Below are positions 1-64,000 of a stretch of 64,000 nucleotides of DNA, in pieces. How positions within the stretch are numbered: the first letter of the stretch is position 1; every line of letters starts with the position of its first letter. The position numbers and the translations under genes were made by a program. Source of the DNA: Williamsia sp. 1138 (GTDB lineage Bacteria; Actinomycetota; Actinomycetes; Mycobacteriales; Mycobacteriaceae); NCBI RefSeq assembly GCF_002095435.2, contig NZ_MJEJ02000033.1:1-64000 (forward strand), in the 5' to 3' direction. The notes under the pieces are model-generated. The model searched no databases, had not been told where the DNA came from, and saw nothing but the letters and a program-made list of their open reading frames with translations.

Positions 1-64
1 CCCTCTCTGCCATCCTGGTCGTAAGACACAAGGTGTGGTAGGGGTGGTGGGGATGGAGTGTGAC

Positions 65-541
65 ATGGATTTGTTGGATACCCCGATCGATATCCCGATT
101 GGACGGTCAGCGAAGGGGCGGCGGTCGTTCCCGATCGCGTTCCGGGTTGCGTTTTTGCAGCGCTGGGACCTGGCGGTGCAACGCGGCGCCAAGACTCGGT
201 TGATGCGTGAGTACAACCTGACTCGGGCGACCGTGCGAGAGTGGTTAGAGGCCCGCGAGTCTGGTGCGTTCAGTGACTCGATGGTCGCTGCCGCCGACAA
301 AACGAGGGACCGCATGGACAGCCAAGACCGCGCTGAGCTGGCCCGGTTGCGCGCCAAAGTCGCCCGGTTGGAGAAGAAGAACGCCCAGTCCGAGGCGGCG
401 TTGGAGATCATGGGAAAAGCCTTCGAGCTCTTGGACGGGATCACCAAGAGCTCGACCGAGGACGAGGGTCCGCAGATCCCACCGGCGTTGATGAGCGCCG
501 AGCAGTACCAGGCCTGGCTCAAGCGACATCATCTTTCCTGA
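65..541 (+). CDS. IS3-family transposase OrfA (HTH protein)
   Basis: This 158-residue protein matches the OrfA type of IS3 elements. A helix-turn-helix near residues 25-65 (RVAFLQRWDLAV, then LTRATVREWLEAR) is followed by a leucine-rich coiled coil around residues 85-125 (RLRAKVARLEKKNAQSEAALE). OrfA binds the element ends and is normally fused to OrfB by a -1 frameshift. The ATG at 65 is preferred because GGAG sits six bases upstream; ATG 53 and GTG 35 are in-frame alternatives. OrfA stops at 541, and the OrfB frame is -1 relative to it and is open upstream, so slippage at CTTTCC (533-538) is possible, though this is inference. Confidence 0.85.
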   Translation: MDLLDTPIDIPIGRSAKGRRSFPIAFRVAFLQRWDLAVQRGAKTRLMREYNLTRATVREWLEARESGAFSDSMVAAADKTRDRMDSQDRAELARLRAKVARLEKKNAQSEAALEIMGKAFELLDGITKSSTEDEGPQIPPALMSAEQYQAWLKRHHLS

Positions 542-546
542 CCGAG

Positions 547-1611
547 TTGGTCACCGCCTTGGCCACTCACACCTGGATCGGGGTCAAAGCCGCATGCGCA
601 TTGACCGGTCTGGCTCGCTCGACCTACTACCGGATCGAGCGCGGTTACCGTCATTACAAGCCGGTCCAGGATCCGGTGCCGCACACGCAGCGGTTCCAGC
701 CGGCTGCGCTGACCGCCACCGAAGAAGAGGTCATTGTCGAGATATTGAACCGTGAAGAATACGCGGATCTGTCTGTGCAGCAAACATATTGGCGCGCTTT
801 CGACAAGCGTGAGATCGGTTGCTCACCACGCACGTTCTACCGGATCGCTGCGCGCTACGGCACGGTCGGTGACCGCCGCCGCGGCCACCACAGCAGCCCC
901 GGCAACCACAGTCGATCCAAACCAATCATTCATGCCAGCGGCCCGGGTCAGTTGTGGTCCTGGGACATCACCGACCTGCACGGCCCGACCAACGACGACC
1001 GCTACAAGCTCTACCTCGCGATCGACGTGTTCTCCCGCCACCCGGTCTGCTGGCGCATCGAGTACACCGAAAACAAGCCCGCCGCGATCGACATGTTCAC
1101 CACCGCCATCGCCGAGCACGGCCCACCCACGGTGCTGCACTCGGACAACGGTGCAGTCATGCGATCGCACAAACTCATCAGCGCCCTCGAAGAACAGGGT
1201 GTGATCAACTCACGCTCACGGCCCCGAGTCAGCAACGACAACCCGTTTTCCGAATCACTGTTCAAGACCATCAAGTACGACCTGTCCTGCCCCGATCGGT
1301 TCGACAGCATCGACCACGCTCGTGCCTGGACCCAACAGTTCCTGCACGCCTACGCCACCGAACACCGCCACAGCGGGTTGAACTATTACACCCCCGAACA
1401 AGTGCACATCGGAACCGCCGACTCGGTCTACCAACAACGACTCGAACACCGCATGAACTACTACAACCAACACCCTGAAAGGTTCCGAAAACAACCCACA
1501 CCGCAGGCACCACCCACCAGCGCCGGAATCAACCACAAACCGGCCGAACAGGCCGAACAGGCCGAACAGGCCGAACAATCGAAAAACCCACACCTGTCTC
1601 AGACAGGTTGA
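547..1611 (+). CDS. IS3-family transposase OrfB (DDE integrase)
   Basis: This is an rve-fold transposase catalysing cut-and-copy of the IS. The three catalytic acids are visible: the first D in SWDITDLHG, the second in LHSDNGAV and the E in NPFSESLFKTIKYD, followed by the HRHSGLNYYTPEQVH block typical of IS3 OrfB. Translation may start at TTG 547 or enter by -1 frameshifting from orfA, whose stop ends at 541. The C-terminus carries an unusual tail of four AEQ triplets encoded by 9-bp tandem repeats. There are no internal stops, so the copy may be active if its ends are intact. Confidence 0.88.
   Translation: MVTALATHTWIGVKAACALTGLARSTYYRIERGYRHYKPVQDPVPHTQRFQPAALTATEEEVIVEILNREEYADLSVQQTYWRAFDKREIGCSPRTFYRIAARYGTVGDRRRGHHSSPGNHSRSKPIIHASGPGQLWSWDITDLHGPTNDDRYKLYLAIDVFSRHPVCWRIEYTENKPAAIDMFTTAIAEHGPPTVLHSDNGAVMRSHKLISALEEQGVINSRSRPRVSNDNPFSESLFKTIKYDLSCPDRFDSIDHARAWTQQFLHAYATEHRHSGLNYYTPEQVHIGTADSVYQQRLEHRMNYYNQHPERFRKQPTPQAPPTSAGINHKPAEQAEQAEQAEQSKNPHLSQTG
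1543..1578 (+). repeat. Four tandem 9-bp units inside orfB
   Basis: The unit GCCGAACAG is repeated four times (last copy GCCGAACAA), encoding AEQ-AEQ-AEQ-AEQ near the transposase C-terminus. In-frame 9-bp units of this sort vary readily by slippage without breaking the reading frame. Confidence 0.85.
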
Positions 1612-1620
1612 CAACTTCCG

Positions 1621-1751
1621 CACAACAGGTGGACGACGCGAATTCGGGTGGAGGAACGACGCGAAACCCACCCCCCACCCGTTTTTGCACCACCCACCGG
1701 TCACAACAGGTGGACGACGCAAATATGGGTGGGCGAAGGGCGCGAAACCGG
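1621..1751. repeat. Imperfect ~50-bp direct repeat downstream of the IS
   Basis: Two copies begin at 1621 and 1702. The first 19 bases, CACAACAGGTGGACGACGC, are identical. Over about 50 bases I count roughly nine mismatches, and both copies end in GCGCGAAACC or ACGCGAAACC. The spacer is C-rich. The pair fills the gap between the transposase and the convergent PPOX gene. It may be a duplicated IS end or an older intergenic repeat; the sequence alone does not decide. Confidence 0.7.
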
Positions 1752-1759
1752 GCCTGTGG

Positions 1760-2170
1760 TCAGCCGGAGTAGCTCCACGACGACCATCGGGTGACGGCGA
1801 TGGCGATGGCGGGACCCTCGAGCGACACCGATCCGTACTGGTCGTACTTTGCTCTCAGCATTTCGCGTGCCCGGTCGGCCCGCTCACCACTGGTGTGCAC
1901 GGTCGCCACGCCGTCGGCCCGGACCCACCAGAGCTGTTCCCAGTCGTCGTCGTAGTGGTCGACCAGCACACTGACCTTCGACTGCGCTTCGATGTTGGCC
2001 AACCGCCGGAGCCTGGTCGTCGACTTGGGCTTGCCGTCGACCGCGGTGTAGACGACGTCGCCCTCGCAGGCGAAGACGATCGGCACCAGATGCGGACCGC
2101 CCTCAGGGACCACTGTCGCCAGCACTGCCGAGCGGGCTTCGATGAATCGGGTCCGCGCCGTCTCGTCCAT
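1760..2170 (-). CDS. PPOX-class F420-dependent oxidoreductase (Rv0121c-like)
   Basis: This 136-residue split-barrel flavin/F420-binding protein resembles the TIGR03668 family, which includes Rv0121c of M. tuberculosis. The family signature is seen in [20 protein letters not shown] near the N-terminus and in [22 protein letters not shown], ending in W-S-S-W-S. Such proteins use reduced F420 or flavin to reduce unidentified substrates in the cytoplasm. It converges with the IS and diverges from the hypothetical gene at 2222. Family assignment is good; substrate is unknown. Confidence 0.8.
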
Positions 2171-2221
2171 ACAGATCTACCCTAGTGGCCCAGATCCTTC
2201 GCCTCTGCAAACATCGTCGGG

Positions 2222-2851
2222 ATGAGAGATGTCGACATGCCCTCCCCCGACCGACTACGTCCTCGCTGGGCAGCCTTCGCCGCGGTGCTGGCGGGGCTGG
2301 GCCCCAGGTGGGCCGAGGGCGCTCACGCATCGGCCGACGCCTGGCACTACGACGACGGCGGCGGCAACTGGGTAGATCTCTGTGTGACGCCCGTCGGCCA
2401 TGCCGTGCTGGTCGGGCATGACCACGAGTATTCCGAGACATATTTCCGGGATGCGGCCGAGTACTTCGAAGAGCAGCACACTGACCTCCTCGCCGGTACG
2501 CCTGCATGGTGGTCAGCAACAATCGCGCCGTATCTCGACGACATCACCGGTCAGGGTGTGTGGATCGGCTTCATCTACGGTTTCGACGGTAGCTCGTGGT
2601 CGCGCGCGGACTACGACGCAGAAGACGGCTTTTCGAGCCTGCGTCTGCCGTTTGTCTCCGATGAGCGGACTGTCGAACAGATCACGGAGCATCTCTCCCG
2701 TGCCGCGCCCGGCCCCGAGCTCGACGTATCGGCGGTTCAAGCTCTGGTCGCGGCTGGTCCAGCGGTGGACCGCGCCACGCTCGACGCGGTGTTCAAGGGT
2801 CGAGAGCTCGACGCCGGCGCCGCGCTGGCAGCTGCCCGGGGATTCGCGTGA
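2222..2851 (+). CDS. Hypothetical protein
   Basis: I do not recognise a family. The product is 209 residues (204 if the in-frame ATG at 2237 is used), soluble, acidic and aromatic-rich, with no signal peptide or membrane segment. The central part (WVDLCVTPVGHAVLVGHDHEYSET, split here by position, then YLDDITGQGVWIGFIYGF) suggests a compact alpha/beta fold, and the C-terminal 60 residues look helical. It lies 60 bases upstream of metG on the same strand and could be cotranscribed with it. Codon use matches its neighbours, so it is very probably a real gene. Confidence 0.75.
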   Translation: MRDVDMPSPDRLRPRWAAFAAVLAGLGPRWAEGAHASADAWHYDDGGGNWVDLCVTPVGHAVLVGHDHEYSETYFRDAAEYFEEQHTDLLAGTPAWWSATIAPYLDDITGQGVWIGFIYGFDGSSWSRADYDAEDGFSSLRLPFVSDERTVEQITEHLSRAAPGPELDVSAVQALVAAGPAVDRATLDAVFKGRELDAGAALAAARGFA

Positions 2852-2911
2852 GCACCACGTTCCGCAGCCGGGTCCGCCGGCGTTGCGTGGGCCGATAAGC
2901 TGTCAGCCACC

Positions 2912-4465
2912 ATGGCTTCTGCATCGAAACCGCCGTTCTACATCACGACGGCCATCGCTTACCCCAACGGCTCCCCGCACATCGGGCACGCCTACGAGTA
3001 CATCTCGGCTGATACCCTCGCCCGTTTCAAACGGCTCGACGGCCATGAGGTGCTCTTCGTCACCGGCACCGATGAACACGGGCAGAAGATGCAGCAGACC
3101 GCCGAGAAAGAGGGCATCGAGACCCGCGCTCTCGCCGACCGCAACTCTGCTGCTTTCCGGAAGCTGCAGGAGACGCTCGGTAGTAGCTTCGATCGCTTCA
3201 TCCGGACCACCGACGCCGATCACCACGTCGCGTCGAAGGCGATCTGGGAGAAGATGAGCGCGGCCGGCGACATCTACCTGGACAAGTACTCGGGCTGGTA
3301 CTCGGTCCGCGACGAGGCGTTCTACGCCGAATCCGACACCACCGTCCTCGAGAACGGCACGCGTGTGACCTCCGACACGGGCACCGAGGTCGAGTGGACC
3401 GAGGAGGAGGCCTACTTCTTCCGACTGTCCGCATATCAGGACAAGCTGCTCGCACTCTACGAAGAGCATCCCGACTTCATCGGGCCGGTGACCCGGCGCA
3501 ACGAGGTCGCGAGCTTCGTTCGCGGTGGTCTGCGCGATCTGTCGGTGTCCCGCACCACCTTCGACTGGGGTGTCAAGGTTCCCGGTCACGACGACCACGT
3601 GATGTACGTGTGGGTCGACGCACTGACGAACTACATCACCGCGGCCGGCTACCCGGACACCGAGTCCGAGACATGGAAGAAGTTCTGGCCCGCCGATCTG
3701 CACATCATCGGCAAGGACATCATCCGGTTCCACTGTGTCTATTGGCCGGCATTCCTGCTGAGCGCCGGGATCGAACTGCCGAAACGCGTGTTCGCCCATG
3801 GATTCCTGCTCAACAGCGGTGAGAAGATGAGCAAGTCGGTGGGCAACGTCGTGGACCCCTACGTACTCGTCGAGGAGTTCGGCCTCGACCCCATCCGGTT
3901 CTTCTGCCTGCGTGAGGTGCCCTTCGGTCAGGACGGCTCGTACAGCCACGAGGCCATCGTGGCGCGGGTCAATGCGGATCTGTCGAACGAGCTCGGCAAC
4001 CTGGCCCAGCGCACCCTGTCGATGGTGGGAAAGTACTTCGACGGCGTCCTTCCCGAGCCACTGAATCTCACCGATGCCGACAACGAGCTGCTCGCCAAGG
4101 CAGACGGATTGCTCGATCGAGTACGCATCGAGTTCGATCAGCAGGCGATCCACACCGCCCTCGAAGCGATCTGGGAAGTCCTCGGCGACACCAACAAGTA
4201 CATTTCCGTCGAGCAGCCGTGGAAGCTGGCGAAGACCGACCTCGAACGCACCGGAACCGTGCTCTACATCTGCGCCGAGGTCGTCCGGATTGCCACCTTG
4301 CTGGCGCAGCCCGCCATGCCCGGATCTACCGGCCGGCTGCTGGATCAACTTGTTGTCGACCATGATTCGCGGACGTTCGACTCCATCGGCAAACGCCTCA
4401 CGGCCGGCACGACGCTACCGAAACCCACCCCGATCTTTCCCCGGTTCGAAGTCCCGAAGGACTGA
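2912..4465 (+). CDS. metG: Methionyl-tRNA synthetase
   Basis: This class I aminoacyl-tRNA synthetase charges initiator and elongator tRNA-Met in the cytoplasm. The HIGH motif is at residues 23-26 ([10 protein letters not shown]) and the KMSKS loop is near residue 305 ([11 protein letters not shown]). Its 517 residues match the compact bacterial form without a C-terminal tRNA-binding domain. The gene order metG-pabB-rsmI-pmt matches Rv1007c to Rv1002c in M. tuberculosis. Only seven bases separate its stop from the likely pabB start, which suggests cotranscription. Confidence 0.96.
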
Positions 4466-4472
4466 TCGTTCG

Positions 4473-5648
4473 TTGCGCAGCATTGAGCTCGGCCCCGCGG
4501 CTCCTGCAGATGTGGTGCGCGCTCTGGACTTCCACACTCGGCGACTGGGCATACCCGGACCCACGGCACTGATCGGCGATTGGCTCGACACCGACGCCGT
4601 GATCGCACCGTCCATCTCGCTGCGCTCCGGTGTCGACATACCGGACGACCCTGCGGAGTTCTGGTTCGGCTACCGCAGCTTTCCCGATCGAGCCGACCGC
4701 GGCCCGTTGCCTCCGTCCGTGGGCGGAACGACGGACAGCGTGCTGCACCTCGATCGCACCGGCAGTTGGTGGTGGACCTCACTGAGCGGCCACGCCTGCC
4801 CCGACTGGGTTCGTGCCTCCCTCGTCGAACACCACAGCCACGGGTGGTCGGTGAACTGGCAGCCGCCGCCCCGGCGCCCCCACGTGGAAGCAATCGCATT
4901 GTGCCTGGACGCAATACGCGCAGGCGAGGTCTACCAGGCCTGTGTCTGCACCCGATTTTCCGGACACATGGTCGGGTCTGTCGCGAACTACTTCGCCGAC
5001 GGCGTCGCTGTCACCCGTCCACGCAAATCCGCTCTGCTGCAGGGAGATTGGGGATCAGTAGCGTCGTTCTCCCCCGAGTCCTATCTGCGGCGACGAGGGA
5101 ATGTGGTCGCGTCCAGCCCGATCAAGGGAACCCTGCCGATAGATCTCGACCCGCAGGTTCTCCGGGACTCCGCGAAAGACGTCGCCGAGAACATCATGAT
5201 CGTCGACCTCGTTCGCAATGATCTCGGCCGGGTGGCTGTTCCGGGCACCGTGATGGTCACGGAATTGCTCGACGTCCATCCGGCGCCGGGTGTCTGGCAC
5301 CTGGTCTCCACCGTCCAGGCCACCACCACCCCGGGCGTGACCAACGCCGAACTCATTGAGGCCACCTTCCCCCCGGCATCGGTGACCGGAACGCCGAAGG
5401 TGCGAGCCCAAGAGCTGCTTTCGGCCTGGGAGCCCTTTCCCCGTGGGCTGTACTGCGGCGCGGTCGGCGTCGTCTCCCCCACCGCAGGCCTCGACCTGAA
5501 TGTGGCCATCAGGACGGTGCAGATCACCCCGAGCGGCGCGGCACACCTCGGGGTCGGCGGCGGCATCACCATCGATTCAGACCCGCTTGCCGAATGGCAG
5601 GAGTGCCTCGACAAAGCCGCAGCCATCATCGGACTGCAACCGACCTGA
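4473..5648 (+). CDS. pabB: Aminodeoxychorismate synthase component I
   Basis: This chorismate-binding enzyme makes 4-amino-4-deoxychorismate from chorismate and ammonia in folate biosynthesis. The family core is clear in the C-terminal half: VVASSPIKGTLP, ENIMIVDLVRNDLGR, ATFPPASVTGTPK and YCGAVGVVSPTAGLDLNVAIR. The frame is open far upstream within metG, so the start was chosen at TTG 4473, eight bases after the metG stop, giving 391 residues. The upstream extension is only metG read in another frame. The first 60 residues (LDFHTRRLGIPGPTALIGDW) resemble other actinobacterial PabB proteins. Confidence 0.9.
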   Translation: MRSIELGPAAPADVVRALDFHTRRLGIPGPTALIGDWLDTDAVIAPSISLRSGVDIPDDPAEFWFGYRSFPDRADRGPLPPSVGGTTDSVLHLDRTGSWWWTSLSGHACPDWVRASLVEHHSHGWSVNWQPPPRRPHVEAIALCLDAIRAGEVYQACVCTRFSGHMVGSVANYFADGVAVTRPRKSALLQGDWGSVASFSPESYLRRRGNVVASSPIKGTLPIDLDPQVLRDSAKDVAENIMIVDLVRNDLGRVAVPGTVMVTELLDVHPAPGVWHLVSTVQATTTPGVTNAELIEATFPPASVTGTPKVRAQELLSAWEPFPRGLYCGAVGVVSPTAGLDLNVAIRTVQITPSGAAHLGVGGGITIDSDPLAEWQECLDKAAAIIGLQPT

Positions 5649-5674
5649 CGGCCCGGGGTCCTGACGTCGTGCGC

Positions 5675-6523
5675 CTAATCCTGCCGCGCCGCCAGCACCG
5701 CTTCGTACAACTCGCGTTTGGAAGCGCCGGTGGATGTCGCGACCGTCGCACACGCATCCTTGAGCCGAATCCCCTCGGCCACCAATCGCTCGACCCGCTC
5801 GATGAGGTCGTCGATGTCGGGTTCGCCTACCACCGCCCCTTCGAGGACGACGGTGATCTCACCGCGTACCCCGCCCGCTGCCCAGTCGACGAGTTCGGCC
5901 AGCGTCCCGCGTCGCACCTCTTCGTAGGTCTTGGTCAACTCGCGACAGACAGCGGCGCGCCGGCCCGGCCCGAGTACCTCCATTGCATCCGTCAGACACT
6001 CGGCAAGCCGGTGAGGTGCTTCGAAGAACACGGCCGTCCGCGCTTCCTCGACGTACGCCGCGAGCCAGGTCTTGCGCTGCCCGGACTTCCGCGGAGCGAA
6101 CCCGTCGAAACAGAACCGCTCCACCGGTAGCCCGGACACAGCCAACGCGGTCGTCACGGCGGAGGGTCCGGGCAGGCACGTCACCGCGAGCCCGGCCTCC
6201 ACACATGCCACCACGAGCCGGTAGCCGGGATCGGACACCGATGGCATCCCGGCGTCGGTGACGACCAGGACGGTCGCGCCTGATCGCACCTCGTCGACGA
6301 GTGCGGGGGTGCGCTGGGCTTCGACCTGGTCGTAGTAACTCACGATCCGGCCACTGATGCTCACGTCGAGCCCTGAGGCCAGGGCTCGAGTCCGCCGGGT
6401 GTCCTCGGCCGCGACCACATCGGCGGTCGCCAACGCCTCACGTAAGCGGGGTGAAGCATCGTCGAGGCGGCCCATCGGGGTCGCGGCAAGAACCAGTAGG
6501 CCCTGCGGTTGCGGAGAGTTCAT
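5675..6523 (-). CDS. rsmI: 16S rRNA (cytidine1402-2'-O)-methyltransferase RsmI
   Basis: RsmI is a SAM-dependent tetrapyrrole-methylase-fold enzyme that 2'-O-methylates C1402 in the ribosomal P site. Diagnostic stretches are LVLAATPMGRLDDASPR, VAAEDTRRTRAL, VVTDAGMPSVSDPG and CLPGPSAVTTALAVSGLP. The ATG at 6523 gives 282 residues, the normal family length; the longer frame would run into the divergent pmt gene. It is convergent with pabB (26-base gap) and divergent from pmt (25-base gap), the same arrangement as Rv1003 with its neighbours. Confidence 0.93.
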   Translation of the reverse strand: MNSPQPQGLLVLAATPMGRLDDASPRLREALATADVVAAEDTRRTRALASGLDVSISGRIVSYYDQVEAQRTPALVDEVRSGATVLVVTDAGMPSVSDPGYRLVVACVEAGLAVTCLPGPSAVTTALAVSGLPVERFCFDGFAPRKSGQRKTWLAAYVEEARTAVFFEAPHRLAECLTDAMEVLGPGRRAAVCRELTKTYEEVRRGTLAELVDWAAGGVRGEITVVLEGAVVGEPDIDDLIERVERLVAEGIRLKDACATVATSTGASKRELYEAVLAARQD

Positions 6524-6548
6524 CACTGCACAGCCTACGATTGGCCCC

Positions 6549-8171
6549 GTGACGTTTGCCCCGCCGCTCGAGATCTCCGCACCGGAGGACTCGATCTCAT
6601 CTCGCCGCGCAGCCGATGAGCTCCCCGGCACCTACGCCGAGGACCTCGGTACGAGTCCCAGCGGCGCCCGCAGGATCCCGGCGCCGGTGTTCGGTGCGAC
6701 CGACCGGCGGCGCGGGTGGGTCGTCGCGCTGATCCTCACGGCCATCGGGGCCGTGACCCGGTTCATCAACCTCGGCTCGCCCACGGACAAGGGCACCCCT
6801 GTTTTCGACGAGAAGCACTACGTACCGCAGGCGTATCAGGTCCTGACCGGCGACAACTGGCTCGAGGACAACCCCGCCTACGGTCTCGTCGTCCATCCGC
6901 CGGTCGGCAAGTGGATGATCGCCGCCGGCGAATGGATCTTCGGGTACGACGCGTGGGGCTGGCGATTCATGTCGGCAGTCTGCGGCACGCTGATGATCTT
7001 GATCGTCATCCGGTTGGTCCGGCGGCTGACGAGGTCGACGCTCATCGGTGGTGTGGCGGGCGTATTGATGATCTGCGACGGCGTCTCGTTCGTGAGCTCA
7101 CGGACCGGCCTGCTCGACATCTTCCAGATCTTCTTCGTCCTGGGCGCACTCGCTGCGATCGTGTGTGACCGCGATCAGATGCGCGCGCGAATGCACAAGG
7201 CCTTCGTGGAGGGCCGGATCGACGACTCACCCTATGGGCCACGTCTGGGCTTTCGGTGGTGGCGGTTCGGCGCCGCAATCCTGCTCGGTCTGGCCTGCGG
7301 CACGAAATGGTCGGGGATCTATTTCGTCATCGCCTTCGCGTTGTTGTCCCTGGGCTTCGACGTCGCGACGCGGCGGGCATACCTGGTGCAGCGGCCATGG
7401 CGCGGCGTCGTCGTCCGAGATCTAATCCCCACCGGCTTCTCGCTGGGTATCACCCCGGTCCTGGTCTATCTGGCCACCTTTGCGCCCTGGTTCGGTTCCG
7501 AGACCGCGGTGTACCGATATGAGGTCGGCAGGCAGATCGGCACCGGCGGTCCGTTCTCCTGGGTGCCGGACGCGTGGCGGTCACTCTGGTACTACGAGTC
7601 AGGGGTTCTCGAGTTCCACTCGAATCTGACCAACAGCGCCGGCAATCACCACCCGTGGGAATCGAAACCCTGGACCTGGCCCATGAGCTTGCGGCCGATG
7701 CTCTATTACATCGAGTACGGTCCCGACAAGTGCGGCGAGTCCGAGTGCGTCCGGGCAATGATGTTCATCGGAACACCCATCCTCTGGTGGCTGGCCCTGC
7801 CGATGCTGACCTGGGCGCTGTGGCGGATGGTGATCCGCCGCGACTGGCGCTACGCCGTCGTACTGGTCGGCTACGGCGCGGCTTTCTTGCCGTGGTTCAC
7901 CAATCTCGATCGGCAGATGTACTTCTTCTACGCCGCAGCCATGGCCCCGTTCCTGATCATGGGCTTGGCGTTGTGCGTCGGCGATATCCTCGCGGCGGGG
8001 CGGCGAGCCAGGCGTAACGGTTACGAGTGGAAGGTCATCAGCGTCGTAGGCGTGAGCATCTACCTGGGACTGGTGGTGCTCAACTTCATGTGGATGTGGC
8101 CGATCCTCACCGGTGAACCGATCTCGCGGGAGATGTGGAACATGCAGATCTGGCTCCCCAGCTGGAGTTGA
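6549..8171 (+). CDS. pmt: Dolichyl-phosphate-mannose:protein O-mannosyltransferase (PMT family)
   Basis: This integral membrane glycosyltransferase transfers mannose from polyprenyl-phosphate-mannose to Ser/Thr of exported proteins, as Rv1002c does. The first luminal loop has the acidic catalytic signature FDEKHYVPQAYQ, and DGVSFVSSRTGLLDIF and a WESKPWTWPM block follow. About ten hydrophobic helices are visible. GTG 6549 gives 540 residues and leaves 25 bases to divergent rsmI; the upstream frame is rsmI antisense. The C-terminus ends in the last helix (FMWMWPILTGEPIS), as in the mycobacterial enzyme. Confidence 0.92.
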   Translation: MTFAPPLEISAPEDSISSRRAADELPGTYAEDLGTSPSGARRIPAPVFGATDRRRGWVVALILTAIGAVTRFINLGSPTDKGTPVFDEKHYVPQAYQVLTGDNWLEDNPAYGLVVHPPVGKWMIAAGEWIFGYDAWGWRFMSAVCGTLMILIVIRLVRRLTRSTLIGGVAGVLMICDGVSFVSSRTGLLDIFQIFFVLGALAAIVCDRDQMRARMHKAFVEGRIDDSPYGPRLGFRWWRFGAAILLGLACGTKWSGIYFVIAFALLSLGFDVATRRAYLVQRPWRGVVVRDLIPTGFSLGITPVLVYLATFAPWFGSETAVYRYEVGRQIGTGGPFSWVPDAWRSLWYYESGVLEFHSNLTNSAGNHHPWESKPWTWPMSLRPMLYYIEYGPDKCGESECVRAMMFIGTPILWWLALPMLTWALWRMVIRRDWRYAVVLVGYGAAFLPWFTNLDRQMYFFYAAAMAPFLIMGLALCVGDILAAGRRARRNGYEWKVISVVGVSIYLGLVVLNFMWMWPILTGEPISREMWNMQIWLPSWS

Positions 8172-8179
8172 ACGAACAA

Positions 8180-8261
8180 ACCCACCCGTTCTGGTCAATC
8201 CCACGGGTCGTGGACCCTTGGGTTTGTCTGGAACGAGTGGGCTTGCCTGGGACGAGTGGGT
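8180..8261. repeat. 19-mer repeat cluster between convergent pmt and BCCT genes
   Basis: Two abutting 19-mers, TTGTCTGGAACGAGTGGGC (8224-8242) and TTGCCTGGGACGAGTGGGT (8243-8261), follow an inverted related copy (8180-8198, reading TTGACCAGAACGGGTGGGT on the minus strand). The inverted pair can fold into a long hairpin and may act as a bidirectional terminator for the two converging genes. A similar 18-mer occurs at 23612-23629. Confidence 0.75.
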
Positions 8262-8279
8262 TGTGAGGTCGAGCGGAAA

Positions 8280-9998
8280 CTACTTGTCTTTCGGCTTCCC
8301 GGGTGGATCGATCGAGTCGGCCTGCGCCAGCTGTTCCGGGGTGATCGCGGAGAACTCACCCGATGGCAGCACGTCGTTCGAGTCGTCCGCAGCCAAGATG
8401 TTGGCATGGGTCCGCAGATCGCGATCGAGGTTGCCCTCGTAGTGGGTTTGCGCCACGATCAGCGGGTCTTTTCGCAGATCCATGTACAACGAGACACACA
8501 TCAGGATCATGACGATCACGAACGGCAGCGCCGCGATGATGGCCATGGTCTTGATGCCCTGCAAAGCGTCGTCGCCGCTCACCCACAACAGCAGTGCAGC
8601 GACCGCACCGGTGAGTGTGCCCCAGAAGATGGTGACGCGTTTGGTCGGTTCGTGCGCCCCTCTTTCTGACAGCGTCCCCATCACCAAGGAGGCGGCATCG
8701 GCCCCCGACACGAAGAAGATCGCGACGAGGATCATGACGAGCACGGAGGCGATCCCGGTGAGCGGCAGGTTACCGAGCATGTCGAACAGCTGACTCTCCG
8801 GCGTCTCGACATCGGCCAAGTTCTTGCCGTCCATCTGCTGCTTGATCGCTGTGCCCCCGAAGATCGCGAACCACACCAGGGACACGATCGTGGGAACGAA
8901 CAGGACGCCGACCACGAACTGGCGGATGGTGCGGCCACGGCTGATCTTGGCGAGGAACATGCCGACGAACGGGGTCCAGGACACCCACCACGCCCAGTAG
9001 AAGATCGTCCAGCCCGCGAGCCAGGTTTCGCCTTCGGCGTCGACCGTCGCCCCCGAACGGGCGGAGAACGAGGTGATGTCGTTGAGGTAGGTGCCGATCG
9101 TCGTAGGCAGGACGTTCAGGATGAAGACGGTGGGGCCCACCACGAAGATGAACAGTGCCAGCACGATGGCCAGCACCATGTTCGTGTTCGACAGCCACTG
9201 AATGCCTTTGGCGACGCCCGAGACCGCGGAGGCCACGAACGCTGCGGTCAGGACGGCGATGATCGCGACCAGCAACAGCTTCGAGGGCTCGTTGAGCCAG
9301 CCGATCTCGACGAAACCCGAACCGATCTGTGCCGCACCGAGTCCCAGAGACGCAACGGTACCGAAGAGCGTGGCGAAGATTGCGAGGATGTCGATGACCT
9401 TGCCGCCCCAGCCATTGGCACGGTGACCGAGGATGGGCGCGAACACGGCGCTGACGAGCTGCCCGCGACCGCAGCGGTACGTGCTGTAGGCAATCGCGAG
9501 TCCGACCACGGCGTACATCGCCCACGGATGAAAGCCCCAGTGGAACATGGTGGTTGCCATCGCCACGCCGACGTCGTCGGCGCTCTGCCCGGGTGGGGCG
9601 TTGACGTAGTGCGTGAGTGGCTCGTTGGCGCCGTAGAACATGAGTCCGATACCCATGCCGGCGCTGAACATCATGGCGATCCAGCTGATGGTGTTGTATT
9701 CCGGCTTCTCGCCGTCGCGCCCGAGCGGGATCTTGCCGAACTTGCTGACGGCGAGATAGATCGCGAACAAGACGAAGAACGTGGCCGAGAGGATGAACAC
9801 CCAGCCCAGGTTCTCGGTGATCCAGGCGAGAACGTCCTGGGTCCTGGTGTTCAGGCTCTCTTTGTCGACGATGCCCCAGATCACGAAGGCGATCACCGCG
9901 GCGGCAGTCACCCCGAACACCACGAGGTCGATACGCGGTTTCGGCCCGGGTACGTCAGGGGTAGGAACTGCGTCGGACGTTTCGGTCTTCAGTGCCAT
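8280..9998 (-). CDS. BCCT-family betaine/carnitine/choline transporter
   Basis: This 572-residue secondary transporter imports compatible solutes, probably with sodium. Family marks are GMGIGLMFYGANEP in the TM3 glycine stretch and the signature YWAWWVSWTPFVGMFLAKIS with the following RGRTIR. About twelve hydrophobic segments lie between residues 25 and 520, flanked by hydrophilic termini that in BetP-type proteins sense osmotic stress. It stands as a single gene between pmt and the arcA operon, and no adjacent betaine-synthesis gene is present. The exact substrate cannot be read from the sequence. Confidence 0.92.
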   Translation of the reverse strand: MALKTETSDAVPTPDVPGPKPRIDLVVFGVTAAAVIAFVIWGIVDKESLNTRTQDVLAWITENLGWVFILSATFFVLFAIYLAVSKFGKIPLGRDGEKPEYNTISWIAMMFSAGMGIGLMFYGANEPLTHYVNAPPGQSADDVGVAMATTMFHWGFHPWAMYAVVGLAIAYSTYRCGRGQLVSAVFAPILGHRANGWGGKVIDILAIFATLFGTVASLGLGAAQIGSGFVEIGWLNEPSKLLLVAIIAVLTAAFVASAVSGVAKGIQWLSNTNMVLAIVLALFIFVVGPTVFILNVLPTTIGTYLNDITSFSARSGATVDAEGETWLAGWTIFYWAWWVSWTPFVGMFLAKISRGRTIRQFVVGVLFVPTIVSLVWFAIFGGTAIKQQMDGKNLADVETPESQLFDMLGNLPLTGIASVLVMILVAIFFVSGADAASLVMGTLSERGAHEPTKRVTIFWGTLTGAVAALLLWVSGDDALQGIKTMAIIAALPFVIVMILMCVSLYMDLRKDPLIVAQTHYEGNLDRDLRTHANILAADDSNDVLPSGEFSAITPEQLAQADSIDPPGKPKDK

Positions 9999-10105
9999 GA
10001 GCTCAATAACATCAGTGTTGGCACTGTTTGTTCAACTTTTGCCGAAGTTTAACTACCTGCTCGTGACCACGTCGCCGCCCATTTTCAATCCGGCAAATGT
10101 GCCGC

Positions 10106-10486
10106 TCACCTGCGCAGAGCCTGGTCCAGCAAGGATTTGATGTGACCGTCGTCGATACGCAATTGTCGCAAGGCGGCAACATGCTCGACGGTCAGGAGCG
10201 CCGCGCGCTGAAGGGTCGAGTCCGCATGGGCTTTGATGAATGATCCCTGCCGTCCCCGGGTCTCGATGACGTCGTCGGCCTCGAGTTCGCGATAGGACCG
10301 CGCGACGGTGTTCGGCGCAAGTGAGAGTTCTTGCGCGAGCGCCCTGACCGTGGGTATCCGGCTTCCGGCGAGAAGCCGTCCGGAGTTGACCAGTTCGATG
10401 ACGCCTCGGCGGACCTGCTCATAGGGTGCGATGTCCGAATCCGGGTCGAGCTCGAGGCCGCTACCACCGTCTTCCCTCATGGTCAC
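10106..10486 (-). CDS. GntR-family regulator, YtrA type
   Basis: This 126-residue protein has an N-terminal winged helix ([15 protein letters not shown], then [26 protein letters not shown], split here by position) and only a short C-terminal tail instead of a ligand domain, typical of the YtrA subgroup. Its start overlaps the arcA stop by four bases (ATGA, 10483-10486), so it is translationally coupled as the last gene of the MFS-arcA-gntR operon. It probably autoregulates this operon. YtrA-type regulators usually control transporters. Confidence 0.85.
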
Positions 10487-11742
10487 AACCGGTCACGGGA
10501 CACCGGGCATGACATACACCGGGGTCCGCCACGCCCCGACCCCAGCTCACTTCCGGCGATGGTCAGCACCTCGATGCCCGAATCCTCAAGTCGGCGATTG
10601 GTTTCGACGTTGCGGTCGTAGGCGACGACGACGCCCGGCGCCAACGCGAGCGTGTTGTTCCCGTCATCCCACTGCTCGCGTTCGGCGGTCACCGCATCCA
10701 GTCCGGTGTCGATCACACGGAGTTTCTCGATACCCATCGCTTCGGCCGCGGCCTCGACAAAGGGTTGGGGCCCGGTGACCGAAACCGAATCGCCGCTGTG
10801 GATGGTGAAAGCGGACAACGTGTCCTGGATGACCGGGTACATGACGACGGCGTCGGTGTCGACCATCGTGCACACGGTGTCGAGATGCATCGAGGCGCGG
10901 CGCTGTTCGATGGGCACCGCCAGCACGGTGTGGGCCAAGTTGTCGTCGAACAGACTGCGTGCCAGCGCCTCCGCTCCCGCAGGGGTGGTGCGTTCACCGA
11001 CCCCGACGGCAACCACACCCGGCGCGAGCAACAGCACGTCGCCGCCTTCGACCGGCGCGGTGTGGGACTCGTAGGCCCTGCGCACTCCGAGAAACCTGGG
11101 GTGATGGGCATAGATGAGATCGGTCAACGAGGTCTCCCGGACGCGTGCAGGCAACGCCAGGGACGTGATCGCAAAGCGGTCCCCGATCCAGAACGAACTG
11201 TCTCGCGTGAACAACAGGTTCGGCAGCGGATCGATGGCGAACTCGGCACCGTGATGCATGCGCCACACCAGCGAGGACCGGACGGTGGCGGCTGATTCGG
11301 GCATCTCATCGAAGGTCATCCCCGCCATCAGCACCCGAGCGAGGTCGTTCGCCGACAGCCCCCGGAGTTCGGTGGAGAGATCCTGCGCGAGGTGGTGTCC
11401 CAGGCGGCGCGGGCTGACGGCCGCTGCGATGCCCTGCATCCGGGCCGCGCCGCTGGTCTCGAACGTCTCGGTCAGCAGATCGCCCAGGAGCAGGACCTCC
11501 ACGCCCCGACCGGTGAGCACCTCCGCGAATGCGTCGTGTTCTTCCTGTGCGCGATCGACCCAGGGCAATCCGTCGAACAGCAGCTGATCGCTGTTCCGGG
11601 GGGTCAGTCGCCGCAATTCGTCACCGGGACGGTGCAGCATCACAGTGCGCAACCGGCCGACCTCGGAGTTGGCTCCCAACACCGACTGCTCGGGACTCGA
11701 CGCCCCAGAACTCGAAACCCCAGAACCCGAAACTTCAGACAT
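10483..11742 (-). CDS. arcA: Arginine deiminase
   Basis: ArcA hydrolyses arginine to citrulline and ammonia. The guanidino-binding fold is shown by [46 protein letters not shown] and the C-terminal GGPRCMSCP with the catalytic Cys at residue 409. ATG 11742 gives 419 residues; the upstream extension overlaps the MFS gene and was dropped. The first 17 residues are a low-complexity Ser/Gly stretch. No arcB or arcC is nearby, so this is not a complete fermentative ADI operon. Rv1001 occupies the equivalent position in M. tuberculosis. Confidence 0.93.
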
Positions 11743-11761
11743 GAGGTCAACGGTAGTGCGG

Positions 11762-12964
11762 TCAGGGCTCGTTCGCCCGTAAGTTGTCGGTCCCGCGCGG
11801 TGGCAGCGTCTCGCGGGCGAACATCCAGAAGATCGTGGCCACGAATGCGACGGCGCCGGTGACGGCGAACGCCGGCCCGAAACCCCACTGCTGCGCAATG
11901 AATCCGGCGATCACGGGTCCGCTGATCGCACCCAGGTCGGCAACCATCTGATAGGAGGCCAACGCCGGACCCCCCTGTCCGCGACCGGACAGGACGTCGG
12001 CGAGCGCTGCCTGATGGGTCGGCGCGAACAACCCCGAACCGATGCCCGCGACGAATGTCAGCGCACTCGCCACCCAGATGTTTCCGCTGTACCCGAGCAC
12101 GGCTGTGGAGGCGCCCATCAGCAGCAGGCCGGGCAACATGATCGGTCTTCGCCCCAGCGAATCGGACAGTCTGCCCGCCGCGATGATCGCGATGACGTTA
12201 CCCGCCGAGTACACGGCCAGCACCACCCCTGAGATGGCGGCCGATTCTCCGAGACCGTCGACGATGAACAGCGGCACCAATGCCACCCGCACACCCATCG
12301 AGGCCCACCCCTGGGTGAAGGCCGACGACAGGATCGCCCGATAGGCGCTATCGCGCAGCGCCTCCGCGAACGGCATCGCCACCTGGCCGTCACCACCGGG
12401 TAGCGGGCGCCCACCGACGCTACGCAATTGGGTGGCGACCACCGCCGACGCGATCAGCAACGCGACCGCGTAGACGACAAAGGGCATGCGGAGCCCGAAA
12501 CTCACCAGAGCGCTGCCGACCAGCGGTCCCATGATGTTGCCCATCAGGAAGCCCGCACTGAAGTACCCCGAGACCCGCCCCCTGATGTCCGGTGGCGCCA
12601 GGCGGATCATCAACGCCGTGGCCGAGACGGTGAACATCGTCGAACCGATACCGCCGAGCCCCCGGAAGATCAGCAGCTGCCAATACGTCTGGGCGAAAGC
12701 ACATGCGAGGGTCGACGCCGCGACGATCAGCAATCCACTGAGGTAGATCCGGCGCTCGCCGAGGATGCGGACCAGCCGTCCGCTGGCGGGTGCGAACAGC
12801 AGTCGCATCACGGCGAACGCGGAGATGATCACCGACGCCGCCGTGTATCCGACGTTGAAGCTGCGGGCGAACGCAGGCAGAGCCGGCGCGATCAGACCGA
12901 AGCCGAGGGCGATGACGACGTTGGCGCTGAGCAGGACCCATATCTCGCGGGGTATCTGCTTCAC
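11762..12964 (-). CDS. MFS transporter (12-helix type)
   Basis: A 400-residue major facilitator transporter with about twelve hydrophobic helices. The loop 2-3 region reads [21 protein letters not shown] and the second half repeats it as [20 protein letters not shown], the two GxLaDrxGrr motifs. It is the first gene of the minus-strand operon with arcA (20 bases downstream) and gntR. Context suggests transport of arginine, citrulline or a toxic analogue, but that is inference; the sequence looks like general drug-efflux MFS proteins. Confidence 0.85.
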
Positions 12965-13080
12965 GTGGCAAAGCTACCGCCGGGGTGAGCCGAATCCCGA
13001 ATCGCCCCTCGCACACCGCCGATGCCGCGTGCGACGAACGGGTGCCGTACGACTGCCTTCTGTGGCGACGCGGGTTAGCA

Positions 13081-13102
13081 TCTGACAACTGGTGTTATCA
13101 GA
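13081..13102. promoter_or_regulatory. Palindrome upstream of the MpaB-family gene
   Basis: TCTGACAAC-TGGT-GTTATCAGA is a 9-4-9 inverted repeat with one mismatch, 27 bases before the ATG at 13129. Its size fits a TetR-type operator, but no regulator gene lies beside it. Confidence 0.5.
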
Positions 13103-13128
13103 GCACGCGCGCCTGGCGAGGAGCCACA

Positions 13129-13962
13129 ATGCACAAGAATCCGACCCGCACGGCCGATTTGATGACCGCCCTCGGGACCACGATGGGGGTGGCGAACGTC
13201 ATCATGCAGCTCACGCCACCCGAAGTCGGGTACGGCGTCCTCGAAAGCCGGGTCGACGGGGCCAGCACCTTCAAACACCCGTTCAAACGGGCGCGCACCA
13301 CCGGCCAGTATCTGGCCGTGGCGATTCAGGGCAACGACGATGATGCAGCTTACGTGCGCGACAAACTGCGCGCGGTCCATGACCAGGTCACCTCGACCCC
13401 GGACAGCCCCGTCCGTTACAGCGCGAACAACCCGCGCCTGCAGCTGTGGGTTGCGGCGTGCCTGTTCCGGTTCTACGTCGACCAGTACGAGTTCATGTAC
13501 GGCCCTCTGAGCGATTCTTCTGCCGATGCCGTCTACGCCGATGCCGCCCGGCTCGGGACGACGCTCAATGTGCACCCCGGCATGTGGCCCGCGGACCGCG
13601 CGGCGTTCGAGACCTATTGGGCCGAGCAGACGCGCGAGCTCGTCATCGACCCACCGGTTCGGGACATGCTGGTCTCACTCGCCGACCTCAGCTTCTTGCC
13701 GGGCCCGCTCGGGTACCTCGGGACGACACTGCACCGCCTCTTCGGGCGACGACAGCTGTTCATGACCAAGGGGGCGCTACCCGAACCCTTCCGCCGCGCC
13801 ATGGGCTTCGACTGGACTCCGGCCGACGACGTTCGCTACCGCACGGCGATCGACCGGTACCGCAAGATCGACCGCTGCACACCCGGCCTGCTCAAGGGCT
13901 ACAACGAGGTGATGCTCGCAGGCCTGCGGATCCGGCGCCGACTCGGCATCAACGTTTTCTGA
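13129..13962 (+). CDS. MpaB-family (DUF2236) protein
   Basis: The 277-residue product resembles the DUF2236/MpaB-like family, named from a fungal mycophenolic-acid pathway oxygenase, which is common in mycobacteria and gordoniae. Visible conserved parts are FKHPFKRARTTGQYLAVAIQG near residues 45-65, the helix KLRAVHDQV, and YSANNPRLQLWVAACLFRF. A buried His in the first stretch is thought to be a haem ligand in relatives. The ATG at 13129 follows a good ribosome site (GGCGAGGAG); the longer frame upstream has no support. The catalytic role in bacteria is uncertain. Confidence 0.75.
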   Translation: MHKNPTRTADLMTALGTTMGVANVIMQLTPPEVGYGVLESRVDGASTFKHPFKRARTTGQYLAVAIQGNDDDAAYVRDKLRAVHDQVTSTPDSPVRYSANNPRLQLWVAACLFRFYVDQYEFMYGPLSDSSADAVYADAARLGTTLNVHPGMWPADRAAFETYWAEQTRELVIDPPVRDMLVSLADLSFLPGPLGYLGTTLHRLFGRRQLFMTKGALPEPFRRAMGFDWTPADDVRYRTAIDRYRKIDRCTPGLLKGYNEVMLAGLRIRRRLGINVF

Positions 13963-14013
13963 AGACCCCGTTATCGTCTGCGGAGCAGCCAGAAAGGGCT
14001 AGCGTGCACTGAT

Positions 14014-16176
14014 ATGACCCCCATCACCACCCGCAGCGTCTGCAATCTCTGCGAGGCGATCTGTGGCCTGCAGGTCACCGTCGACGCAGGCACGGTCACC
14101 GACATCCGCGGAGACCGGGACGATCCGCTCTCCCGGGGGCACATCTGCCCCAAGGCAACCGCCCTGACCGACCTGCACCTCGACCCCGATCGCCTGCGGA
14201 CCCCGCTGCGCAAGACTGCCGACGGTGGCTGGGAGGACATCAGCTGGAAGGCCGCGACCGCGCTGGTCGCCGAGAAGATCGTCTCGACGCAGGAGCGGCA
14301 TGGGCGCGGCGGCGTGGCCGTGTACACCGGGAATCCGAACGTGCACAGCCTGGGGTTCATCACCCATGGTCTGCCGTTCCTGGGCGCGGTGGGCACCCGC
14401 AACATGTTCTCGGCCACCTCCGCCGATCAGCTACCGATCCAGCTGACCGCGCATCTGATGTATGGGCATCAGCTGCAGATACCCATCCCCGACCTCGATC
14501 ACACCGAGCACCTGCTCATCATCGGTGCGAATCCCGTCGTGTCGAACGGGTCGATGATGACGGCGCCGGACTTCCGCAACCGGATGCGTGAACTGCGCCG
14601 CCGCGGCGGGACCTTGGTGGTGATCGACCCGCGCCGCACCGAGACCGCCGCCATCGCCGACGAACACCACTATGTCCGACCCGGGACCGACGCCGCGCTT
14701 CTGCTCGCAGTGCTTCATGTACTGGTCCACGAGGTGGGCCTCGACGACAAGCGCATCGGTCATCTTCCTCTCGCCGGACTCGATGAGGTCACGACCGCGT
14801 GCCGCAGTACCACGCCCGAGTGGGCAGCAGGCATCACCGGTGTCGACGCTGACGACATCCGTTCGATCGCAACGGATTTCGCCGCAGCCGAGCGCGCAGT
14901 CGCCTACGGCCGGATGGGGGTCTCCACCCAGCAATTCGGCACCTTGTGCCAGTGGGCGATCCAGACCATCAATGCCGTGACCGGCAATCTCGACCGGGTG
15001 GGTGGCGCCCTGTTGACCGATCCCGAAATCGACCTCGTGGCACGTAAACTCAGCGGCCGTGGACATTTCGACAAATGGCGTAGTCGAGTTCGCGATCTCC
15101 CGGAGTTCGGCGGCGAGCTTCCGGTCTCGACGCTGGCGGACGAGATCTCCACGCCGGGCAAGGGGCAGATCAAGACTCTGATCACGGTGGCCGGGAACCC
15201 CGTGTCATCTTCACCCGGCGGCGGTGGCCTCGACAAGGCTCTCGCCGACCTGGACTTCATGGTGTCCATCGACTTCTACGTCAACGAGACCACCCGGCAT
15301 GCCGATCTCATCCTGCCGCCGACGATGATCTTCGAGCGCGACCACTACGACCTGATCTTCCATCAACTCGCAGTGCACAATTCGGCACGCTTCTCCCCTG
15401 CCATCGTCGAGAAGTCGGCCGGCGCCAAACACGATTGGGAGATCTTCCGCGACCTCACGCTGGCGATCACCCGCCGTCGGGCGGCATCGCACGGTTCGGG
15501 CATCACCGGCCTGAAGAGCCGAGCAGCAGCGCTGCAGGCCCAGGTCAAGTCGACGGCCCGCTTGCGCGCGACGCCCCGCACACTTCTCGGGCTACTCCTG
15601 CGAACCGGGCCCGGCGACCTCACGTTGCGGGCGCTGCTCCGGTCACCGTCCGGGGTGGACCTCGGCCCACTACGGCCCGGACTGCGGCGCAAGCTGGTCG
15701 CCGATTCCGGTGTGGTGCAACTGGCTCCACCCCTGATACTGGCGGATCTGAATCGGCTGCACACCGACCTCGTCGGTATCACCGAGGGGCAGCTGCTGTT
15801 GATCGGGCGCAGGCACCTGCGATCGAACAACTCATGGATGAACAACTCACCCAGACTGTCGAAAGGCCAGGCGCGACACCATCTGTTGATGCATCCCAAG
15901 GACCTCGCAGGATGCGGTCTCACCACGGGCGATCGCGCGGTGCTGCGATCGCGCGCAGGCAGCGTCACGGTCACGGTCGCCGAGACGGACGACATCATGC
16001 CCGGGGTGGTCAGCCTGCCCCATGGTTTCGGGCAGCGACGGTCCGGCGTCCGCCTCGCCGTCGCCGGTCAGGTCGATGCACCGTCGGCCAACGATGTCAC
16101 CGACCCCATGCACCTCGACACGGCCTCCGGCAACGCCGTCCTCAACGGCGTGCCGGTGACCGTGACCGCGGTGTGA
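14014..16176 (+). CDS. Molybdopterin oxidoreductase, Fe-S containing
   Basis: This 720-residue DMSO-reductase-family enzyme carries bis-MGD and one [4Fe-4S] cluster. The cluster ligands are visible at the N-terminus: C10-x2-C13-x3-C17 and the distant cysteine in RGHICPKATA. Molybdopterin-binding stretches include LLIIGANPVVSNG, VVIDPRRTETA and the C-terminal GDRAVLRSRAGSVTVTV domain. No Tat signal is present, so it is cytoplasmic. There is no partner electron-transfer gene alongside. Relatives are annotated as biotin-sulfoxide-, nitrate- or formate-type oxidoreductases; the substrate cannot be chosen here. Confidence 0.85.
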   Translation: MTPITTRSVCNLCEAICGLQVTVDAGTVTDIRGDRDDPLSRGHICPKATALTDLHLDPDRLRTPLRKTADGGWEDISWKAATALVAEKIVSTQERHGRGGVAVYTGNPNVHSLGFITHGLPFLGAVGTRNMFSATSADQLPIQLTAHLMYGHQLQIPIPDLDHTEHLLIIGANPVVSNGSMMTAPDFRNRMRELRRRGGTLVVIDPRRTETAAIADEHHYVRPGTDAALLLAVLHVLVHEVGLDDKRIGHLPLAGLDEVTTACRSTTPEWAAGITGVDADDIRSIATDFAAAERAVAYGRMGVSTQQFGTLCQWAIQTINAVTGNLDRVGGALLTDPEIDLVARKLSGRGHFDKWRSRVRDLPEFGGELPVSTLADEISTPGKGQIKTLITVAGNPVSSSPGGGGLDKALADLDFMVSIDFYVNETTRHADLILPPTMIFERDHYDLIFHQLAVHNSARFSPAIVEKSAGAKHDWEIFRDLTLAITRRRAASHGSGITGLKSRAAALQAQVKSTARLRATPRTLLGLLLRTGPGDLTLRALLRSPSGVDLGPLRPGLRRKLVADSGVVQLAPPLILADLNRLHTDLVGITEGQLLLIGRRHLRSNNSWMNNSPRLSKGQARHHLLMHPKDLAGCGLTTGDRAVLRSRAGSVTVTVAETDDIMPGVVSLPHGFGQRRSGVRLAVAGQVDAPSANDVTDPMHLDTASGNAVLNGVPVTVTAV

Positions 16177-16180
16177 GTCG

Positions 16181-17707
16181 TCAGCCCATGTGGGCAGCCG
16201 TCATCGACTGCAGCTCATCTTTTTTCACGCGGACGAGGATCAGCACCACCGGTGTCGCAAGAATCAGTAACCCGGCTGCCCAGGCGAAGGCCGTGGTGTA
16301 GCCGGCGACCTCGGCGGCGATGAACGCCGTCGGGCCCTCGGTGATCGGATTGGTGGAGAGCGAATCGCCTTTCGCCGAGGTATAGACGGTGGTCAGCAGT
16401 GCCGTGCCCAGCGCGCCTCCGACCTGCAGCGTGGCACTCGACAACGCACTCGCTGCGCCGGCGTCGTGATTCGGCACCCCGATCAGCGCCACATTCTGCA
16501 TCGGGACCATCAGCAGGCCCATGCCGAAGCCGAACACGGCAAGGCCTGGGAAGACGCCGGTCCAGTAGGAGCTGTCGACGTCGATCTGGGCGAGCAGCAG
16601 CAGGCCGGCAGCCGCGACCACAGGACCGATGGCCAGCGGGATCCGGGCGCCGACGGTGACCGTCAGCCGCGCCGCCAGTCCCGAGGCGAGCACGATGAAA
16701 ACGGTGATCGGCAGACATGCGACACCAGCCATCATCGGGCTGAACTCCAGGATCGCCTGCAGGTAGATCGCGAGATACAGGGTGCTGCCGATGATCGCGA
16801 CCCCGGCGAGTGTGATGCCGATCAGCGCGGCACCGCGATTGCGATCCCACGGAACAGACAGCGGCAGCAGGGGGTTCGCAGATCGATGCTCGACGAGCAC
16901 GAACACGGTCAGGACGGCCAGACCACCGATGATGAAGCCGAGCGTATCGGGTTCGAGCCAGCCGTGTTCTGCGCGGGTGAAGCCGTAGACCAGTGATCCC
17001 AGACCGATGGCGACGAGCAAGGCGCCCGGGAGGTCATAGCTGGTGTCGCCGTGGGCTTTCGTCTCGACGATGACCGGGACCGCAGCTGCGATCGCAAGGG
17101 CGGCGATGGGGATGTTGACCAGCAGGCACCAGCGCCAGTCGACATACTGGGTCAACGCACCGCCGAGCAGCAGCCCGATCGCGGCGCCCCCACCGGAGAT
17201 CGCGCCATAGACGGCAAAAGCCTTTGCACGCTCGGCACTTCGGGTGAACGTGGTCGTGAGGATCGCCAGCGCGGCAGGGGCCACCAGAGCCGCGAACACG
17301 CCCTGGCCGGCCCGCGCGATGAACAATTCGATCCCGTTCTGCGCGATGCCGCCGATACCGGACATCACCGCGAATCCGACCATTCCGACGAGAAACGAGC
17401 GCTTGCGTCCCCAGTAGTCGGCAATCCGCCCGCCGAGCAGCAGCAACGCGCCGAATGCGAGGGCGTACGAGGTCACCACCCACGCCCGATCGCCGTCGCC
17501 GATTCCGAGTTCGGCCTGGGCGTCGGGTAGGGCGATGGAGACGATCGTCGCGTCCAGGACCACCATCAGCTGAGCAAGCGCAACGATGGTCAGGACGAGC
17601 CACCGTCGCCGGTGATTCGGGTTGTCCTGGTGGTTCGGAGTGTCCAGGTCGGGGTCGAGCTGCGCCGGTTCCGTGCTCACCGGGGCGTCAAAAGGAGAAG
17701 AAGTCAC
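16181..17707 (-). CDS. MFS drug-efflux transporter, DHA2/EmrB-QacA type
   Basis: A 508-residue proton-driven exporter of the 14-helix DHA2 family. The N-terminal helix motif is LAQLMVVLDATIVSIALPDAQ, followed by the classic WVVTSYALAFGALLLLGGRIADYWGRKR. It diverges from a TetR gene, and a perfect 20-bp palindrome lies between the two start codons, so it is very probably repressed by that TetR and induced by an exported compound. Its 3' end lies five bases from the convergent molybdopterin enzyme gene, leaving no room for a terminator. Confidence 0.9.
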   Translation of the reverse strand: MTSSPFDAPVSTEPAQLDPDLDTPNHQDNPNHRRRWLVLTIVALAQLMVVLDATIVSIALPDAQAELGIGDGDRAWVVTSYALAFGALLLLGGRIADYWGRKRSFLVGMVGFAVMSGIGGIAQNGIELFIARAGQGVFAALVAPAALAILTTTFTRSAERAKAFAVYGAISGGGAAIGLLLGGALTQYVDWRWCLLVNIPIAALAIAAAVPVIVETKAHGDTSYDLPGALLVAIGLGSLVYGFTRAEHGWLEPDTLGFIIGGLAVLTVFVLVEHRSANPLLPLSVPWDRNRGAALIGITLAGVAIIGSTLYLAIYLQAILEFSPMMAGVACLPITVFIVLASGLAARLTVTVGARIPLAIGPVVAAAGLLLLAQIDVDSSYWTGVFPGLAVFGFGMGLLMVPMQNVALIGVPNHDAGAASALSSATLQVGGALGTALLTTVYTSAKGDSLSTNPITEGPTAFIAAEVAGYTTAFAWAAGLLILATPVVLILVRVKKDELQSMTAAHMG

Positions 17708-17741
17708 GAGGGAAAAAGGTATGGCACATCGACCCTGAAGT

Positions 17742-17761
17742 CAAACGAACTAGTTCGTTTG
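17742..17761. promoter_or_regulatory. TetR operator, perfect 20-bp palindrome
   Basis: CAAACGAACTAGTTCGTTTG is a perfect dyad in the 68-base gap between the divergent MFS (start 17707) and tetR (start 17776) genes. It lies 34 bases from one start and 14 from the other, so a bound repressor would block both promoters. Confidence 0.85.
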
Positions 17762-17775
17762 GTTACGCTGTGACC

Positions 17776-18351
17776 ATGAGCGGCAAAGATGTCAGTGCGA
17801 CCAAGCAGCGAATCATCGACGCGGCCCGCGCGGAGTTCGCCGATCACGGCCTGGCCGGCGCACGCATCGATCGGATCGCGACCACCGCCAAGGCGAGCAA
17901 GGAGCGGCTCTACGCGTACTACGGCGACAAGGAATCGTTGTTCCACGCGATCCTCGACGAGGACTTCGGCCGCTTCCTCGACTCCGTAGCCTTCGACGCG
18001 GACGATCTGCCGGGTTATGCCGTCGCGGTCTTCGACGACCTCCGCCGCTCACCGCACGTTCAGAGACTGATGTTGTGGGGTCAGCTTCAGGGCCAGGCCG
18101 CTCGCGTCAGGCAGCAGGCCGACGCGAATCCACAGTGGGAGGCCCGCCTCGATGCGATCCGGCGCGCCCAGTCCGCTCGGGTCATCGAAGCGACATGGGA
18201 ACCCGCGGACGTGCTGGCCATGATCTTCGGGATCGTCTCCTGCTGGGTGATCACGCCCGGGTCGGACGGCAACGTCGACCTCGACCCCGACGTCCTCGAG
18301 ACCAGACGCCAGATCGTCAGAGAATCCGTGGGCAAGATCCTCGGCGGATAG
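17776..18351 (+). CDS. TetR-family repressor of the adjacent MFS pump
   Basis: The 191-residue protein has a TetR N-terminal DNA-binding domain: TKQRIIDAARAEFADHGLAG, then IDRIATTAKASKERLYAYYGDKE, split here by position. The C-terminal ligand domain is helical and shows no diagnostic residues. ATG 17776 was chosen; GTG 17770 is in frame just before it, and the longer upstream frame overlaps the pump. The divergent layout and operator dyad make it a local repressor of the DHA2 exporter. A tandem repeat array begins at the base after its stop codon. Confidence 0.9.
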   Translation: MSGKDVSATKQRIIDAARAEFADHGLAGARIDRIATTAKASKERLYAYYGDKESLFHAILDEDFGRFLDSVAFDADDLPGYAVAVFDDLRRSPHVQRLMLWGQLQGQAARVRQQADANPQWEARLDAIRRAQSARVIEATWEPADVLAMIFGIVSCWVITPGSDGNVDLDPDVLETRRQIVRESVGKILGG

Positions 18352-18436
18352 CCGGCCCTTATAGTTTTCCGGCCCTTACAGCTTTCCGGCCCTTACATTT
18401 TTCCGGCCCCTATAGTTTTCCGGCCCTTACATTTTT
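18352..18436. repeat. Five tandem 17-bp repeats
   Basis: Five abutting 17-mers start right after the tetR stop: 18352, 18369, 18386, 18403 and 18420. The units are CCGGCCCTTATAGTTTT, CCGGCCCTTACAGCTTT, CCGGCCCTTACATTTTT, CCGGCCCCTATAGTTTT and CCGGCCCTTACATTTTT. The array ends 46 bases before the pyrimidine-degradation operon. There are no unique spacers, so it is not CRISPR. It could be a variable-number repeat, a tandem protein-binding array or a series of weak T-rich termination signals. Confidence 0.92.
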
Positions 18437-18482
18437 CACCGAAGCAATCGCACGGAAACGTTGCCGCGAGCATCATCAACGG

Positions 18483-19358
18483 ATGAGTGCACACGACACC
18501 GGCGGTTCGGATCCCGGCGGCACCTCGGTGCGGGCTGCCATCGTCCAGACCAACTGGACCGGCGATCGCGAATCGATGGTCGCCGCGCACATCGCCTACG
18601 CACGCGACGCTGCAGCTGCGGGCGCACAGATCATCGGCTTCCAGGAAGTGTTCAACGCACCCTACTTCTGCCAGGTGCAGGATTCGAAGTACTACGAGTT
18701 CGCGGAGTCGATCCCGGGCCCCACCATCGACACTTTCTGCGAACTCGCACGGGAATTGGCGATGGTGATGGTGGTTCCCATCTATGAGCGTGAGCAAGAC
18801 GGATTCCTCTACAACACCGCGACGGTGATCGATGCCGACGGCGCCCTGCTCGGCAAGTACCGCAAGCATCACATCCCGCAGGTGAACGGATTCTGGGAGA
18901 AGTTCTACTTCAGACCAGGCAACCTCGGCTGGCCCGTCTTCGACACCGCCGTCGGGAAGGTGGGTGTGTACATCTGTTATGACCGTCACTTCCCCGAAGG
19001 CTGGCGGGCCCTGGGCTTGGCGGGCGCACAGATCGTCTTCAACCCGTCGGCCACCAGCCGCGGCTTGTCCAGTTATCTGTGGAAGCTCGAGCAACCCGCG
19101 GCAGCCGTTGCCAACGAGTATTTCATCGCGGCGATCAACCGGGTGGGCATCGAGTCAGAGTACGGCGACGACGACTTCTACGGCACAAGCTATTTCGTCG
19201 ACCCGGAAGGAAGGTTCGTCGGCGATGTCGCTTCGGACCAGGCCCCGGAACTCGTTGTCCGCGACCTCGACCTGAGTCTGATCGGAACGGTCCGCGACCG
19301 GTGGGCGTTCTACCGAGATCGGCGCCCCGACGCGTACGGCAGCCTCACCGAACCCTGA
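18483..19358 (+). CDS. Nitrilase-superfamily amidohydrolase, beta-ureidopropionase-like
   Basis: This carbon-nitrogen hydrolase probably converts N-carbamoyl-beta-alanine (or another N-carbamoyl amino acid) to the amino acid, CO2 and ammonia. The catalytic Glu-Lys-Cys triad is visible in GFQEVFNAPYFC, GKYRKHHIPQ and VYICYDRHFPEGWRALGL. ATG 18483 gives 291 residues, the normal length. It is followed 30 bases later by a dihydropyrimidinase gene, whose product would be its substrate. That pairing supports the ureidopropionase call over a general nitrilase. Confidence 0.88.
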   Translation: MSAHDTGGSDPGGTSVRAAIVQTNWTGDRESMVAAHIAYARDAAAAGAQIIGFQEVFNAPYFCQVQDSKYYEFAESIPGPTIDTFCELARELAMVMVVPIYEREQDGFLYNTATVIDADGALLGKYRKHHIPQVNGFWEKFYFRPGNLGWPVFDTAVGKVGVYICYDRHFPEGWRALGLAGAQIVFNPSATSRGLSSYLWKLEQPAAAVANEYFIAAINRVGIESEYGDDDFYGTSYFVDPEGRFVGDVASDQAPELVVRDLDLSLIGTVRDRWAFYRDRRPDAYGSLTEP

Positions 19359-19388
19359 GCAGGACACCGTCTACATCGAGGAGAAGCT

Positions 19389-20810
19389 GTGCCGACTACG
19401 TTCATCCACGGTGGCACCGTGGTGTCGCCCACCGGTAGCCAACTCCTCGATGTGCTGGTTTCCGATGGCACCATCGTGGCTGTGCTGCAACCGGGTTCGA
19501 CGGCACTGGCCGCCGACCTGACCAGCTCCGCCGAGACCGCGATCGACGCCACCGGCAAGTACGTGATACCTGGCGGAGTGGACGGTCACACCCACATGGA
19601 GATGCCGTTCGGCGGCACCTTCGCCTCCGACACCTTCGAGACCGGTACGCGGGCGGCAGCGTGGGGAGGCACCACCACCATCGTCGACTTCGCGGTCCAG
19701 AACCCCGGGATGCGGATACAGGACACCGTCGCGGCCTGGCATGACAAGGCAGCGGGTAACTGCGCGATCGACTATGGCTTCCATCAAATCATGGGCGGTG
19801 TCGATGCCGACTCGCTCAAGGGCATGGCCGAGCTGGTGAACGAAGGGATCACGAGCTTCAAGCTCTTCATGGCCTACCCGGGCGTCTTCTACTCCACCGA
19901 CGGCCAGATCCTGCGGGCCATGCAGGAGGCCGCCGAACTCGGCGCACTACTGATGATGCACGCCGAGAACGGCATCGCCATCGACGTGCTGGTCGAGCAG
20001 GCGCTCGCACGGGGCGACACCGCACCCTATTTTCACGGCACATCGCGGGCGTGGCAGCTCGAGGAAGAGGCGACGCACCGGGCGATCATGCTCGCTCAGC
20101 TGACAGGGGCCCCGCTCTACATCGTCCACGTGTCGGCCAAGCAGGCCCTGGCCCAGATCGCGCAAGCCCGGGGTGAGGGCCAGAACGTCTTCGGCGAGAC
20201 GTGTCCCCAATATCTCTACCTCTCACTCGAAGAGCATTTGGGCGCATCAGGTTTCGACGGTGCGAAATGGGTGTGTTCCACACCGCTGCGCTCCCGGGAG
20301 GAGGGACACCAGGACGAGCTGTGGCGATACATCCGAACCGGCGATGTCGCGACCGTCGCCACCGACCACTGCCCGTTCTGCATGAAGGGCCAAAAAGACA
20401 TGGGCATCGGCAACTTCGCCAACATCCCGAACGGGATCGGATCGGTGGAACACCGCATGGATTTGATGTTCCAGGGCGTCAAAGACGGCCGGATCTCGCT
20501 CGAGCGCTGGGTCGACGTCTGCGCGACGACGCCGGCGAAGATGTTCGGGATGTACCCCCGCAAAGGCATCATCTCCCCCGGCGCCGATGCCGACATCGTG
20601 ATCTACGATCCCAACGGACACACCAGTATCGGACTCGAGAAGACGCACCACATGAACTTGGACTACTCGGCCTACGAGGGGTACGAGATCGACGGACACG
20701 TCGACACGGTCCTGTCGAAGGGCTCAGTGATCATCGATCAGGGTGCTTACCTGGGTACCAAGGGACACGGCAGCTTCGTCAAACGCGGCCTGTCCCAGAA
20801 CCTGATCTGA
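19389..20810 (+). CDS. hydA: Dihydropyrimidinase / D-hydantoinase
   Basis: This cyclic amidohydrolase opens 5,6-dihydrouracil or dihydrothymine to the N-carbamoyl-beta-amino acid. Metal ligands appear in GVDGHTHMEMPFGG, the carboxylated lysine in ITSFKLFMAYPGV, and further His/Asp ligands in LYIVHVSAKQAL and VATDHCPF. It starts at GTG 19389 after GAGGAGAAG and is 473 residues, standard for the family. It sits between the carbamoyl hydrolase and an LLM flavin protein in one operon. No dihydropyrimidine dehydrogenase gene is in the window. Confidence 0.93.
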   Translation: MPTTFIHGGTVVSPTGSQLLDVLVSDGTIVAVLQPGSTALAADLTSSAETAIDATGKYVIPGGVDGHTHMEMPFGGTFASDTFETGTRAAAWGGTTTIVDFAVQNPGMRIQDTVAAWHDKAAGNCAIDYGFHQIMGGVDADSLKGMAELVNEGITSFKLFMAYPGVFYSTDGQILRAMQEAAELGALLMMHAENGIAIDVLVEQALARGDTAPYFHGTSRAWQLEEEATHRAIMLAQLTGAPLYIVHVSAKQALAQIAQARGEGQNVFGETCPQYLYLSLEEHLGASGFDGAKWVCSTPLRSREEGHQDELWRYIRTGDVATVATDHCPFCMKGQKDMGIGNFANIPNGIGSVEHRMDLMFQGVKDGRISLERWVDVCATTPAKMFGMYPRKGIISPGADADIVIYDPNGHTSIGLEKTHHMNLDYSAYEGYEIDGHVDTVLSKGSVIIDQGAYLGTKGHGSFVKRGLSQNLI

Positions 20811-20851
20811 CCGAAGCCGCACCCGATTCACAGACCTGCACCGGGAGAGAA

Positions 20852-21892
20852 ATGGATATCGGAGTCGTACTGCAATGTGATCCACCGGCCCTCCGGCTCG
20901 TCGACCTCGCCGTCCGTGCCGAGGCCCTGGGGTTCTCGCACGTGTGGACCTTCGACTCACACCTGCTCTGGCAGGAACCGTTCGTGATCCACTCGGCCAT
21001 CCTCGGAGCGACCAGGAAGGTGGCGGTCGGGCCCATGGTCACCAATCCGGCCAATCGCGACTGGACCGTCATCGCAAGCACTTTCGCGACCCTGAACGAC
21101 CTGTACGGAAACCGCAGCATCTGTGGTATCGGCCGGGGCGACTCCGCCGTGCGGACCCTCAACGGCAAGCCGGCGACCCTCGCGACGTTGCGCGAGGCCA
21201 TTCATGTGATCCGGGAACTGGCCAATTCACGTTCGGCGGAGTACGGCGGTCGCCGGCTTCGTTTCCCGTGGAGCCACGGCTCCGAACTCGAACTCTGGGT
21301 GGCCGCGTACGGACCCAAGGCCCTCGAGTTGACCGGCCAGGTCGCCGATGGGTACATATTGCAACTGGGCGACCCCGACATCGCGGCCTGGACCATCGGC
21401 CGGGTCCGGGCCGCAGCCGAAGCCGCCGGCCGCGATCCGATGGCGATCAAGTTCTGCGTTGCCGCACCGGCATACGTGACCAAGGACGACAGCCCCGAGT
21501 CCATGGCGCTGGCCCGCGATCAGTGTCGATGGTTCGGCGGGATGGTGGGTAACCACGTCGCCGATCTGGTGAAGCGTTACGGCACCGAGGGTGAGGTCCC
21601 CGCCGCGCTCACCGACTATGTCGTGGGAAGGGCCGGATACGACTACAACGACCACGGCAAGGTCGGCACGTCGCACACCGACTATGTGCCCGATGAGATC
21701 GTCGACCGGTTCTGCATACTCGGCACCCCTGCCGACCATCTCGCCAAACTCGAAGTGCTCCGGCAGATCGGGGTCGATCAGTTCGCGGTGTACCTGCAAC
21801 ACAACGACAAGCGCGCCACGCTGGAGTCGTACGGAGAGAACATCATCCCGGCGTTGCACCCACCGGTCCAGGCGATCGAGGACCTTGACTGA
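20852..21892 (+). CDS. LLM-class (F420/flavin) oxidoreductase linked to the hydantoinase operon
   Basis: A 346-residue luciferase-like TIM-barrel protein, starting MDIGVVLQCDPPALRLVDLA, with the family cofactor region VAVGPMVTNPANRDWTVIAS and GIGRGDSAVRTLNGKP, and LWVAAYGPKALELTGQVADG. It follows hydA by 41 bases with a GGGAGAG ribosome site. I recall a TIGR03842-type subgroup near dihydropyrimidinase genes; if right, it may carry out a redox step on the pyrimidine ring or its product. F420 versus FMN use cannot be decided by eye. Confidence 0.85.
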   Translation: MDIGVVLQCDPPALRLVDLAVRAEALGFSHVWTFDSHLLWQEPFVIHSAILGATRKVAVGPMVTNPANRDWTVIASTFATLNDLYGNRSICGIGRGDSAVRTLNGKPATLATLREAIHVIRELANSRSAEYGGRRLRFPWSHGSELELWVAAYGPKALELTGQVADGYILQLGDPDIAAWTIGRVRAAAEAAGRDPMAIKFCVAAPAYVTKDDSPESMALARDQCRWFGGMVGNHVADLVKRYGTEGEVPAALTDYVVGRAGYDYNDHGKVGTSHTDYVPDEIVDRFCILGTPADHLAKLEVLRQIGVDQFAVYLQHNDKRATLESYGENIIPALHPPVQAIEDLD

Positions 21893-21922
21893 CCCCCGAA
21901 TCGGCGCGTTGGAGTGGGCGGG

Positions 21923-22930
21923 TCAGCAACCCTCACTCTCGATGATCGGTGAACCTTCCAGCCGCGCGAAGCGCGAGACCGCAAGGTTGCACAGACCCTG
22001 CAGCCTGCACAGCCAGCGGTCGGTGCCATCCCATCTCGCAGCAAAAGAACTGCGGCCGTGGATGGCTCGGCTGTTGTCGATGATGAAGAGGTCGCCAGGG
22101 CTGAGCACGACCTGGCTGCGATGCGTCGCCCACACGCCCTTGACCTCAGCCAGCGCGGCCGCGTGCTGCGGGCTGTCGGTCGACATGAGGTCTTCGTCGT
22201 ACGTGATGACAGGATCGTTCCACGACCCACTGAGTACCGGGATGGGACCGCGCACCTCGTCGGGCACACCACCGTCGACGAACGAACCGTCGACGCGCGT
22301 GTAGAAGACCGGATCGCGCAGCAACCGGGCTGTCTCCGCGGGCAACTGCCGTTGGAGTTCGCGGGCCGAGAGCAGGTATGTCGCGGCGTGTGGGTCACCT
22401 CGCAGGCACCCGAGCGCGATGAAGTCCGGCCGGGAGACCATGTTGTGGCACTGCTCCGTGTGGCTTTCGAGGTCCACCGCGCTTCCGGTGGAGGTCTGTC
22501 GACGTTGGTGGCTGCGGATCGGCACCAGGGTTTGTACGAGTTCTCCCCGACATTCCGGCCGGTAGCCGACCAGGTGGACGATGCTCGAGAGCAACACGGC
22601 CGACTGCTTGGCCATCTCGGTGCGACGGGTGAGGGCGTCGACCGGCGAGTCCGGCGTCGCCGAGATGGCGCCGACCTCGAGCCCGCTGAGCAACAGACCA
22701 CCGTCGCCGTCAACCAGGAAATCGAGCAACAGTTCGCGAACGGCCGCCGGCAGCAGCGCCGCGGCGAGTCGTGACTGCCGTGCGAAGGCCTGCGGATCGG
22801 CCAGCGAATCAGCGTGGACGTTCTGCGCGATCATGCCGATGACCTGGCGATGTTCACTCACCGAGACATGCTTGACGGTAGGCCAGGACGCCCCTGGGTT
22901 CCATCCTGGATTCGATTGTGCACTCATCAT
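21923..22930 (-). CDS. TauD/clavaminate-synthase-like 2-oxoglutarate Fe(II) oxygenase
   Basis: This 335-residue protein belongs to the clavaminate synthase-like group, which hydroxylates amino acids such as arginine or asparagine. The facial triad is visible: H and E in ESHTEQCHNMVSRPDFI, and the distal His in FIIDNSRAIHGRSSFAARWDG, where the following Arg binds 2-oxoglutarate. ATG 22930 is preceded by GGAGGG at seven bases; the longer frame to 22996 lacks support. It converges with the hydantoinase operon 30 bases away. No peptide synthetase or transporter is adjacent, so its substrate is unknown. Confidence 0.82.
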   Translation of the reverse strand: MMSAQSNPGWNPGASWPTVKHVSVSEHRQVIGMIAQNVHADSLADPQAFARQSRLAAALLPAAVRELLLDFLVDGDGGLLLSGLEVGAISATPDSPVDALTRRTEMAKQSAVLLSSIVHLVGYRPECRGELVQTLVPIRSHQRRQTSTGSAVDLESHTEQCHNMVSRPDFIALGCLRGDPHAATYLLSARELQRQLPAETARLLRDPVFYTRVDGSFVDGGVPDEVRGPIPVLSGSWNDPVITYDEDLMSTDSPQHAAALAEVKGVWATHRSQVVLSPGDLFIIDNSRAIHGRSSFAARWDGTDRWLCRLQGLCNLAVSRFARLEGSPIIESEGC

Positions 22931-23099
22931 GAGATTGCCCTCCGATCCGTAGGTCGACGCAGTACCAACAGCGTAATGCGCAACACCGAGTCGCACATCG
23001 CAACAAATGCGACGATTTGGTCACCGCGATGAGTTCTCCACTCCCGTGCGGTCTATCTCCCAGGAACGCCGACCCGACCCCCGAGCTGAGGAGCCCGCC

Positions 23100-23555
23100 A
23101 TGACCGAGATCATCCCGTCACTCTGGTTCAACCAGAACATCGAAGACGCCATGAAGCTGTACACGGAGACGTTTCCCGATTCATCGATCGACAACGTGAC
23201 CCGCAACGACGGCAACGTGTTCTCGGCGGAGTTCACGGTCTCCGGCCAGAAGTTCATCGGCATCAACGCCGGTCCGGAGTTCTCGTTCACCGAGGCGGTC
23301 TCCTTCACCGTCACCTGCGCGTCCCAGGACGAGGTCGACTACTACTGGAACACTCTCACCGCAGGCGGCGAAGAGTCCCGGTGCGGCTGGCTCAAGGACC
23401 GCTTCGGACTGAGCTGGCAGATCGTCCCCACACGGCTCTACAAGCTGATCTCGGATCCCGATCCCGCCCGGGCCAAGGGTGCCCTCGACGCCATGATGAA
23501 AATGGACAAGCTGATCATCGCCGATCTCGAAGCCGGTGCCGACGCCGCAGTCTGA
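23100..23555 (+). CDS. VOC-superfamily (PhnB-like) protein
   Basis: A 151-residue glyoxalase/bleomycin-resistance-fold protein of the PhnB/3-demethylubiquinone-methyltransferase-like group. It begins MTEIIPSLWFNQNIEDAMK and has the two repeats around NVFSAEFTVSGQKFIGINAG and CGWLKDRFGLSWQIVP. These small cytoplasmic proteins bind metals or hydrophobic ligands, and most have no known substrate. ATG 23100 is the first start matching family N-termini, with GAGGAG upstream. It stands alone between divergent and convergent neighbours. Confidence 0.85.
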   Translation: MTEIIPSLWFNQNIEDAMKLYTETFPDSSIDNVTRNDGNVFSAEFTVSGQKFIGINAGPEFSFTEAVSFTVTCASQDEVDYYWNTLTAGGEESRCGWLKDRFGLSWQIVPTRLYKLISDPDPARAKGALDAMMKMDKLIIADLEAGADAAV

Positions 23556-23578
23556 GACCTACTGCAGAGCAGGTGATT

Positions 23579-23629
23579 CAGGCACACCCAGATGCCTGCG
23601 ACACCTGAGTGTGCCTGCAACGGGTGGGT
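23579..23629. terminator. Inverted repeat between convergent VOC and soxR genes, plus 19-mer-like element
   Basis: CAGGCACACCCAG (23579-23591) pairs with CTGAGTGTGCCTG (23605-23617) with one mismatch, a 13-bp stem with a 13-base loop. The right arm runs into TGCCTGCAACGGGTGGGT (23612-23629), which matches 15 of 18 bases of the repeat unit at 8244-8261. It is placed to stop transcription from both sides; there is no T tract. Confidence 0.6.
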
Positions 23630-23638
23630 ATGAGGGCG

Positions 23639-24115
23639 CTAGTCCGCCTGCTCGAGTTTGCGCTCACACGTGTCGGTGAGCAGCCGACTCGAGCCGAGCC
23701 CCTGTTGAGCGTAGGCGTCTTCAGGGTTCAGCAGATGGCACGCCTTCATCGAGAGGCAGCCACAACCGACGCAGGAATCCATGAGGTCCCGCATCCGCTG
23801 CAACAGCGCGATCCGCTCGTCGAGGTCGTCGACCCACCGCTGCGACGCCTTGTGCCACATCGACTTGGTAGGCGACTCGTGCTCGCCGAGCGCCTCGAGT
23901 ACCGACCCGATGGTGGCCAAAGGGATTCCTGCGGCCTGAGAAGCCCTGATGAAGGCCACACGCCGGAGCATCGCCCGGTGATATCGCCGCTGGTTCCCGG
24001 TGGTGCGCCGACTGAAGATCAGGCCACGGTCTTCGTAATACCGCACTGCGGACGGCGCGACCCCGGCCCGGATCGCAAGTTCTCCGACTGTCATCTCCAA
24101 CTTCTTCAACGCCAT
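23639..24115 (-). CDS. soxR: Redox-sensing MerR-family activator SoxR
   Basis: This 158-residue MerR-type regulator has the winged-helix start MTVGELAIRAGVAPSAVRYY and the [2Fe-2S] cysteine cluster C115-x2-C118-x-C120-x5-C126 (SCVGCGCLSMKAC), the hallmark of SoxR. Oxidation of the cluster by redox-cycling compounds activates transcription. In actinobacteria SoxR does not control soxS but a few efflux and reductase genes directly. ATG 24115 was chosen over the longer frame that enters the divergent promoter. The divergent FMN reductase and MFS genes are its likely targets. Confidence 0.93.
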   Translation of the reverse strand: MALKKLEMTVGELAIRAGVAPSAVRYYEDRGLIFSRRTTGNQRRYHRAMLRRVAFIRASQAAGIPLATIGSVLEALGEHESPTKSMWHKASQRWVDDLDERIALLQRMRDLMDSCVGCGCLSMKACHLLNPEDAYAQQGLGSSRLLTDTCERKLEQAD

Positions 24116-24128
24116 CCGCACAGAGTAC

Positions 24129-24159
24129 TTGACTTCAACTTCACTTGAACTTGAATACT
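24129..24159 (+). promoter_or_regulatory. SoxR-type promoter with 19-bp spacer
   Basis: TTGACT (24129-24134) and AATACT (24154-24159) are separated by 19 bp, the over-long spacing MerR-family activators require. Within the spacer TTCAA (24134-24138) and TTGAA (24145-24149) form an inverted repeat resembling a sox box. The downstream ATG is at 24168, so any leader is very short. Confidence 0.6.
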
Positions 24160-24167
24160 CAGCAACC

Positions 24168-24704
24168 ATGACACCATCGACTCATCTGACGTTCGTTCTG
24201 ATCATCGCGAGTGTGCGCGCCGGCAGGATCGGGCCCAGCGTCGCGCGCTGGTTCCTGGACCAGCTACCTCCACAGCGCCCGGAGTTCGACGTCGTCGACC
24301 TCGCCGAACCCACCGGCACGACCACCACCCGACTCCTCGATCACGCTGATGGATTCGTGGTCGTCACCCCGGAGTACAACCACTCCTACCCCGGAGAACT
24401 CAAGGTTCTCATCGACTCCCACCGGAGCGAGTGGAAGCACAAGCCGGTCACCTTCGTGTCCTACGGTGGAATGTCCGGTGGTTTACGGGCGGTCGAGCAT
24501 CTACGAACAGTGTTCGCAGAGCTCTACGTGGTGGGAACCCGCAACGGTGTGGCCATCCACATGCCGTGGGACCACCTCGAGGACGGGACCCTCACCCTCG
24601 ACGATGCCGCTGCCGCCTCGGCACGGCAGGCCATGGATGAATTGATCTGGTGGGCAGAGTTGTTGAAGCCCGAACGTTCCGCCGGCGCGCGTGGGGTGGC
24701 GTGA
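24168..24704 (+). CDS. NADPH-dependent FMN reductase
   Basis: A 178-residue flavodoxin-like reductase. The FMN phosphate loop is in LIIASVRAGRIGPSVARW and the isoalloxazine-contacting loop in VVTPEYNHSYPGELKVLIDS, with VSYGGMSGGLRAVEHLR after it. It reduces FMN, quinones or similar acceptors with NAD(P)H. It is the first gene of the predicted SoxR-controlled operon and stops three bases before the MFS pump start. Such reductases are known members of the Streptomyces SoxR regulon. Confidence 0.9.
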   Translation: MTPSTHLTFVLIIASVRAGRIGPSVARWFLDQLPPQRPEFDVVDLAEPTGTTTTRLLDHADGFVVVTPEYNHSYPGELKVLIDSHRSEWKHKPVTFVSYGGMSGGLRAVEHLRTVFAELYVVGTRNGVAIHMPWDHLEDGTLTLDDAAAASARQAMDELIWWAELLKPERSAGARGVA

Positions 24705-24706
24705 AG

Positions 24707-26200
24707 ATGAACCGGTTGGCAAAGCAGGTCGCAGCGATACTCGCTCTCGGAACCCTCATGGTGATGCTCGACGTCACGGTCACCGTGGTGGCGATCCCCC
24801 GGCTCACCGAATCCTTCGACACCAATCTGTCGACCATGCAATGGGTGACCACCGCCTATGCACTCGCACTGGTCGCCGTCATGCCGATGGCGGCCTGGGC
24901 CATCGCACGGTTCGGCGCAGGCCGGGTCTACATCACCGCGCTGACGCTCTTCGTCGTGGGCTCCACTCTTGCCGGCCTCGCCTGGAATGTGGAGAGCCTC
25001 ATTGCATTTCGCGCGGTCCAGGGCCTGGGCGGCGGCTTCTTGCAACCCGTCGGCATGACCATCGCCCTGCAGCTCGTCGATGAGCGTCATCGCGGGAAGA
25101 TGATGGGATGGCTCGGTCTGCCTCTGATGATCGGCCCGGTGCTCGGTCCGACCCTCGGCGGTGTACTGGTCGACAGTGTCGGATGGCGGTCCCTGTTCCT
25201 CATCAATGTGCCGCTCGGGATCGTCGCGATCGTGCTGGCGGTCAAACTGTTTCCCCGGACAACCGGCAGTGAGCGAAGACCCCTCGACTGGGCGGGGCTA
25301 CTCCTGCTCGCCCCGGGAGGTGCGCTGCTCGTCTTCGGTCTTTCCCGGGCCGGCGACCACGGCGACCCACTGACCCCGCAGGTGCTGGTGCCGAGCGGTC
25401 TCGGCGTCGGACTGCTCGCGCTGTTCGTCCTGCGCACCACGAGGTCGGCGCGACCTCTGCTCGATCTACGCCTGCTCCGGCGACGTTCGTTGGCCGTCGG
25501 TGCGGCGAGCATGCTGCTGGTCGGCGGGGCCTACTTCGGTTCGATGATGATCCTGCCGATCTACGTGCAAGCGGTCCGGGGCGACAGTGCCACCGCCGCA
25601 GGTCTGCTCATGATCGGTCAAGCCCTGACCACGGGTGTCGTGGTTCAGATCGCGACACGGTTGGTCGACCGGATCGACCCACGAAGGGTGGTCTGGTTCG
25701 GCATCGGCATCACTGTGGTCGCCATGTCGCTGATGACGTCGGTGCTCGCTGTCGATACGTCGTATGTCGCGATTGCGGGCATCGGGATCCTGATGGGTGT
25801 TGGGATCGGTTCGACGTTCATGCCGATCATGACCGCGGCCCTGCGCGGTATCACCGGTCCCGACCTCGCGTCGGGGACCACCATCCTCACCACCGGCAAC
25901 CAGTTCGCCGCAGCGATCGGCGCTGCGGCGAGTGCCACGCTGCTGACTGCCTACTTCAACAGCCGGGTACCCATGCTCGATGACGGAGGCATGGCCGCTG
26001 CACTCGGACTCCCCACCGTAGAGCGGTTGCTCGCCGCGCCCGGACTGGCCGGCGCGGTCGCCGACACCTACGTCCTCACGCTGGGAATGCTGGTTGCCGG
26101 ATTCGGTGTCTCGCTGTTCCTACCGAAGTCAGGTGCAGCCCCGGGACCGGACACACCGCAGAAGTCGACACAGGCCATGGCCTCGGACGCCGCCGGGTAG
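24707..26200 (+). CDS. MFS exporter, DHA2/EmrB type, in SoxR operon
   Basis: A 497-residue 14-helix drug:proton antiporter with ALGTLMVMLDVTVTVVAIPR in helix 1, WVTTAYALALVAVMPMAAW, and the motif-C-like GPVLGPTLGGVLVD. ATG 24707 follows the FMN-reductase stop directly; GTG 24701 overlapping that stop is an alternative. Coupling to the reductase under SoxR suggests export of redox-active compounds such as quinones or phenazines, made by the cell or met outside. A perfect hairpin follows the stop. Confidence 0.9.
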   Translation: MNRLAKQVAAILALGTLMVMLDVTVTVVAIPRLTESFDTNLSTMQWVTTAYALALVAVMPMAAWAIARFGAGRVYITALTLFVVGSTLAGLAWNVESLIAFRAVQGLGGGFLQPVGMTIALQLVDERHRGKMMGWLGLPLMIGPVLGPTLGGVLVDSVGWRSLFLINVPLGIVAIVLAVKLFPRTTGSERRPLDWAGLLLLAPGGALLVFGLSRAGDHGDPLTPQVLVPSGLGVGLLALFVLRTTRSARPLLDLRLLRRRSLAVGAASMLLVGGAYFGSMMILPIYVQAVRGDSATAAGLLMIGQALTTGVVVQIATRLVDRIDPRRVVWFGIGITVVAMSLMTSVLAVDTSYVAIAGIGILMGVGIGSTFMPIMTAALRGITGPDLASGTTILTTGNQFAAAIGAAASATLLTAYFNSRVPMLDDGGMAAALGLPTVERLLAAPGLAGAVADTYVLTLGMLVAGFGVSLFLPKSGAAPGPDTPQKSTQAMASDAAG

Positions 26201-26210
26201 ACCGATACCA

Positions 26211-26243
26211 CTCGCCGCCTGCCGAACTTCGACAGGCGGCGAG
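26211..26243. terminator. Bidirectional hairpin terminator
   Basis: CTCGCCGCCTG (26211-26221) and CAGGCGGCGAG (26233-26243) form a perfect 11-bp stem with an 11-base loop, exactly between the convergent MFS and universal stress genes. There is no U tract, as is common in actinobacteria. Confidence 0.8.
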
Positions 26244-26250
26244 CCGGTGT

Positions 26251-27120
26251 TCATTCGTGAGGGGTCTTGACGACCAGCACCGGGCAGGTCGCCTTGTGCA
26301 GGACGGCCTGGCTGGTGGATCCGAGCAGCAAACCCTTGAACCCACCGCGACCACGACTGCCGACAACCAGCAACTGCGCGTCTTTGGCGTGTTCCACCAA
26401 TTGCGCGGCCGGGCCATCCGGCACGATGATCCGCTCCACCTCGACGTCCGGGTAATCGGAACCGAACCCGGCAACGCGCTCGGCCACCACTTCCTGGGCC
26501 TCGTCCGCGAGCCGCTGAAGCTGCTGTGGCTCGAGTCCGTATCCGTAGAGCGCGTCCGACGACAGATCGGTCCAGGTGTGGACCACCCGCACGCCCGTGC
26601 CCAGCTCCTGCGCATAGGCAAAGGCAGCTTTCAGAGCGCCTTCGCTCAGCGGCGATCCGTCGACTCCCACCACGACCGGGCCCGGGCCGCCGGTCCCTGC
26701 ATGGACCAGGACCGGGCTCTTGGCATGGGCGGCCAGATCAACCCCGACCGAGCCGAGAAACAGGCCGCGCACGCCGCCCAGCCCGCGGCTGCCGATCACG
26801 ACCAGGTCTGCATCTTCCGATTCCGCGATCAGCAACGAACCCGGCCGGCCTTCCTCCACCTTGACCTTCACCTTCACGTCCGGCGCGACCTCGGCGACAG
26901 CGGCCGCCGCCTTCTGCACGTTCGATTCGGCCTCGGCGCGAATGACGTCGATGACGTCCTGGGGGATCACCAGCGCGGGGGCATAGGCAGCGGTCTGCGT
27001 CTCGTACGCACCGAGGACGGACACCGACTTACCTTGCCGTTCGGCGGTTTTCGCTGCCCAGATCAGTGCCTCGAGAGCAGATTCCGAACCATCGAACCCG
27101 ACCACAATTGTTGAGCTCAC
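26251..27120 (-). CDS. Universal stress protein, tandem Usp domains
   Basis: The 289-residue protein has two UspA domains, each with the ATP-binding pattern: VVIGSRGLGGVRGLFLGSVG near residue 115 and LVVGSRGRGGFKGLLLGSTS near residue 260. It begins VGFDGSESALEALIWAAKTA after the start. GTG 27120 is supported by a strong AAGGAGG eight bases upstream. Relatives in mycobacteria are induced in hypoxia and stationary phase, but no DosR-type site was identified upstream here. Confidence 0.93.
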   Translation of the reverse strand: MSSTIVVGFDGSESALEALIWAAKTAERQGKSVSVLGAYETQTAAYAPALVIPQDVIDVIRAEAESNVQKAAAAVAEVAPDVKVKVKVEEGRPGSLLIAESEDADLVVIGSRGLGGVRGLFLGSVGVDLAAHAKSPVLVHAGTGGPGPVVVGVDGSPLSEGALKAAFAYAQELGTGVRVVHTWTDLSSDALYGYGLEPQQLQRLADEAQEVVAERVAGFGSDYPDVEVERIIVPDGPAAQLVEHAKDAQLLVVGSRGRGGFKGLLLGSTSQAVLHKATCPVLVVKTPHE

Positions 27121-27593
27121 CTTTGAACCTCCTTGTCACATTCCACCTTCAATGCTTTCCCTGTTGCGTGCACACGTCAATGCGACAGGCGGGTCTGGTG
27201 CGACACATCTGGGTGAACGTTGTCCTGTCGAGAGGAGTCGCGACAACCGATCGGCGCGGCATGTTCGCCCGTTACCGCCGCCCTGAACCGCTTACCCGTA
27301 CACTTGAGAGGTCGGCCACATTCACCGGCCGGCAACTTTCCGTCACGACACCCATATGACGGGGCTTCGGAAAGTCCGGGTTCGGACGGACGATGCAACC
27401 ACGCGAGCGGCAACGAAAGGCCGATCCTCACCGCTGCGACGCTGATCAGACCCTTTTCCGGGTCCGAGGCAGCACGTTGGCTGCGCCCGGCAGCAGATAT
27501 TTCCCACCCGGCCGTCAGAGCGAGACACCACTCCCTGACCGCCCGGCACATACTTCGAACGCCACGTGGTGTTCACCGCAGGAAGAAGACAAC
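27121..27593. other. 473-base region with no recognised gene
   Basis: This gap separates the universal stress gene from the small ORF and DUF5994 gene. Open frames crossing it are short, overlap each other on both strands and match no family. I found no clear RNA gene or repeat. It should hold the promoters of both divergent units; no convincing -10/-35 pair could be fixed by eye. Confidence 0.6.
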
Positions 27594-27764
27594 ATGCAGC
27601 AAGATCGAGACCTTTTCTCCCACCCCGAACGAAGTCACTCCGAGGACCCTCAGAAATCGGCCGAATCCGGCCGGATACCGCAACCTGTGTTCTCCGATCT
27701 GGTGACCGATCCGGCCGCGAAACGGCAAGAAGCTCCGTCGGTATCGGTTTCGGACCGGGTCTGA
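27594..27764 (+). CDS. Small hypothetical protein upstream of DUF5994
   Basis: This 56-residue hydrophilic ORF starts MQQDRDLFSHPERSHSEDPQ after GGAAGAAGAC and stops three bases before the DUF5994 ATG, so translation could be coupled. The product is charged, Ser/Pro-rich and likely unstructured, and I recognise no family. It may be a real small protein, a leader peptide, or chance. Confidence 0.45.
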   Translation: MQQDRDLFSHPERSHSEDPQKSAESGRIPQPVFSDLVTDPAAKRQEAPSVSVSDRV

Positions 27765-27766
27765 CG

Positions 27767-28234
27767 ATGAGCAGACCGATGTCGGCGCCCATACGCTTCA
27801 CCCTCGCAACCGAACGGGGCGCCAACATCGACGGAGCCTGGTGGCCGGAAACCGCACGGGTCGGCAACGAGTTACCGCTGCTGGTCAGCGCTCTCAATCC
27901 GTTGCTGGGTGTCGTCCGCGACGTCTCTGTCAACTGGACGCGCTCGGACTCCTTTCCCGATCTCGATGCCGTCGACTACGACGGCATCAGAAACTCACTG
28001 GTGCCCGTGGCGCAACGCATCATCTCCTTGACCGGCCTCAAGAGAACCGCGACTCTGCTCGTGATCCCTTATCGCACCTCGTCGGCTCTCGCCGTGGCGA
28101 TTCTCGGAGAAACGGCCGGAATTGCCTCCGCGGGTAACTCATCGGCCAAGGCCCGCGTGTCGGCGCGTCGAATTGTGCGGGAGGCGACCAAACAACTTTA
28201 TGGCACGGTCGTTCCCGTAAAATCGACTTCCTGA
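27767..28234 (+). CDS. DUF5994-family protein
   Basis: The 155-residue product has the family N-terminal pattern RFTLATERGANIDGAWWPET, followed by LPLLVSALNPLLGVVRDVSV and a hydrophobic LKRTATLLVIPYRTSSALAV. DUF5994 proteins are small actinobacterial proteins of unknown function, often in several copies beside stress genes. ATG 27767 follows the small ORF by two bases. The nearby universal stress gene suggests a stress setting, though it is transcribed away from this gene. Confidence 0.75.
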   Translation: MSRPMSAPIRFTLATERGANIDGAWWPETARVGNELPLLVSALNPLLGVVRDVSVNWTRSDSFPDLDAVDYDGIRNSLVPVAQRIISLTGLKRTATLLVIPYRTSSALAVAILGETAGIASAGNSSAKARVSARRIVREATKQLYGTVVPVKSTS

Positions 28235-28262
28235 CGCTGTTCGCTCCGCCGCCGCCTGACAC

Positions 28263-28332
28263 AAATTCGCGCCACTTACGCGCATACGCGCCATGTGCAA
28301 CGGGCGCGAACGTCGGCAGGTGGCGCGAATTT
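28263..28332. terminator. 13-bp perfect inverted repeat between convergent genes
   Basis: AAATTCGCGCCAC (28263-28275) pairs perfectly with GTGGCGCGAATTT (28320-28332). The 44-base loop contains further GCGC-rich arms that can pair. It lies between DUF5994 and the acyl-CoA synthetase, with a T run after the right arm. Confidence 0.65.
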
Positions 28333-28359
28333 TGGCCTGGGGACAACGTCGACTCGGTC

Positions 28360-29988
28360 TCACCGTTTTCTGAGCAAGAACCGCTGTACTTTGCCACTCG
28401 GTGTCTTGGGCAAGGCATCGATGAAATGAACCGTCCGCGGATAAGCGTGGGCGGCGAACTTCTTCTTCACGAGTTGCTGCAGTTCCGCTTCGAGTTCAGC
28501 TGAACCGACTGCCGAATTACGCAGCACCACATAAGCTTCCAGAACCTCGCCACGCAGCTCATCTGCCTTGCCGACGACGGCCGCCTCCACCACGTCGTCA
28601 TGCATGACGAGAACACTCTCCACATCGAACGGCCCGATGCGGTAGCCGGCCATGATGATCACGTCGTCGTCACGGGACGAGAAGTAGAAGAATCCGTCCG
28701 CGTCCACCGCACCCGAATCCCCCGTCAGATACCAGCGCCCGTCCTCCGAATACCGTTCAGCTGTCTTCTCGGGTGCATCGACGTAGGCGAAGAACCACCG
28801 CAGCGGACTGGAGGCGGTGTCGATGGCGACTCGTCCGACGGCGCCGGTGACGGCTTGTTCATCGGAGTTCTCCTGCAGCACAACCGAGGACCAGCCGGGG
28901 AGCGAGCGGCCCATGGATCCCGCCGGCACCTCGGTACGCAACTCGTCGTGCCAGGCGTTGACGATGAACATTCCGTGCTCGGTCTGGCCGTAGTGGTCGC
29001 GAACCGCCACACCGAGGGTGTCCGCGGACCAACTGACGACGTCCGGGGTCAAGGGCTCGCCGGCAGAGGACGCCCTGCGAAGCTTGATCTCCGGGACCGG
29101 TCCGTCGCCCGCCCGCAGAGCGCGGTACACCGTCGGCGCCGCAGCAAAGTTGGTGACGCCGAACTCGTCCAGCACGCGCCAGGTCAGGGCGGGTGAGAAG
29201 CCCGCATGCAAAAAGAGCGACCGGGTACCGGCGGCCATCGGTCCGAGCAGCGCGTAGTAGAGGCCGTAAGCCCAGCCGGGATCGGCGGCGTTCCAGAAGA
29301 CGTCATCGGGACGGACGTCGAGGCCGAACTCCTGGTAGGCGTGGAACGATGCAAGAGCTCTTACCGGCACCGGCACACCCTTGGGGGTTCCCGTCGTCCC
29401 GCTGGTAAACAGCTCGACGAGCAGCCCATCTCCACCGACGGTGGCCGCGACACCGGCGGGATCGTCGGCCTCGTGGGCGTCGATCAGCGTCGGGAGCTCG
29501 AGATCGTGATCAGCAGACCGGCCCGCCGCGATGACTCGCCACGGCGCATCGGCAGGCATGTCCTCTCCGGCCGCCAGCTTGGGCAGCTGATCTAGGTCCG
29601 AGATGACGAGCTTCGCCCCGCCGGCCTGCAAGCGGAACGCGATGGCTCCGGGCGCGAACGCCGTGAACAACGGGACGTAGACCGCGCCGCGCCGCCAGAT
29701 CCCCAGCGCGGCGACGACGAGGTCCGCAGACTTGCTCATCAGGGTCGCCACCCGGTCCCCCGGTTCGACGCCGAGTCCTGCGAGCGCGGCAGCGAATCGG
29801 GTGGATTGCTCGCGCAGGTGCCCATAGGTCAAGTCCAGCGACACCAGGTCACCGGCAGCGTCGGTCTCGATGACGGTGAACGCCACAGCATCGGCCGGAT
29901 GACGATCACAGAGCAGGTCGGCTGCCGAAGCATCCGGGCGGTCGTACTGCGCGAGCAGCTCGCCGACACGGTCGGTGGTGGTGGGCAT
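28360..29988 (-). CDS. AMP-forming acyl-CoA synthetase
   Basis: This ANL-superfamily ligase activates a carboxylic acid to its acyl-AMP and then acyl-CoA. The P-loop is LFTSGTTGTPKGVPV, the acyl/AMP site includes DHYGQTEHGMFI and WYLTGDSGAVD, and the catalytic C-terminal lysine is in PKTPSGKVQRFLL. ATG 29988 gives 542 residues, fitting the acetyl- or medium-chain-acyl-CoA synthetase group; the upstream frame runs into the divergent regulator. A GAF-LuxR regulator is transcribed divergently and may control it. Chain-length specificity is not readable. Confidence 0.9.
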   Translation of the reverse strand: MPTTTDRVGELLAQYDRPDASAADLLCDRHPADAVAFTVIETDAAGDLVSLDLTYGHLREQSTRFAAALAGLGVEPGDRVATLMSKSADLVVAALGIWRRGAVYVPLFTAFAPGAIAFRLQAGGAKLVISDLDQLPKLAAGEDMPADAPWRVIAAGRSADHDLELPTLIDAHEADDPAGVAATVGGDGLLVELFTSGTTGTPKGVPVPVRALASFHAYQEFGLDVRPDDVFWNAADPGWAYGLYYALLGPMAAGTRSLFLHAGFSPALTWRVLDEFGVTNFAAAPTVYRALRAGDGPVPEIKLRRASSAGEPLTPDVVSWSADTLGVAVRDHYGQTEHGMFIVNAWHDELRTEVPAGSMGRSLPGWSSVVLQENSDEQAVTGAVGRVAIDTASSPLRWFFAYVDAPEKTAERYSEDGRWYLTGDSGAVDADGFFYFSSRDDDVIIMAGYRIGPFDVESVLVMHDDVVEAAVVGKADELRGEVLEAYVVLRNSAVGSAELEAELQQLVKKKFAAHAYPRTVHFIDALPKTPSGKVQRFLLRKR

Positions 29989-30076
29989 GCGGTCCTCAGT
30001 TCTCTCGGCGGTCGGTCTCCTAGGTAGGATCCATGTCACAGTTGACCAACCGCTACCCCCGAAAAGGGGTGAGAAC

Positions 30077-30937
30077 GTGACAGGCCGGGATTCGTTGCTC
30101 CGACCGCGCGACACCGACGCGCTCCGCGACGAGATGCGCCGCCTGTCGAAGGTGCTGGAGGTTCCGGTCCTGTTCGGTGGCGAGGTACACGGCGGATCGC
30201 TGCTCCTGACAGAATTCGCCGGAACGCGGACCAACGGCCTGCGAGGACTCGCCGTCAGTTCGCAGTCCGGGCTGGGCGGACGCGTCATCGACCGACTCCG
30301 GCCCGCGTCGGTCTCGGATTACCGCAGCGCCGATGCGATCACCCACCACTACGACCGGCCGGTCCTCGGTGAAGGCCTGCGGTCGGTGCTCGCGGTGCCT
30401 GTCGTTGTCGACTCCGCACCCCGCGCCGTGCTCTACGCCGCGCGTCGGGACCAGGTACCGATGGGCGGGATGACAGCCGACGCGGTGGTCGCGGCATGTC
30501 GGCGATTGGCCACCGAGATCGCCATCAGAGACGAGGTGGACCGCCGCACCGAGATGCTCTCCATCGCTCGGACCGGTGCTCGCGACGCGTTTGACCCCGC
30601 GACGCTCGAAGAACTTCGGAGCATCCACGCGGGCCTTCGCGAACTCGCGGGCTCACTCGACTCGGTCATGAACCGGCAGGCACAGGCGCTATCGGACCGA
30701 CTCGCTCGAGTCATCGGTGGAGACATCGACCCCGAGGACTCGGTCTCTCTGTCTCGCAGGGAGATCGATGTTCTCACCCTGGTCGCCGTTGGTTGCTCCA
30801 ATGTCGAAGTGTCCAGCAGGCTTTCCCTCGGCGCCGAGACGGTGAAGAGCTATCTCCGCAGTGCCATGAGGAAACTGGGAGCACATTCCCGGGCCGAAGC
30901 AGTCGCCAATGCCCGCCGCAGGAATCTGCTCCCCTAG
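30077..30937 (+). CDS. GAF-like/LuxR-type transcriptional regulator
   Basis: The 286-residue protein has a GAF-like sensory region over residues 15-150 (GLGGRVIDRLRPASVSDYRS, then LRSVLAVPVVVDSAPRAVLY) and a C-terminal LuxR helix-turn-helix: SLSRREIDVLTLVAVGCSNV, then SLGAETVKSYLRSAMRKLGA. GTG 30077 follows AAAAGGGGTGAGAA. It is divergent from the acyl-CoA synthetase with an 88-base gap, so it probably activates that gene in response to a small carboxylate or its CoA ester. This regulatory link is inference from position. Confidence 0.85.
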   Translation: MTGRDSLLRPRDTDALRDEMRRLSKVLEVPVLFGGEVHGGSLLLTEFAGTRTNGLRGLAVSSQSGLGGRVIDRLRPASVSDYRSADAITHHYDRPVLGEGLRSVLAVPVVVDSAPRAVLYAARRDQVPMGGMTADAVVAACRRLATEIAIRDEVDRRTEMLSIARTGARDAFDPATLEELRSIHAGLRELAGSLDSVMNRQAQALSDRLARVIGGDIDPEDSVSLSRREIDVLTLVAVGCSNVEVSSRLSLGAETVKSYLRSAMRKLGAHSRAEAVANARRRNLLP

Positions 30938-30971
30938 GCCCGGCTACACCAAGCGAGACGTGCGTTCGGTG

Positions 30972-31895
30972 TCAGCGCCCGCTGCGAATGTGGATGTCCC
31001 AGTGGGCCAGCCCGTGTATCTCGAGTACGTCGGTGGTGAACAACACCGGATCGATCCGATTCTCGGCCGCTTCGACGGCCGCCACGGTCATGGTCGCCGT
31101 TGCCTCGGACTGGTTGTGTCCCGAGGTGTGCAGCCAACGACCGGTGGTCCGATTGCGCGCCAGCACCGACCACTCGTCGCTGCCCGGCAGATGCACCCGC
31201 CGCAGTAACGGACCGCCCACCGCAGGAAAGAGATTGGCCATTCGCAGTGACAGCGTCGCGGCGCCGGAACCGAGAGCCAAGTAGTTCTCCACGAGCCTGC
31301 CGTCATCGCCCGCAACGACATGGTCCGGAAAGTCTGCCCTCACGAAACGCTTGCGGCTGCCGACCGGGCCCCCGAGGGTTCTGGGCCTGGTCAGATTGCG
31401 AATCGACTGACCGGAGCCGTCGACGAAGGTCGCTCCGAGCAGGCCGACAGTCCACTCGACCGCGGCCCGGCCATGCTCGTCACCTTCACCGAGGGTCAGC
31501 CCCACGTCCACGTGATCGCCCGCTTCGGCAGCCAGCTCGGAAGCCATCAGCGTGCTGAGTCCCGGCGCCAGGCCGACAAACGCCAGTACACCACCTGCTG
31601 CGGGTGCTGCGGCGATCTTCTCCAGATAACCGGACGAGGCACTGATGTCGACGAATCTGGCGTTTCCTGCCTGCTGAGCCAATGCCAGATTCTCGAGACC
31701 CGAGGCATTGACCACCATGTCGGCGTCCGCTACCGCCGCCGCGTAAGCCGACGTGTCGGCCGCACCGAGGTCGACCACCCGATCGGCTCCGGCGCGGTTG
31801 CGACCGACCCGAACGACGTCGTGACCGCGCTCGTCGAGCTTGGTCACGATCCTCGTCCCCACCGCACCGTTGGCACCGAGGACCGCGACTCTCAC
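30972..31895 (-). CDS. NAD(P)-binding saccharopine-dehydrogenase-like protein
   Basis: A 307-residue Rossmann-fold protein: VAVLGANGAVGTRIVTKL is the nucleotide-binding loop, followed by VVRVGRNRAGADRVVDLG and MVVNASGLENLALAQQAGNA. The rest, with FVGLAPGLSTLMASELA, resembles saccharopine-dehydrogenase-like or 'integral membrane trans-acting enoyl reductase' type proteins. Its ATG overlaps the ABC-exporter stop (ATGA, 31892-31895), so it is coupled to the TetR-controlled exporter operon. The reaction is not identified. Confidence 0.75.
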   Translation of the reverse strand: MRVAVLGANGAVGTRIVTKLDERGHDVVRVGRNRAGADRVVDLGAADTSAYAAAVADADMVVNASGLENLALAQQAGNARFVDISASSGYLEKIAAAPAAGGVLAFVGLAPGLSTLMASELAAEAGDHVDVGLTLGEGDEHGRAAVEWTVGLLGATFVDGSGQSIRNLTRPRTLGGPVGSRKRFVRADFPDHVVAGDDGRLVENYLALGSGAATLSLRMANLFPAVGGPLLRRVHLPGSDEWSVLARNRTTGRWLHTSGHNQSEATATMTVAAVEAAENRIDPVLFTTDVLEIHGLAHWDIHIRSGR

Positions 31896-33727
31896 CGCGC
31901 AACCTCGTCCAATTGCTCGGCTGGGACGTCGAATCCACCGGCGTGCACCATCCGACGATACAGTTCGTCGTTCTTCATCAGCTGCTCGTGGTCCCCCGTT
32001 GCACGTACCCGACCGGACTCCATCACCACGATGGTGTCGGCGTGCCGGACGGTCGAGAGCCGGTGGGCGATGGTGAGGACGGCGCCGGACGTGGCTCGAT
32101 GTCTGATCGATGCGACGATCGCCGCCTCGGTCAGTGTGTCCACCTGCGACGTCGCCTCGTCGAGCAGCAGGATCGGCGAGGGACGGATCATGGCTCGCGC
32201 CATGGCGATACGCTGCCTCTGACCACCGGACAGGTCGGTGTCCCGAATCGGGGTATCGAGACCCTTCGCCTGCGCCGCGACCACCTCGTCGAGTTGCAGC
32301 AGTGAGAGCACCTCTGCGAGTTCAGTATCGGTGGCGTCCGGGTGGATGAACCGAAGGTTCTCGCCCACCGTGCCGGGCACCAGTGGGGACTCCTGCTCGA
32401 CATAAGAGATCCTGGCTCGGACCTCGTCGACACCGAGATCCGGGTACGGGACACCGTTCAGGCGAACGACTCCTGCCTCGGGCTCGACGAACCGCAGAAC
32501 CGCAGAGAACAGCGACGTCTTTCCCGCTCCGGACGGTCCGACGATGGCCGTGTGCCCGACGGCCGGAACCTGCAGCGTCACCCGATCGAGAGCAGCGTCG
32601 AAGTCTCCACCGTAACGGACGGTCACGTCGTCGAACTCGATCGACGCGGTCTCCGTCACGGTCGACAACATGTGTGAGTCAACGGCTTTGACCGCCGAAA
32701 ACTCGGCCTCCAGCGTCTCGAGTTCGCGGATGCGCATGGCCGCAGCGATACCGGACTGCAGTGCGGTGACATTGGCGGTCAACTCCCCCACCGGTCCCAT
32801 CAGGGTGAACGCGTAGAGCAGGAAGGCGATGAGCGCCGACACCTCGAGTGTTCCCGAGTCGACCCGCCAGGCACCGAGAGCCAGGATCGCGATGATTGCG
32901 CCCTGCACCCCGGTCCACGCCACCGTCCACGCGCCCGCCGAGATGCGCACGCCTGCAATGGCATGCAACCGCGCCTGCATCGCGCTCGTGCCGATGAGGG
33001 CACCGATCCGGTCCTCGGCTCCGGCCGCCTTCACCGTGCGCACCGACCGCAGACTCCCCTCGAGCACACCGCCGAGGTGACCCAAAGACTCCTGGGTCAG
33101 CGCTTCCGCCTTGGCGATTCGTGGCATCAGCACGGTGAAGATCGCGCCCACGATGATGATCGCGGCAAGTGTGACGCCCAGCAGCATCAGGTCGAGGACA
33201 CCCATCAGGACCACGGTCCCGATCGTCACGCAGGTCGCGTTCACCACCCCCACCGCGGCAGTGGATGCGGCTTCCCGTAGCAGCACGGTGTCGGAGGTGA
33301 CGCGAGTGACCAGTTCGCCCACCGGACGCGACTGCACTGAGGGCACGGTCGAGCCGAGCAGACGTTTGACGAGGGACCCGCGGGCGTCGAAGACGATGTG
33401 TTCTGCCGTCGTACCGAGTACCACCCACTGGGCCCAGCCGAGAATCGCGCCGACCACCAGCAGTGCGATCAGAACCCACACCGGGCCCTGCATCGATGCG
33501 CCGGTGCCCAGTGAGTCCAGGATCCACTTGGTGACCATCGGCGTCGCCAGAACCGTGACCGACCCGCTCAGCGCCAAGGCCAAGCCCAGCAGGATCGAGC
33601 GTCTGTGCGGCCGCGCGAAACCGATCAGTACTTTCGCGTTCCGCAGCCCACCGGCATCGGTTGTGGGTGCAGGGCCGCTCGACTCGATGGAGGTATCCAC
33701 CCTCGTAGTGGAACACATATGTTCCAT
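31892..33727 (-). CDS. ABC exporter, fused membrane and ATPase domains
   Basis: A 611-residue half-transporter with six hydrophobic helices (residues about 45-330) and a C-terminal ATPase: Walker A IVGPSGAGKTSLF, signature DLSGGQRQRIAMARAMI, Walker B ILLLDEATSQVD and H-loop TIAHRLSTVRHAD. It would act as a homodimer exporting drugs, lipids or peptides. The start is uncertain: ATG 33727 or 33718, neither with a clear ribosome site, and both lie in or beside a TetR operator dyad. The first 35 residues are hydrophilic. It is coupled to the downstream dehydrogenase-like gene. Confidence 0.9.
   Translation of the reverse strand: MEHMCSTTRVDTSIESSGPAPTTDAGGLRNAKVLIGFARPHRRSILLGLALALSGSVTVLATPMVTKWILDSLGTGASMQGPVWVLIALLVVGAILGWAQWVVLGTTAEHIVFDARGSLVKRLLGSTVPSVQSRPVGELVTRVTSDTVLLREAASTAAVGVVNATCVTIGTVVLMGVLDLMLLGVTLAAIIIVGAIFTVLMPRIAKAEALTQESLGHLGGVLEGSLRSVRTVKAAGAEDRIGALIGTSAMQARLHAIAGVRISAGAWTVAWTGVQGAIIAILALGAWRVDSGTLEVSALIAFLLYAFTLMGPVGELTANVTALQSGIAAAMRIRELETLEAEFSAVKAVDSHMLSTVTETASIEFDDVTVRYGGDFDAALDRVTLQVPAVGHTAIVGPSGAGKTSLFSAVLRFVEPEAGVVRLNGVPYPDLGVDEVRARISYVEQESPLVPGTVGENLRFIHPDATDTELAEVLSLLQLDEVVAAQAKGLDTPIRDTDLSGGQRQRIAMARAMIRPSPILLLDEATSQVDTLTEAAIVASIRHRATSGAVLTIAHRLSTVRHADTIVVMESGRVRATGDHEQLMKNDELYRRMVHAGGFDVPAEQLDEVAR
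33709..33726. promoter_or_regulatory. TetR operator overlapping the ABC-exporter start
   Basis: TGGAACA-CATA-TGTTCCA is a perfect 7-4-7 dyad covering both candidate start codons of the exporter. Two related direct repeats, ATGTTCCATTACGG (33718-33731) and ATGTTCCGATTCGG (from about 33761), suggest a second half-site near the tetR start at 33801. Confidence 0.7.
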
Positions 33728-33800
33728 TACGGACAAGGGCAATTCCCTTCCCGTATGTCGATGTTCCGATTCGGAGCGTATGTGCACTAAACTCTCGACC

Positions 33801-34367
33801 ATGACTGCGACGCAGCCCGCCGCCGAGACCGGCGCCCGCGAGCGGACCCGCCGGGCCATCCTCGATGCCGCGGTCGCCGTTCTCGCGAAATCGCCGGCGG
33901 CACCGTTGTCCGAGATCGCCGATCGCGCCCGCGTGGGGCGTACCACGCTCCACCGCTACTTTCCAGAACGCAGCGACCTGCTCACCGCCGTCGGGCGCTA
34001 TGGCGAACAGTCGATGGCCGACGCGGGGGCAAGGGCTGATCTCGCCGCCGGAGATGGTCTCGACGCCGTGCTTCGCCTGTGTCAGGAGTACTTCGAACTC
34101 AGTGACATGCTGACGGTGCTGTTCTTCGCCGCCGGAGTCGATGATCAGGACATCTGTTTCTCGGACAGCACCGTCGTCGACGCGGTCGAGCGCGGGCGTC
34201 GCGACGGATCCATCGACCGCGAACTCGACGCGGCCTGGATCATCAACATGATGTGGGCGTTGCTCTACGCCTCGGTCGACCACGTCAACACCGGCGCCGC
34301 CGGCCGATTGAAGGTGCAGTCGATGACACTGCTGAGTCTGCGTAAAGCCATTGCAGCCCAGCAGTAG
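33801..34367 (+). CDS. TetR-family repressor of the ABC exporter
   Basis: The 188-residue protein has a TetR DNA-binding domain, TRRAILDAAVAVLAKSPAAP then LSEIADRARVGRTTLHRYFP, and a TetR_C-type helical ligand domain. ATG 33801 was chosen; an in-frame ATG at 33780 would add seven residues. It diverges from the exporter with a 73-base gap containing a perfect dyad, the usual layout for local autoregulation and repression. The ligand is unknown. Confidence 0.88.
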   Translation: MTATQPAAETGARERTRRAILDAAVAVLAKSPAAPLSEIADRARVGRTTLHRYFPERSDLLTAVGRYGEQSMADAGARADLAAGDGLDAVLRLCQEYFELSDMLTVLFFAAGVDDQDICFSDSTVVDAVERGRRDGSIDRELDAAWIINMMWALLYASVDHVNTGAAGRLKVQSMTLLSLRKAIAAQQ

Positions 34368-34417
34368 TCACCAACCGAACGGACACCGGACAACCAGGAG
34401 ATCAGGGCGATCGGTGA

Positions 34418-36658
34418 TCAGGGACGGAGCACACCGCCCGGCTGACCCACCTCGACTCCGCTGGTGGTGACGGTCACCATGCGAGCAGTGGTGATGTCGA
34501 AGAACAGTCCGGCCACCCGCATGCGTCCGTCGGCGACGGCCCTGCCGACCACCGGATGGCGCTGCAGGGTCTGCAGCTGCAGTGCCACATTCACGATCCC
34601 GAGCTGATCGACTTCATCGAACCCTGCCTGGGCTGCGCTGAGTCCGGCGGGGTGGCCGGCGCGGAAGGCCGCCAGGGACGGCTGTGCGTTCTGCAACCAG
34701 CTGGCCACCGGGCCACTGTCGTCGGCCGCGTCCCCCGCGATGAGCGCCTTCATCGCACCGCACGACGAATGTCCACACACCACCGCCGAACTGACACCCA
34801 ACTCGTCGATCGCGAACTCGATGGCGGCCTCGACCGACGTGTCAGTGGCAGGGCCGGCCGGAACGAGGTTGCCGACGTTGCGGACGGTGAACAGGTCACC
34901 TGGACCGCTGGAGGTGATCACGTTGGGGACCACCCTGGAGTCGGCGCACGTGATGAACAGCGTGTCCGGGTCCTGTCCGTCGGCGAGATCGGTCAAGTAC
35001 CCGAGCAGTTCGTCGGCGCCGTGCCGGTGGTATTCGTCGACGCCGTCCTTGATCGGCTGCAGCGCCCGAGGGGAGTCGGTCGCCGCGCCGGACTGCCAGG
35101 ACTTCCATGGCACCAGGCCCAGCCCCCGGCCGAAAGGTGTCCGACGCTGCGGCGGCGCGACGGGCGCGTCTTCGATGGTCGCTCCGCCGGTCTGCTGGAT
35201 GACCACGGTTCCGCCATTCGCTTCGTGCGCCCGCTTCCAGTCTTCGATCGTGTCTGCCGCGGCATGGTCGAGGTAGTCGGTGTCGAGTTCGATGCTCACG
35301 TGCGCGTCTGCTGGGACCGAGGCCAGCGTCTTCGTCAGGCGCGGCAGCGCGAGGAAGCTCAGCGACCCCCTGATGCTCACGCGCCACTGCCGAGATCCAT
35401 TGGTGCCGAACTGTTCTGCGGTCATCTCGGCGCGGACCACGCGCCAGATCAGCACCAGGACCGCGACGGCCAATCCGATCCCGACGCCCTCGAGCAGGTT
35501 GAGGAAGATCACCGACATCATCGTGATCAGGTAGACCCAGAGATCACCGGTTCGCCGAGCCAATCGCATGTGCGCGAGTTTGACCAGCTGGATACCGATG
35601 ACCACGAGTAGTCCTGCGAGTGCAGCCTTCGGAATCTGCTGCACCAGCCCGGTCAGCAACACGGAGAACACGAGCAGCCAGAAGCCGTGCATGACGGTCG
35701 AGGCGCGGGTGCGGGCACCGGTCGCGACGTTCGTCGAACTGCGCACGATCACACCGGTGACCGGCAATCCACCGAGCATGCCCGACGTGATGTTCGCGCT
35801 GCCCTGCCCCAGCAGTTCCCGATTGAAATCCGTGCGGGGGCCGGTGTGCATCTTGTCCACTGCGACGGCCGAGAGCAGCGATTCGACACTCGCTATCAGG
35901 GCCACCGTGATCACGCCGAGCACGACGGCGCCCCAGTTGCCGGTCGGAAGCTCCGGCAGCGCAATCGAATCGAAGAAGTTGCCGCCGAGTTCGATTCGCT
36001 CGGCGTCGATCGGAGCGAGAACGGCGACCAGGGTCGCGGCGACGATGGCGACCAACGGGCCCGGCACCTTGCGTACGTTCGCCGGTAGCAGTGGCCAGGA
36101 GAGCATGATGATCACCACGAGTCCACCGACCAGGACGTCGGCAGTCCGGAAGTCGACGATCTGACCGGGCAGGGCCGTCAGATTCTCCCAGGCATCACTA
36201 CGTGAGGACCCGCCGAGCAGGACATGGATCTGTTGTAGGGCAATGGTGATACCTATACCTGCGAGCATCGCGTGCACCACGACGGGTGCGATGGCCAACG
36301 CCGACTGTGCCACCCGGCTCAGTCCGAACACTATTTGCAGGAGACCCGCTGCCACCGTGATCGCGCAGGTGACCTTCCACCCGAAGTTTGCGACCAGCTC
36401 GGCGACCACGACGGTCAGTCCCGCTGCCGGTCCGCTGACCTGCAACGGGGACCCGCCGATCATCCCGGCCACGATGCCGCCGACCACGCCCGCGATGAGT
36501 CCCGCCATCACCGGCGCACCTGAAGCAATGGCAATTCCGAGCGAAAGCGGTAGCGCTACAAGGAAAACCACCAGCGAAGCTGGTAAGTCATACCGAAAAT
36601 TTTCCTTGAAGTACTTCCCCCGAACACGTGCTGATGAGTTCTCACTGAGCATCTGCAT
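34418..36658 (-). CDS. SulP anion transporter fused to beta-carbonic anhydrase
   Basis: A 746-residue fusion. Residues about 20-410 form the SulP membrane domain (PASLVVFLVALPLSLGIAIA, TGVIVRSSTNVATGARTRAS), followed by a short STAS-like stretch to about 490 and a beta-carbonic anhydrase from about 520. Zinc ligands and the Asp-Arg dyad are seen in ITCADSRVVPN (Cys571) and VVCGHSSCGAMKA. The protein probably imports bicarbonate or sulfate with interconversion of CO2 and bicarbonate at the inner face. The same fusion occurs in M. tuberculosis Rv3273. Start 36658 or 36652. Confidence 0.92.
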   Translation of the reverse strand: MQMLSENSSARVRGKYFKENFRYDLPASLVVFLVALPLSLGIAIASGAPVMAGLIAGVVGGIVAGMIGGSPLQVSGPAAGLTVVVAELVANFGWKVTCAITVAAGLLQIVFGLSRVAQSALAIAPVVVHAMLAGIGITIALQQIHVLLGGSSRSDAWENLTALPGQIVDFRTADVLVGGLVVIIMLSWPLLPANVRKVPGPLVAIVAATLVAVLAPIDAERIELGGNFFDSIALPELPTGNWGAVVLGVITVALIASVESLLSAVAVDKMHTGPRTDFNRELLGQGSANITSGMLGGLPVTGVIVRSSTNVATGARTRASTVMHGFWLLVFSVLLTGLVQQIPKAALAGLLVVIGIQLVKLAHMRLARRTGDLWVYLITMMSVIFLNLLEGVGIGLAVAVLVLIWRVVRAEMTAEQFGTNGSRQWRVSIRGSLSFLALPRLTKTLASVPADAHVSIELDTDYLDHAAADTIEDWKRAHEANGGTVVIQQTGGATIEDAPVAPPQRRTPFGRGLGLVPWKSWQSGAATDSPRALQPIKDGVDEYHRHGADELLGYLTDLADGQDPDTLFITCADSRVVPNVITSSGPGDLFTVRNVGNLVPAGPATDTSVEAAIEFAIDELGVSSAVVCGHSSCGAMKALIAGDAADDSGPVASWLQNAQPSLAAFRAGHPAGLSAAQAGFDEVDQLGIVNVALQLQTLQRHPVVGRAVADGRMRVAGLFFDITTARMVTVTTSGVEVGQPGGVLRP

Positions 36659-36749
36659 GATTTACAACCGTAGGGACGCCACGTTAACAACGCCTTAGAT
36701 TTTCATTACGTTGCACGATTTGTGACGTATGCGACGATTGCCGGGTAAG

Positions 36750-36778
36750 TCCGGTTTGCTCACCCCACTGAAACCGGA
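36750..36778 (+). promoter_or_regulatory. Leader hairpin upstream of the PLP enzyme
   Basis: TCCGGTTT (36750-36757) and AAACCGGA (36771-36778) form a perfect 8-bp stem with a 13-base loop, 70 bases before the ATG at 36848. It lacks the conserved core of the SAM riboswitches I know and could be an operator or leader structure. Confidence 0.35.
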
Positions 36779-36847
36779 GGACATCACAGCTCCTCCGACA
36801 ATCGCGACATCCTCCGACATCGGCAACAGCCTCGGTAATCTGTTGCG

Positions 36848-38050
36848 ATGTCCCGCCCAGATAACGAGATCCCGTCCACGCTGGCCTTCGGCAGTCGCGC
36901 TGTTCATGCCGGTAACAGCGTCGACAAAGGGTCCGGCGCAATTCGCACACCCATCGTGATGGCGAACTCGTACGCGCTCCCCGATGATCCGTCGAACGTC
37001 AGGTGGTCGGGCACCGACATCCCGCTCTACACCCGTAACTCGGGTGCCAATCAGATTGCGCTGCAAAACAAGATCGCCGCCCTCGAGGACGCGGAAGACG
37101 CAGTGGTCCTCGCGTCCGGGGTGGCCGCGCTGCACGCGGTCTTCTTCACGTATCTGAACACCGGCGACCACATCGTCGTCGCCGACGTGACCTACGAGGC
37201 CACCTGGCGGTTGTTCACCGAACTGCTCCCGCAGAAATACGGCATAGAAGCCACCTTCGTCGATGCGGCAGACCCGGATGCGGTGCGGGCGGCGATGCGC
37301 CCGACCACCAAGATCGTGCACGTCGAGGCCATCGCCAATCCGACGACCAAGGTGACCGACATTTCCGTGGTCGCGGGCATCGCGCACGCCGGCGGGGCTC
37401 TGCTGTCGGTGGACTCCACGTTCACCCCGCCGCCGCTCTACACCCCCATCGCCGACGGCGCCGATCTGGTGGTCCACTCGTTGACCAAGTACTACAACGG
37501 CCATGGCGACGCGATGGGTGGCGCCGTGGTCGGCTCGCGAGAGCTGATCGCGCCCATCAAATCGAACGCGATGGTCGATGTGGGAGGGGTGATCTCGCCG
37601 TTCAACGCCTGGCTGATCAGTCGCGGCGTGATCACGCTGCCGCTGCGGTTGGCCCGCCACCTCGAATCGGCCCGGCAAGTGGCCGAATTCCTCGAGGCCG
37701 ACGAGCGGGTCGCCTACGTGGCCTACCCGGGTCTGCCGTCACATCCGCAGCACGACGTCGCGGTTCGGCAGTTCGGTGGCCGCGGTTTCGGGGCGATGAT
37801 GGCCTTCGCGGTGCGCGGCGACGCCGACACCCAGAACCGCTTCGTGGCGAATCTGCGCATGATCACCTCTGCGGTCTCCCTGGGACACGACGAGTCGCTG
37901 ATCGTGCACGTGGGCACTGACGGACCCCGCGTTACCGCCTACCCGGAAACCTTCCGGACGTGGGGCCACCTACGGTTCTCGATCGGACTCGAGGACCCGT
38001 CCGACATCATCGCCGATCTACGCGGCGCGCTCGACGAGTCGGTCAACTGA
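36848..38050 (+). CDS. Cys/Met-metabolism PLP enzyme (cystathionine gamma-lyase/synthase type)
   Basis: A 400-residue fold-type I PLP enzyme of the transsulfuration family. The PLP lysine is in VVHSLTKYYNGHGDAMGG, the phosphate-binding region in LASGVAALHAVFFTYLNTGD, and the R-rich entrance in PLYTRNSGANQIALQNKIA. It probably does beta- or gamma-elimination on cystathionine, homocysteine or methionine; subfamilies cannot be separated by eye. It diverges from the SulP gene and its stop abuts the convergent MFS stop (TGATCA, 38048-38053), leaving no intergenic space. Confidence 0.88.
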   Translation: MSRPDNEIPSTLAFGSRAVHAGNSVDKGSGAIRTPIVMANSYALPDDPSNVRWSGTDIPLYTRNSGANQIALQNKIAALEDAEDAVVLASGVAALHAVFFTYLNTGDHIVVADVTYEATWRLFTELLPQKYGIEATFVDAADPDAVRAAMRPTTKIVHVEAIANPTTKVTDISVVAGIAHAGGALLSVDSTFTPPPLYTPIADGADLVVHSLTKYYNGHGDAMGGAVVGSRELIAPIKSNAMVDVGGVISPFNAWLISRGVITLPLRLARHLESARQVAEFLEADERVAYVAYPGLPSHPQHDVAVRQFGGRGFGAMMAFAVRGDADTQNRFVANLRMITSAVSLGHDESLIVHVGTDGPRVTAYPETFRTWGHLRFSIGLEDPSDIIADLRGALDESVN

Positions 38051-39277
38051 TCAGATCGCATCTCTCGATCGGGTCAGCAGGGCCACGAGGGCGCCTGCCG
38101 CCAGCGCTGCGATCACACCGGAGAACGCGACACCGGCCGTGGTCAGCGTCCACGCCTCGGCAGCGAACCCGACCGCGATGATCGGCACCGAGATCGCCAA
38201 GTAGGCGACGACGAAGTATGCGGACGTCGCGTCGGCCTTGCGATGCGGTTCCACCCGCGCTGCGATGGCAGCGATGCCCTTGCTGAACAGCAGTCCCTGG
38301 CTGGCGCCCGCGATCACGGCTCCCACAACGAGTCCCGCGAGCGACGCCGTCTCCAGGCTCACGATGAGCACTGCCATCCCCGCGACCAGTCCGACATAAC
38401 CCCAGAGCAGCGAGGCCCGAAGCGGTGCCTTGGAGGTCAGTATCTGGGTCAGCGCCGAGGTCGCGAAGAGAACGAACACCACGAGTCCCGTGATCGTCGG
38501 GGACGAGACGTCCAGAACGCTCGCCATGAAGTTGGGTGCCACCGCAGTGAACAGACCTGCGACGGCGAAGCCCGCGACCGCACCAACCGCAGCCTGCGTG
38601 AATATCCCTCTGACGGAGGGCGGGACGCTCACCCGCTGCAGCGTCGGGCGGGCACCCTTGAGGACCTTGACGGTCTCGGGGACCAGCGACAACCCGATAC
38701 CCGCGATGATCAGGAGCACCGCGTGGACCACGAAGATCGTCCTGGTCGGATACGGCGCGAACTCGGTGACCATCCCCGCAACCAACGGTCCGAGACCCAG
38801 ACCTCCGATGTTGGCCGCAGTGGCAACCGCTGTCGCCATCCCGCGTCTGCCGCGAGGCGCCGCCTCGATGACGGCAACCGTAGCGGTGCTGGTGAAGATT
38901 CCCGCCGAGAATCCTGAGACCAGTCGGCCCACGAACAGGATCTCGACACTGCCACCGATCAGGAAGAGCACAGCACTCACGAACGAGAGGGCCACGCCCG
39001 CATAGAGCATCGGGCGGCGGCCGATGGTGTCGGAGAACTGTCCGACACCGACCAGTGCTGCGATCACGCCCACGGCATACGTGGCGAAGATGAGGGTGGT
39101 CATGAGACTGCCGAAACCGAACTCGCGCTCGTACTCCGGATACAGCGGAGTCGGCAACGTGGTGCCCATCATCACCACCGCGAACGAGTACACGACCGCC
39201 GGGAAGGCCAGCACTCTCAGACGACCCGGTCGCGCGACCGCGGTGTCGTCGGTCAGCTGGGTTCGATCGTCGGTCAT
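38051..39277 (-). CDS. MFS transporter
   Basis: A 408-residue, 12-helix major facilitator protein. The N-terminal half has TPLYPEYEREFGFGSLMTTL and VGQFSDTIGRRPMLYAGVAL, the standard loop 2-3 motif. It lies downstream of the amidohydrolase operon on the same strand, with a 148-base gap holding short repeats (CCGGTA-AGAG twice), so it may or may not be cotranscribed. Efflux is more likely than uptake from the general sequence pattern, but no substrate can be named. Confidence 0.85.
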   Translation of the reverse strand: MTDDRTQLTDDTAVARPGRLRVLAFPAVVYSFAVVMMGTTLPTPLYPEYEREFGFGSLMTTLIFATYAVGVIAALVGVGQFSDTIGRRPMLYAGVALSFVSAVLFLIGGSVEILFVGRLVSGFSAGIFTSTATVAVIEAAPRGRRGMATAVATAANIGGLGLGPLVAGMVTEFAPYPTRTIFVVHAVLLIIAGIGLSLVPETVKVLKGARPTLQRVSVPPSVRGIFTQAAVGAVAGFAVAGLFTAVAPNFMASVLDVSSPTITGLVVFVLFATSALTQILTSKAPLRASLLWGYVGLVAGMAVLIVSLETASLAGLVVGAVIAGASQGLLFSKGIAAIAARVEPHRKADATSAYFVVAYLAISVPIIAVGFAAEAWTLTTAGVAFSGVIAALAAGALVALLTRSRDAI

Positions 39278-39425
39278 GGCCTACCTCGTTCGTCGATGTA
39301 CTCGGGTACTCACCTCACAAGCCTCTCAGGCGCCCCGTTGTTCCAACGCGTTCGAAGATGGAATTTCCGGCTCGCCGGTACAGAGATTGCAGCTGGCCGG
39401 TAGAGCTGCGCCGCCACGCCGCCGA

Positions 39426-40670
39426 TTACAGAGCGGGCGGCGCTGTCCAGGTCTGGGTCTCGCTGACCGACACGATGGCACCGTTGTGGATGACGATGCG
39501 ATCGGCGGGTGCGTTTGCGATGACGTCGAGCACGCTTGTGCCGCGGACCGCGAGAAACTCTGCCCGTGCACCCACCCTCGCGCCCGCCTGCGGCAGGCCC
39601 ATCACCGTCCTCGCGTCGTCTGTCACCATCGCCAGCGCCACGTCGGGACGGACGTGGGCGGCAGCGATGGTCAGAGCCGCCGTTTCCAGGGCGTCGCTGC
39701 GGCCGATCGGATTGAAGGGATCGCGCACGTTGTCGGCGCCCGCGGCCACGCAGACCCCACCCGCTCGCAGCGGTTCGATGGCGGTGATACCGCGGGGCAT
39801 CGACACCGGGTGGTCGCGGCCCTGCAGGTAGAGGTTGGTGATCGGGTTGGCGACCACCCCCAGTCCGCTCGCGGCGATGCGCGGAATCAGTTCCTTCAGC
39901 TCGTCCGGCGCCATCGTCCCGAGCCGGGTGCAATGGCCGGCGGTACGGATCCGGTCGGCAGGCCAGTGCCGCACCCGATCGGCGAAGGCTGCGATCGTGT
40001 GGTGGTCACCTTCGAGGAACTCGTCGGTGTGCAAGTCGACACCGACGCCCCGCGCCTCGGCGATGTCCAGCAACCGGTTCAGGTCACCGATCGGATCCGG
40101 CGCACTGTGCGGCGACCCCCCGACCAGGTCCGCACCGGCATCGAGGGCGGCGTGGACGAGATCGTCACCCGAGTACACCTTGCACAGCGCGGCGATCTCG
40201 ATGTCGATCAGGCCCCGCAACTCGTTGCGGACCCGCACCACGGCGCGAATGCCCCGTAACGGATCGTCGCCGGCCAGGATGTCCACGTGCGATCGAACCG
40301 CAGTGGTTCCGTTGCGCACCAGGGCGAGTGCCGCCTCCCGCGCACGCGAGCGAAACGATTCCTCGTCGAAGGTCGCACTCCCCTGCTTCCAGCTGGCGAT
40401 GGCGTCATGGAGATCGCCCAGCGGTGGCTGCAACGCATCCCACGACAGCGCCTTGTCGAGATGTGCGTGCGGCTCGGCCGGCGCAGTCATCAAGACATAG
40501 CCACGTAGGTCGAGGCTTTCCCTGTCGGCCGCTGTGTGCTCATCGGTCGGCCCCACTGCGGAGACGACGACGTGCTCACCACAGCGGACGAGGTCGACGT
40601 CGACGACCGAACCGTCCGGCAGCGTCGCGCCGCGAAGTCGCGAAACCACCTGAGGAAGAACATAGTTCAC
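39426..40670 (-). CDS. Cytosine-deaminase-like amidohydrolase
   Basis: A 414-residue metal-dependent amidohydrolase of the CodA type, which deaminates cytosine or related N-heterocycles. Ligands are visible: HxH in PAEPHAHLDKALSWD, the following His/Glu regions in RSHVDILAGDD and GVDLHTDEFLEG, GHCTRLGTM, and the distal Asp in VAAGADNVRDPF. GTG 40670 has AGGAG eight bases upstream. It is the last gene of the ATPase-permease-dioxygenase-GntR operon. Length and motifs fit CodA, but the substrate could be another aminopyrimidine or triazine-like ring. Confidence 0.85.
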   Translation of the reverse strand: MNYVLPQVVSRLRGATLPDGSVVDVDLVRCGEHVVVSAVGPTDEHTAADRESLDLRGYVLMTAPAEPHAHLDKALSWDALQPPLGDLHDAIASWKQGSATFDEESFRSRAREAALALVRNGTTAVRSHVDILAGDDPLRGIRAVVRVRNELRGLIDIEIAALCKVYSGDDLVHAALDAGADLVGGSPHSAPDPIGDLNRLLDIAEARGVGVDLHTDEFLEGDHHTIAAFADRVRHWPADRIRTAGHCTRLGTMAPDELKELIPRIAASGLGVVANPITNLYLQGRDHPVSMPRGITAIEPLRAGGVCVAAGADNVRDPFNPIGRSDALETAALTIAAAHVRPDVALAMVTDDARTVMGLPQAGARVGARAEFLAVRGTSVLDVIANAPADRIVIHNGAIVSVSETQTWTAPPAL

Positions 40671-40722
40671 AAGACATACTCCTGAAATTTGGTCGGCTGA
40701 GAAGGCCGGGCTGGCGTCGCAC

Positions 40723-41367
40723 TCAGACCCGCTGGGTGCGCACGAAGATGCCCGCGACGTGGGCGCAGGCGGCTGTGCGGGCCCCCTCGGCGTCGCCTGC
40801 CTCGATCGCCGCGACGATCCGCTCGTGTTCGGACACCGCGAGCCGCCGGTTGAGATCGGCGGTCCACACATCCGACCGGAACAGATGGGATTGACCGTCC
40901 AACCTCGACAACGCCTCGCCCAGGGGGCGGTTGTCGGCGGTCTCCCGAATCAGCGTGTGAAACTCCAGGTCCAGCAGGGAATCGCGGCGCTGATCGGCCG
41001 GTTCGTCGAGCAGCTCGGACTGGACCTGCACCATCTTGCGAAGCTGTGCAACCGTCTCGTGCGTTGCTGTCAGGGTAGCGGTGTAGGCAGCGAGTCCGTC
41101 GAGTACCTCCCGCACGTCGAACACCGCTTTGAGTGTTCCCGCGTCCAGGGATGCGACGCGAGCGCCCGCGTTCCGCGTGTGCGACGCCAGACCCTCATAG
41201 ATCAGCTGCTGCACCGCTTCGCGAACGGGGGTGCGACTCACGTTCAATCGCGCAGCGAGCGCCGGGACGCTCAAGGGGCTGCCCGAGGCCAGCTCTCCCG
41301 AGAAGATCAACTCCCGCAGAGCATCGTGTACGGAGTCGGTCAACAGGGCACGCTCGGTTGACGCCAC
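40723..41367 (-). CDS. GntR-family regulator, FCD (FadR) type
   Basis: The 214-residue protein has an N-terminal winged helix (DALRELIFSGELASGSPLSV, then LAARLNVSRTPVREAVQQLI) and a helical FCD domain with metal/ligand-type residues (FHTLIRETADNRPLGEALSR, and the C-terminal HERIVAAIEAGDAEGARTAA). FCD regulators bind organic acids or heterocycles and short dyads such as TTGnnnnCAA. It lies inside the operon it probably controls; matching dyads sit in the divergent promoter region at 44176-44377. Confidence 0.9.
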   Translation of the reverse strand: MASTERALLTDSVHDALRELIFSGELASGSPLSVPALAARLNVSRTPVREAVQQLIYEGLASHTRNAGARVASLDAGTLKAVFDVREVLDGLAAYTATLTATHETVAQLRKMVQVQSELLDEPADQRRDSLLDLEFHTLIRETADNRPLGEALSRLDGQSHLFRSDVWTADLNRRLAVSEHERIVAAIEAGDAEGARTAACAHVAGIFVRTQRV

Positions 41368-41384
41368 GTCGCAATCCTCCTCCG

Positions 41385-42440
41385 CTAGTTCCCGGCCGCC
41401 GCGACCCGCGCGGTTTCACGCAGGTCGACCGTCGGCGCCGCACCCGTCCGAAGACCGGCCACCTTCATGGCGATGTTCTCGGCCACCGTGATCGGAGCGT
41501 AGCCGGTCTCGCCGTCTGAGAGGGTTCCGGGAAGTGGTTCGATGACGGCGTCGTGATTGCCGTCGAAGAAGAACGCCGCCGATCGTCGTCGCCGAATCTG
41601 TCCGTTCACCACCGGCGGGTCCACCCGGTGGATCGTCGACATCCAGCGGTCGTTGGTCCAGCGGGCCATGGCGTCGCCGAGATTGACCAGCAGGGCACCG
41701 TCAGCAGGCTCGACGTCATGCCAACGACCGCCACGGTCGAGCACCTGGAGACCCGGCACCTGATCGGCCCACAACACCGTCAGGATGCCGAAGTCCGAAT
41801 GTGCGCCCATACCGCGGAGGTCACCGGTGAACTCGGTATCGCCCTCGGGGAGCGCGTAGTTGTTCATCTTGAGTACCTCGATCGAGTGGTCGACCAAGGT
41901 GTCGAAGTGGTGCGGGGAGAGTCCGAGCGCATCGGTGAACGCTCGCATCAACGTGCGCGACAAGCTTTGGGCCGCGGCGAAGTACCGCATCACCCGTGGC
42001 TCGAAGCCGGGAGCCGCCCCGGGCCAGTTGTTTGGGGCGTAGCTGGTCTCCGGCAGGTCGAGGCCTGCAAAGTCCGCAGCGGCCGTACCCACCGTGTAGG
42101 CCTCGTAGAAGTCGTTCATCTGGTTCGCGGTCGGGATCCCCAGGCTCATACTGAGCGACTCGGACTTCGGCGGGGAGTACCCGCGGTTGGTGGACGGATC
42201 GCGCCGGTACTCCTTCTTCACTGCCAGCGGCAGGGCGAAGAACTCGTCGAGCGCGTCGGCCAGGTCCGTGATCAGGGTGGGATCGATGCCGTGCCCGACG
42301 ATCTGGACGAAACCCACCTCTCGGCACGCCGCGTCGAGTTCGGCGGCGACCGCGGCGCACTGCGTGCTGCTGCCGGCGCTGTGACCGGTGAGGTACGGGC
42401 TGATGTCGATGGTGGGCACGTGGAAGTTTTGTTGGGACAT
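41385..42440 (-). CDS. Isopenicillin-N-synthase-family 2OG/Fe(II) dioxygenase A
   Basis: A 351-residue non-haem iron oxygenase. The N-terminal DIOX_N domain holds VGFVQIVGHGIDPTLITDLA. The catalytic domain has the triad H-x-D in GMGAHSDFGILTVLW and distal His in WMSTIHRVDPP, with the 2-oxoglutarate-binding R-x-S in RRRRSAAFFFDG. It lies in the importer operon, 26 bases after the permease. Relatives of this family hydroxylate varied substrates, including thymine in fungi; the substrate here is not known. Confidence 0.9.
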   Translation of the reverse strand: MSQQNFHVPTIDISPYLTGHSAGSSTQCAAVAAELDAACREVGFVQIVGHGIDPTLITDLADALDEFFALPLAVKKEYRRDPSTNRGYSPPKSESLSMSLGIPTANQMNDFYEAYTVGTAAADFAGLDLPETSYAPNNWPGAAPGFEPRVMRYFAAAQSLSRTLMRAFTDALGLSPHHFDTLVDHSIEVLKMNNYALPEGDTEFTGDLRGMGAHSDFGILTVLWADQVPGLQVLDRGGRWHDVEPADGALLVNLGDAMARWTNDRWMSTIHRVDPPVVNGQIRRRRSAAFFFDGNHDAVIEPLPGTLSDGETGYAPITVAENIAMKVAGLRTGAAPTVDLRETARVAAAGN

Positions 42441-42466
42441 CGATGGTACTTCTTTCTACGAGGGGC

Positions 42467-43351
42467 TCAGGATTTGTTCGCGGACTCGTGCCAGCTGCCG
42501 ACCGCAGCCTTGGACACCAGGCCCATGAGCGCGAAGACGGCCACCCCGAACAGCGAGGCGAGCACGATGGCGGCGATCAGGTCGTCGGACTGTAGCCGGC
42601 CGCGGTAGACGTCGAGGAGCGTTCCGATGCCGGGTTGGCCTTTCGCGAAGAACATGTCGCCGATGATCGCGCCGACCACCACCAGTCCGGACGCAGTGCG
42701 GATACCGGTCAGAATGGTCGGAAGTGCAGTGCGCAGTTCGAGTTTGACCAAACGATCCCAGCGTGAGGCGTGCGAGAGGGCGAACAATTCGTGCAGACCC
42801 CGGTCCACCGAACGGATACCGAAATGTGTGTTGGTGATGATGGGGAAGGCCGCAATGAGAACGCATACGAGGGTGCGCGAAGACATCCCGTATCCGAACC
42901 ACAACCCGATCAGCGGCACGATCGCCAGGATCGGGATCACCTGGATCACCACGGCGTAGGGATAGATGATGCGCTCGATCCACTTGGCCTGACTCATCAG
43001 CACGCCCGTCCCGACCCCGACCACCACTGCCACGAGGAACCCTACGAGGGCCACCTGCGCCGTGACGGCGAGCGCCTCGAGCATGGGCTGCAGATGAGAC
43101 CAGTCCAGCAGCGAGTTGCTCAGCACCTCCGAGGGCGGTGGCAGCAGAAACCTCCGCTCGGGCGCGAGCACCCAGTAGCTGACGGCGGACCACGCTGCAA
43201 GAGCGCCGATCAGGGACAACAACGGGTAGGCCAGTGCAGCAGCGAATCCCCTGAGGCGGCGGCTGTTTCGGCTGCGGGCCCGAGTCCCGACCATCGCCTT
43301 GCTGCGTGGGCGGATCCGGGCAGGCAGGCCGAGGGTGGCGGTGAGGGTCAT
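42467..43351 (-). CDS. ABC importer permease (SsuC/TauC/NMT1 type)
   Basis: A 294-residue inner-membrane permease with about six helices. The EAA loop that contacts the ATPase is seen in RLVKLELRTALPTILTGIRT with ASGLVVVGAIIGDMFFAKGQ after it. The first 40 residues are basic and cytoplasmic. Its ATG overlaps the ATPase stop (43348-43351). This permease type moves sulfonates, nitrate, pyrimidine precursors or riboflavin-like compounds. Confidence 0.92.
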   Translation of the reverse strand: MTLTATLGLPARIRPRSKAMVGTRARSRNSRRLRGFAAALAYPLLSLIGALAAWSAVSYWVLAPERRFLLPPPSEVLSNSLLDWSHLQPMLEALAVTAQVALVGFLVAVVVGVGTGVLMSQAKWIERIIYPYAVVIQVIPILAIVPLIGLWFGYGMSSRTLVCVLIAAFPIITNTHFGIRSVDRGLHELFALSHASRWDRLVKLELRTALPTILTGIRTASGLVVVGAIIGDMFFAKGQPGIGTLLDVYRGRLQSDDLIAAIVLASLFGVAVFALMGLVSKAAVGSWHESANKS

Positions 43352-44154
43352 CGGATACTCCCGTGCAAGGTCGCCGAGATGTCGGCGACGTATTCGTTGA
43401 ACCGTGGGTCGAATCGCAGCTCTGGGTCTCGCGGGTACGGCAGGTCGATGTCGATCACCGCCGCGATCCTGCCCGGGCGGGGTGTCATCACCACCACCTT
43501 GTTGGCGAGATAGACCGCTTCCGACACCGAGTGGGTGATGAACATGGCAGTGAACTTCTCTGTCGCATAGAGCTTCTGCAGCTCGGCCTGCATCTCGAGG
43601 CGGGTCATCTCGTCGAGGGCCCCGAACGGCTCGTCGAGCAGCATGATCTCCGGAGACAGCGTGAGCGCCCGGGCGAGGGACACCCGCATCTTCATGCCGC
43701 CCGACAATGCATTCGGCAGTTGATTCGCGAACTGGTCGAGTCCGACCGCTGAGATCGCCTCCGCAGCACGACGTTTGTAGTCTGCTCGGTGGCCTCGCCG
43801 GTCACGTCTGAGTTCTCCCCCTTTCAGTTCTGCCGACAGTTCCACGTTGGCGCGGACGTTGCGCCACGGAAGCAGAGTCGGCTCCTGGAAGATGAAACCG
43901 ACCGATTCGCCGGCCACCGCCACCGAACCCTCGGTAGGTCTCTCGAGCCCGGCAGCCATGCGCAGCAGCGTCGACTTTCCGCATCCTGACGGGCCCACCA
44001 CCGCGACGAAATCGCCGCGTCGGACTTCGAGGTCCGCCTTTTCGATGGCAACGGTTCCGGTGTCGAACTGCTTCACCACATCTGCGAACACCATCTGCAG
44101 ATCTTTGGTGAGCCGTCGAGCGTCGGTTCCCCGCGTCGTGTCGGCTAGTTTCAT
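43348..44154 (-). CDS. ABC importer ATP-binding protein (SsuB/TauB type)
   Basis: A 268-residue ATPase with Walker A VVGPSGCGKSTLLRMAAGLE, Q-loop FIFQEPTLLPWRNV, signature ALSGGMKMRVSLARAL and Walker B IMLLDEPFGALDEMTRLEMQ. ATG 44154 (MKLADT) has TTGGAG nine bases upstream; ATG 44160 is an in-frame alternative. It is the first gene of the minus-strand operon and serves the permease at 42467 and the lipoprotein encoded divergently at 44403. Confidence 0.93.
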   Translation of the reverse strand: MKLADTTRGTDARRLTKDLQMVFADVVKQFDTGTVAIEKADLEVRRGDFVAVVGPSGCGKSTLLRMAAGLERPTEGSVAVAGESVGFIFQEPTLLPWRNVRANVELSAELKGGELRRDRRGHRADYKRRAAEAISAVGLDQFANQLPNALSGGMKMRVSLARALTLSPEIMLLDEPFGALDEMTRLEMQAELQKLYATEKFTAMFITHSVSEAVYLANKVVVMTPRPGRIAAVIDIDLPYPRDPELRFDPRFNEYVADISATLHGSIR

Positions 44155-44175
44155 CGTCATCTCCAAGAGCTTGGC

Positions 44176-44188
44176 TGTACATGCAACA
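44176..44188. promoter_or_regulatory. CATGCA operator site 1
   Basis: TGTACATGCAACA, an imperfect dyad just upstream of the ATPase start, shares the TACATGCA core with site 2. Confidence 0.45.
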
Positions 44189-44215
44189 GGCTGGCCTTCC
44201 AACGCTTCTCATCTT

Positions 44216-44233
44216 TGATTACATGCATGACGA
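44216..44233. promoter_or_regulatory. CATGCA operator site 2
   Basis: TGATTACATGCATGACGA matches site 3 in 11 of its first 12 bases (TGATTRCATGCA). It is placed to act on the minus-strand operon. Confidence 0.55.
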
Positions 44234-44361
44234 TTTCGTTGCACCACGTTACAACTTGATGACGTAAGCACTCATTGCTTCGAAAAATTGGCTTTTTGCT
44301 CGTCTTTTTCGGCACCTCGACGAACTTGGGCGAATCGCTTAACACCATGGCAACAGAGTAG

Positions 44362-44377
44362 TGATTGCATGCAATCA
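44362..44377. promoter_or_regulatory. CATGCA operator site 3, perfect palindrome
   Basis: TGATTGCATGCAATCA is a perfect 16-bp dyad 25 bases before the GTG of the binding-protein gene. ATTGCATGCAAT fits the TTGnnnnCAA pattern bound by FCD-type GntR regulators. Confidence 0.7.
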
Positions 44378-44402
44378 ACCGAAACTCACCTCTAGGAGAA
44401 CC

Positions 44403-45569
44403 GTGAAAGCACAACGCGCCCAACGCATCGGTGTCACCGTCATCGCCCTCACCACTCTCGGGCTGTCGGCCTGCGCCTACGGCTCGGACGAGCCAGCAGA
44501 ATCTGTGTCCCTCGAGCCGGCCGCGGCGCAGCAGAGTCTCGCCGACGTCTGCCCCGCCAACGTAGGCGTCCAGCTGCAGTGGCAGCCGCAGTCGGACATG
44601 GGCGGTCTGTTCGGCCTGCTCGGACCCGGATACGTCGTCGACACCGACGACAAGTCGGTCACCGGCCCGCTGGTCGCGGGCGGTAAGGACACCGGTGTCG
44701 ACATCACTCTCAAATCAGGCGGCCCGGCAATCGGCTTCCAGTCCGTGACCTCGCAGCTGTACGTCGACGACTCGGTGATGCTGGGCGTGGTGCACGGTGA
44801 TCAGCTGGTGTCGGCGGCCGCCGACCAGCCGGTGGTCGGCGTGACTCCCCTGCTCAAGTACAGCCCGGCGATTCTGATGTGGGATCCCGCGACTCATCCC
44901 GAGTGGAAGACGGTCGGCGACGTCGGGACCACCGACGCCACGGTCGTGGTGTCCAAGGACCAGATCTTCCCGCAGTGGATGGTCGCGAAGGGACTGCTCA
45001 AGCAGTCCCAGATCGACACGAGCTACGACGGCGCGCCGTCCCGGTTCGTCGGCGACCCGGCCATCGCGCAGCAGGGTTTCGCCAACTCCGAGCCGTACAC
45101 CTACGCCGAGGAGACACCCGCCTGGGACAAGCCCGTCTCGTACGGCCTGGTCAAGGACGCGGGTTACGACATCTATGCCTCGAACGTCTCGGTACGCGCG
45201 GACAAGGTCGCCGAGTTCTCCCCGTGCCTCGATAAACTGGTGCCGATCATCCAGCAGTCCGGCGTCGACTACATCAGTTCACCCGAAGCCACCAACAAGG
45301 TGATCGTCGATGTGGTGTCGCAAGACCAGACCTACTCCCCGTACAGCGAAGGCGAGGCGGCCTTCAGCGCGAACCTGCTGCAGGACAAGGGTTTGCTCGC
45401 CAATGAGGACAACGGGTCGTTCGGTGTCTACGACGAGACGCGCACACAGAGCAACGTCGACGACCTGCGTCCGGTCCTCGCCGCAGGCGGCAACCAGGTT
45501 CCGCAGAACGCGACCGGGGAGCAACTGTTCACCAATCAGTTCACCGACCCCGCCATCTCGATCCCCTGA
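44403..45569 (+). CDS. ABC importer substrate-binding lipoprotein
   Basis: A 388-residue lipoprotein. The signal peptide ends in the lipobox LGLSAC with the acylated Cys24. The mature part resembles NMT1/THI5/SsuA-type binding proteins (GVQLQWQPQSDMGGLFGLLG, then VTSQLYVDDSVMLGVVHGDQ). GTG 44403 has TAGGAGAA upstream. It is divergent from the ATPase-permease genes, with which it forms one importer, and is followed 33 bases later by a second dioxygenase gene. The ligand is unknown; the aromatic-rich N-terminal region suits a ring compound. Confidence 0.88.
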   Translation: MKAQRAQRIGVTVIALTTLGLSACAYGSDEPAESVSLEPAAAQQSLADVCPANVGVQLQWQPQSDMGGLFGLLGPGYVVDTDDKSVTGPLVAGGKDTGVDITLKSGGPAIGFQSVTSQLYVDDSVMLGVVHGDQLVSAAADQPVVGVTPLLKYSPAILMWDPATHPEWKTVGDVGTTDATVVVSKDQIFPQWMVAKGLLKQSQIDTSYDGAPSRFVGDPAIAQQGFANSEPYTYAEETPAWDKPVSYGLVKDAGYDIYASNVSVRADKVAEFSPCLDKLVPIIQQSGVDYISSPEATNKVIVDVVSQDQTYSPYSEGEAAFSANLLQDKGLLANEDNGSFGVYDETRTQSNVDDLRPVLAAGGNQVPQNATGEQLFTNQFTDPAISIP

Positions 45570-45602
45570 GCGAACCCCTCTTCACCGGAAGGCACTCCCC
45601 GC

Positions 45603-46571
45603 ATGACACACGACATGACAGAACTGCAGCGCGAACGCCGTATGGGCGCACTGGGCACCGAGAGCGATCGCGAGGTGCGGCGCATCTCACTGGCAGATCT
45701 GAGCAACCGGCGCGCAGACATCGCTGACGAACTGTGGTCCGCAGCAACCGACATCGGATTCTTCCAGGTCGTCGACCACGGGATCGATCTCGTCGACGTG
45801 CAGGACGCATTCGCGATGGCAGAAGCGTTCTTCGCTCTGCCTGAAGACGTGAAATCCCGCCGCCCCAAGCGTTACAACTCCGGGTGGGAGAGCTTGACGC
45901 AGGTGCGCCCGTCGGTCGGCACCCCTGATCAGAAGGAGTCGTACCAGGTGACGTTGTCGAACATGGACGGGCTGTGGCCCACCGACGCCGAACTCGCCGG
46001 TTTCCGGCAGACGATCCTCGATTTCGAGCGCCGCTGCTGGACCCTGGCGATGGAGCTGCTCTCACTGTTCGCCGACAAACTCGGATTCGACCGGGACTCT
46101 TTCACCCGTGCACATGATCCGGCGTCTGCGAGTTACCAGAGCACGTTACGTCTGCTGCACTATTACGCGTTGCCTGCCGACGCCGACCTCACCGGGGTGT
46201 GGCGGGCCGGCGCCCACACCGACTTCGACTGCCTGACATTGCTTTTTCAGCGCAATGGGCAGGGCGGACTGCAGGTGTGCCCCGGTAAGGAGATGGAAGA
46301 TCAGGTGTGGACGTCGGTGGAACCCTCCGACGATGCCATCACCTGCAACATCGGCGACATGCTGATGCGTTGGAGCGACGATGCCCTGCCGTCCAACTTC
46401 CACCGGGTGCGCAGCCCGGGACCCGACGATCATCGCGGTTCTCGCTACAGCATCGCGTTCTTCGCACAGGCCAATCGGGAGGTCTCGATCGAGGGCCCGA
46501 ATGGCAAGTACCCGGCCATCAGCGCCGAGGATTACCTGCAGCAACGCATCAGCGCGAACTTCGCAGGCTGA
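45603..46571 (+). CDS. Isopenicillin-N-synthase-family 2OG/Fe(II) dioxygenase B
   Basis: A 322-residue oxygenase of the same family as the one at 41385 but clearly diverged from it. DIOX_N: TDIGFFQVVDHGIDLVDVQD. The triad is H-x-D in GAHTDFDCLTLLFQ and His in LPSNFHRVRSPG, and R-x-S is in GSRYSIAFFAQ. It is cotranscribed with the binding-protein gene. Two such enzymes in one importer locus suggest successive oxidations, or two related substrates. Confidence 0.9.
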   Translation: MTHDMTELQRERRMGALGTESDREVRRISLADLSNRRADIADELWSAATDIGFFQVVDHGIDLVDVQDAFAMAEAFFALPEDVKSRRPKRYNSGWESLTQVRPSVGTPDQKESYQVTLSNMDGLWPTDAELAGFRQTILDFERRCWTLAMELLSLFADKLGFDRDSFTRAHDPASASYQSTLRLLHYYALPADADLTGVWRAGAHTDFDCLTLLFQRNGQGGLQVCPGKEMEDQVWTSVEPSDDAITCNIGDMLMRWSDDALPSNFHRVRSPGPDDHRGSRYSIAFFAQANREVSIEGPNGKYPAISAEDYLQQRISANFAG

Positions 46572-46589
46572 TTCGCTGCCGACTGCCCC

Positions 46590-46648
46590 ATCTTGGTGGG
46601 TTGCGGCGACGGCGACCTGCGCTTTCGCTCGCCACAACCCACCAAGAT
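46590..46648. terminator. Perfect 14-bp inverted repeat, bidirectional terminator
   Basis: ATCTTGGTGGGTTG (46590-46603) and CAACCCACCAAGAT (46635-46648) are perfectly complementary, and the next six bases pair with one mismatch, giving a stem of about 20 bp. It separates the dioxygenase gene from the end of the convergent SMR operon. Confidence 0.8.
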
Positions 46649-46654
46649 CGGAGC

Positions 46655-46978
46655 TCAGTGCGCCGCGCCGAGCTCGATGATCAAGACCCCGCCGGCGATG
46701 GTCACGATCCCGAGGCCCATCAGCCAGGTCAGTGGGTCGTCGAACAAGATTTTCGCAACGACGGCAGTGATCGCGACACCACACGCCGCCCAGATCCCGT
46801 AAGCGATCCCCACCGGCATCCCCTCGGCCAACGTCAGCGCCAGCATCCCGAAGGCCAGCAGATAGCCGATCGCCGTCGGGATGAGCCACACCGCTTTCCG
46901 AAAGCCGTCTGATGCCCGCAACGACATGGTGCCGACGACTTCACTCAGGATCGCGATGGTCAGATACACCCACTGCAT
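46655..46978 (-). CDS. Small multidrug resistance (SMR) protein, second of a pair
   Basis: A 107-residue four-helix SMR exporter. The essential membrane Glu is in YLTIAILSEVVGTMSLRASD, and the family motif AYGIWAACGVAITAVVAKIL is present. Its ATG overlaps the stop of the preceding SMR gene (TGATG, 46976-46980). Paired SMR genes often encode heterodimers with opposite topologies. It is the last gene of the glycosyltransferase-monooxygenase-lipase operon. Confidence 0.92.
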   Translation of the reverse strand: MQWVYLTIAILSEVVGTMSLRASDGFRKAVWLIPTAIGYLLAFGMLALTLAEGMPVGIAYGIWAACGVAITAVVAKILFDDPLTWLMGLGIVTIAGGVLIIELGAAH

Positions 46979-47370
46979 CAGGGTTGCTCCGGCTCTGCCT
47001 CAGTCGACATCGTCACCGTCTCGGCCTTGTGAGACCCCAGTTCCACCAGCAGGACCCCGACGATCACGACCCCGATACCGAGTGCGATCACCCAGGTGAA
47101 CGGGTCGTCGAAGATGATGGCCGCGAGTACAGCGGTCAGCGCGACGCCGCACGCTGCCCAGATCCCGTAGGCGACACCGATCGGCATACCCTCGCGCAGC
47201 ACCAGCGCCAGGCAGACGAACGCACCGCTGTAGCCGAGCACGACGAGGGCGATCCAGGCCGGATGATCCACGGCCGCCCGAAGTGCGAGAGTCGCGGTGA
47301 CCTCCATGACAATTGCGCCGAACAGCAGTAACCACGGCTTCAGCGAGCCGGTCTGCGCGGAAGTGCTCAT
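46978..47370 (-). CDS. Small multidrug resistance (SMR) protein, first of a pair
   Basis: A 130-residue SMR protein with the membrane Glu in LLLFGAIVMEVTATLALRAA and the motif AYGIWAACGVALTAVLAAII. It is longer than usual, with a 12-residue N-terminal lead and an acidic hydrophilic tail of about 20 residues. ATG 47370 overlaps the lipase stop by four bases; TTG 47379 is less likely. With the downstream SMR it probably forms a two-component exporter for the product of this operon or for a toxic cation. Confidence 0.92.
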   Translation of the reverse strand: MSTSAQTGSLKPWLLLFGAIVMEVTATLALRAAVDHPAWIALVVLGYSGAFVCLALVLREGMPIGVAYGIWAACGVALTAVLAAIIFDDPFTWVIALGIGVVIVGVLLVELGSHKAETVTMSTEAEPEQP

Positions 47371-48575
47371 GGGCGACAATCATCCCGCACGGGCGACCCG
47401 GCGAGTCGGTCGGTCAGATACGGGAGGATCCCGCCGGTGTTCACGGTCCCGTGCCCGGCGGTGGGTTGCAGATCGACGGTCACGGACCCACCCAGAACAC
47501 ACTGGTCCCGGATGGACGCTGCCGTCCACGCGGGCTCATTGAACTTGTCCTGTCCGCCGTACAGCACGAGCAGCGGAGCAGTGAGAGCTGCCTTGGGCAG
47601 CGCCATCTGCTGGATCAGCTCGCGTAGCCGAGCGGTGGCGGCGGGCGAGGCAGGCACGAAGTCGGGCGCCGAGATCCATGCGACCGCCTGCTCCCGCACA
47701 GACGCCTCGGCGCATGCGCTCAGTGCATCCCAGTGCTGGGCGAGGCCGCCGCGCCGATAGTCATCGCGATTCATGTCGGGGTTGCGCCGCGCGAGGGATT
47801 CCTCCATCCACTGCAGGCTTCCCTGCTGTTCCTTGGTGAGCGCGCCGGCCGCGGCCAGGTCGACCACCGGGACCTTGCTGGTGGGAGGTACCTGCGCGAC
47901 CGCACCTTTCAGCCGCAGATCGGGCGCGTAGGACGCCGCGATCTCGTCAGCGGCCCAGCTCGCCCCAGCACCCTGCGATATCCCGTAGGTCACCCAGGTC
48001 GTCGACACCTGCGGATACACCTGCCGGATCGCCCGGACCGAGTCGATCATGGTGCGGGCAGCGGAATAGGGATCGAGGTACGGGTGCGGGCCGCTGTCCG
48101 AACCCAACCCTGCGAAGTCGGCGAGGGTCACGGCCATACCCGCGCGCAGATACGTGGTCACCAATCGGGCGAGCCCGTAGAGGTTGCCCGTCAACGATGG
48201 CGCACAGTTGGTGTTTATCCCGGTCGACCCGTGTCCCAGCGCCAGGACTGGCCAGCCACCCTCGGGCGGTGTGCCCTCCGGTTCGAAGACCGTCCCCGAC
48301 ACGACATTCGGCTTACCACTGGTGTCGGTGGACCGGTACAGGATCCGGTCGCCACGCAGATCGGGAGCGAGGCCGGTGGTCGACACCCAGTCGCGTCTGT
48401 CGACGACGTCACCGGGAGCCGGATAGTCGATGGACGACGTCGTCGGCATCGGCTCGTCGGGTGGAGTGGCCGGCTCGGCCGTACCGCACGCAGCGAGAAC
48501 CAGCGACACGATCGCGGCAATCGCCACAAATCCGTGCCTTGTGAACGTCACGGGCAAGAACTTACCAGCGGTCAT
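47367..48575 (-). CDS. Secreted lipoprotein lipase/esterase (LIP family)
   Basis: A 402-residue exported alpha/beta-hydrolase. The signal peptide ends at the lipobox SLVLAACG with Cys30. The nucleophile elbow is YGISQGAGASWA, the acid in LYGGQDKFNEP and the His in TAGHGTVNTGG, as in secretory lipases. ATG 48575 (GTG 48578 just before) gives a gap of 12 bases to the monooxygenase stop. Its place in a glycosyltransferase/monooxygenase/SMR operon is unusual; it may process an acylated product or supply fatty acid for a starter. Confidence 0.88.
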   Translation of the reverse strand: MTAGKFLPVTFTRHGFVAIAAIVSLVLAACGTAEPATPPDEPMPTTSSIDYPAPGDVVDRRDWVSTTGLAPDLRGDRILYRSTDTSGKPNVVSGTVFEPEGTPPEGGWPVLALGHGSTGINTNCAPSLTGNLYGLARLVTTYLRAGMAVTLADFAGLGSDSGPHPYLDPYSAARTMIDSVRAIRQVYPQVSTTWVTYGISQGAGASWAADEIAASYAPDLRLKGAVAQVPPTSKVPVVDLAAAGALTKEQQGSLQWMEESLARRNPDMNRDDYRRGGLAQHWDALSACAEASVREQAVAWISAPDFVPASPAATARLRELIQQMALPKAALTAPLLVLYGGQDKFNEPAWTAASIRDQCVLGGSVTVDLQPTAGHGTVNTGGILPYLTDRLAGSPVRDDCRP

Positions 48576-48587
48576 CACCCGCCCCGG

Positions 48588-50078
48588 TCAGGCGATCGGG
48601 TCGGCCGCACACACCACCCGATCGGGTCTGATCAACACTGAGCGGGCTCCGTTGGTGTGCAGCCATCGGCGCATCGCGGGTGCGAACGGCCCCAGGTCGC
48701 CGACCTCCATCTCCCGCGCACCCACCGATCGGGAGTGCCGCAGCAGCGCCGCATCAGTGTGCCCGTCGACGAGCAGAACGTAACCGCAGCCGAGGATTTC
48801 GTCGGACCGCCGGTGCGTGTCTTGTTCGTCCGTAGAGGTGAACTGGGGCACCGTCCGCCCGACGATGCGGTTCTGGCGCCGAGCCCGTTCGCGCAGCGAC
48901 AGGCGTCTGCGACCAACCCGCGGATAGATGAAGGCGGGGCCGGCCGATGCTGCCCCCGGCACGGAATCGACGGCACGCATCGCTGTGTGAGCCACCGTCT
49001 GCGCGGGCATGCCCCGAACGCTCATCAGCGTTCCCACCACGGTCGCCGCGACCACCGACCGCACCACATGCGGCTTGCGTTCGGATTCGTACGTGCGAAG
49101 CAGCCGCTCGTCGGCGCGCCCGTCGATCACCGCGGCCAGCTTCCACGCCAGGTTCATCGCATCACGCAGGCCCGCGCCGAGACCCTGCCCGATGAACGGC
49201 GGGGTGAGATGCGCGGCGTCACCGAGGACGAAAAGCGGACCCGATTGCCAGTGCCTGGCGACGCGCGCGGCATGCCGATAGATCGCGGTCCGGAGGATCT
49301 CGACGTCGGTGTCGGCATCAGCCAGCTGCGCACGTACCGCGCGCAGTGCCCACGCCTCGTCCACGTCGTCGCCGACAGCGGTGTCGAGGTCCGGCAGGCG
49401 GAACTCCCAGCGGTATCTGTCTTCTCCGATTCGCATGAACGTCGACGCCTGCGCGCCCGTGCACACCTGGTGCACTCCGGGCCACATCTGCAGGTCCGCA
49501 GCACAACGTACATCGACCACCAACCAACGTTGTCTGAAGCGGAGGTCGTACGCCTGCTGCCCGATGGCCGACGCGACGACGCTCGAAGCGCCGTCACACC
49601 CGAGGACGAACTGTGCGGTGAGGACGTCAGGACCGCGCTCATCGCGTACCTGAAGCGTCGCCACACCGCCGGACACCACAACAGATTCGACATCGACGCC
49701 CTCGCGCACGGTGACGGCCTGCTGCCTCGACACGGCACCGCGCAGAGCTCGCTCGAGATCGGGTTGGTCGAACATCGTGCTCTCGCGCCAGCCATGGTGT
49801 CCGTTCGCCGAACTTCGCGCGAACCTCATCAGTACCCGCATCCGTGCGTCGACCAAGCGCATTCCCTCTGCGGGCCGTCCATGCGGACCGAAGTCGTCTG
49901 CGGCGCCGGCGGCTTGCAGGATCCTGTACACCTCGTCGTCGAGGTGCACAGCTCGAGGCAGTGGATACACGCCGCGATGTCGCTCGAGGATCGTGCTGGG
50001 GATGCCGTATCGAGCCAGCAGAGCGGCGGCCGTCAGGCCGGTCGGTCCGGCACCGACGATCACTACCTGGGCGGACAC
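48588..50078 (-). CDS. FAD-dependent aromatic-ring monooxygenase (MhpA/PheA type)
   Basis: A 496-residue class A flavoprotein hydroxylase. The dinucleotide fold is VVIVGAGPTGLTAAALLARY, the second FAD motif is PLFVLGDAAHLTPPFIGQGL followed by GAGLRDAMNLAWKLA, and a DG motif reads FVLGCDGASSVVASAIG. The C-terminal thioredoxin-like domain is partly present (LVDGHTDAALLRHSRSVG). It hydroxylates phenols or resorcinols with NAD(P)H and O2. Its start overlaps the glycosyltransferase stop by 16 bases. Context points to a polyketide-derived phenol as substrate. Confidence 0.9.
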   Translation of the reverse strand: MSAQVVIVGAGPTGLTAAALLARYGIPSTILERHRGVYPLPRAVHLDDEVYRILQAAGAADDFGPHGRPAEGMRLVDARMRVLMRFARSSANGHHGWRESTMFDQPDLERALRGAVSRQQAVTVREGVDVESVVVSGGVATLQVRDERGPDVLTAQFVLGCDGASSVVASAIGQQAYDLRFRQRWLVVDVRCAADLQMWPGVHQVCTGAQASTFMRIGEDRYRWEFRLPDLDTAVGDDVDEAWALRAVRAQLADADTDVEILRTAIYRHAARVARHWQSGPLFVLGDAAHLTPPFIGQGLGAGLRDAMNLAWKLAAVIDGRADERLLRTYESERKPHVVRSVVAATVVGTLMSVRGMPAQTVAHTAMRAVDSVPGAASAGPAFIYPRVGRRRLSLRERARRQNRIVGRTVPQFTSTDEQDTHRRSDEILGCGYVLLVDGHTDAALLRHSRSVGAREMEVGDLGPFAPAMRRWLHTNGARSVLIRPDRVVCAADPIA

Positions 50079-51403
50079 TGCGCAGGCGATCCGGAGGCGT
50101 GCTTCGGCGGCCTGTTCAGTGCCGCACTGATCCCGCGCGCCCCGCCGAGCACGGCCAGTTCTTTCGCCATCGCCCGCGCGCGATCCTGGTAACCGGGGTC
50201 GTCCAGCACCGTCTGCACCGCCCGCCGGATGGCAGCCGGCCGGGTCGAGCGCAACCGAATTCCCGTGCCTGAACGCACGATTCGCGCTGCAACTTCGTTC
50301 TTGTCCTCCGTGGACCCCGCCACGACGATGGGAACACCATGCCGCAGAGCGAAGTGCACTCCGCCCCAGCCGCCGTTGGTGACCAGGACGTCGGCACGGG
50401 GCAACAACATGTCGAACGGGACGAACTCGGTCACGACGGAATTGTCCCCGGGCGCACGTACTGCCTTCGCGGACGGCCCGCCCGTCGTCGCGATCACCAA
50501 CGTAGGGGTGTGCGCCAGCGCAGCCAGGGTCGGTTCCACCAATCTGCCCATGTCACCGTTGTCGAGCGTGCCCTGAGTGACCACCACCACCGGGTCCGGT
50601 CCGTCGAGCCGGGGCCACCAGGGAGGGGTTGTGTGAGACCCGCCTGCGATGTCGAGCACCGGTCCCACGTAGTCGAGCCGCTCGTCGAGATCGCGCCGCG
50701 GGTACTCGAACGACGGGGCGGTGAGAACGAAGATGTCGTCGGCGAGCAGTGGCCAGTCCAGAACGAACGAGCCCGCCTCGCATCCGACGGTCTCCTGCAC
50801 CGCGGCGTCGGCAATCCGCTGAACCCGGCGCAACACCACCGCGCGCGCACCCGCACTGAGCAGTCTGTTCCGGCGCATCCCCCACGGGGTGCTCGACGGC
50901 GGAAACCCTGGCCCGAACGGCGCGGTGTCGCGGCTTGACGCCATCAGCGGCGACGTACAGACGCAACCTATCCGTGGTGAACCCATCTGGGTAGAACCCG
51001 ACCGGTGCGAGCCGACATCACGGACGGTCAGGGTCGGCAACAGTCCGAGGAAGAGGTTCTCGGCGAGCACCACGTCCACAGTACGTTCGGCAAGCACCTT
51101 CGACACCGCTCGATGCTGCGCGACGATGTTCTTGGCGAAGAAGTTCTCGAGGTCGTAGCGAGAGCGAAGGATCCCCGGCAACCGGGATCGGCCGGGGAAT
51201 TGCCCGTCGAGATCTCGATCGTCGAAGTCCGAAGACACGGGTAGCGCAATGTGTTCCAGCCCGGCCCGCTGAACCCTCTCCCGAAAGCGGCTGCCGGTCA
51301 GCATCATCACAGTCGAACCATCACTGACGAGTTGTTTACCGATGGTTATCATCGGCTGGACATGCCCGGTCAGCGGAGCGCTGCACAACAACACATTTCG
51401 CAT
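50063..51403 (-). CDS. GT1-family glycosyltransferase (UDP-glycosyltransferase, MGT-like)
   Basis: A 446-residue GT-B enzyme of the macrolide/flavonoid glycosyltransferase type. The N-terminal half opens NVLLCSAPLTGHVQPMITIG, and the C-terminal nucleotide-sugar motif is VTNGGWGGVHFALRHGVPIV with AGSTEDKNEVAARI following. It transfers a sugar from NDP-sugar to a small lipophilic acceptor. It is the first gene of the five-gene minus-strand operon and is divergent from the type III PKS. The C-terminal 20 residues are basic and Pro-rich. Confidence 0.9.
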   Translation of the reverse strand: MRNVLLCSAPLTGHVQPMITIGKQLVSDGSTVMMLTGSRFRERVQRAGLEHIALPVSSDFDDRDLDGQFPGRSRLPGILRSRYDLENFFAKNIVAQHRAVSKVLAERTVDVVLAENLFLGLLPTLTVRDVGSHRSGSTQMGSPRIGCVCTSPLMASSRDTAPFGPGFPPSSTPWGMRRNRLLSAGARAVVLRRVQRIADAAVQETVGCEAGSFVLDWPLLADDIFVLTAPSFEYPRRDLDERLDYVGPVLDIAGGSHTTPPWWPRLDGPDPVVVVTQGTLDNGDMGRLVEPTLAALAHTPTLVIATTGGPSAKAVRAPGDNSVVTEFVPFDMLLPRADVLVTNGGWGGVHFALRHGVPIVVAGSTEDKNEVAARIVRSGTGIRLRSTRPAAIRRAVQTVLDDPGYQDRARAMAKELAVLGGARGISAALNRPPKHASGSPAQCPPR

Positions 51404-51437
51404 CTGGATTCGTCATTCTTCTCGGGAGTAGGTCCGA

Positions 51438-51451
51438 TTGTCACATGACAA
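51438..51451. promoter_or_regulatory. Palindrome in the PKS/glycosyltransferase promoter region
   Basis: TTGTCA-CA-TGACAA is a perfect 6-2-6 dyad, 35 bases upstream of the glycosyltransferase start in the 251-base divergent gap. The regulator is not identified. Confidence 0.45.
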
Positions 51452-51654
51452 CAACCGTTCTCGGATCGCCTGGCATCACCTACCGACGCCACAGTCGAGC
51501 AAATGACCGACATCACATCCGAAAAGCCCGGTCTCGACAACCCGAGGGGTTGCCGAATGCCATAAACGGACCTACGTTGACCTCAACCTAGTTTGCATCG
51601 CGGCGAGACTACGGCTACCCCAGGCTTTTTGAGACGAGATTCGGAAATCATCCC

Positions 51655-52707
51655 ATGGTCACCGCTTATGTAAACCAGATCAGCACCGCAGTTCCAGAGC
51701 TCGACGTTCACGAGACCTTCGTCGAGTTCGCCCCCGCGCTGATCGACGCCCGCGGAAAAATGCTGCTGTTCAAGAGGATGGCCGAACGCGCTCACATCTC
51801 TCATCGCTGGTCTGCAGTCGAGGATCCGGTGGCGTTCTACGGCGACAATCCGAGCGACGTCGACACCGAAACCCGCATGATCGAGTACGAGGACAAGGCC
51901 CCGAAACTGGCCCAGCGCGCCGTGGACGGCCTGGACCTGGGTGCAGCGGCCGACGACATCACCCACTTGGTGATCGTGACCTGCACAGGCTTCTATTCCC
52001 CCGGCATCGACTACGACATCATCAAGAACTGCGGCATCAGCCCCAACGTCGACCGCACGCAGATCGGCTTCATGGGTTGTTTCGCCGGTATCACCGGCCT
52101 GAAGACCGCGAACAACATCGTTCGGGCCGATCCGAGCGCCAAGGTCCTGCTCGTCAGTGTCGAGCTGTGCTCCGTTCATCTCCAGAAGCCCAAGAGTCTC
52201 GAATCCATGTTGTCGTTCTTGATCTTCGGAGACGGCTGCGCAGCAGCAGTGATCTCCGCCGAGACCACCGGAATTGAACTCGACACGTTCAAGCAGTTGA
52301 TGGTGCCGGACACCCGCGACCTCATCACCTGGCGAATCGGCAACGCGGGTTATGACATGGTGCTGTCCGGCAAGGTCCCCGGCCAACTCGGCAAGGCACT
52401 GAACCCCGAGAATCTCAAGCTCATCCTGGCCGGACGTACACCGGACGATATCGACCTCTGGGCAATTCATCCCGGCGGCAGAACCATTCTCGATGCGGTC
52501 GAGAACGCCCTCGAACTCGACTCCGACGCACTCGCAGTGTCACGGCACATCCTTGAAAACTACGGGAACATGTCTTCTGCGACAGTACTTTTCGTTCTCG
52601 CCGAGATGATGGAGCGCGCCGCACACGGCGGCCCCACAGGCATGGGGAGCGCCATGGCTTTCGGTCCCGGGCTCACCGCGGAGACGATGCTGTTCCGACT
52701 GGAGTGA
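51655..52707 (+). CDS. Type III polyketide synthase (chalcone-synthase-like)
   Basis: A 350-residue homodimeric ketosynthase. The catalytic triad is intact: Cys142 in QIGFMGCFAGITGLKTA, His272 in WAIHPGGRTILDAVENAL and Asn305 in LENYGNMSSATVLFVL. GDGCAAAVISAETTG and the C-terminal GPTGMGSAMAFGPGLTAET are also diagnostic. It extends a CoA starter with malonyl-CoA and cyclises the chain to a pyrone, resorcinol or naphthalene-type product. Divergent tailoring and export genes suggest a small biosynthetic cluster. The starter cannot be predicted by eye. Confidence 0.93.
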   Translation: MVTAYVNQISTAVPELDVHETFVEFAPALIDARGKMLLFKRMAERAHISHRWSAVEDPVAFYGDNPSDVDTETRMIEYEDKAPKLAQRAVDGLDLGAAADDITHLVIVTCTGFYSPGIDYDIIKNCGISPNVDRTQIGFMGCFAGITGLKTANNIVRADPSAKVLLVSVELCSVHLQKPKSLESMLSFLIFGDGCAAAVISAETTGIELDTFKQLMVPDTRDLITWRIGNAGYDMVLSGKVPGQLGKALNPENLKLILAGRTPDDIDLWAIHPGGRTILDAVENALELDSDALAVSRHILENYGNMSSATVLFVLAEMMERAAHGGPTGMGSAMAFGPGLTAETMLFRLE

Positions 52708-52726
52708 CGGCCGACGCTCAGACAGA

Positions 52727-52796
52727 TGCTCCACTTCCAGAAGGATGCTCCGGTTCCAGGGCTCCGGAACCGGAGCGGATTGCTGAAAGTGGAGCA
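52727..52796. terminator. Nested double hairpin between convergent genes
   Basis: Outer arms TGCTCCACTTCCAG (52727-52740) and CTGAAAGTGGAGCA (52783-52796) pair with one mismatch. Inside, GCTCCGGTTCC (52747-52757) and GGAACCGGAGC (52766-52776) pair perfectly with an 8-base loop. It ends the PKS gene and the convergent CGNR gene. Confidence 0.8.
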
Positions 52797-52834
52797 GATT
52801 ACGCTGCAGGATCGGGCACGGTCGGCGGGGTCGG

Positions 52835-53377
52835 TCAGCCTCGGGCCCGGCGACGACGATACGCCGCCACGTGAGCCCGGTTGCCGCAACCACCGTCGCT
52901 GCAGAACCGTCTCGACCGGTTCCGTGAGAAGTCGACGAACACTGAGTCGCAGTCTTCACCGGCACATGTCTTGAGTCGTTCGAGTTGGCCGGTGCGAATG
53001 AGGTCGATCAGGGCCATGGCGTTCTCGGCGGCCATCCTGTCGGCGAGCGGAGCCTCGGCGTCGGTCACGTGGATGTGCCAATCCCAGTGGTCGTGCCGAC
53101 TCAGATACGGACGCGCGTCGGCTTCCCGAAGGATGTCGTTGACCTCCCGAGCCACGTCGTCGACGTCCATCGACCACAGGGTGTCGAGCCGCTGCCGTAG
53201 CTTCCGCACGGCCGCCAGCTCCGCATCATCTCCGTCACGGCGGCCCGAATAGCCCTGCTCATCGAGGTATTCGCTCAGCTGCAACGTGGTGGTCATGGTG
53301 TCGACCTCGGCGCGCCCGGTGTTGATCAGCGCGGCTGTGGCAGCAAGCGCCAGATCGGTGTCATGGGCAAAAAGCAT
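52835..53377 (-). CDS. CGNR zinc-finger (ABATE domain) regulator
   Basis: A 180-residue protein with an N-terminal ABATE domain (DTDLALAATAALINTGR, LSEYLDEQGYSGRRDGDDAE) and a C-terminal CGNR zinc finger: cysteines in LKTCAGEDCDSVFVDFSRN and RRFCSDGGCGNRAHVAAYRR. Members are predicted stress- or ligand-responsive transcription factors. It is divergent from an EamA exporter, its likely target, and convergent with the type III PKS. Confidence 0.9.
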   Translation of the reverse strand: MLFAHDTDLALAATAALINTGRAEVDTMTTTLQLSEYLDEQGYSGRRDGDDAELAAVRKLRQRLDTLWSMDVDDVAREVNDILREADARPYLSRHDHWDWHIHVTDAEAPLADRMAAENAMALIDLIRTGQLERLKTCAGEDCDSVFVDFSRNRSRRFCSDGGCGNRAHVAAYRRRRARG

Positions 53378-53464
53378 TTGACTCCTTACGTCCGATCGGC
53401 TTCACTGTAAGGAGTGTAAGCGACATTGGTACTGACGTGCGGACGACCAGCCGAGGAGACCCCG

Positions 53465-54565
53465 GTGAGCAAACCATCCCCCTCGGGTGCTGCCCGCACA
53501 CCCGCGTACGGCCTGCTGGTCGCGGTCACCTCGGCGGTCTGTTTCGGCACGTCGGGTCCGCTCGCCAAGGGTCTCATCGACAGCGGGTGGTCGTCCGCCG
53601 CAGTGACCGCGGCACGACTCGGCCTGGGTTCTCTACTGCTCGTCATCCCCCTCATCCTTCTGCGTCGCAGACTATTTCGGGAACTCGCCAAGTCACCACT
53701 GCTGGTCGTCGCGTACGGCGTACTCGGAGTCGCGGTGGTGCAACTGAGCTTTTTCAACGCCGTCCGCTACCTCGACGTTCCTGTCGCACTGCTGATCGAG
53801 TACTCGGGCCTCATTCTCGTCGTGGCCTACGACTGGTTGATCCGCGGCCGCAAGCCCACGATCCTGACCGGCTTCGGTTGCGTCACCGCGCTCACCGGTC
53901 TGGTGGTGGTGATTCTCGGAGGTAGCGGGATCGGCGACATCGATCCGGTCGGTCTGGTCTGGGCCATTGTCGCCGGTATGGGATTGGCAAGCTATTTCAT
54001 CCTTGCCACAGAAGACTTCTCACGGTCCGGTGGGAGCGTTGATCCCCTCGCGCTCGCTGCCGGCGGATTGATGCTCGGCACCATCGTGATCGCAGTCGCG
54101 GGGGTGGTCGGTCTGCTGCCGATGTCGATGAGCACCGACTCCCCCGTGCTCGCCGACACCGTGGTGCCGTGGTGGCTGGTGGCGCTGGCCATCGCGGGGA
54201 TCTCGACGAGCCTTGCGTACGTCACCGGCGTCACTGCGGTTCGATTGCTCGGTGCGACCCCGGCCTCGTTTGTCGCGCTGATCGAAGTGGTCGCGTCCGC
54301 GGTGGCATCCTGGTGGCTACTCGGTCAGACGATGGCTGCGGCGCAACTCGTCGGTGCCGCGGTGTTGCTCGCAGGGCTCGTGGCGGTCAACCTCGGCGGC
54401 AGACCTCGCGCCACGTCAGACGAATCGTCACTGCACGACCCCTCACTCGACCACCCTTCACTCAATGACGTCGAGGGCGGCCGCGACGATGCCGTCGGCG
54501 TCGATCCCGTGATAGGAGTAGACGTCTTCGAGCGACCCGGTCTGACCAAAACGACTGACCCCTAG
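53465..54565 (+). CDS. EamA-family (DMT) transporter
   Basis: A 366-residue ten-helix exporter with two EamA halves: VTSAVCFGTSGPLAKGLIDS, then VGLVWAIVAGMGLASYFILA and WWLLGQTMAAAQLVGAAVLL. It exports amino acids or metabolites. GTG 53465 has GGAGACCCCG upstream. The hydrophilic C-terminal tail of about 55 residues is longer than usual and its last 36 codons overlap the 3' end of the convergent transketolase-like gene (54458-54565). The tail may have arisen by loss of an earlier stop. Confidence 0.87.
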   Translation: MSKPSPSGAARTPAYGLLVAVTSAVCFGTSGPLAKGLIDSGWSSAAVTAARLGLGSLLLVIPLILLRRRLFRELAKSPLLVVAYGVLGVAVVQLSFFNAVRYLDVPVALLIEYSGLILVVAYDWLIRGRKPTILTGFGCVTALTGLVVVILGGSGIGDIDPVGLVWAIVAGMGLASYFILATEDFSRSGGSVDPLALAAGGLMLGTIVIAVAGVVGLLPMSMSTDSPVLADTVVPWWLVALAIAGISTSLAYVTGVTAVRLLGATPASFVALIEVVASAVASWWLLGQTMAAAQLVGAAVLLAGLVAVNLGGRPRATSDESSLHDPSLDHPSLNDVEGGRDDAVGVDPVIGVDVFERPGLTKTTDP

Positions 54566-56797
54566 CGCAACTCCTGGGACACCGTTGACGGTGGGAAGGA
54601 ACGCAAGGGTGTGCGGATGCCCGTCCAGCACGGTCACCATCGGTGCCGCCCGGTGCGTCGCGAAGATCTGGTCGAGAATCCAGGTCGGCCCATCACCGTG
54701 GCCGCGGCGGGACTGCAGCGCCTCGAAGAGCAAACCCGGGCTCGTCACACAGATCACCTCGGCCGACACGCCCTGTTCCTCCAGACGGTTCGCTGCCGCA
54801 AGGGTTTCGGTGATCACCGCACCCATCCCGACCAGGGTCACCGCGGGCTGTCGTACGTGCCGCAGGGTGTACGCCCCCGCCACCACCTGCCGTCGTCGTC
54901 GCTCACGAGCAGCCGGATCGACCGGCACCGCGGCGAGCGACTGACTCACGGGTCGGGTCGACAGCCGCAGATACGACGACAGGCCGCCGGGCCGACCCAG
55001 CCGTGCCATGCACGCCAGGAGAACCCATTCTGCGTCGAGCGCGAACGCCGGCTCATAGCTGACGCATTCCGGCTGCTCCAGACCTATCGAAGGCGTCGTG
55101 ATCGATTGATGGGCGCCACCTTCGGCGGCGAGCGTCACCCCCGAGGGGGTGCCGACGAGAATCGACTGTCCGCCGGCATAGATGCCGTACGACCACGGTT
55201 CCAGGGCACGTCCCACGAACGGGTCGTACAGCACCCCGATGGGGAACAGCGGCTGCCCCCATCGACTCCAGGTGGCGCCGAGTTCGCCGATCAACCCGAC
55301 CAGGTTGGTCTCGGCGATCCCGAGTTCCATGTGCTGACCGGCCGGGTTCTCGGTCCAGTGCATCATCGTCTGCGCGTCGTCGGCGAACCAGTCCCGTCGC
55401 TCACTGGTCGACCAGACACCCACCTTGTTCAGCCAGCCCGCGAGATTGGTGGTGGAACTGACGTCCGGACTCACTGTCACCACACGCTTGGCCACGTCCG
55501 GGGACTCCCGCGTGAGATCGAGCAGTGCCCTACCGAGCGCCGCCTGGGTTGTCGATGTTCCCGACGGGGTGCGGCCGAAGTCGGTGGGTACCGTCGGAGG
55601 CGCCGACTCCGTCACCGGTTCACGGCGCAGCGCCTCCGCAGTGCGCAGGCAGAGTCGTCCGGCATTGCCCGTCGATTCGAAACGCTGCCACGGGCTGCCC
55701 GGATCCATCCCCAGTTGCCCCGCGAAATCGGCGAATTGCTCGACCGTCAGCAGGGACGAATGGTTCTGAGGGTGGCCCTCGGTGGGCAGGGCGTGACCTT
55801 TGATCGTGTACGCGATGACAATCGACGGCCTGGTGTCGTCGATCTGCGCGAACGCCTCGCCCAGCGCCTCGAGATCATGACCACCGAGGTTGCGGATCGC
55901 ACTGAGCAGTGTGGAGTCGTCGAGATCGGCGATGACGGCCGCGACAGCATCCGCGCCTGGACCATCGCCCGGCAACCGGGAACGTACCTCGTCCGCGTCG
56001 CAGCGCAGCAGTCGCTGGTACTCGGGGTTCGACATCTGCACGATGCGGGCTCGCAGTGCATCGCCACCGGACCGCGCGAACAGCGATTCCAGCAGTGCGC
56101 CGAATTGCACGGTGATCACCTGCCAGCCTGCCGCGGAGAACATCTTCTCGAGTCGACCGGCGGCAATGTTCGGGACCACCCGGTCCAGCGACTGCCGATT
56201 CATGTCGACGATCCAGACGATCTCGCCCATCTCCGCGACCGACGGATCGCCGATCGCCTCCCATACGGCGCCTTCGTCGAGCTCGGCATCACCCACGAGC
56301 GAGTACTGCCGACCCGCGCCCGCACCACCGAAGGTCGTCTCGACGTACCTGCGCGCCATCGCGCCCCAGATGGGCGCGGTGGCACCGATCCCGACAGAGC
56401 CGGTCGAATAGTCCACCGGATCCGGATCCTTGACCCGACTGGGATAGCTCTGCAGTCCCCCGAACTCGCGCAGGGTCGTCAGATACTTCTCGTCGAGTTC
56501 GCCCAGCAGGTAGTTGATCGAATGCAGGACCGGAGACGCGTGCGGTTTGACCGATACCCGGTCGCCCGGCCGCAGATGTTCGAACCACAGCGCGGTCATG
56601 ATCGACGTGATCGACGCGCAGGAGGCCTGGTGCCCACCGACCTTCATGCCGCTCTGGTTCGGTCGAATTCTGTTGGCATGATGGATGATCGACGTGGCAG
56701 TCCAGAGAACCCGCTGTTCGATCTCCCGCATCGCCGCTGCGTGGTCGGAATCGTGTGACGACGTTGCGTCCACTGGGGCCTCGGCACTGTCCGTCAT
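54458..56797 (-). CDS. Transketolase/AceE-like thiamine-diphosphate enzyme
   Basis: A 779-residue protein with all domains of an AceE-type E1 or transketolase: TPP-binding region QYSLVGDAELDEGAVWEAIG, where GDG is replaced by GDA, the pyrimidine domain with MELGIAETNLVGLIGELGAT, and the C-terminal domain AVTLVGMGAVITETLAAANR. The substrate side has NRIRPNQSGMKVGGHQASCA. ATG 56797 was chosen; the longer frame is unsupported. No E2 or E3 genes are close, so its reaction (pyruvate, other 2-oxo acid or ketose) is uncertain. Confidence 0.82.
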   Translation of the reverse strand: MTDSAEAPVDATSSHDSDHAAAMREIEQRVLWTATSIIHHANRIRPNQSGMKVGGHQASCASITSIMTALWFEHLRPGDRVSVKPHASPVLHSINYLLGELDEKYLTTLREFGGLQSYPSRVKDPDPVDYSTGSVGIGATAPIWGAMARRYVETTFGGAGAGRQYSLVGDAELDEGAVWEAIGDPSVAEMGEIVWIVDMNRQSLDRVVPNIAAGRLEKMFSAAGWQVITVQFGALLESLFARSGGDALRARIVQMSNPEYQRLLRCDADEVRSRLPGDGPGADAVAAVIADLDDSTLLSAIRNLGGHDLEALGEAFAQIDDTRPSIVIAYTIKGHALPTEGHPQNHSSLLTVEQFADFAGQLGMDPGSPWQRFESTGNAGRLCLRTAEALRREPVTESAPPTVPTDFGRTPSGTSTTQAALGRALLDLTRESPDVAKRVVTVSPDVSSTTNLAGWLNKVGVWSTSERRDWFADDAQTMMHWTENPAGQHMELGIAETNLVGLIGELGATWSRWGQPLFPIGVLYDPFVGRALEPWSYGIYAGGQSILVGTPSGVTLAAEGGAHQSITTPSIGLEQPECVSYEPAFALDAEWVLLACMARLGRPGGLSSYLRLSTRPVSQSLAAVPVDPAARERRRRQVVAGAYTLRHVRQPAVTLVGMGAVITETLAAANRLEEQGVSAEVICVTSPGLLFEALQSRRGHGDGPTWILDQIFATHRAAPMVTVLDGHPHTLAFLPTVNGVPGVALGVSRFGQTGSLEDVYSYHGIDADGIVAAALDVIE

Positions 56798-56978
56798 ACG
56801 GTGATCCTGCCTTGCGCGGTCGAGCACGACAAGCGTCCTGGAGATCTCGCGCACCGACGGTGCCGCTGCCGGGATCCGACTCGGGTTTGCCGATGGCCCC
56901 ACCGGGTACCCACCAACGTCTTTCCATGTGCGGAGGACCACTGTAGTTCGCGCACGAGTGAAACCGAAGGAGTTCATG

Positions 56979-57674
56979 ATGGCGAAAATCTTGTTCGTGG
57001 TGACCGGAGCACGACATTGGACACTGGCCGACGGCTCGCAGCATCCGACAGGGTTCTGGGCCGAAGAGTTCGTCGCGCCCTATGAGGCGTTCACACAAGC
57101 AGGCCACGAGGTGGTGGTCGCCACGCCGGGTGGTGTGGTCCCGGTGGTGGACGAAGGCAGTTTGAGCCCCGATGTCAACGGCGGCCAGGAGAACGCCGAC
57201 GCAATCGCCGAAAAGGTCCGGTCGAATACCGCTCTCAAGCAAGCGGTTCCACTGGACTCGGTGAGTCTCGACGACTACATCGCGGTGTTCTACCCCGGCG
57301 GCCACGGTCCCATGGAGGACCTCGCGGTCGATGAGACCTCTGGCGCGTTGCTGAACGAGATCATCGATTCAGGGAAGCCTTTGGGGGTGGTGTGCCACGC
57401 ACCCGCGGCGCTCTTGGCCGCGACGCGGGCCGATGGATCCGCCACCTTCGCGGGGTACCGGTTGACCGGATTCTCCAATGCCGAGGAAGCTCAGGCCGGC
57501 CTGGCCGACAAGGCGAAGTGGTTGTTGCAAGACCGGCTGGTGGAACTCGGCGTCGACTATCAGGAGGGCGCGCCATGGGAGCCCAAGGTCGTCGTCGACC
57601 GCACTCTCTTCACGGGCCAAAATCCCGCGTCGTCGGCTCCGCTCGCCGAAAAGATCCTCTCCGCCCTCGACTGA
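56979..57674 (+). CDS. DJ-1/PfpI-family (class I glutamine amidotransferase-like) protein
   Basis: A 231-residue Hsp31-like protein. The nucleophile elbow is PLGVVCHAPAALLAATR, with the upstream Glu in FWAEEFVAPYEAFTQAGHEV and the FYPGGHGPMEDLA loop. Relatives act as glyoxalase III, chaperones or deglycases. ATG 56979 lies seven bases after GAAGGAG; ATG 56976 is directly before it. It diverges from the thiamine-dependent enzyme and ends in a strong hairpin. Confidence 0.9.
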   Translation: MAKILFVVTGARHWTLADGSQHPTGFWAEEFVAPYEAFTQAGHEVVVATPGGVVPVVDEGSLSPDVNGGQENADAIAEKVRSNTALKQAVPLDSVSLDDYIAVFYPGGHGPMEDLAVDETSGALLNEIIDSGKPLGVVCHAPAALLAATRADGSATFAGYRLTGFSNAEEAQAGLADKAKWLLQDRLVELGVDYQEGAPWEPKVVVDRTLFTGQNPASSAPLAEKILSALD

Positions 57675-57685
57675 GAGCGGTCGTA

Positions 57686-57725
57686 CGCACCGATGGCCCC
57701 GACAACAGTCGGGGCCACCGGTGCG
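57686..57725 (+). terminator. 18-bp hairpin after the PfpI gene
   Basis: CGCACCGATGGCCCCGAC (57686-57703) pairs with GTCGGGGCCACCGGTGCG (57708-57725) at 17 of 18 positions with an AACA loop. Confidence 0.85.
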
Positions 57726-57829
57726 TCTACGTTGCCGACTTGCGCCCGGGTCAAGGTCCGACCGGGCGGTACGCATGGCCTGGTGACCCCTCGCGGAATT
57801 AAACGGACCGTGGTTTCATTTACATTGTT

Positions 57830-58849
57830 ATGAAGAACATCGGATTCCTGTCCTTTGGACATTGGTCGGACTCGCCCGGCTCACAGACGCGGTCGGCGGG
57901 CGACACCCTGCTGCAGTCGATCGACCTCGCAGTCGCAGCCGAGGAACTCGGCGCCGACGGTGCGTACTTCCGTGTCCACCACTTCGCACGGCAGCTCGCC
58001 TCACCCTTCCCACTCCTCGCGGCAGTCGGCGCCAAGACGAACCGGATCGAGATCGGCACCGGTGTAATCGACATGCGCTACGAGAACCCGATGTACATGG
58101 CGGAAGACGCCGGGTCCGCCGACCTCATCTCCGAAGGCCGGTTGCAGCTGGGCATCAGCAGGGGATCACCCGAACAGGTGATCAATGGATACCAGTATTT
58201 CGGCTACGTACCGGGCGACGAGACCACGGACGCCGACATGGCCCGCGAACACACGGCCGTCTTCTTGAAGGTCATCGAGAACGCCAAGTTCGCGCAGCCC
58301 AACCCGTCACCGATGTTCCCGAATCCGCCGGGAGCACTGGGCATCGAGCCGCAGGCCCCGGGCTTACGCGATCGGATCTGGTGGGGCGCGGGAAGTCGCG
58401 CGACCGCGGAATGGACCGCGCAGCAGGGTATGAACCTGATGAGCTCAACGCTGTTGACAGAAGACACCGGGGTCCCGTTCCATCAGCTGCAGGCCGAGCA
58501 GATATCGCTGTTCCGCGACGCCTGGAAAGAAGCCGGACACGGGCGCGAGCCACGAGTGTCGGTGAGCCGCAGCATCTTCGCACTGACCGACGACCGTGAC
58601 CGCGCCTACTTCGGGCGCGGTGGCGACGATGCCGATCAGGTCGGCGTCATCGACGGCGGTATCGCCAGATTCGGCCGGAGCTACGCCGACGAGCCCGACC
58701 GGCTCATCGAGCAACTCCGCGAAGACGAGGCCATCGCCGCCGCGGACACACTGCTACTGACCGTCCCCAATCAGCTCGGTGTCGAATACAACGCCCACGT
58801 GATCGAATCGATCCTCAAGCATGTCGCACCCGCTCTCGGCTGGCGCTGA
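57830..58849 (+). CDS. Luciferase-like (LLM-class) flavin oxidoreductase
   Basis: A 339-residue bacterial-luciferase-fold monooxygenase. It begins MKNIGFLSFGHWSDSPGSQT and has the conserved HH in YFRVHHFARQLASPFPLLAA and the cofactor region IGTGVIDMRYENPMYMAEDA, then RLQLGISRGSPEQVINGYQY. There is no ribosome site before ATG 57830, so it may be leaderless. A short dyad, ACGG-A-CCGT, lies at 57803-57811. FMNH2 use is likely from the HH and subgroup resemblance. The substrate is unknown. Confidence 0.88.
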   Translation: MKNIGFLSFGHWSDSPGSQTRSAGDTLLQSIDLAVAAEELGADGAYFRVHHFARQLASPFPLLAAVGAKTNRIEIGTGVIDMRYENPMYMAEDAGSADLISEGRLQLGISRGSPEQVINGYQYFGYVPGDETTDADMAREHTAVFLKVIENAKFAQPNPSPMFPNPPGALGIEPQAPGLRDRIWWGAGSRATAEWTAQQGMNLMSSTLLTEDTGVPFHQLQAEQISLFRDAWKEAGHGREPRVSVSRSIFALTDDRDRAYFGRGGDDADQVGVIDGGIARFGRSYADEPDRLIEQLREDEAIAAADTLLLTVPNQLGVEYNAHVIESILKHVAPALGWR

Positions 58850-59432
58850 CCCCATCGGATCAATTGTCTTCACCTCGGGTGGACTCGCCCGCAACCAACA
58901 CGATCAGATAATTCTCAGCGTGAAGGTTTGAAGTCAGCGAGGTCTTGCTGCAGGGTCCCTGTACGCACTGATCGTTGAATGGAACAAGGTGAGTAACCGA
59001 CGTGTTCGGAGTCCCATTATCCTCGCGCATCCCCGTGCGCTCGGCCTCCGCACCGACAATGAGCGCAACGATCAGGTACGAGGTGGTCGCGACACGGGGG
59101 TGAGCAACGACTCATAACGTTCTTCGGGGTCGATTCCGAGTCTGCAGATGTCGCAATTTGACGATCGGGAACATTCTTGATCTCGGTATCAACAAACGCC
59201 GAGTACTCTATGGCATCTCGTAATGTGCGTCGGCACAGCATTTCTGAGAATCAAGAAAGTTACAGAAGATGTGACGGTGCTGCGGATTGCCATCGTGAAC
59301 AGTTGACAAGTCCGGCGTCCTACTCCGCCGATAGGCGATGAGTCGACCAAACGTAGTACAGATCAACGCCCCGACCCGCTATTGTTGACAAAGAACCAGA
59401 CACCCGCTAATCCAAAAGGACGTGCAGCCGAA
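58850..59432. other. 583-base non-coding region before lsr2, lower GC
   Basis: No credible gene is seen; short frames on both strands match nothing. The stretch is visibly richer in A and T than its surroundings. A possible promoter for lsr2 lies at its end: TTGACA (59385-59390), 17 bases, TAATCC (59408-59413). It may hold Lsr2-binding sites, as Lsr2 prefers AT-rich DNA. Confidence 0.5.
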
Positions 59433-59795
59433 GTGGCAACAGTTACTCGATTCGAATTCGTCGACGACATCGACGGCAAACCCCTCGACGTAGACGATGT
59501 CAATGTAGTGCAGTGGGCCTGGCTGGGCGTCGAGTACGAATTCGAGACCAGCACGGCCAATCTCGATCGTATCGAGAACGGCCGTCTACCCGTCTCTACC
59601 TTGCTCGCGAAGTCGCGTCGTACCGGTGGGCGCAAGAAGTCCCCATCACACAGTTCCGCGTCCAAGCCGGCCGCCGCAGCCGGATCCACCGACACCAAGG
59701 CGATCCGTGAGTGGGCCCAGCAGAACGGGTACGAGGTCTCCGACCGCGGCAGGATCCCCGCCGGTATCGTCGAAGCCTTCACCAGCGCGCACTGA
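59433..59795 (+). CDS. lsr2: Lsr2-family nucleoid protein (paralogue)
   Basis: A 120-residue H-NS-like silencer. The N-terminal dimerisation domain is VTRFEFVDDIDGKPLDVDDV then WAWLGVEYEFETSTANLDRI. A Lys/Ala/Ser linker leads to the C-terminal DNA-binding domain with the AT-hook-like loop: IREWAQQNGYEVSDRGRIPA. It departs from the housekeeping Lsr2 in the first half, so it may be a second copy. GTG 59433 was chosen to match Lsr2 N-termini; TTG 59382 is an in-frame alternative. It lies beside the NRPS gene, a typical Lsr2-silenced kind of locus. Confidence 0.88.
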   Translation: MATVTRFEFVDDIDGKPLDVDDVNVVQWAWLGVEYEFETSTANLDRIENGRLPVSTLLAKSRRTGGRKKSPSHSSASKPAAAAGSTDTKAIREWAQQNGYEVSDRGRIPAGIVEAFTSAH

Positions 59796-59827
59796 CTCAC
59801 CCGCCTGAACAAGGCGCAGCTCGGCCC

Positions 59828-59876
59828 AGCCGGTCGGCTCGATTCTCTGAGCAGAGAATGGAGCCGGCCGGCTTTT
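59828..59876 (+). terminator. Strong intrinsic terminator after lsr2
   Basis: AGCCGGTCGGCTC (59828-59840) pairs with GAGCCGGCCGGCT (59861-59873) with one wobble, enclosing an inner stem ATTCTCT/AGAGAAT (59842-59859), and TTTT follows. It also separates lsr2 from the convergent NRPS gene. Confidence 0.9.
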
Positions 59877-59924
59877 GTATGCACAGAATGCGCTCGCAGC
59901 GACCACCAGGCGGCGGCAGCGAGT

Positions 59925-62900
59925 TCAGCTGAGCGCGCCCGGGTAATGACGCAGATCGGCGAACCAGCTGTGCACCATTGCGATCAGCGTGGGCTCCTCC
60001 CACATCGACACCGGGTAGAGGACTTCGACGTAACCATCTTCACCGTCGGTCACCGCGACATGCATATCGCATTTCGCAATGGCCGGCGGCCGTGGGGTGA
60101 CAACCAATCCGCTGCGGATCGCCCTGTCGACCAATGTGGTTGTCGGTGTGCCGTTCTCGACGGTCAGCATCACTTGGAAGATCGGATGCGCCGCATTCTT
60201 CTTCGGCCACATCGCACGAACCACGTCGACGAACGGGATATCGGCGTTCGACATCGCGCGCACCTCGGCCGATGCCACCGTCGCAAGGTGCGCGCTCACA
60301 TCGCCGTGGTCTGCCGGGCATACAACGGGAACGGTATTGACGAACATCCCGACAACGTCATCGAGTCGATCGTCGATGCGCCCGGAGGTCAGGGCTCCTA
60401 CGGCCACGACGTCGGCGCCCGCGCGCCGACAGAGCAGTCGGGCAAGCGACGCCCTGAGCACCGTCGTGGTCGACACCGCGTGAACGGCCGCAATCGAACG
60501 AATGGACGGCCACAGGTCGTCGAACCAGACTCGGACGCGGGCGCCGTCAGGGTTCCAGGTGGTAGGCCTCGGCCGGTCACTGGGCGTCGCGAAGGGGCCC
60601 GATATCGACACCAACTCTGATTTCCAGAACTCCAGTTGTCTGCGGTGCAGCGACTCCGGGTCACCGACATCACCGAGGCGGCGGTTGGCCCAGCTGATGT
60701 AGTCGACATAGCTGACGGCGCCGGCGTCACGATGCGGCGGTTCGGAATCAGCGACCGACTCTGAGTAGGCAGCAGCCAGATCTCTGGCGATGATGCCGAG
60801 GGACCAGCCGTCGACGAAGAGATGGTGGGCGCACACCGCGATCGTGGTCGTTCCCGCCGACACACACATGCCGAGTCGGATCGGATGGTCGGTCGCAGGA
60901 TCGATTGCGGTATCCAGAAACTCGGCCACCGAGGCGTCCGAGTCGGTCAACGGAACGACGATGTCCGCGCTGTCGGCCGTATCGATGACCACCCCACCGG
61001 CGGCATGGCGGCTCCGCAACATTGCGTGCCGGCGAACGACTGTGCAGGCTGCCCGATTCATCGCTCGCAGGTCGAGTTCTGCCGCGATCTGGACCACGAA
61101 CGGGATCAGGGCGCCTGCGACCGGGCCGTCCAGGTCGACGTTGCGCTGCGGCGGTGCGAACACGTGCGGGCCGGGGCTATCGTCGCTACGCAGAGTCGAC
61201 AACTCTGCGGAACGCGTACCGAGCCGACGTGCCAACGCCGCCGGGGTCCGGTACTCGAACACGTCCCGAACGGTCAGTGATGCCGCAGCACCGGAGTTGA
61301 GTTGAGCGACGAGTCCCGTCGCCGACAGCGAATCTCCACCGAGTTCGAAGAAGTCGTCGTCGGCGCCGACGAGCACGGCACCGGTGGCGGACTCGAAAGC
61401 GGCGACAACATGTCGTTCTCTGTCATCACCGGGAGCGCGGAACGGACTCGATGCCAGATACGAAGGGGCCGGAAGCGCCGTCCGATCGACCTTGCCCGCC
61501 GGAGTCAATGGGATCTCGTCGACAAACGTGATCGAGCTGGGAACCATGTACGGGGGCAGTGCGGCGTCCACACTCTCCCGCAGGGTGTTGCTTGTCGGAC
61601 TCGGTGACGTAGCCGCGACATAGGACGCGAGTTGAGTCGACCGACGATGCTGCACGGCAACCGTGATCGCAGCCTTCACCCCTGCCTGGGCACGCAGGAC
61701 GGCATCGATCTCGGCCGGTTCGACACGATTGCCCCTGATCTTGACCTGATGGTCGGTCCGGCCGAGAAAGTCCAACGACCCGTCCGCCCGCCATGCGGCC
61801 CGATCGCCTGTTCGGTACATGCGATCGCCACCCGTGCCGGTGGGATCGGCAACGAAGTTCGCGGCGGTGAGCCCGGTCCGGTCGAGGTAGCCACGAGCCA
61901 CGGCCGGCCCGCTCACGTAGAGGTCACCCCCCACGGCCGGTGGCACCGGACGCAGATCTCGATCCAGGATCTGGACCCGGACGCCGGACATCGGGCGACC
62001 TATCGGCAATGGCAGAGACGAGATCGATTCAGGCACCACCGGATCGGTCATCGTCACGCTGCACGTTGTCTCAGTGGGTCCGTAAGCGCAGCGCACCGTG
62101 GCACGTTCCGCAAACTGGGCGATCACCTCTGGAGGGCAGACGTCTCCCCCGACGATGATGTGCGTCACCGTGGGTATATCGGCCGGATCGAGGGTCGCAA
62201 GGACACCGGGGGTGAGGAAAACATGAGAGACCCCATGGTCGGTCAGATGCTTCGCCAGATCTGCGCCGCCGACGATGGTGTCCGGAACGATGAGCAATGC
62301 GGCCCCGGAGATCGCTGCGGAGAGCATTTCGACCACAGCGGTGTCGAAGGCCGGTGAGGCCATGTGTGCGACAACCGACTTCGGCGAGAGGCCGTAGCTA
62401 CGACAGATCTCGGTCGCCAACGCGCTGAGTCCGGTGCCGGTGACGACAACACCTTTGGGTGTCCCGGTGGATCCGGAGGTGAAGATCAGATACGCCGCGA
62501 GGTGCGGAGATGGGGCGCATACACGGGCCGGGCCACCGACACGCTCATCGTGTTCTCCGCGGGGTCCGAGCCGGAGTGTCTCGATGTCGGGGAGGTTGTC
62601 CGGAGGGGTCGCGCTGCTGCAGAGCAGGATTGTCGCGGCGCTCTCCGTCAGCACGAGTTCCTGGCGGACTCGCGGATAGCGGCTGTCGATGGGCACGTAG
62701 CAGGCACCGACCGCGGCCACGGCGTGAAAGGCGATGACTTCGGAGACACTCCGAGAGAGCATGACGGCTACTCGATCCTCGGGTCCGATAGTGCGCGCCC
62801 GTAGGGTCGTCGCCAGCAGATCGACGGCCCGTGCGAGGTCGGAGTGACTCAAGATCGTGCCCGATTCGACGACTGCGGGACGCGCCGACCGATGATGTGT

Positions 62901-64000
62901 CGCAAGGAGTTCGGACAGTGCCCGACACGGCGGTGGTGCGGATCCGTCACGATGTCTGTCCACCGCGACCCTGATTCTGCCGATCGGCGTATCTGCCGGT
63001 GAGGCGCAGATCTGCTCCAGAAGCGCGATCAAGTTGTCACGGTGTTGTAGCACCGACGACGAATCGTGGCAGTGTGGGTTGGCCTCTAAATCGATCGTCT
63101 CCGGATGCCCGGCACCGCTGGGATAGATGTTGACGTTCAAGTCGGAGACCGGGCCGGTGGTCAAGACGTGGTAGGCGGCAGTGAGTTCGTCACCGAGATG
63201 TATGAGGTCCTTATCAGGAAAGATGTTCAGAACCGGTCCCGCATATGTCATCACGCTGCTGACAGGGCCTCGGTCGCGGAGCATCTGTTCATACCGATAC
63301 ATCTGATGCCGGAGCGCACCTGCCACGGCGCCGGACACGGACACCACCAGATCCGACAGGGTCATCGACTCTCGCACCTCGAGCACAAGCGGAACCAGAT
63401 TCGACACCGTTCCCGCATTGCGCCGCGCCGTGCCGGTCATCCGCGCTGCGACCGGCACCATCATCGCCACCACCGACCGGCCCGATGCCCGGGCCAGGTA
63501 GAGGCTCAAGGCCGCCACGATGATGGCGGTCCTGTTGTGGCGCGGCCGCTCGGCGGCACTGGCCAGTGCCTTCGCCAGCTCCGGAGACAGGGTCCCGGTT
63601 GCGCGAATGGGGTCGGCTGAGGGCGGCGCCGACCGGCGGGCCAACGTCACCGGCGCCGGCAACGAGCCCAGCACCCCGGCCCAGTATTCGCGATCGCGTT
63701 CACAACGCGGTGACGCACGATAGGCCGACTCGTACTCGGCAACAGCCAGATGGTAATCGGTTGGCGTGCAACCGTTGTGCGAAGCGGCATCCGAAAGTGT
63801 CTCCCGCGCAACACGTGCCCGGTAGTCGGCGGCGATACGGGTGAGTAGGACGTACGCGCCGTATCCGTCGAGCACGATATGGTGAGCACGCGAGAACAGA
63901 AACCAGCGGTGATCAGATACCCGCAGCAGCGCCGACCGGATCAGGTGGCCTGAATCGAGTGGCAGCGGAGCGCGGCACCACTCACCCATGGTCGCGTGCG
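59925..64000 (-). CDS. Non-ribosomal peptide synthetase, 3' part (C-A-PCP-C)
   Basis: At least 1,357 residues of an NRPS whose start lies beyond the window. Visible order: end of a condensation domain with HHIVLDG (about 63885), adenylation domain (about 62960-61460) with YLIFTSGSTGTPKGVVV, YGPTETTCSV, YRTGDRAAW and PAGKVDR, carrier domain with GGDSLSA (about 61340), and a final condensation domain with HHLFVDGWS (about 60820) that runs to the stop. There is no thioesterase or reductase. By hand alignment the A-domain pocket reads about D-T-V-F-I-G-A-C-S-K, which I cannot assign. The product is unknown. Confidence 0.92.
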   Translation of the reverse strand, partial: HATMGEWCRAPLPLDSGHLIRSALLRVSDHRWFLFSRAHHIVLDGYGAYVLLTRIAADYRARVARETLSDAASHNGCTPTDYHLAVAEYESAYRASPRCERDREYWAGVLGSLPAPVTLARRSAPPSADPIRATGTLSPELAKALASAAERPRHNRTAIIVAALSLYLARASGRSVVAMMVPVAARMTGTARRNAGTVSNLVPLVLEVRESMTLSDLVVSVSGAVAGALRHQMYRYEQMLRDRGPVSSVMTYAGPVLNIFPDKDLIHLGDELTAAYHVLTTGPVSDLNVNIYPSGAGHPETIDLEANPHCHDSSSVLQHRDNLIALLEQICASPADTPIGRIRVAVDRHRDGSAPPPCRALSELLATHHRSARPAVVESGTILSHSDLARAVDLLATTLRARTIGPEDRVAVMLSRSVSEVIAFHAVAAVGACYVPIDSRYPRVRQELVLTESAATILLCSSATPPDNLPDIETLRLGPRGEHDERVGGPARVCAPSPHLAAYLIFTSGSTGTPKGVVVTGTGLSALATEICRSYGLSPKSVVAHMASPAFDTAVVEMLSAAISGAALLIVPDTIVGGADLAKHLTDHGVSHVFLTPGVLATLDPADIPTVTHIIVGGDVCPPEVIAQFAERATVRCAYGPTETTCSVTMTDPVVPESISSLPLPIGRPMSGVRVQILDRDLRPVPPAVGGDLYVSGPAVARGYLDRTGLTAANFVADPTGTGGDRMYRTGDRAAWRADGSLDFLGRTDHQVKIRGNRVEPAEIDAVLRAQAGVKAAITVAVQHRRSTQLASYVAATSPSPTSNTLRESVDAALPPYMVPSSITFVDEIPLTPAGKVDRTALPAPSYLASSPFRAPGDDRERHVVAAFESATGAVLVGADDDFFELGGDSLSATGLVAQLNSGAAASLTVRDVFEYRTPAALARRLGTRSAELSTLRSDDSPGPHVFAPPQRNVDLDGPVAGALIPFVVQIAAELDLRAMNRAACTVVRRHAMLRSRHAAGGVVIDTADSADIVVPLTDSDASVAEFLDTAIDPATDHPIRLGMCVSAGTTTIAVCAHHLFVDGWSLGIIARDLAAAYSESVADSEPPHRDAGAVSYVDYISWANRRLGDVGDPESLHRRQLEFWKSELVSISGPFATPSDRPRPTTWNPDGARVRVWFDDLWPSIRSIAAVHAVSTTTVLRASLARLLCRRAGADVVAVGALTSGRIDDRLDDVVGMFVNTVPVVCPADHGDVSAHLATVASAEVRAMSNADIPFVDVVRAMWPKKNAAHPIFQVMLTVENGTPTTTLVDRAIRSGLVVTPRPPAIAKCDMHVAVTDGEDGYVEVLYPVSMWEEPTLIAMVHSWFADLRHYPGALS

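Follow-up and report, generated by a model that had tools for sequence, protein, structure and literature searches.

A type III polyketide synthase locus of Williamsia sp. 1138 shared with related genera and its putative role in phenolic glycoside formation

Based on the sequence comparison, the type III polyketide synthase (PKS) encoded in a stretch of 64,000 nucleotides from Williamsia sp. 1138 (the window) is associated in three actinobacterial genera with one clade of GT1-family glycosyltransferases (GT) and with class A flavin hydroxylases (FAD monooxygenases, FMO) that are related to one another. The genes presumed to act on the envelope side appear to be swapped: a lipase-like lipoprotein (LIP) and a pair of SMR proteins in Williamsia, a YceI protein in other genera. 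We lean towards reading the locus as a pathway for a phenolic-polyketide glycoside, probably a phenolic-lipid glycoside. Its predicted core (PKS, GT and FMO) is smaller and more widespread than the six-gene view taken in a preliminary description of the window.

Organisation of the gene block and the encoded proteins

The PKS gene faces a tight minus-strand operon in the order GT-FMO-LIP-SMR1-SMR2 (Table 1). This arrangement had been proposed in the preliminary description, and the coordinates and families of all six open reading frames were confirmed. The genes also overlap or nearly abut as proposed: GT and FMO share 16 nt, FMO and LIP are separated by 9 nt (12 nt with LIP starting at its own ATG), and LIP and SMR1 overlap by 4 nt (ATGA) or 13 nt with the ATG or the TTG as the start of SMR1, respectively. 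However, the overlap of SMR1 and SMR2 (TGATG) is 1 nt and falls slightly outside the range of 4 to 16 bases given before. The inverted repeat past SMR2 likely marks the end of the operon.

Table 1. Features of the PKS locus in the window
Feature	Position	Strand	Remarks
Type III PKS, 350 aa	51655..52707	+	Cys142-His272-Asn305; in 9/9 Williamsia-group genomes
GT1-family GT, 446 aa	50063..51403	-	profile matches; cluster GT clade 100/100
Class A FMO, MhpA-like, 496 aa	48588..50078	-	NCBIfam NF004829, 480 bits vs cut-off 390
LIP, lipase-like lipoprotein with alpha/beta hydrolase fold of the LIP family, 403 aa	47367..48578	-	GISQG motif, LAAC lipobox (motifs read from sequence)
SMR1	46978..47370	-	ATG start 47370; ORF list: TTG start 47379
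SMR2, 107 aa	46655..46978	-	PF00893
Perfect inverted repeat, two 14-nt arms	46590-46603 / 46635-46648	.	between convergent SMR2 and 2OG-oxygenase genes
Promoter-like element before PKS	51550..51578	+	TTGCCG-N17-TACGTT; presumed promoter
Sigma-70-like match before GT	51415..51444	-	GTGACA-N18-AAGAAT; consensus match only

According to the profile search the PKS belongs to the chalcone/stilbene synthase family (PF02797, 4.7e-28; PF00195, 5.7e-23; above cut-off), and its Cys-His-Asn triad, previously described as intact, did not vary across 11 aligned sequences. The GT matched PF06722 (1.8e-16) and PF00201, both above cut-off, as well as the MGT model TIGR01426 (7e-29, but below the cut-off of that model). 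It has the C-terminal donor domain of GT1 enzymes, and its His14, which we take to be the N-terminal catalytic histidine, was invariant in 12 aligned cluster GTs. An odd stretch at about residues 131-140 raised the possibility of a broken GT, which was rejected since the alignment of the 12 GTs revealed it to be a variable linker that the window shares with just two near relatives. The FMO matched FAD_binding_3 (8.2e-69), LIP the secretory lipase family PF03583 (2.2e-13) and the two SMR proteins PF00893 (4.3e-22 and 8.9e-16, both above cut-off). Each SMR protein contains a membrane Glu, as read from its sequence, a residue that is functionally important in this family.

The promoter-like element between PKS and GT was examined by eye in ten aligned intergenic regions: eight carry TTGCSG-N17-TACGTT, genome G003 has the variant TTGCAA-N17-TATGTT and Gordonia rhizosphera is without the element. 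The TTGCSG-type element matched once in the window and never in 100 shuffles. A sigma-70 scan of the 301-base region yielded two matches against 0.2 expected and did not list this element. The PKS-GT region of the window furthermore contains a short palindrome (TTGTCA-CA-TGACAA, found by eye) and an inverted repeat at 51534-51556; the palindrome of G003 is unlike that of the window. An operator shared by PKS and GT was considered from these features in both genomes.

Conservation within Williamsia and in related genera

PKS, GT, FMO and LIP are found in the same order at one site in all nine Williamsia-group genomes (the window and eight congeners), so that a chance array of genes was rejected. 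The SMR pair accompanies them in eight of the nine and is absent in the remaining one. A PKS that always lacked the other five genes in relatives would have spoken against the preliminary description; instead, all five partners lie beside it in these eight genomes. Pairwise dN/dS, which ranged from 0.03 to 0.31 across the six genes, likewise speaks against chance.

The PKS was detected at E<=1e-60 in 25 of 401 genomes drawn from the family. In six of these 25, which lie outside the Williamsia type and belong to two other genera, GT, YceI and FMO are located beside the PKS, as seen at all six loci fetched. YceI, a member of a lipid-binding family, stands in for LIP and SMR in each of the six GT-bearing non-Williamsia loci that show the other flank of the GT; neither LIP nor SMR was detected beside the PKS in the six GT-YceI loci.

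The GTs of these six loci are the six best GT matches outside Williamsia among 301 genomes, with a step from 437 to 377 bits to the next match. In the GT tree the 16 cluster rows lie on one side of a branch with a support of 100/100, and on this evidence the cluster GTs form one clade. The 15 cluster rows of the FMO tree were grouped with a support of 87/81 and probably form one clade as well; each tree included 15 comparison rows hand-chosen from the match lists. As judged from this clade support, and because the FMO of G243, which has no PKS nearby, outscores the cluster FMO of G208 (391 versus 389 bits), the link of the FMO to the PKS is less clean than that of the GT. The PKS, GT and FMO trees agree broadly by eye, and three genera keep the trio together.

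Nine of the 25 PKS-bearing genomes belong neither to the Williamsia type nor to the GT-YceI type. No GT was found beside the PKS in the five of their loci that were fetched (all except those of G102, G130, G153 and G250), and the same applies to the Rhodococcoides/Rhodococcus loci L064 and L065. An acyl-CoA ligase adjoins the PKS in G117 and G068; none is encoded among the six window genes.

Relatives outside the Actinomycetota and described gene clusters

The preliminary description had called for the PKS to be placed in a type III PKS tree. It groups with proteobacterial/acidobacterial PKSs, apart from the ordinary actinobacterial ones, and a position among the latter was rejected by this quick tree without bootstrap, which was rooted on those ordinary PKSs and comprised 76 of the 127 rows left after one of the 128 extracted had been discarded because of its length, including 25 of 73 loci from outside the Actinomycetota and four of six plasmid loci.

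The closest PKSs outside the Actinomycetota share about 45-55% identity with the window PKS and are encoded in PKS-MT-FMO clusters of Alphaproteobacteria and Acidobacteria. These have a methyltransferase (MT) where the window cluster has the GT, and a UbiH-like flavin enzyme but no orthologue of the window FMO. A UbiH-like enzyme was detected in 65 and an MT (three MT queries) in 39 of the 73 PKS loci outside the Actinomycetota, some of which are truncated by contig ends. At 1e-8 none of the 73 matched a single YceI query or the GT, FMO, LIP or SMR of the window. The best pieces aligned between the window FMO and the UbiH-like enzymes showed 28.8% identity over 59 aa (E 0.014) and 28.7% over 108 aa (E 5e-5), and a third query gave E values of at least 5. 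The window FMO belongs to another class A subfamily than the flavin enzymes of the proteobacterial relatives.

The srsABC genes of Streptomyces griseus reportedly encode a type III PKS, a flavin hydroxylase and an MT. In both srsABC and the window cluster the flavin hydroxylase adjoins the PKS; by gene make-up alone, the window cluster differs by a GT in place of the MT and by the addition of LIP and SMR, with YceI as the alternative. An alkylquinone product and a beta-lactam phenotype are given for srsABC in PMC10896814. The same paper describes planctomycete MT-oxidoreductase-PKS operons whose PKSs yielded alkylresorcinols in C. glutamicum, one operon adding a lipoprotein and a lipid/isoprenoid-binding protein; the roles of MT and oxidoreductase were left largely unresolved by the authors. 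Hierridins are likewise assigned to MT-oxidoreductase-PKS operons, hidABC, in PMC8086630. Similar to the window cluster, the hidABC and planctomycete operons are compact and combine a PKS with a decorating enzyme and an oxidoreductase. However, the passages on these operons in both papers name no GT or SMR protein, and the PKS gene lies inside the operon, whereas it is divergent in the window.

An FMO is present in all nine Williamsia-group genomes and in all six GT-YceI loci, as would be expected for the srsABC/hidABC type. In contrast, no MT was found among the six genes or their neighbours 2OG, CGNR, EamA and TK. On our best reading the kind of pathway is already known from srsABC and hidABC, with a sugar replacing the methyl decoration and an exchangeable envelope-side module. 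The preliminary description knew of no described cluster of this form, and none came up in our searches of an open-access collection. However, a glycosyltransferase gene, cylN, has been published as part of a type III PKS cluster: this cyl cluster, a cyanobacterial hybrid type I/III assembly line, is tied by its authors to ribocyclophanes (PMC8086630).

Putative product and alternative readings

In the proposed pathway the PKS would use malonyl-CoA to elongate an acyl-CoA starter, probably a long-chain one, giving an alkyl-resorcinol or an alkyl-pyrone, and the FMO would hydroxylate the ring towards a quinol or quinone. The GT would attach a sugar where the MT of many PKS relatives puts a methyl group, LIP may remove or transfer acyl groups on the external side of the membrane, and the SMR pair, where present, may assist in the passage of the glycolipid, either as such or in a charged form, through the membrane. 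The lipid nature of the product and the roles of LIP and SMR are inferred; the hints at a long-chain product are indirect, namely the YceI partner in other genera and the small lead of Pks18 among solved relatives. The starter and the ring type cannot be read from the PKS itself, since its best NCBIfam match, DpgA (127 bits), is far under the cut-off of 425 and the top-scoring solved relative, the long-chain PKS Pks18 (1ted, 175.6 bits), leads only narrowly over the next ones (169.3 and 166.6 bits). Cys205 and Thr144 of Pks18 align with Cys172 and Thr111 of the window PKS, and Ala148 with Ser115; we take these to be acyl-tunnel positions.

The preliminary description had instead assumed a soluble glycoside, in which a short pyrone, resorcinol or naphthol is hydroxylated, glycosylated and exported by the SMR proteins while the lipase trims acyl groups. 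Its PKS-GT-hydroxylase unit is conserved, the gene content is equally compatible with it, and the nearest solved GTs include the soluble-antibiotic enzymes CalG4 and oleandomycin GT. However, the replacement of LIP and SMR by YceI in the wider family points to a lipidic, envelope-bound product and not to a freely exported small aromatic compound. The position of the PKS apart from the ordinary actinobacterial stock likewise weakens the preliminary description. Taking furthermore into account the Williamsia-group genome that lacks the SMR pair and the small lead of Pks18, the soluble glycoside appears possible but doubtful.

Of all the inferred roles, that of the SMR pair as exporter is the weakest, because such pairs are common elsewhere in the family: of 201 family genomes, 84 contain SMR1 relatives at E<=1e-20, eight of these genomes being from the Williamsia group, usually as two adjacent matches. 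The mere occurrence of the pair was accordingly not accepted as evidence for an exporter specific to this pathway. As the usual substrates of SMR proteins are cations, it would be unusual for them to transport a phenolic glycoside without charge. The models of EbrAB and MdtIJ were matched, all below cut-off. Like the window, these systems and the paired SMR exporter NepAB have two adjacent SMR genes with a membrane Glu; we know of no link of any of them to a polyketide pathway. SMR1 gave a sub-threshold match to the ArnF model (22.5 bits, cut-off 99), and ArnEF, itself an SMR-like pair, acts as the flippase of an aminosugar lipid. By analogy, the product might be a glycosylated polyketide quinol/quinone envelope lipid with the SMR heterodimer as flippase and, in the sister genera, YceI as carrier instead, which seems quite improbable; if true, a drug-efflux fold would have been recruited for glycolipid assembly.

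LIP and SMR might also represent a separate unit for lipid use or efflux, later co-transcribed with an adjacent PKS-GT-FMO pathway, a reading that shares the latter part with the phenolic-lipid glycoside pathway. Besides the frequent SMR1 relatives, LIP relatives were found at 1e-60 in 96 of 301 family genomes (Williamsia group counted in). Between the window and G007, dS is lower for LIP (0.213) and SMR1 (0.154) than for PKS (0.678), GT (0.714) and FMO (0.589), as if the former had their own recombination history; SMR2 is ambiguous in this respect, its dS being 0.303 to G007 and 0.365 and 0.321 in the comparisons with two further relatives. However, LIP adjoins FMO in all nine genomes of the genus with frames that overlap or nearly abut, and no LIP relative was detected near the SMR pairs at six of six loci fetched elsewhere (3.6-7 kb, one shortened by its contig), so that in this small sample LIP-SMR was not seen as a roaming unit. 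We regard two separate units as unlikely. Detoxification of, or self-resistance against, an aromatic compound by GT and FMO, with the PKS as an independent neighbour, would suit the MhpA-like FMO, the MhpA family being known for catabolic hydroxylases, and the frequent role of SMR pumps as resistance proteins, but is very improbable given the trio and its broadly agreeing trees in three genera.

One type III PKS lineage thus appears to differ in its decoration by phylum, with MT and UbiH-like enzymes outside the Actinomycetota and GT and MhpA-like enzymes inside, and its envelope-side partner differs between sister genera, being either YceI or a lipase with the SMR pair. Should a glycosylated phenolic lipid prove to be the product, the synthesis and placement of such lipids by mycolic-acid bacteria could be studied in Williamsia and its relatives as a simple model of six genes.

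Gene content and conservation of the cluster in Williamsia

The six open reading frames of the preliminary description were confirmed in the window as given. Pfam and NCBIfam assign them to two SMR proteins (SMR1 and SMR2), a LIP-family lipase (the lipase-like lipoprotein LIP), a FAD_binding_3 hydroxylase (the class A monooxygenase FMO), a GT1-type glycosyltransferase (GT) and, facing this minus-strand operon, a polyketide synthase of the chalcone/stilbene synthase type (type III PKS), the catalytic triad of which is invariant among 11 aligned sequences. Within the operon three junctions are overlaps, of 16, 4 (or 13) and 1 nt, and the other is a gap of 9 (or 12) nt.

The PKS was detected in the window's genome and all eight other Williamsia genomes (9/9), and the order of PKS, GT, FMO and LIP is likewise kept in 9/9, with the 2OG-oxygenase and EamA genes as common flanks. 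The SMR pair is present in 8/9; it was not found in genome G003, nor was an SMR1 relative at 1e-20 anywhere in that genome, nor the CGNR gene which lies beside the PKS. The split GT gene of genome G005 is either a pseudogene or an assembly error. The ABC transporter/2OG-oxygenase locus adjoining the cluster seems unrelated to the PKS; its 2OG-oxygenase gene is retained in 8/8 congeners.

Features with coordinates in the window and in compared loci
Feature	Location	Remark
ABC transporter and 2OG-oxygenase locus	window 41385-46571	adjoins the cluster
Perfect inverted repeat, 14-nt arms	window 46590-46603/46635-46648	in the intergenic stretch where SMR2 and the 2OG-oxygenase gene converge
SMR1	window 46978-47370	
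LIP	window 47367-48578	
Insert of ~3.9 kb in genome G007	L040:11331-15187	between PKS and CGNR genes; carries 60KD_IMP (YidC-type) and P-type ATPase genes
GT gene of genome G005	L044:6500-7761	split between two frames
PKS match on a Paracoccus liaowanqingii plasmid	L055:1571-2628	in two pieces; annotated gene start late

Related loci in the family and beyond

Among the best 80 of 561 relatives in a scan of named genomes, the closest were Williamsia sp. 1135 (98%) and W. muralis (87%), followed by Gordonia rhizosphera (85%) and Rhodococcoides/Rhodococcus (63-64%). A record titled Kitasatospora arboriphila NRRL B-24581 (L063, 87% match) holds a complete Williamsia-type cluster; its species label is probably wrong.

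Within the wider family the PKS was detected at E<=1e-60 in 25 of the 401 genomes drawn, representing 6/31 genera. Gordonia rhizosphera (G411) encodes PKS and GT, beyond which the contig ends. PKS, GT, YceI and FMO occur together in six genomes belonging to two genera (G122, G134, G313, G198, G282, G208), the YceI proteins being assigned by Pfam in 4/6 and by match to a YceI query in the other two; no LIP or SMR relatives were found in the 18 kb fetched at these loci. The FMO gene is oriented opposite to GT in G282 and G208. GGACCTACGT, from the promoter-like element of the window's PKS, was also found by eye on the other strand between PKS and GT in these two genomes (L159, L160).

No GT lies beside the PKS at the 5/5 other family loci fetched (G013, G068, G117, G332 and G275, the last with a partial PKS match) or at the named loci L064 and L065. 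A GT match at 1e-40 occurs in 58 genomes, and the remaining four of the nine other PKS-bearing genomes (G102, G130, G153 and G250) are not among them, assuming the same genome draw. An AMP-binding (acyl-CoA ligase-like) gene is convergent with the PKS in G117 and precedes it in G068; L046, L064 and L065 carry unscanned ORFs of similar size at this position.

Among 73 PKS loci outside Actinomycetota a UbiH-like flavin enzyme occurs in 65, and three methyltransferase queries matched in 39, a lower bound for methyltransferases since the Mesorhizobium locus L089 holds another methyltransferase-like ORF (by eye). At E<=1e-8 none of the window's GT, FMO, LIP and SMR proteins, nor one YceI query, had a match in any of the 73. 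Orthology of the window's FMO to these UbiH-like enzymes was rejected on sequence comparison.

Phylogeny, sequence divergence and possible recombination

The 16 cluster rows of the GT tree lie on one side of a branch (support 100/100), and a gap from 437 to 377 bits separates cluster GTs from the remaining ones. The 15 cluster FMO rows group together (87/81; 86% of bootstrap trees); by score they are not quite separate, G243, with no PKS nearby, reaching 391 bits vs 389 for the cluster member of G208. A quick PKS tree of 76 rows was rooted by us on 24 PKSs of the ordinary actinobacterial kind. In it, the 23 rows from the family fall into a single group (SH-aLRT 100), which belongs to a larger set (98) that also contains 29 rows from Proteobacteria, Acidobacteria and Planctomycetes, being either nested among these or sister to them.

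Pairwise dN/dS was 0.03-0.10 for PKS, 0.12-0.20 for GT, 0.20-0.31 for FMO, 0.12-0.29 for LIP, 0.10-0.26 for SMR1 and 0.04-0.17 for SMR2, from 6/10 Williamsia-type loci and with rough values in the many pairs of synonymous divergence >1. Between the window and G007 (L040), dS was 0.213 for LIP and 0.154 for SMR1, and far higher for PKS, GT and FMO (0.589-0.714). The LIP-SMR1 segment appears to have recombined independently, as if exchanged between lineages.

Proposed pathway

At the sequence level, the catalytic residues, the co-inheritance of PKS and GT and the exchange of a third module are established. The PKS would take a long-chain starter, as Pks18 scores slightly best among its structurally solved relatives and YceI is a partner; ring hydroxylation and glycosylation would follow, the hydrolase may act at the outer face and the SMR proteins may aid export, a role suggested solely by adjacency. 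The alternative explanations are in part compatible with this one: in one of them a PKS-GT-FMO pathway and the adjoining lipase-SMR pair may be separate units, which departs from the pathway proposed here solely on LIP and SMR. For the sister architectures, the published work consulted supports alkylresorcinol products and alkylquinone functions (PMC10896814, PMC8086630, PMC8776678).

The cluster is real and conserved, and we lean slightly towards regarding it as a variation on the type III PKS route to phenolic lipids, in which a sugar would replace the methyl group, with an exchangeable, probably envelope-side module.
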